Assembly (NCBI RefSeq): GCF_000955955.1
Contig: NZ_JYJG01000426.1
Coordinates: 1 to 13,172, forward strand
From: Lentzea aerocolonigenes
GTDB taxonomy: Bacteria > Actinomycetota > Actinomycetes > Mycobacteriales > Pseudonocardiaceae
Reading direction: 5' to 3'
Length of the DNA: 13,172 nt
In this document: positions 1 through 13,172 of the stretch, piece after piece
How the letters are laid out: the number at the start of each line of letters is the position of its first letter
How positions within the stretch are numbered: position 1 is the first letter of the stretch
Notes under the pieces: model-generated
Database searches by the model: none
Told to the model about the DNA's origin: nothing
Seen by the model: the letters and a program-made list of their open reading frames with translations, nothing else
Translations under genes and position numbers: made by a program

Positions 1-56
1 AACCACCTACGCAAGGTGACATGAGCGCAGAAGGCGACCCCTCCGCTGGAACGTGA
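1..56 (+). other. Possible 3' end of an upstream gene
   Basis: Two frames could carry the tail of a gene that starts outside the window. One ends with TGA at 22-24. The other ends with TGA at 54-56 and would overlap the GTG at 53 of the next gene by four bases (GTGA), the layout expected for translational coupling. The stretch is too short to tell whether either frame is coding, and no residues are recognisable. Confidence 0.25.
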
Positions 57-2380
57 CCAGCCAACCCACGCCGACCACCGCACGCCGCGGCAGCGGCCCC
101 CACGGACCACCCAACCGGACCACACCTCACCCCCAGAAAACCGACCGAGATCCAACTACGCTGGACCGCGTGGACGATCTGGATCCCATTGAGTCGGTAA
201 ACACGTTCATCGGCACAAAGGACGAGGGCAACACGTTCCCCGGCGCGTCCATGCCCTTCGGCAAGGCGCACTCCAGCCCCATGGGCTCCCACTACGCGGG
301 CTACCGGTACGACGACCCGATGATCCGGGGCTTCGGCCACTTCTTCCTGTCCGGCGCGGGGTGCTGGGAACAGGGCGGCCTGGTCCCGATCCTGCCGACG
401 GCAGGCTCGCTACCAACCAGCTTCGACCACAAGCGCTACGCCACCGGCTACACCCACGACGGCGAGATCGGCAAGCCCGGCTACTACAAGGTCAGGCTCG
501 ACCGCGGCATCACCGTCGAGTGCACCGCCACCACCAGGGCCGGCGTCGAGCGCTACACCTGGCCCAGCGGCACCAACGGCACTCTCCTGATCAACACGGG
601 ACAGGCCAACGACCACGAGCCGGTCAGCGCCAGCAGCGTGAAAGTCCTCAACGACCGCACCATCACCGGAACCGTGGAAACCCAGGCGTTCTGCGGCGGC
701 CGTCCGTACCTCACCTACTTCACCACGACCTTCGACCGGCCCTTCCGAACCTTCGGCACCTGGTCGCCGACCGGAGCCAAGCCAGGCCAACGCGAATCAG
801 CGGGCGGAGCAGGCCTCAGGGGTGCGTGGGTCACTTTCGATCCAGGGCCTGTAACGGCGTACACCGCTCTGTCCCAAGTGGACGAACAAGGCGCGACGAA
901 CAACCTGAACGAAGAAACCCGGGGCAAGTCGTTCGACGACATCCGCAACGAAGCGCAACAAGCCTGGCGCGAGGAACTCGGCTGCATCGAGATCGAAACC
1001 GACGACTGGGATGAACGGGCGGTCTTCTACACCGCGCTGTACCACGTGCTGCTGCAGCCTCTGACCGGCAGCGACCACGACGGCAGGTACCGCGGCTTCG
1101 ACAACCAGATCCACCAGGCCGAGGGCTGGACCTACTACGAGTTCTACTCGCTCTGGGACACCTACCGTGCCCACAACCAGCTCCTGGCCCTCATCAGAAC
1201 CCAACGCGCGAAAGACATCGCGCAGAGCGTCCTCAAGATCCACGAGCAGGGTGGCTGGCTGCCGCGCTGGGCCTACGCCAACCAGGAGACCAACTGCATG
1301 ACCGGCGACCCGGTCACGCCGTTCCTGGTCGACCTGTGGCGCTTCGGGCACCTCAAGGGCCTGGAAGAGCAGGCCTACCAAGCGCTTCTGCAGAACGTGG
1401 ACGGCGTCCCGCCGCAAGCCTCACGCTTCCAGGGCCGGTCCGGCAACCCGAGCTACCTGAAGAACGGCTTCGTCCAGTACGACAAGAACTTCCCCAAGAA
1501 GGGGCAGGACACCGACCCGCACCACGGCGCGTCCGCGACCCTCGAGTACGCGCTGGCGGATGCCACGCTGGCGATCATGGCCGAAGCGCTCGGGCACAAG
1601 GAGGACGCCGAGCGTCTCAAGAAGCGCGGTCAGAACCACAGGACGCTGTGGGACACCAGCGTCACCGACCGCGGCTTCACCGGCTTCCCGCGGCCGAAGC
1701 TGGGCAACGGGGCGTGGCTCAGCCCGTACACCCCACAGGGTCCCGAGGGCTTCCACGAGGGCACGGCCTGGCAGTACCAGTGGCTCGTCCAGCACGACGT
1801 ACCAGGACTCATCACCGCGCTGGGCGGCAAGGCGGCGGCCGAGGCCAGGCTGGACGACTTCTTCGCGTACCAGGATCTGCTCGTCGATCCCGCCCGGACG
1901 GTGCGGGAGAAGTGGGTCGTCGGGCCCTACGACTACTACAACCAGTTCAGGTACAACCCGAACAACGAGCCGGACCTGCACGCGCCGTGGATGTACGCGC
2001 TGATCAGCAAGCCCGAGAAGACGTCGGTCGTCGTCAGGGCCGCGCAGACGCTGTTCGTGAACGGGCCCGCCGGCGTAACGGGCAACGATGACCTCGGCAC
2101 GATGTCCGCCTGGTACGTGTTCAGCGCGCTCGGGATGTACCCCGCGGTGCCCGGAACTGGTGAGTTCGTGCCACACGCGCCCAAATTCCGCAAAGCCGTG
2201 GTCCACCTGGAGAACGGCAAGGACATCGTGATCAAGGCAGAGGCCGCGGACCTCACGAAGACGCAGGTGGTGGAGCGGATTCGGAGCGGCTGGCTCAACC
2301 GGACACGAGATCGGATCGAGCTCGCGGAGCTGCTGAGCGGAACCACGCTCGAGGTCGACCTTCACACACTTTCCAATTGA
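53..2380 (+). CDS. GH92 family glycoside hydrolase (putative alpha-mannosidase)
   Basis: Characterised GH92 enzymes are calcium-dependent, inverting exo-alpha-mannosidases. Family blocks seen here: VNTFIGT and NTFPGASMPFG (residues 49-70), YSLWDTYRAHNQLL (375-388), NCMTGDP (414-420), EGTAWQYQWLVQHDV (569-583), NEPDLHAPWMY (638-648) and GNDDLGTMSAWYVFSALGMYP (677-697, given here as two parts: GNDD and the following SAWY block). The Glu of the EGTAWQY block and the Asp pair of GNDD lie where the family has its catalytic acid and base. Length 775 aa is near the family core, without the extra modules of longer secreted members. No signal peptide or membrane segment is visible, so it is probably cytoplasmic. 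GTG 53 is the first start after an in-frame stop at 17-19. The first 39 residues are Pro/Thr/Arg-rich and unconserved, so GTG 170 (736 aa) is a serious alternative. Neither start has a good ribosome site. The exact linkage specificity cannot be read from the sequence. Confidence 0.9.
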   Translation: MTSQPTPTTARRGSGPHGPPNRTTPHPQKTDRDPTTLDRVDDLDPIESVNTFIGTKDEGNTFPGASMPFGKAHSSPMGSHYAGYRYDDPMIRGFGHFFLSGAGCWEQGGLVPILPTAGSLPTSFDHKRYATGYTHDGEIGKPGYYKVRLDRGITVECTATTRAGVERYTWPSGTNGTLLINTGQANDHEPVSASSVKVLNDRTITGTVETQAFCGGRPYLTYFTTTFDRPFRTFGTWSPTGAKPGQRESAGGAGLRGAWVTFDPGPVTAYTALSQVDEQGATNNLNEETRGKSFDDIRNEAQQAWREELGCIEIETDDWDERAVFYTALYHVLLQPLTGSDHDGRYRGFDNQIHQAEGWTYYEFYSLWDTYRAHNQLLALIRTQRAKDIAQSVLKIHEQGGWLPRWAYANQETNCMTGDPVTPFLVDLWRFGHLKGLEEQAYQALLQNVDGVPPQASRFQGRSGNPSYLKNGFVQYDKNFPKKGQDTDPHHGASATLEYALADATLAIMAEALGHKEDAERLKKRGQNHRTLWDTSVTDRGFTGFPRPKLGNGAWLSPYTPQGPEGFHEGTAWQYQWLVQHDVPGLITALGGKAAAEARLDDFFAYQDLLVDPARTVREKWVVGPYDYYNQFRYNPNNEPDLHAPWMYALISKPEKTSVVVRAAQTLFVNGPAGVTGNDDLGTMSAWYVFSALGMYPAVPGTGEFVPHAPKFRKAVVHLENGKDIVIKAEAADLTKTQVVERIRSGWLNRTRDRIELAELLSGTTLEVDLHTLSN

Positions 2381-2408
2381 GACGCGAAAACGGTCGTAGG
2401 CTCGTGGG

Positions 2409-4655
2409 ATGGGCACCTGCGCGAGCTGTGGCACGGAATTCGCGCCCCTGCCGTCGCGGGCGCGGTACTGCTCGAACGCGTGCCGTCAGCGTGCCTATCG
2501 TCAGCGGTCCGCGGGTACGTCCACTGTGGTCGCCGAGTTGCCCGGTTACGACGACGCGTTCGTCGGACGGGAAGCCGAGCTGGCGGAGCTGCTTTCGTTG
2601 CTGCGCAAGCACAGGATGCTCACGCTCGTCGGGTCTGCCGGGGTCGGGAAGACGCGACTCGCGGTCGAGCTGGCCAGAAGAGCGCGCAGGACCGAGGTCC
2701 GCACGGTCGAGCTGGGGAAGCTGAGCCGGCCGGACCAGGTGGTGCAGGCGTTCGCGGAAGCCGTTGGGGTGTACCAGCACGCGGGTGTCGCACTGCGCAC
2801 GACACTGCTCCAGGAGCTGCAGAACCGCAGGATCCTGCTGCTCGTCGACAACTGCGAGCACCTCGTCGAGGAGTGCTGCGACGTCGTGGACGGGCTCCTG
2901 TCGCGCTGTCCAGGAGTGCAGATCCTCGCCACCAGCCGAGAGGCGATGCGAGCCGTCGGTGAGGCCGTCTACCCGGTGCACGGCCTGGACGAGGACGCGG
3001 TCCGGCTCTTCGCCGAACGCGCGGGCAGCCGAGGTGATCAGGAAGCGATCGCGGCCATCTGCGCACGGCTCGACGGCGTGCCGCTCGCGGTCGAACTCGC
3101 CGCGAAGCTCTCCAAGTCCGTGCCGCTCAACGAGCTCGCGAACCACCTCGACCAGCGGCTCGACCTGCTCAGCGACGCCGACGAGCAGACGCGGCACCAG
3201 AGTCTGCGAGCGGCCATCGCGTGGAGTCACGACCTGCTGACCAAGCACGAGAAGGAACTCTTCCGCAGGCTCGCGCTGCTGCCCGGCGGGTTCGGCCTGG
3301 ACATCGCCCAGGTCGTCCAGGGCGGTCCGGTGATCGGCCTGCTCAGCGCGTTGCAGGCGAAGTCGTTGGTGGTGCGGGAGAACGACGGCCGCTTCCGGAT
3401 GCTCGAGTCGGTCCGGCTCTACGCGGAGGAACGCCTCGGCGAGCAGGGCGAGTACGCGGTCACGGCCGAACGGATCATCGAGTGGCTGTGCGAGAAGGGC
3501 GAACCCGGTGTCACGTCGTCGATCCTCTCTCCGGAGCAGGTGAAGGCGCAGCACCAGGAGTACGACAACGTGACGTACGCGTTCGCCCATCTGGTGGCAC
3601 CGCAGGACGAACGCCGGCTGCTGCTCGCCACGATGCTGCTGCGGGTGTGCTTCGACCGCGGCTACTTCGCCGAGGCCGGCGCGGTGCTGATGCAGGTGCT
3701 GCACCAGTCCGCCGCCGACGCCCGCTACCGGATCCTGGCGCTGGAGTACGCGTCTCTGTTGGCGGACCACGAGCAACGCCACGACGAAGCCGTGAAGTAC
3801 GCGATCGAGGCGGTCCACACCGCGGAGGCCGGCGGCCAGCAACTGATCATGTGCCGGCTCTACCGGACGTTAGCGGGCGCTTACGACGGAGCGGGCGATG
3901 CGCCGAACACCGCATGGGCGCTGCGCCAGTCGATCCAGCACGGCGTACGCAACGGCAACGACGTGAGTGTTGCGGTGTCGAGTCAAAACCTCGGCTGGCG
4001 GCTGCTCGTGCAGGGTGACGTCGAGGCCGCCGCGTTCCTGGTGGAAGGCGCGTTACCGGTGCTGAGAGCACATGCACGGCCGGACGTCGTGGCCGTCGCG
4101 GTGCACACGTCGGGCTGCATCGCGCTGGAACGCGGCGATCTCACCACCGCGGGCGCGCGGTTCGCGGAGAGCGCTCGCATGTCGGCTCACCTGCCGAGAG
4201 CGGTGCTGGAGGCGGTCGAAGGCCGTGGCCTGGTCGCGATGCTGTCGGGACGGCACGAGCTCGGCGTGCGGTTACTGGCCGCCTGCAGGCAGATGCGCAC
4301 GACGTGGGTCGTTCCGCCGGAACCGTGGTGGCGGCGGAAGATGGACGACGCGCTGGCCGAAGCGCGGGAATCCCTGTCCCAGGCGGCATTCACCAGAGCC
4401 CTCAACGCCGGTCGCGCGATGGACGTGCGCCATGCCGTGGAAACCGCGCTGGACGAGGAGATCGTGCAGGACGCGGTGCTGAGCGACCGGCAGCGCATGA
4501 TCGTCGAACTGGTGGCGCAGGGCATGACGAACGCTCAGGTCGCCGCGAAACTCGGGATCTCCCACCGGACCGTGGAGTCCCACGTGCACAACGTGAAAGC
4601 GGTGCTGGACCTTTCGTCTCGGGCCCAGTTGGCGGCCTGGGCCCAGTCCAACTGA
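2409..4655 (+). CDS. LuxR-family STAND/NB-ARC ATPase regulator with N-terminal Cys-rich motif
   Basis: A 748-aa signal-integrating transcription regulator of the large ATPase type related to AfsR and LAL proteins. Domains in order: a Cys4 zinc-finger-like motif (C4, C7, C21, C25, followed by basic RQRAYRQR); an NB-ARC-type ATPase with FVGREAEL (51-58), Walker A GSAGVGKT (75-82), Walker B ILLLVDN (142-148), TSRE (175-178) and GVPLAVEL (223-230); a winged-helix-like part near 270-300; a helical, TPR-like middle; and a C-terminal LuxR helix-turn-helix (about 691-748) with LSDRQRMIVELVAQGMTN and GISHRTVESHV. Family knowledge: ATP and ligand control oligomerisation, and the LuxR domain binds promoters. 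The ATG at 2409 has a weak AGG eight bases upstream and starts 28 bases after the GH92 stop, so co-transcription is possible. Plausible targets are the flanking genes, but this is inference. The Cys motif fused to this architecture is unusual to me. Confidence 0.88.
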   Translation: MGTCASCGTEFAPLPSRARYCSNACRQRAYRQRSAGTSTVVAELPGYDDAFVGREAELAELLSLLRKHRMLTLVGSAGVGKTRLAVELARRARRTEVRTVELGKLSRPDQVVQAFAEAVGVYQHAGVALRTTLLQELQNRRILLLVDNCEHLVEECCDVVDGLLSRCPGVQILATSREAMRAVGEAVYPVHGLDEDAVRLFAERAGSRGDQEAIAAICARLDGVPLAVELAAKLSKSVPLNELANHLDQRLDLLSDADEQTRHQSLRAAIAWSHDLLTKHEKELFRRLALLPGGFGLDIAQVVQGGPVIGLLSALQAKSLVVRENDGRFRMLESVRLYAEERLGEQGEYAVTAERIIEWLCEKGEPGVTSSILSPEQVKAQHQEYDNVTYAFAHLVAPQDERRLLLATMLLRVCFDRGYFAEAGAVLMQVLHQSAADARYRILALEYASLLADHEQRHDEAVKYAIEAVHTAEAGGQQLIMCRLYRTLAGAYDGAGDAPNTAWALRQSIQHGVRNGNDVSVAVSSQNLGWRLLVQGDVEAAAFLVEGALPVLRAHARPDVVAVAVHTSGCIALERGDLTTAGARFAESARMSAHLPRAVLEAVEGRGLVAMLSGRHELGVRLLAACRQMRTTWVVPPEPWWRRKMDDALAEARESLSQAAFTRALNAGRAMDVRHAVETALDEEIVQDAVLSDRQRMIVELVAQGMTNAQVAAKLGISHRTVESHVHNVKAVLDLSSRAQLAAWAQSN

Positions 4656-4671
4656 GACGTAACGCTGCGGT

Positions 4672-4683
4672 TCATCCGGATGA
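4672..4683. promoter_or_regulatory. 12-bp perfect palindrome, possible operator
   Basis: TCATCCGGATGA reads the same on both strands. It lies 17 bases after the stop of the LuxR-type regulator and 56 bases before the GTG of the unassigned gene, where an operator would be expected. Perfect 12-mers also occur by chance, so the call is weak. Confidence 0.25.
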
Positions 4684-4727
4684 CTTCGCGCTTCCCGCCG
4701 TTCATTGTGAGTACAACCAACGGAAGG

Positions 4728-4732
4728 GGAGG
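4728..4732 (+). promoter_or_regulatory. Shine-Dalgarno site that fixes the start at GTG 4740
   Basis: GGAGG within a purine run at 4722-4735 lies seven bases before GTG 4740. An in-frame ATG at 4680 would lengthen the protein by 20 residues, but the ribosome site would then be inside the coding sequence, so GTG 4740 is preferred. Confidence 0.75.
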
Positions 4733-4739
4733 GGGCGAC

Positions 4740-5534
4740 GTGGAACCGTTCCGTCTGCTGCACCCCGACCTCGTGCCGCAAAGACGTGAGTCGTTGCAGC
4801 ACGCTGCGTCCATGCTCGTCCAGATGGGGTTGGACGACACGGTGCTCTCGGCGCCGCCCGTGCACCAGCGGCTCGCCCGCGTGGTGCTCGCGAGCAGCGA
4901 CGTCATCGAGTGGAAACCCGGCTACGGCACCGGTGACGCGAGCCACGACGATCGTTTCGGCATCGTGCGGGTGGGCGGCGACCGCGGAGGCGTGTTCCTG
5001 TCCAGCATCCTGATCGCCTACCTCGACGTGCTCGAAAACGCGGCGCGCATGGGCACCTCGATCAGCGAGGACTCGTGGCGCACCCTGCTCTGGGCGCCGA
5101 CCGCGCTCTTCGACCACGTGCTGCGCCGCCCCCAGGTCGGCATGACCGTCGTCACACCCGGCCCCGGCACCGAGTACCTGCCGCACGAACGAACCCAGGC
5201 CGGCCAGCGCCTCTACCTCGCGCTCATGCAGGCCGTGCGGTTCGCGGTCAGCGGCGTCGTGCGCGCCCAGGACGACCGGCCGCTCGTCGAGGACTGCGTG
5301 ACGCTCGCGACGGCGTGCCTGCGGGCTGCCACGGCCGCGCTCGCGTTCGCCTGCGACGTCCAGAGCAACCCGCCGCTGCCGATCATGGAGACCTCCGAGC
5401 ACCGCTACCTGTGGCAGGTGATCAGCGAGGTGCGCGCGGCCGTGCCGCGGGCGCGCTTCGACCAGTTCGCCTCGGCACTGCGCAGGCTCAACGACATCTA
5501 CACCGCGAGCCCGCTCCTCGTGTCCGGCTGTTAG
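4740..5534 (+). CDS. Hypothetical protein, 264 aa, family not recognised
   Basis: I do not recognise this protein. It has no signal peptide, membrane span, Walker motif or metal-binding cluster. The N-terminal third is mixed, with a Gly/Asp-rich stretch GYGTGDASHDDRFG (61-74) followed by IVRVGGDRGGVFLSS (75-89). A helix-rich part follows (about 88-130, 150-207 and 221-250) around a turn with PGPGTEYLPHE (140-150). The C-terminus ends in Cys. Composition and codon use match the neighbours, and a strong purine-rich ribosome site supports real translation. It follows the LuxR-type regulator in the same direction after an 84-base gap containing a short palindrome, and a strong stem-loop comes just after its stop. 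It may therefore be a single transcription unit controlled by that regulator, which is inference. Function unknown. Confidence 0.75.
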   Translation: MEPFRLLHPDLVPQRRESLQHAASMLVQMGLDDTVLSAPPVHQRLARVVLASSDVIEWKPGYGTGDASHDDRFGIVRVGGDRGGVFLSSILIAYLDVLENAARMGTSISEDSWRTLLWAPTALFDHVLRRPQVGMTVVTPGPGTEYLPHERTQAGQRLYLALMQAVRFAVSGVVRAQDDRPLVEDCVTLATACLRAATAALAFACDVQSNPPLPIMETSEHRYLWQVISEVRAAVPRARFDQFASALRRLNDIYTASPLLVSGC

Positions 5535-5536
5535 GG

Positions 5537-5582
5537 CGTCTGCAAGTACTACCAACAGGTGAGTTGGTGGTACTTGCAGACG
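5537..5582 (+). terminator. Strong 20-bp stem-loop after the unassigned gene
   Basis: The left arm 5537-5556 (begins CGTCTGCAAGTAC) pairs with 5563-5582 (ends GTACTTGCAGACG) around the six-base loop AGGTGA. All 20 pairs form, one of them G-U, and two more pairs can be added outside. It starts two bases after the TAG stop of the upstream gene. There is no T-run after it, as is common for stem-loop terminators in actinobacteria. It could instead be an operator or a small mobile palindrome, since it is also only 78 bases before the ABC exporter start. Confidence 0.65.
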
Positions 5583-5647
5583 TCACGAACGTCTCGACTT
5601 CACGGCGACTTTCGTCGTTTCGCCACGCGGAGCATCCCCTGCTGACC

Positions 5648-5653
5648 TAACGT
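5648..5653 (+). promoter_or_regulatory. Possible -10 element giving a leaderless exporter mRNA
   Basis: TAACGT fits the actinobacterial TAnnnT -10 pattern and ends six bases before ATG 5660, so transcription would start at or next to the start codon. No ribosome site is visible before this ATG, which fits. No clear -35 element is seen. Confidence 0.3.
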
Positions 5654-5659
5654 CCGGGC

Positions 5660-6571
5660 ATGACAGAGGAACGGTCGGCGGTCGTGGTGCGGGACATCCG
5701 CAAGAGCTACGGCGAGCTGAAAGCGGTGGACGGCGTCTCGTTCACCGTGGCCGAGGGCGAGTTCTTCGGCATCCTGGGGCCCAACGGCGCGGGCAAGACC
5801 ACCACGCTGGAGATCATCGAGGGCCTGCGCAAGCCCGACAGCGGCGAGGTCACGCTGCTCGGCGAGATCCCGTGGCCGCGCAACACGAAGCTGTTGCCGC
5901 GCATCGGTGTTCAGCTGCAGGCGACGGCGTTCTTCGACAAGCTGACCGCCAAGGAGCAGCTGCAGACGTTCGGCTCGCTCTACGGCGTGAGCCCCGGCAC
6001 CGCGGCGGACATGCTGGAACTGGTCGGCCTCGCGGACAAGGCGAACGAGCTGGAGAGCAAGCTCTCCGGCGGTCAGCGGCAACGGTTGTCGATCGCGTGC
6101 GCGCTGGTGCACGACCCGGACATCGTGTTCCTCGACGAACCGACCGCGGCGCTCGACCCGCAGGCCCGGCGCAACCTCTGGGACGTGCTGCGCGCGATCC
6201 AGGAGCGCGGCAAGACCATCGTCTACACCACGCACTACCTCGACGAGGCCGAGATCCTCTGCGACCGCGTGGCCATCATGGACACCGGCAAGATCCTCGC
6301 GCTCGACCCGCCGGCGGTGCTGGTGCGCGGTCTCGACGCACCGACGCACGTGACGCTGCAGAAGGGCGCCATGTCCGTCGTCGACGCGTCCGCTTTGGAC
6401 GGTGTAGAGGAAGCGCACGAGGACGAGGTGTCGCTGACGATCTCCACTCGCCGCCCGGCTCCCGTGCTCTCGGCGCTGGCCGAACGCGGTGCGCTGGACG
6501 GGCTTCAGGTCCGCACGGCCACCCTCGAAGACGTCTTCCTCAACCTGACCGGGCGGGAGTACCGCGCATGA
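5660..6571 (+). CDS. ABC transporter ATP-binding protein (DrrA-like exporter class)
   Basis: The 303-aa nucleotide-binding subunit of an ABC-2 type exporter. It hydrolyses ATP to drive the membrane subunit encoded immediately downstream. Seen in the sequence: Walker A GPNGAGKTT (40-48), Q-loop near residues 85-87, signature LSGGQ (135-139), Walker B IVFLDE (155-160), D-loop ALDP (164-167) and switch His in TTHYLDEAE (H192). Residues after about 225 form the C-terminal extension usual for DrrA/NatA-type exporters, ending in ATLEDVFLNLTGREYRA. All catalytic motifs are intact and the length is normal. The stop overlaps the permease start by ATGA, which implies translational coupling. The substrate cannot be read; drug, lipid or polyketide export are the usual roles of this class. 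Confidence 0.95.
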   Translation: MTEERSAVVVRDIRKSYGELKAVDGVSFTVAEGEFFGILGPNGAGKTTTLEIIEGLRKPDSGEVTLLGEIPWPRNTKLLPRIGVQLQATAFFDKLTAKEQLQTFGSLYGVSPGTAADMLELVGLADKANELESKLSGGQRQRLSIACALVHDPDIVFLDEPTAALDPQARRNLWDVLRAIQERGKTIVYTTHYLDEAEILCDRVAIMDTGKILALDPPAVLVRGLDAPTHVTLQKGAMSVVDASALDGVEEAHEDEVSLTISTRRPAPVLSALAERGALDGLQVRTATLEDVFLNLTGREYRA

Positions 6572-7611
6572 CCGCGTTCAAGACGCTCTCGCTGGCGATG
6601 TTCAAGGGGTTCATCCGGGACAAGGTGACGTTGTTCTTCACCTTCCTGTTCCCGTTGATGTTCCTGGTGATCTTCGGTCTGATCCTGCGTGACGTCGGCG
6701 CGGACAAGACCAAGATCGCGGTGGTCGGCGACGGCCCGATCGTCAGTGCTCTCCGGGACAGCGGCGCGCTGGAGCTGGAGCCGTACAACGACGAGAACTC
6801 CGCCGTGCAGAAGGTGAAGGACGGTGACCTGCCCGCGGCGCTGATCATCCACGGGAAGCAGCTCGACGTCCGGTTCGCGCAGAGCGACCAGGTGAAGTCG
6901 GCGACCGTGCTCGGGATCATCAACGGTTTCGTGGACAAGGCGAACCTCACCGCGACCGGTCAGCCGCCGACGTTCACGTTCGCGGCGGAGAAGGTCGAGG
7001 ACGCTTCGCTCAAGCCGATCCAGTACCTGACGCCGGGCATCCTGTCGTGGGGTGTGGCGGTGTCGGCGGTGTTCGGTTCCGCGCTGACCCTGGTGTCGTG
7101 GCGGCGAAAGCAGGTGCTGCGCCGGATCCGGCTGGCACCCGTGTCCGCGACTTCCGTGCTGTCGTCCCGAATTCTGGTCAGCGCGGGTGTCGCGCTGGTG
7201 CAGGGCGGGGTGTTCGTCGGCGTCGCGTCGCTGCCGGTGTTCGGGTTGCAGCTGTCCGGGTCGTGGTGGCTCGCGATTCCGTTGCTGTTGCTGGGAACCA
7301 TCGCGTTCTTCGCTTTGGGCATGCTCGTGGGTGCGTTCGCCAAGACGGAAGAAGCGGCCTCGGCGGCGGCGAACATCGTGGTGCTGCCGATGGCGTTCCT
7401 GTCCGGCACGTTCTTTCCGGTCGACCAGGCACCGGCGTGGCTGCAGACCGTGTCGAAGATCTTCCCGTTGCGGCACATGAACGACGGCATGCTCGACGTG
7501 CTGGTGCGCGGCAAGGGGATCGAGGCTCTCGTGGTGCCGTCGGCGATCCTCGTCGGGTTCGCGCTCGTTGTCGGGTTCATCGCGAGTCGCGTCTTCAAAT
7601 GGGAGGAATAG
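6568..7611 (+). CDS. ABC-2 type transporter permease
   Basis: The 347-aa membrane subunit partner of the ATPase just upstream. The start is ATG 6568, whose ATGA overlaps the upstream stop; the frame stays open further upstream, but that part lies inside the ATPase gene. Layout: a short cytoplasmic N-terminus, a first membrane helix (about 20-41), a large soluble domain (about 42-155, presumably external), then helices near 157-177, 201-226, 233-257, 265-283 and 319-343. The stretch SGTFFPVDQAPAWLQ (279-293) and the C-terminal FKWEE are typical of the ABC-2/DrrB-like family. Six helices and a soluble loop after helix 1 match the ABC-2 fold. It probably functions with two copies of each subunit. 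Substrate unknown. Confidence 0.93.
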   Translation: MTAFKTLSLAMFKGFIRDKVTLFFTFLFPLMFLVIFGLILRDVGADKTKIAVVGDGPIVSALRDSGALELEPYNDENSAVQKVKDGDLPAALIIHGKQLDVRFAQSDQVKSATVLGIINGFVDKANLTATGQPPTFTFAAEKVEDASLKPIQYLTPGILSWGVAVSAVFGSALTLVSWRRKQVLRRIRLAPVSATSVLSSRILVSAGVALVQGGVFVGVASLPVFGLQLSGSWWLAIPLLLLGTIAFFALGMLVGAFAKTEEAASAAANIVVLPMAFLSGTFFPVDQAPAWLQTVSKIFPLRHMNDGMLDVLVRGKGIEALVVPSAILVGFALVVGFIASRVFKWEE

Positions 7612-7631
7612 GACAGGGCCGGTAGTCGTGT

Positions 7632-7660
7632 GCTCCCCGTCACGGTTCATGATGGGGAGC
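7632..7660. promoter_or_regulatory. 11-bp inverted repeat abutting a start codon (terminator or operator)
   Basis: GCTCCCCGTCA (7632-7642) pairs with TGATGGGGAGC (7650-7660) around CGGTTCA; one of the 11 pairs is G-U. The ATG of the next gene follows after one base. It lies 20 bases after the permease stop, so it may end the exporter mRNA. It may also bind a regulator or fold over the start of the next gene. There is no T-run. Confidence 0.5.
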
Positions 7661-7661
7661 C

Positions 7662-7997
7662 ATGACGTTCTCCACCGCGGTTGGACGGTTCCGCATCTTC
7701 GCGCTCGCCGAGGCGATCTCGTGGGCGGGCCTGCTGCTCGGGATGTTCTTCAAGTACGTCGTGGTCCAGAACGAGATCGGCGTGAAGATCTTCGGTCCGA
7801 TCCACGGCGTGATCTTCGTCGGCTTCGTGCTCGTCACGCTGATGGCGAAGGAACCGCTGAAGTGGGACGCGCGCACGCTGCTCCTCGGCCTGTTCTCCAG
7901 CATCCCGCCGTTCGGCACGATCGTCTTCGAGCGCTGGGCCAACCGCACGGGCCGTCTCAGTGACGATCTCGGGGAAGCAGCTCCCGAGCAGCTCTGA
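7662..7997 (+). CDS. DUF3817 family small integral membrane protein
   Basis: A 111-aa protein with three predicted membrane helices (about 10-30, 43-62 and 71-91). Hallmarks of DUF3817 are FRIFALAEAISWAGLLLGMFFKY (residues 10-32, here split as the FALAEA and GMFFKY parts), FGPIHG (44-49) and SIPPFGTIVFERW (80-92). The family is widespread in actinobacteria and has no established biochemical role. The ATG is the only start compatible with the conserved N-terminus. A GGGGAG lies only two bases before it, too close for a normal ribosome site, and it forms one arm of an inverted repeat. The last 41 bases run under the end of the opposite-strand kinase gene. Confidence 0.88.
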   Translation: MTFSTAVGRFRIFALAEAISWAGLLLGMFFKYVVVQNEIGVKIFGPIHGVIFVGFVLVTLMAKEPLKWDARTLLLGLFSSIPPFGTIVFERWANRTGRLSDDLGEAAPEQL

Positions 7998-9015
7998 GCT
8001 CGTCCTGCGGATCGCCCTCGTGATAGATCCGCTCCGAGACCTCGATGTTGTCCAGGAACTCCTGGTACTTCACCGCGTTGTGCAGGTGTGACGCGCGGCG
8101 GCCGACGTCGAGCGCTTCGAGCGGCTCGCTGTCCGGGCGGTGGGTCAGCCACGCCTCGCTCCACACCTTCCGGATGTGGTCGTGCAGTTCGGGCGGGCTG
8201 TACTCGAGCACCCGGCACGCGTCGAGCGCCGGGTGCCCCCACACGGCGTCGGACCAGTCGATGATCTCGCCGTTCCGGCGCCAGTTGCCGGGGTGGAAGT
8301 CGCCGTGCGTGAGCGTGTCCGGCAGCCCGAACGACGGCATCGGCACGGCGCTCGGCGGCAGCTGCGGATCGCCTGCCAGCGCGTTCTGCACGGCCACCCA
8401 GCGCGGGACGATCAGCTCGACGTGCTCTGGCGTGATCGGCCAGCACTTGTCGCCGGGTGCGTCGGCGAGCAGCACGCGGTGTGGCGCCGCCGCGATCACC
8501 TCCGGGACCAGCGTCGGGTCGTGCGCCGCGACCATCTTGATCACCGCGCCCTCGTCGGCGAAGAACTCCGGGATGGCCTTCAGCCAGACGGGGCCGCGGG
8601 CGGTGGGCAGCCGGTGCACGGTGGACAGGTTCCAGGTGCGGACCTGCACGGCCGGCCCGGTTCGTTCGATCTCGGTGTCGGCCCACGCGAGCAGCTCGGC
8701 GGGGCCGCCCATGCGTGCGTAGGGCGCGCGGAACGGGGCGTCCGCCTCGGGTTCCTCCGCCGGGTGGAGTTTGGTGCGGTCGGGTTCCCCGTGCGCTTCG
8801 ACGTGGTAGGTGACCAGGCCGCCCTGCATCATGCCGCCGTTCTCGACGGAGATCAGCCGCAGGACGCTCGTGGGAACGCCGAGCAGCTGTTCCAGAGCCT
8901 CGTTGACGGGCTCGACGTGGTTCCAGTCGAGCGTGGGGACCGCGAGGACGTCCGTGCGGCCCGCGAACCCGCTGGGCGTGCTGACCAGCGCGACGATGGT
9001 GCGCTCAAGCGTCAT
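7957..9015 (-). CDS. APH-fold phosphotransferase, paralog A (third in operon)
   Basis: A 352-aa protein of the aminoglycoside phosphotransferase/choline kinase superfamily, which transfers phosphate from ATP to small hydroxylated molecules. Seen: VWLKAIPEFFADEGAVIKMV (143-162) with the likely ATP-binding K146 and its helix-C partner E155; the catalytic loop THGDFHPGNW (236-245) with H237, D239 and N244; the metal-binding IIDWSD (251-256, D253); and GHPALD (260-265). Residues 1-90 form a module that is not part of the kinase fold and is shared with the two paralogs upstream. All catalytic residues are present, so an active enzyme is expected. The start ATG overlaps the stop of paralog B by ATGA, with GGGAG eight bases upstream (9024-9028 on the + strand). 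Longer reading upstream would run through paralog B. Substrate unknown; neither antibiotic resistance nor metabolism is shown by the sequence. Confidence 0.88.
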   Translation of the reverse strand: MTLERTIVALVSTPSGFAGRTDVLAVPTLDWNHVEPVNEALEQLLGVPTSVLRLISVENGGMMQGGLVTYHVEAHGEPDRTKLHPAEEPEADAPFRAPYARMGGPAELLAWADTEIERTGPAVQVRTWNLSTVHRLPTARGPVWLKAIPEFFADEGAVIKMVAAHDPTLVPEVIAAAPHRVLLADAPGDKCWPITPEHVELIVPRWVAVQNALAGDPQLPPSAVPMPSFGLPDTLTHGDFHPGNWRRNGEIIDWSDAVWGHPALDACRVLEYSPPELHDHIRKVWSEAWLTHRPDSEPLEALDVGRRASHLHNAVKYQEFLDNIEVSERIYHEGDPQDELRAARELLPRDRH

Positions 9016-10061
9016 CGGGCCAGCTCCCGTGCGGCCCGCAGCGCGATCTGGACGCCACCGTGGTGGTAGATCCGCTCCGACCACTCGATGTTGTTGATGA
9101 AGTTCTGCAGCTTCACCGCGCTGTGCAGCTGGTACGCGAGCTGGGCGACCTCCAGCGCCTTGAACGGCTCGCTGTCCGGACGGTGCCGCAGCCACGCCTC
9201 GCTCCACACGCGACCGATCAGGTCGTGGTGCTCGGGCTTGGCGACTTCCAGCAGCCGGCACACGTCCAGCGCGGGGTGCCCCCAGCAGGCGTCGGACCAG
9301 TCGATGATCTTGCCGGTCGCCCGCCAGTTGCCGGGGTGGAAGTCGCCGTGCACCAACGTGTCCGGCAGCCCGAAGTCCGGCATCGGCACCGGAGTCGGCC
9401 TGATCCGCGGCTCACCGGCCAGCGCGTGCTGCACCGCGACCCAGCGCGGCACGATCGACTCGACGTGCTCCGGCGTGAGCGGCCAGCACGAGCCACCTGG
9501 TTCGTCGCGCAGCAGCACGCGGTGCGGGGCCGCGGCGACGAGATCGGGGACCAGCGTCGGGTCGTGGGCGCCGACCATCTCGATCAGCGTGCCCTCGTCG
9601 CTGCAGAACGGCGGCACCGCCTTGAGCCACATCGTGCCGTCGGTGGTCTGGAGCCGGTGCACGCTCGACAGGTTCCAGGTGCGGATCTGGCTCGCGGCCC
9701 CGGTCCTGGTGATCTCCGCGTCGGCCCAGGCGACCAGTTCGGCCGGGCCGCCCGGCTGTGCCCACGACTGCCGGTACATGGCGTTGGGTTTGGCTTTGGG
9801 CTCCTCGGCGGGACGCAGGTGCGTGCGGTCGGGTTCGCCGTGGGCCTCGACGTGATAGGTGACCAGGCCGCCCGCGGGGGTCTTGCCGTTCTCGACCCAG
9901 ACCAGTCGCAGCACGCTAGTCGGCACCCCGAGCAGCTTCTCCAGTGCCGCGTTGACCCCGTGGACCTGGTTCCAGAACGGCGACTTGACCGGGATCGGGT
10001 CGGTCCGGCCCGCGAACCCGCTGGGTGTGCTCACCAGGGCGATGATCGATCGTTGTGTCAT
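9012..10061 (-). CDS. APH-fold phosphotransferase, paralog B (second in operon)
   Basis: A 349-aa protein aligned end to end with paralog A. It starts MTQRSIIALVSTPSGFAGRT. The kinase elements are MWLKAVPPFCSDEGTLIEMV (144-163; K147, E156), the catalytic loop VHGDFHPGNW (237-246; H238, D240, N245) and IIDWSD (252-257; D254). All key residues are kept, so it is predicted to be active. The N-terminal 90 residues contain the same SVLRL and GGLVTYHVEAHGEPDR blocks found in the other two. The start ATG 10061 overlaps the stop of paralog C by ATGA, and its own stop overlaps paralog A by ATGA, so the three are probably translated as one coupled unit. The variable stretch around residues 90-105 and the region after 270 differ most from A, which is where substrate choice might change. 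Confidence 0.88.
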   Translation of the reverse strand: MTQRSIIALVSTPSGFAGRTDPIPVKSPFWNQVHGVNAALEKLLGVPTSVLRLVWVENGKTPAGGLVTYHVEAHGEPDRTHLRPAEEPKAKPNAMYRQSWAQPGGPAELVAWADAEITRTGAASQIRTWNLSSVHRLQTTDGTMWLKAVPPFCSDEGTLIEMVGAHDPTLVPDLVAAAPHRVLLRDEPGGSCWPLTPEHVESIVPRWVAVQHALAGEPRIRPTPVPMPDFGLPDTLVHGDFHPGNWRATGKIIDWSDACWGHPALDVCRLLEVAKPEHHDLIGRVWSEAWLRHRPDSEPFKALEVAQLAYQLHSAVKLQNFINNIEWSERIYHHGGVQIALRAARELAR

Positions 10062-11119
10062 GGGGTGTTCACCAGCCGCATGATGGAAGTGAGCGAGCTC
10101 GTCGGGTAGTCGCGGTGGTAGATCCGTTGGGAGTCCTCGGCCTCGTCCACCACCTCCTGGTACTTGACCGCGAACTGCAGACGCCCGGCGTGGCGTCCGG
10201 CGTCGAGGGCCTCGAGCGGGCGGCTGTCCGGCCGGTGCCGCAGCCACGCGTCGCTCCACACCTTCGCGACGTGGTCGTACAAGGGGGTGTACGAGCAGTA
10301 GTCCAGCAAGCGGCCCACGTCGAGCGCGGGATGCCCCCACACGACCTCGGACCAGTTCATGATCACGCCGCTCGTCATCCAGTTGTCGGGCGCGAAGTCG
10401 CCCTGCACCAACGTTTCCGGCAGTCCGAACGACGGCATCGGCACCGCCGAGGGCCGTATCGAGGGCGGGCGCTCACCGGCCAGCGCGTGTTGCACCGCGA
10501 CCCAGCGCGGCACGATCAGGTCGATGTGCTCGCGCTTGACCGTCCAGCAGTCGTCACCGGGAACGTTGCCGAGCAGCACCCGATGAGGCGCGGAGGCGAT
10601 CACCTCGGGCACCAGGGAGGGGTCGTGCGCGGCGACCATCTCGATCACCGTTGCTTCGTCGGCCAAGAACGGCGGGACGGCCTTGAGCCACGCGGTCCCG
10701 CCGGCGACGGGAAGCTGGTGAAACGAGGACAGGTTCCAGGTCTTCTTCTGGACAGCGGGTCCGGTGCGTCCGACGTGCTCGTCGGCCCACGCGATCAGCT
10801 CCGCCGGACCGCCCGGCTTGGCCCACGGCAACCTGCGCGGGGCGTCGGCCTCCGGCTCCTCGGCCGGGTGCAGGCGGTGCCGGTTCGGCTCGCCGTGCGC
10901 CTCGACGTGGTAGGTGACCACGCCTCCCCAGGACCCGTCGCCACCACCCTCGGCGGAGATCAGCCTGAGCACGCTTGTCGGCACTCCCAGCCGCTCTTCC
11001 AGTGCCCGGTTGACCGATTCGGCCTCGCTCCACCACGAACTCGTCACCGGGATGGGGTCGGTGCGACCCGCGAACCCGTTCGGGCCGCTGACCAGGGCGA
11101 TGATCGACCGTTGCATCAC
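10058..11119 (-). CDS. APH-fold kinase homolog, paralog C (first in operon), likely pseudokinase
   Basis: A 353-aa paralog counted from GTG 11119; ATG 11116, the next codon, matches the MTQRS-type starts of its relatives equally well. It keeps AWLKAVPPFLADEATVIEMV (143-162; K146, E155). In the catalytic loop, VQGDFAPDNW (238-247) replaces the paralogs' HGDFHPGNW: His became Gln and the second His became Ala, while D241 and N246 remain. The metal-binding Asp is replaced: IMNWSE (253-258) has N255, and the codon at this place reads AAC where the paralogs have GAC. Loss of this Asp usually abolishes or strongly lowers phosphotransfer in kinase-fold enzymes. The frame is intact, so this looks like selection for a non-catalytic or altered role rather than decay. 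The C-terminus (about 325-353) also diverges. It starts 32 bases after the MarR stop and overlaps paralog B by ATGA. Confidence 0.85.
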   Translation of the reverse strand: MMQRSIIALVSGPNGFAGRTDPIPVTSSWWSEAESVNRALEERLGVPTSVLRLISAEGGGDGSWGGVVTYHVEAHGEPNRHRLHPAEEPEADAPRRLPWAKPGGPAELIAWADEHVGRTGPAVQKKTWNLSSFHQLPVAGGTAWLKAVPPFLADEATVIEMVAAHDPSLVPEVIASAPHRVLLGNVPGDDCWTVKREHIDLIVPRWVAVQHALAGERPPSIRPSAVPMPSFGLPETLVQGDFAPDNWMTSGVIMNWSEVVWGHPALDVGRLLDYCSYTPLYDHVAKVWSDAWLRHRPDSRPLEALDAGRHAGRLQFAVKYQEVVDEAEDSQRIYHRDYPTSSLTSIMRLVNTP

Positions 11120-11151
11120 CCGATCATCATCGCGCCGGGCTCAACCGGATT

Positions 11152-11649
11152 TCAGTCCTCGAAGTCGCCGCTCGCCCGGCGGACCTTGGCCAGCAGATCG
11201 GTGAGCTGCTCGGTCTGCCGGTCGGTCAGGCCCTTGAGGCCGAGGTTGACGTCGACGACCGCGGCGGTGGCGTTCTCGCGCCGCTGCAGGCCCGCGTCGG
11301 TGATCTCCACCAGCGTGGTGCGGCGGTCGGTCGGGTGCGGGGTGCGGCGGACCAGGCCGTCGCTCTCCAGCCTGTCCACGATGTTCGTGACGCTCGTGGG
11401 GTGCAGCTGCAGGCGCTCGCCCATGACCCGCATCGGCAGCGCGCCCTTGCGCGAGAAGTAGAGCAGCACCAACGCCTCGTAGCGCGCGAACGTGAGTCCG
11501 TGCGGCTTGAGGGCTGCGTCCACGGCGGACTGGATGATTTGCTGGACACGCATGACGCTCGTGACGGCCGCCATCGAGGTGGCCGAACCAACGCGCTCGT
11601 CCCACAGTTCGGCCGCGCGGGCGATCGGATCGAACGGCAGCGGTGTCAT
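11152..11649 (-). CDS. MarR family transcriptional regulator
   Basis: A 165-aa winged-helix regulator. After an N-terminal helical dimerisation part (about 1-50) come [15 protein letters not shown] (52-66), the recognition region [20 protein letters not shown] (71-90), [12 protein letters not shown] (91-102) and the wing [14 protein letters not shown] (107-120), all classic MarR features. Family knowledge: MarR dimers usually repress their own and neighbouring promoters, and release DNA on binding a small, often aromatic or antibiotic, ligand. It is the first gene of a minus-strand unit followed after 32 bases by the three kinase paralogs. It is divergent from the thiamine-binding family gene across 50 bases, so autoregulation plus control of one or both sides is likely. 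No clear ribosome site precedes its ATG. Confidence 0.93.
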
Positions 11650-11657
11650 GGGGACCG

Positions 11658-11663
11658 AAGCTA
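11658..11663 (-). promoter_or_regulatory. Possible -10 element of the MarR-kinase operon
   Basis: On the minus strand TAGCTT fits TAnnnT and ends eight bases before the MarR ATG, so the mRNA would be leaderless or nearly so. This agrees with the missing ribosome site. No convincing -35 element is seen. Confidence 0.3.
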
Positions 11664-11689
11664 CCAGTCAGTACGCCCGAGGATCATCA

Positions 11690-11694
11690 GGAGG
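11690..11694 (+). promoter_or_regulatory. Shine-Dalgarno site that fixes the start at GTG 11700
   Basis: GGAGG with a five-base spacer to GTG 11700. An in-frame ATG at 11643 exists, but it would add 19 residues that family members lack and would overlap the divergent MarR start. Confidence 0.85.
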
Positions 11695-11699
11695 CTCGT

Positions 11700-12005
11700 G
11701 TGCTTGTCGCGTTCAGCGTTGCTCCGTCCGGTTCGGACTCGTCCGGAGGCGTCGCCAAGGCCGTCGCGGAGGCCGTGCGGATCGTGCGGGAGTCCGGCCT
11801 GCCCAATGAGACGAACGCGATGTTCACCTTGATCGAGGGCGAGTGGGACGAGGTGATGGACGTGGTGAAGCGCGCGACGGAAGCCGTGCAGGCCAGCGCC
11901 CCGCGGGTGTCCCTCGTGCTCAAGGCGGACATCCGGCCCGGCTACACCGGTCAGTTGCGCGCGAAGGTGGAACGGGTTGAGGAGCACCTCGCCGACACGC
12001 CATGA
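11700..12005 (+). CDS. Thiamine-binding/MTH1187 (DUF77) family protein
   Basis: A 101-aa protein with the short ferredoxin-like fold of the Thiamine_BP/MTH1187/YkoF family. Seen: strand [10 protein letters not shown] (2-11), helix [18 protein letters not shown] (17-34), [20 protein letters not shown] (39-58) and [20 protein letters not shown] (70-89), followed by a C-terminal helix. Family members are small cytoplasmic proteins; some bind thiamine or related pyrimidines, others have no known ligand. No thiamine biosynthesis or transport gene and no thiamine riboswitch is present nearby, so the ligand is uncertain. It is divergent from the MarR gene and lies 47 bases before a secreted propeller gene on the same strand. 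Confidence 0.85.
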
Positions 12006-12010
12006 TCGAG

Positions 12011-12043
12011 CTCCGCCGCTGACCTTCTGGTCGTTGAGCGGAG
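12011..12043 (+). promoter_or_regulatory. Stem-loop overlapping the ribosome site of the propeller gene
   Basis: CTCCGC (12011-12016) pairs with GCGGAG (12038-12043), and inside it GACC (12021-12024) pairs with GGTC (12029-12032) around TTCT. The outer arm covers four bases of the GGAGG at 12040-12044 that serves GTG 12053. It could end the upstream transcript or reduce translation of the next gene. The internal loop makes it only moderately stable. Confidence 0.3.
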
Positions 12044-12052
12044 GCGCACCTC

Positions 12053-13172
12053 GTGAGATTCGTGATCACCCTGCTGGCCGCGCTGCTGGCGGTTCTGCCC
12101 GGAGTTGCCCATGCCGGGCCGTCCACCAGGTGGGACAACATCGGTCCGAACGGCGCGGGCGGGTACCTGGCGTTCGCCCGCGACATCGCCTACGTGCTGC
12201 CAGGGGCGGGCCAGCAGGTGTTCCGGTCCGGGGATCGGGGACGCAGCTGGCGGCAGGGGCGGTTGTTCCCGGAGATGCGCGGGAACGGGCTCGCCGCTGA
12301 TCCGTCGCGGCCGGACACCGTTCTAGTGGCCGGGTACGAGGGCGGGGGCGGTGCCGGCACCGTGCTGCGGTCGGTGGACGGTGGCTTGTCCTTCGGCGTG
12401 GCGTTGCGGACGCCTTCCGAGGTGCAGGACGTCGCCTTTGGCGGTGGCTTCTCGTACGCGGCTTCGGCTGAGGGGGTCTATCGCGGGGTTGGCGGGCGCG
12501 GGTGGTCGTTGCTGCCCGGATCGCCTCGTGACGCCGAGGACGTGCAGGTCGTGGGATCGAGCATCGTGGTGGCCGCTGGTGGGGTCGTGCACGTGCTGCG
12601 GTCCGGGAAGTGGTCCGCGTCCGACGTTCCTGCGGACAAGATCACGTCGCGTGGCGCTGTCGTGGTGGCGCGGAAGTTCAGCGGCGGGGTGCATCTTTCT
12701 TCGGACGGTGGCGCGTCCTGGCGCGAGGTTTCCGGGCCGTGGACGTCGTCATGGATCTTGTACGGCGGCATCACGGCCAACGGGTGGATTCAGGTGCAGA
12801 CGTTGGACGGGCACTTCATCAGCACCGACCTGGGCGGCTCCTGGAAGCGGACGGACGCGCTGTCGACGATCGACGTCTACACCGAGATCGGCAGCTTCCC
12901 GGACATGCCCGAGTGGCAGTGGGTGTACGGGTCCGGCGGGGTCTACGCGACCTCGGACCACGAGCACTTCAAGCGGGTCGGGGTGCCTGGGGCGCACGTG
13001 CTGTCGTTGGCGATTTCGGGGCGGTCCCTGGTGGCCGGGACGATGCAGGGGTCGTACCGGACCGATCTGCCCGCGGTGTCGCAGGAGTGGGACTTCGACG
13101 GGTCCGCTCCGCCTGCCATCGGGAACCGGATCGGGGCGCTGGCGGCTCGGGACGGGGTGTGTATAAGAGACA
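12053..13172 (+). CDS. Secreted Asp-box (BNR-type) beta-propeller protein, 3' end missing
   Basis: An open frame without stop to the window end, 368 codons up to the adapter-like bases. GTG 12053 has GGAGG eight bases upstream. The N-terminus is a Sec signal peptide: MRF, a hydrophobic core to about residue 17, and likely cleavage after AHA (21). The mature part carries repeated Asp boxes of the S/T-x-D-x-G-x-S-W type: SGDRGRSW (59-66), SVDGGLSF (107-114), SSDGGASW (216-223) and STDLGGSW (257-264), plus a degenerate one at 301-306. Such boxes form turns in sialidase-like and sortilin-like beta-propellers. A full propeller needs more blades than are seen, so the protein continues beyond the contig. 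No sialidase RIP motif or catalytic set is recognisable, so binding, cell-wall or exo-glycosidase roles all remain open. Confidence 0.82.
   Translation, partial: MRFVITLLAALLAVLPGVAHAGPSTRWDNIGPNGAGGYLAFARDIAYVLPGAGQQVFRSGDRGRSWRQGRLFPEMRGNGLAADPSRPDTVLVAGYEGGGGAGTVLRSVDGGLSFGVALRTPSEVQDVAFGGGFSYAASAEGVYRGVGGRGWSLLPGSPRDAEDVQVVGSSIVVAAGGVVHVLRSGKWSASDVPADKITSRGAVVVARKFSGGVHLSSDGGASWREVSGPWTSSWILYGGITANGWIQVQTLDGHFISTDLGGSWKRTDALSTIDVYTEIGSFPDMPEWQWVYGSGGVYATSDHEHFKRVGVPGAHVLSLAISGRSLVAGTMQGSYRTDLPAVSQEWDFDGSAPPAIGNRIGALAARDGVCIRD
13158..13172 (+). other. Tn5/Nextera mosaic-end adapter remnant
   Basis: The last 15 bases, TGTGTATAAGAGACA, match bases 4-18 of the 19-base Tn5 mosaic end used in Nextera libraries (AGATGTGTATAAGAGACAG). 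They are AT-rich in a very GC-rich gene and lie exactly at the contig end. They should be trimmed; the last residues read from them are not real. Confidence 0.9.

Follow-up and report, generated by a model that had tools for sequence, protein, structure and literature searches.

Proteins of the insect ecdysteroid kinase-like (EcKL) family share an APH-like fold, and their genes expand as tandem arrays. The title of a reference within PMC12117438 proposes detoxification through phosphorylation for this kinase family, and it is in this respect that EcKL resembles the bacterial locus described here; EcKL is eukaryotic and comes without a MarR locus, and the two are likened by description, not by sequence. 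We analysed a stretch of 13,172 nucleotides from Lentzea aerocolonigenes (contig NZ_JYJG01000426.1; hereafter the window), in which a MarR gene is followed by three kinase genes. By far the closest PDB sequence to the window MarR is 4b8x, which we take to be Sco5413. As cited in PMC3737563 and PMC9739823, Holley et al. 2013 dealt with a MarR regulator of unknown function that is widespread in actinomycetes; the window-type MarR differs in that a kinase stands behind it, and this only in a few genera. Our literature search, which did not reach into most subscription journals, found no paper on this locus.

Results

All four genes lie on the minus strand. The gene marR (11152-11649; 165 aa) encodes the core MarR-family regulator and is followed by kinA (10058-11116 from an ATG start, or 10058-11119 from a GTG start), kinB (9012-10061; 349 aa) and kinC (7957-9015; 352 aa). 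The marR-kinA gap at 11120-11151 measures 32 bases with the GTG start and 35 bases with the ATG start, and the kinases are joined by ATGA stop/start overlaps at 10058-10061 and 9012-9015. These coordinates bear out the original prediction, in which one MarR gene is separated by 32 bases from three same-direction APH-fold kinase genes with two ATGA overlaps. In end-to-end alignment kinA is 60% identical to kinB and 64% to kinC, and the only three matches to the kinase family in this genome (E <= 0.001) are all at the MarR locus. With the start codon nearest to the homology start chosen at each junction, a 4-base overlap was found at 16 of 17 kinase-kinase junctions in 13 multi-copy Lentzea genomes, the exception being a 14-base gap in genome G021; the overlaps are therefore beyond chance.

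Immediately upstream of marR, the element GTACTGACTGGTAGCTTC (11657-11674, minus strand) contains TGGTAGCTT, a candidate extended -10 whose hexamer ends 8 bases ahead of the marR ATG. Judged by the consensus, TGGTAGCTT is a likely extended -10, with a spacing like that of leaderless actinobacterial promoters. GTACTGACTGGTAGCTTC recurs without change in 22 of 23 Lentzea rows (the window and 22 relatives) and carries one change in the remaining row. Its core CTGGTAGCTTC is exact in all 18 Saccharothrix/Umezawaea-type loci, and in other loci of the bacterial family it is exact in 6 of 20 and present with at most two mismatches in 17 of 20, compared with 7 of 1000 shuffles. A promoter and terminator scan of 7500-11800 called no promoter-like site; the two terminator-like sites that it called (1.4 expected) lie on the plus strand, and neither kind was called in the marR-kinA gap. 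A single transcription unit of marR and the three kinases, as originally predicted, is likely, with transcripts from the leaderless marR promoter probably reading through into the kinases.

The kinases resemble the APH/choline kinase-like family (PF01636). Pfam APH scores of 40.2 bits for kinB and 41.6 bits for kinC exceed the cut-off of 23.2 bits, and both proteins have the catalytic His-Gly-Asp (HGD), the Asn and the metal-binding Asp, all six catalytic positions read being intact. In the kinC model the APH/choline kinase fold spans about residues 86-350, which supports the predicted APH-fold assignment; the kinA model is confident and also APH-like. The locus differs from that family in the changed catalytic residues of kinA and in an alpha/beta stretch of some 85 residues at the N-terminus of kinC that has no Pfam match and was barely tested by the structure comparison. 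When N-terminal pieces were searched alone, three of four had no Pfam match and the fourth reached E 0.063, below the cut-off. The kinC sequence by itself matched no solved structure at E <= 1. No window kinase reached an NCBIfam cut-off (kinB scored 14 bits against 299.45 for thiamine kinase; kinA and kinC had no model at E <= 1), and their assignment to a named resistance or thiamine kinase family was rejected.

A tree of the kinases resolved five classes, A*, alpha, beta, gamma and delta, with A* and alpha as sister clades; kinA belongs to A*, kinB to beta and kinC to gamma. The paralogues are old and group by class and not by strain, and recent in-strain duplication was rejected (AU p 2.33e-37), which rules out a recent triplication in this strain. 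Mean identity within alpha, beta, gamma and delta is 77-80%. Residues diagnostic of class occupy 11 of 90 positions in 263-352 and 13 of 262 elsewhere (p 0.027); the helical last part is substrate-binding in APH enzymes. On a 44-row tree, from which the incomplete rows G016_2, G016_3, G020_1, G048_1 and G043_1 were left out, the position labels first, middle, last and single required 6, 4, 7 and 7 changes. The first and last labels clustered beyond all 500 shuffles and the middle label did not, so the suggestion that paralogues cluster by position held only in part, for the ends of the arrays, and the clustering follows class. The order A*-beta-delta-alpha-gamma fitted all 12 informative arrays, with classes named after tree inspection and related genomes counted separately. 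Random orderings fitted one order in 1 of 3000 cases, or in 35 of 5000 when each distinct composition was counted once, and no single order fitted when A* and alpha were merged. In this test G021 (delta, delta) was uninformative and left out, and in G004 the second gamma-like kinase was counted as gamma. The 110-row alignment omitted the same five incomplete rows, four distant outgroups, the fragmentary P0074, P0088, P0089 and P0090, the entries of the window itself and any protein that nearly duplicated an included row; the species tree was a quick build.

Class A* is set apart by its catalytic residues. In kinA, Asn (codon 10355-10357, minus strand) replaces the metal-binding Asp of intact relatives, equivalent to kinC residue 253, and Gln (codon 10403-10405, minus strand) turns HGD into QGD, changes that the original prediction did not mention; its Pfam APH score of 17.1 bits is below the cut-off. 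Among the best 120 of 1501 homologues, a catalytic residue was changed in 6 of 13 A* proteins compared with 0 of 92 others (including P0087, whose branch is long and whose C-terminal part looks foreign); the six residues read were intact in the other seven A* proteins, of which one, P0073, nevertheless carries HDD in place of HGD. The A* changes number four on a tree built without the motif, of which three are forced by starred branches. Between any two of the three A* proteins with Gly for the metal-binding Asp, 3-5 of 102-103 family-invariant sites differ, and of 221-224 variable sites 35-57 do; family-invariant sites in A* remain partly constrained. The ratio of invariant to variable change ranges over 0.15-0.28 for A* pairs that include a catalytically changed protein and over 0.15-0.36 for A* pairs with both members intact. 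Its mean over 846 pairs outside A* is 0.02, a control that is biased low because the invariant sites were defined from those pairs. A* therefore looks relaxed as a whole class. For kinA and its G018 relative dN/dS is 0.47, compared with 0.28 for kinC in the same genome pair and 0.23-0.40 in nine ortholog pairs outside A*. Taken with the relaxation at invariant sites, the raised value makes a slow decay of A* possible. The kinA protein is a probable pseudokinase. We consider it doubtful that A* proteins are APH-fold pseudokinases which arose several times within one paralogue class and are kept as non-catalytic substrate- or nucleotide-binding partners, tuning the intact kinases encoded behind them.

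The window MarR belongs to the MarR family by Pfam (MarR_2 49 bits, cut-off 27; MarR 47.3 bits, cut-off 24.6), and in a one-way PDB sequence search 4b8x was found at E 3.1e-40, with the runner-up at E 2.3e-13. The window-type MarR has one match apiece in 149 of 150 genomes of the bacterial family, and only 18 of those 150 also appear among the kinase matches. In 19 of 20 loci from other genera the fetched stretch has the MarR but no kinase match, and the exception, G065, has a kinase at 43% identity. Kinase matches occur in at least 50 of 297 genomes, a lower bound because the G065 kinase was missed at the threshold of that search. Since the MarR is near-universal and the kinases are not, it is ruled out as a kinase-specific regulator, and the dedicated ligand-sensing MarR of the original prediction finds no support. 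The same distribution weighs against the idea of a detoxification or resistance operon, in which the kinases would phosphorylate a toxic compound sensed by the MarR. The kinases do lie directly behind the MarR, probably in a common transcription unit; an 88-row profile weakly matched the solved structures of hygromycin B phosphotransferase (E 5.8e-05) and capreomycin phosphotransferase (E 7.2e-04), and the top Foldseek match was corramycin phosphotransferase. Against these stand the kinase-free MarR loci and the NCBIfam results, in which the 88 relatives, listed without cut-offs, gave weak matches only (best E 6e-05), so this idea appears unlikely.

The kinase slot lies between the MarR gene and a convergent DUF3817 gene that closes it. 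This gene order was found in 22 of 23 Lentzea relatives, the contig of the other (G023) stopping before marR. In the Saccharothrix-type and Umezawaea-type genera (g43 and g44; 22 matches, 18 fetched and 4 left unfetched), all 18 fetched loci have MarR, one kinase and DUF3817, and each of the 26 matching genomes other than Lentzea has one kinase match. Among 24 Lentzea genomes the slot holds one full-length kinase in ten, two in nine and three in four, with a truncated copy only in one; G016 has a remnant. Distant kinase relatives outside the slot (L057-L062, L081, L082, L133, L134) had no window-type MarR match in the stretch fetched, some near contig ends, and of four kinase matches in g53 and g5 the two fetched were not in a MarR slot. 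The four triplets have four different class compositions, and A*-beta-gamma occurs in the window's own genome only. A fixed triplet is thereby ruled out, and the fixed-ratio heteromer or obligate triplet of the original prediction did not hold up; a multi-substrate phosphorylation module may still apply.

A heteromeric module would give kinA the part of a non-catalytic subunit that regulates or scaffolds kinB/kinC and is produced in fixed ratio with them. The changed residues of kinA beside its APH-like model and residual class constraint would suit this, as would the 4-base overlaps and the intact companions of three of the six changed A* proteins: that in the window, P0075 with P0071 (5231-base contig) and P0072 with P0044 (14118-base contig), shared contigs being presumed from equal length. 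However, the other three have no companion among the best 120 of 1501 homologues, seven of 13 A* proteins keep the residues read, A* occurs in 2 of 24 Lentzea genomes, and companions vary (beta and gamma; gamma; beta; delta). Ten of the 24 genomes have a single kinase, hence no subunit is obligate, and we regard such a module as quite unlikely. Decaying duplicates with no present function beyond one kinase, their order and overlaps being passive leftovers of tandem duplication, would fit the common low copy number, the raised kinA dN/dS and the relaxed invariant sites of A*, but are very unlikely given the within-class identity, dN/dS and unchanged catalytic positions outside A*.

Discussion

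A birth-and-death array of APH-fold small-molecule kinases is in our view a fairly probable account of the locus; its expression would probably come by read-through from the marR promoter, and one of its classes would be on the way to becoming pseudokinases. The synteny, copy number, paralogue age, residue changes, residual constraint and five-class order are observed. In a common ancestor of Lentzea and the Saccharothrix-type and Umezawaea-type genera, a kinase gene would have entered the slot between the old core MarR gene and the convergent DUF3817 gene, and would have multiplied, among the genomes searched, only in Lentzea. Read-through from the leaderless promoter of marR would express the kinases, and their 4-base overlaps would couple them. 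Judging from the fold and catalytic residues, every intact copy would act independently, phosphorylating a hydroxyl group of a small molecule, and duplicates would specialise or disappear, as in detoxification families. A*, the class of the first kinase gene in the window, would have lost catalytic residues repeatedly and persist partly constrained, probably inactive.

The locus corrects a tempting error, as a MarR gene ahead of enzymes does not have to encode a sensor dedicated to them. Genomes with one, two and three kinases at one conserved site make the divergence of APH-fold kinase substrates testable between neighbours. Should the A* proteins be real pseudokinases, they would provide a natural example of a bacterial small-molecule kinase family in which catalytic residues were lost repeatedly while constraint was retained.

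Organization of the kinase genes in the window

The four genes lie on the minus strand of the 13172-base window, which is an entire contig of a 10.2 Mb draft genome: marR at 11152-11649, kinA at 10058-11119 (GTG start) or 10058-11116 (ATG start), kinB at 9012-10061 and kinC at 7957-9015. These coordinates bear out the original prediction of one regulator gene and three same-strand paralogs, with a 32-base marR-kinA gap (using the GTG start) and two ATGA overlaps joining kinA to kinB and kinB to kinC. Identity to kinA is 60% for kinB and 64% for kinC, and 4-base overlaps were present at 16 of the 17 kinase-kinase junctions in Lentzea arrays. At their 3' ends, kinC and the convergent DUF3817 gene share 41 bases (7957-7997); tail overlap or near-contact of this type was also found in many Lentzea relatives.

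kinB and kinC scored above the Pfam APH cut-off and kinA below it. AlphaFold models were confident (pLDDT 96.5 for kinC and 95.7 for kinA), and approximately residues 86-350 of kinC matched structures of choline kinases, methylthioribose kinase and antibiotic phosphotransferases. Solved enzymes matched the kinase profile weakly and mainly around the catalytic motif; hygromycin B 4-O-kinase, for example, gave E 5.8e-05. In the AlphaFold model, the first ~85 residues of kinC form a separate alpha/beta part; residues 1-85 matched no Pfam family in a Pfam scan, and this part is common to relatives as far as Kribbella (~40% identity, whole protein).

The kinases occupy a conserved slot behind MarR

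Of the 23 Lentzea relatives, 22 carry the order thiamine-binding protein, MarR, kinase(s), DUF3817; the exception is G023, whose contig stops before marR. All 18 loci fetched, from 22 kinase matches in Saccharothrix-type and Umezawaea-type genera, carried a single-kinase version of the MarR-DUF3817 slot. At E 1e-40, a kinase match was present in at least 50 of 297 family genomes (5 of 46 genera), a lower bound because this threshold missed the kinase of G065, a genome from another genus; the 26 matching genomes outside Lentzea had one match apiece. The original prediction proposed that a ligand of MarR may induce the kinase module. A MarR ligand circuit dedicated to the kinases was not supported, as MarR gave one match per genome in 149 of 150 family genomes (E 1e-35; 18 of the 150 are also in the kinase match list) and, when 20 MarR loci were fetched from genera beyond these, 19 showed no kinase in the stretch covered. 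These 20 loci kept the thiamine-binding protein in 18 cases, DUF3817 in 15 and the ABC pair in 8. The likeliest history is an older regulator gene, with a kinase gene entering behind it later. The closest solved relative of the window MarR is 4b8x, presumably Sco5413, a protein reportedly termed widespread and of unknown function in a paper title.

Three loci (L041, L042 and L053, from G008, G009 and G020) either lack the ABC ATPase/permease pair next to DUF3817 or keep remnants of it; the pair is present in the other 20 Lentzea relatives. The LuxR-type regulator gene and the unassigned gene (4680-5534) of window 2409-5534 are placed between GH92 and the ABC pair in 23/23 Lentzea relatives; neither had a match in the 18 fetched Saccharothrix/Umezawaea-type stretches.

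A conserved element precedes marR

Directly before the marR start, the element GTACTGACTGGTAGCTTC (11657-11674) was unchanged in 22 of 23 Lentzea rows. An exact copy of its core, CTGGTAGCTTC, was present in 18/18 Saccharothrix/Umezawaea-type loci and 6/20 other family loci, and a copy with at most two mismatches in 17/20 of the latter, compared to 7/1000 shuffles. The element is strongly kept, including in genera without the kinase. It may serve as a leaderless promoter or as an operator for MarR. Since TGGTAGCTT fits an extended -10 and its hexamer lies 8 bases before the marR ATG, a leaderless marR transcript likely reads through into the kinases. A promoter/terminator scan called nothing promoter-like between the genes, nor any terminator-like site there on the minus strand.

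Kinase copies cluster by class and vary in number

Among 24 Lentzea genomes, full-length kinases number one in 10, two in 9 and three in 4, and G020 has a truncated copy only; in G016, a remnant lies beside the single full-length kinase. The idea of an obligate three-subunit enzyme was not supported, given slots with one to three kinases and four triplets of four compositions: A*-beta-gamma in the window genome, delta-gamma-gamma in G004, delta-alpha-gamma in G010 and beta-delta-gamma in G022. These five classes were named after the trees had been seen. Recent in-strain duplication, with the three window kinases as one clade, was rejected (AU p 2.33e-37). In the kinase tree, copies cluster by class and not by genome. 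Clustering by position, which the original prediction took as a sign of a functional system, was followed only in part: position labels are not clades (changes needed: first 6, last 7, single 7, middle 4). One metagenomic protein, P0087, joins an N-terminal part of class beta to a C-terminal part of another kind, and is either an assembly chimera or a recombination product.

A*-beta-delta-alpha-gamma was the sole order fitting 12/12 informative arrays; random orderings fitted one order in 1/3000 cases, or 35/5000 with each distinct composition used once. No order fits if the sister clades A* and alpha are merged. On a quick species tree built from flanking genes, class presence requires 2 changes each for alpha, A* and beta, 7 for gamma and 6 for delta, as expected from repeated gain and loss.

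Class A* shows relaxed constraint

Six catalytic positions were read in 110 aligned proteins and were intact in 104. The changed proteins (kinA, P0072, P0075, P0076, P0085 and P0086) all fall within A*, a clade of 13 members (support 100/100), giving 6/13 in A* against 0/92 in other Lentzea-clade proteins (Fisher p 1e-6, relatedness not corrected for). In kinA, Gln replaces His and Asn replaces the metal Asp. On a tree made without the motif columns, it takes 4 changes to account for the altered state, and starred branches force 3 of these. P0072, P0075 and P0076 all have Gly in place of the metal Asp, yet pairwise they differ at 3-5 of 102-103 family-invariant sites (variable sites, 35-57 of 221-224), therefore some constraint outlasted the loss. 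Other results count against a retained role. The invariant/variable change ratio is raised in intact A* pairs too (0.15-0.36, against a mean of 0.02 outside A*, a figure biased low), indicating that A* is relaxed as a whole class. Its mean within-class identity is the lowest (0.74 vs 0.77-0.80), and dN/dS is 0.47 for kinA against the A* copy of G018 and 0.28 for kinC. Both a retained partner and slow decay are possible for A*.

A probable birth-and-death array of small-molecule kinases

We lean towards a birth-and-death array of small-molecule kinases, with probable read-through from the marR promoter and A* drifting towards pseudokinases, a preference slightly weakened because the class-order result depends on the A*/alpha split. 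The Lentzea array resembles detoxification families such as insect EcKL in that copy number varies and copies are lost. Class-diagnostic residues are denser in the helical last part (11/90 positions vs 13/262 elsewhere, p 0.027), which points to divergence towards different substrates. Most likely, each intact kinase would separately phosphorylate small-molecule hydroxyls, with the classes diverging in what they act on.
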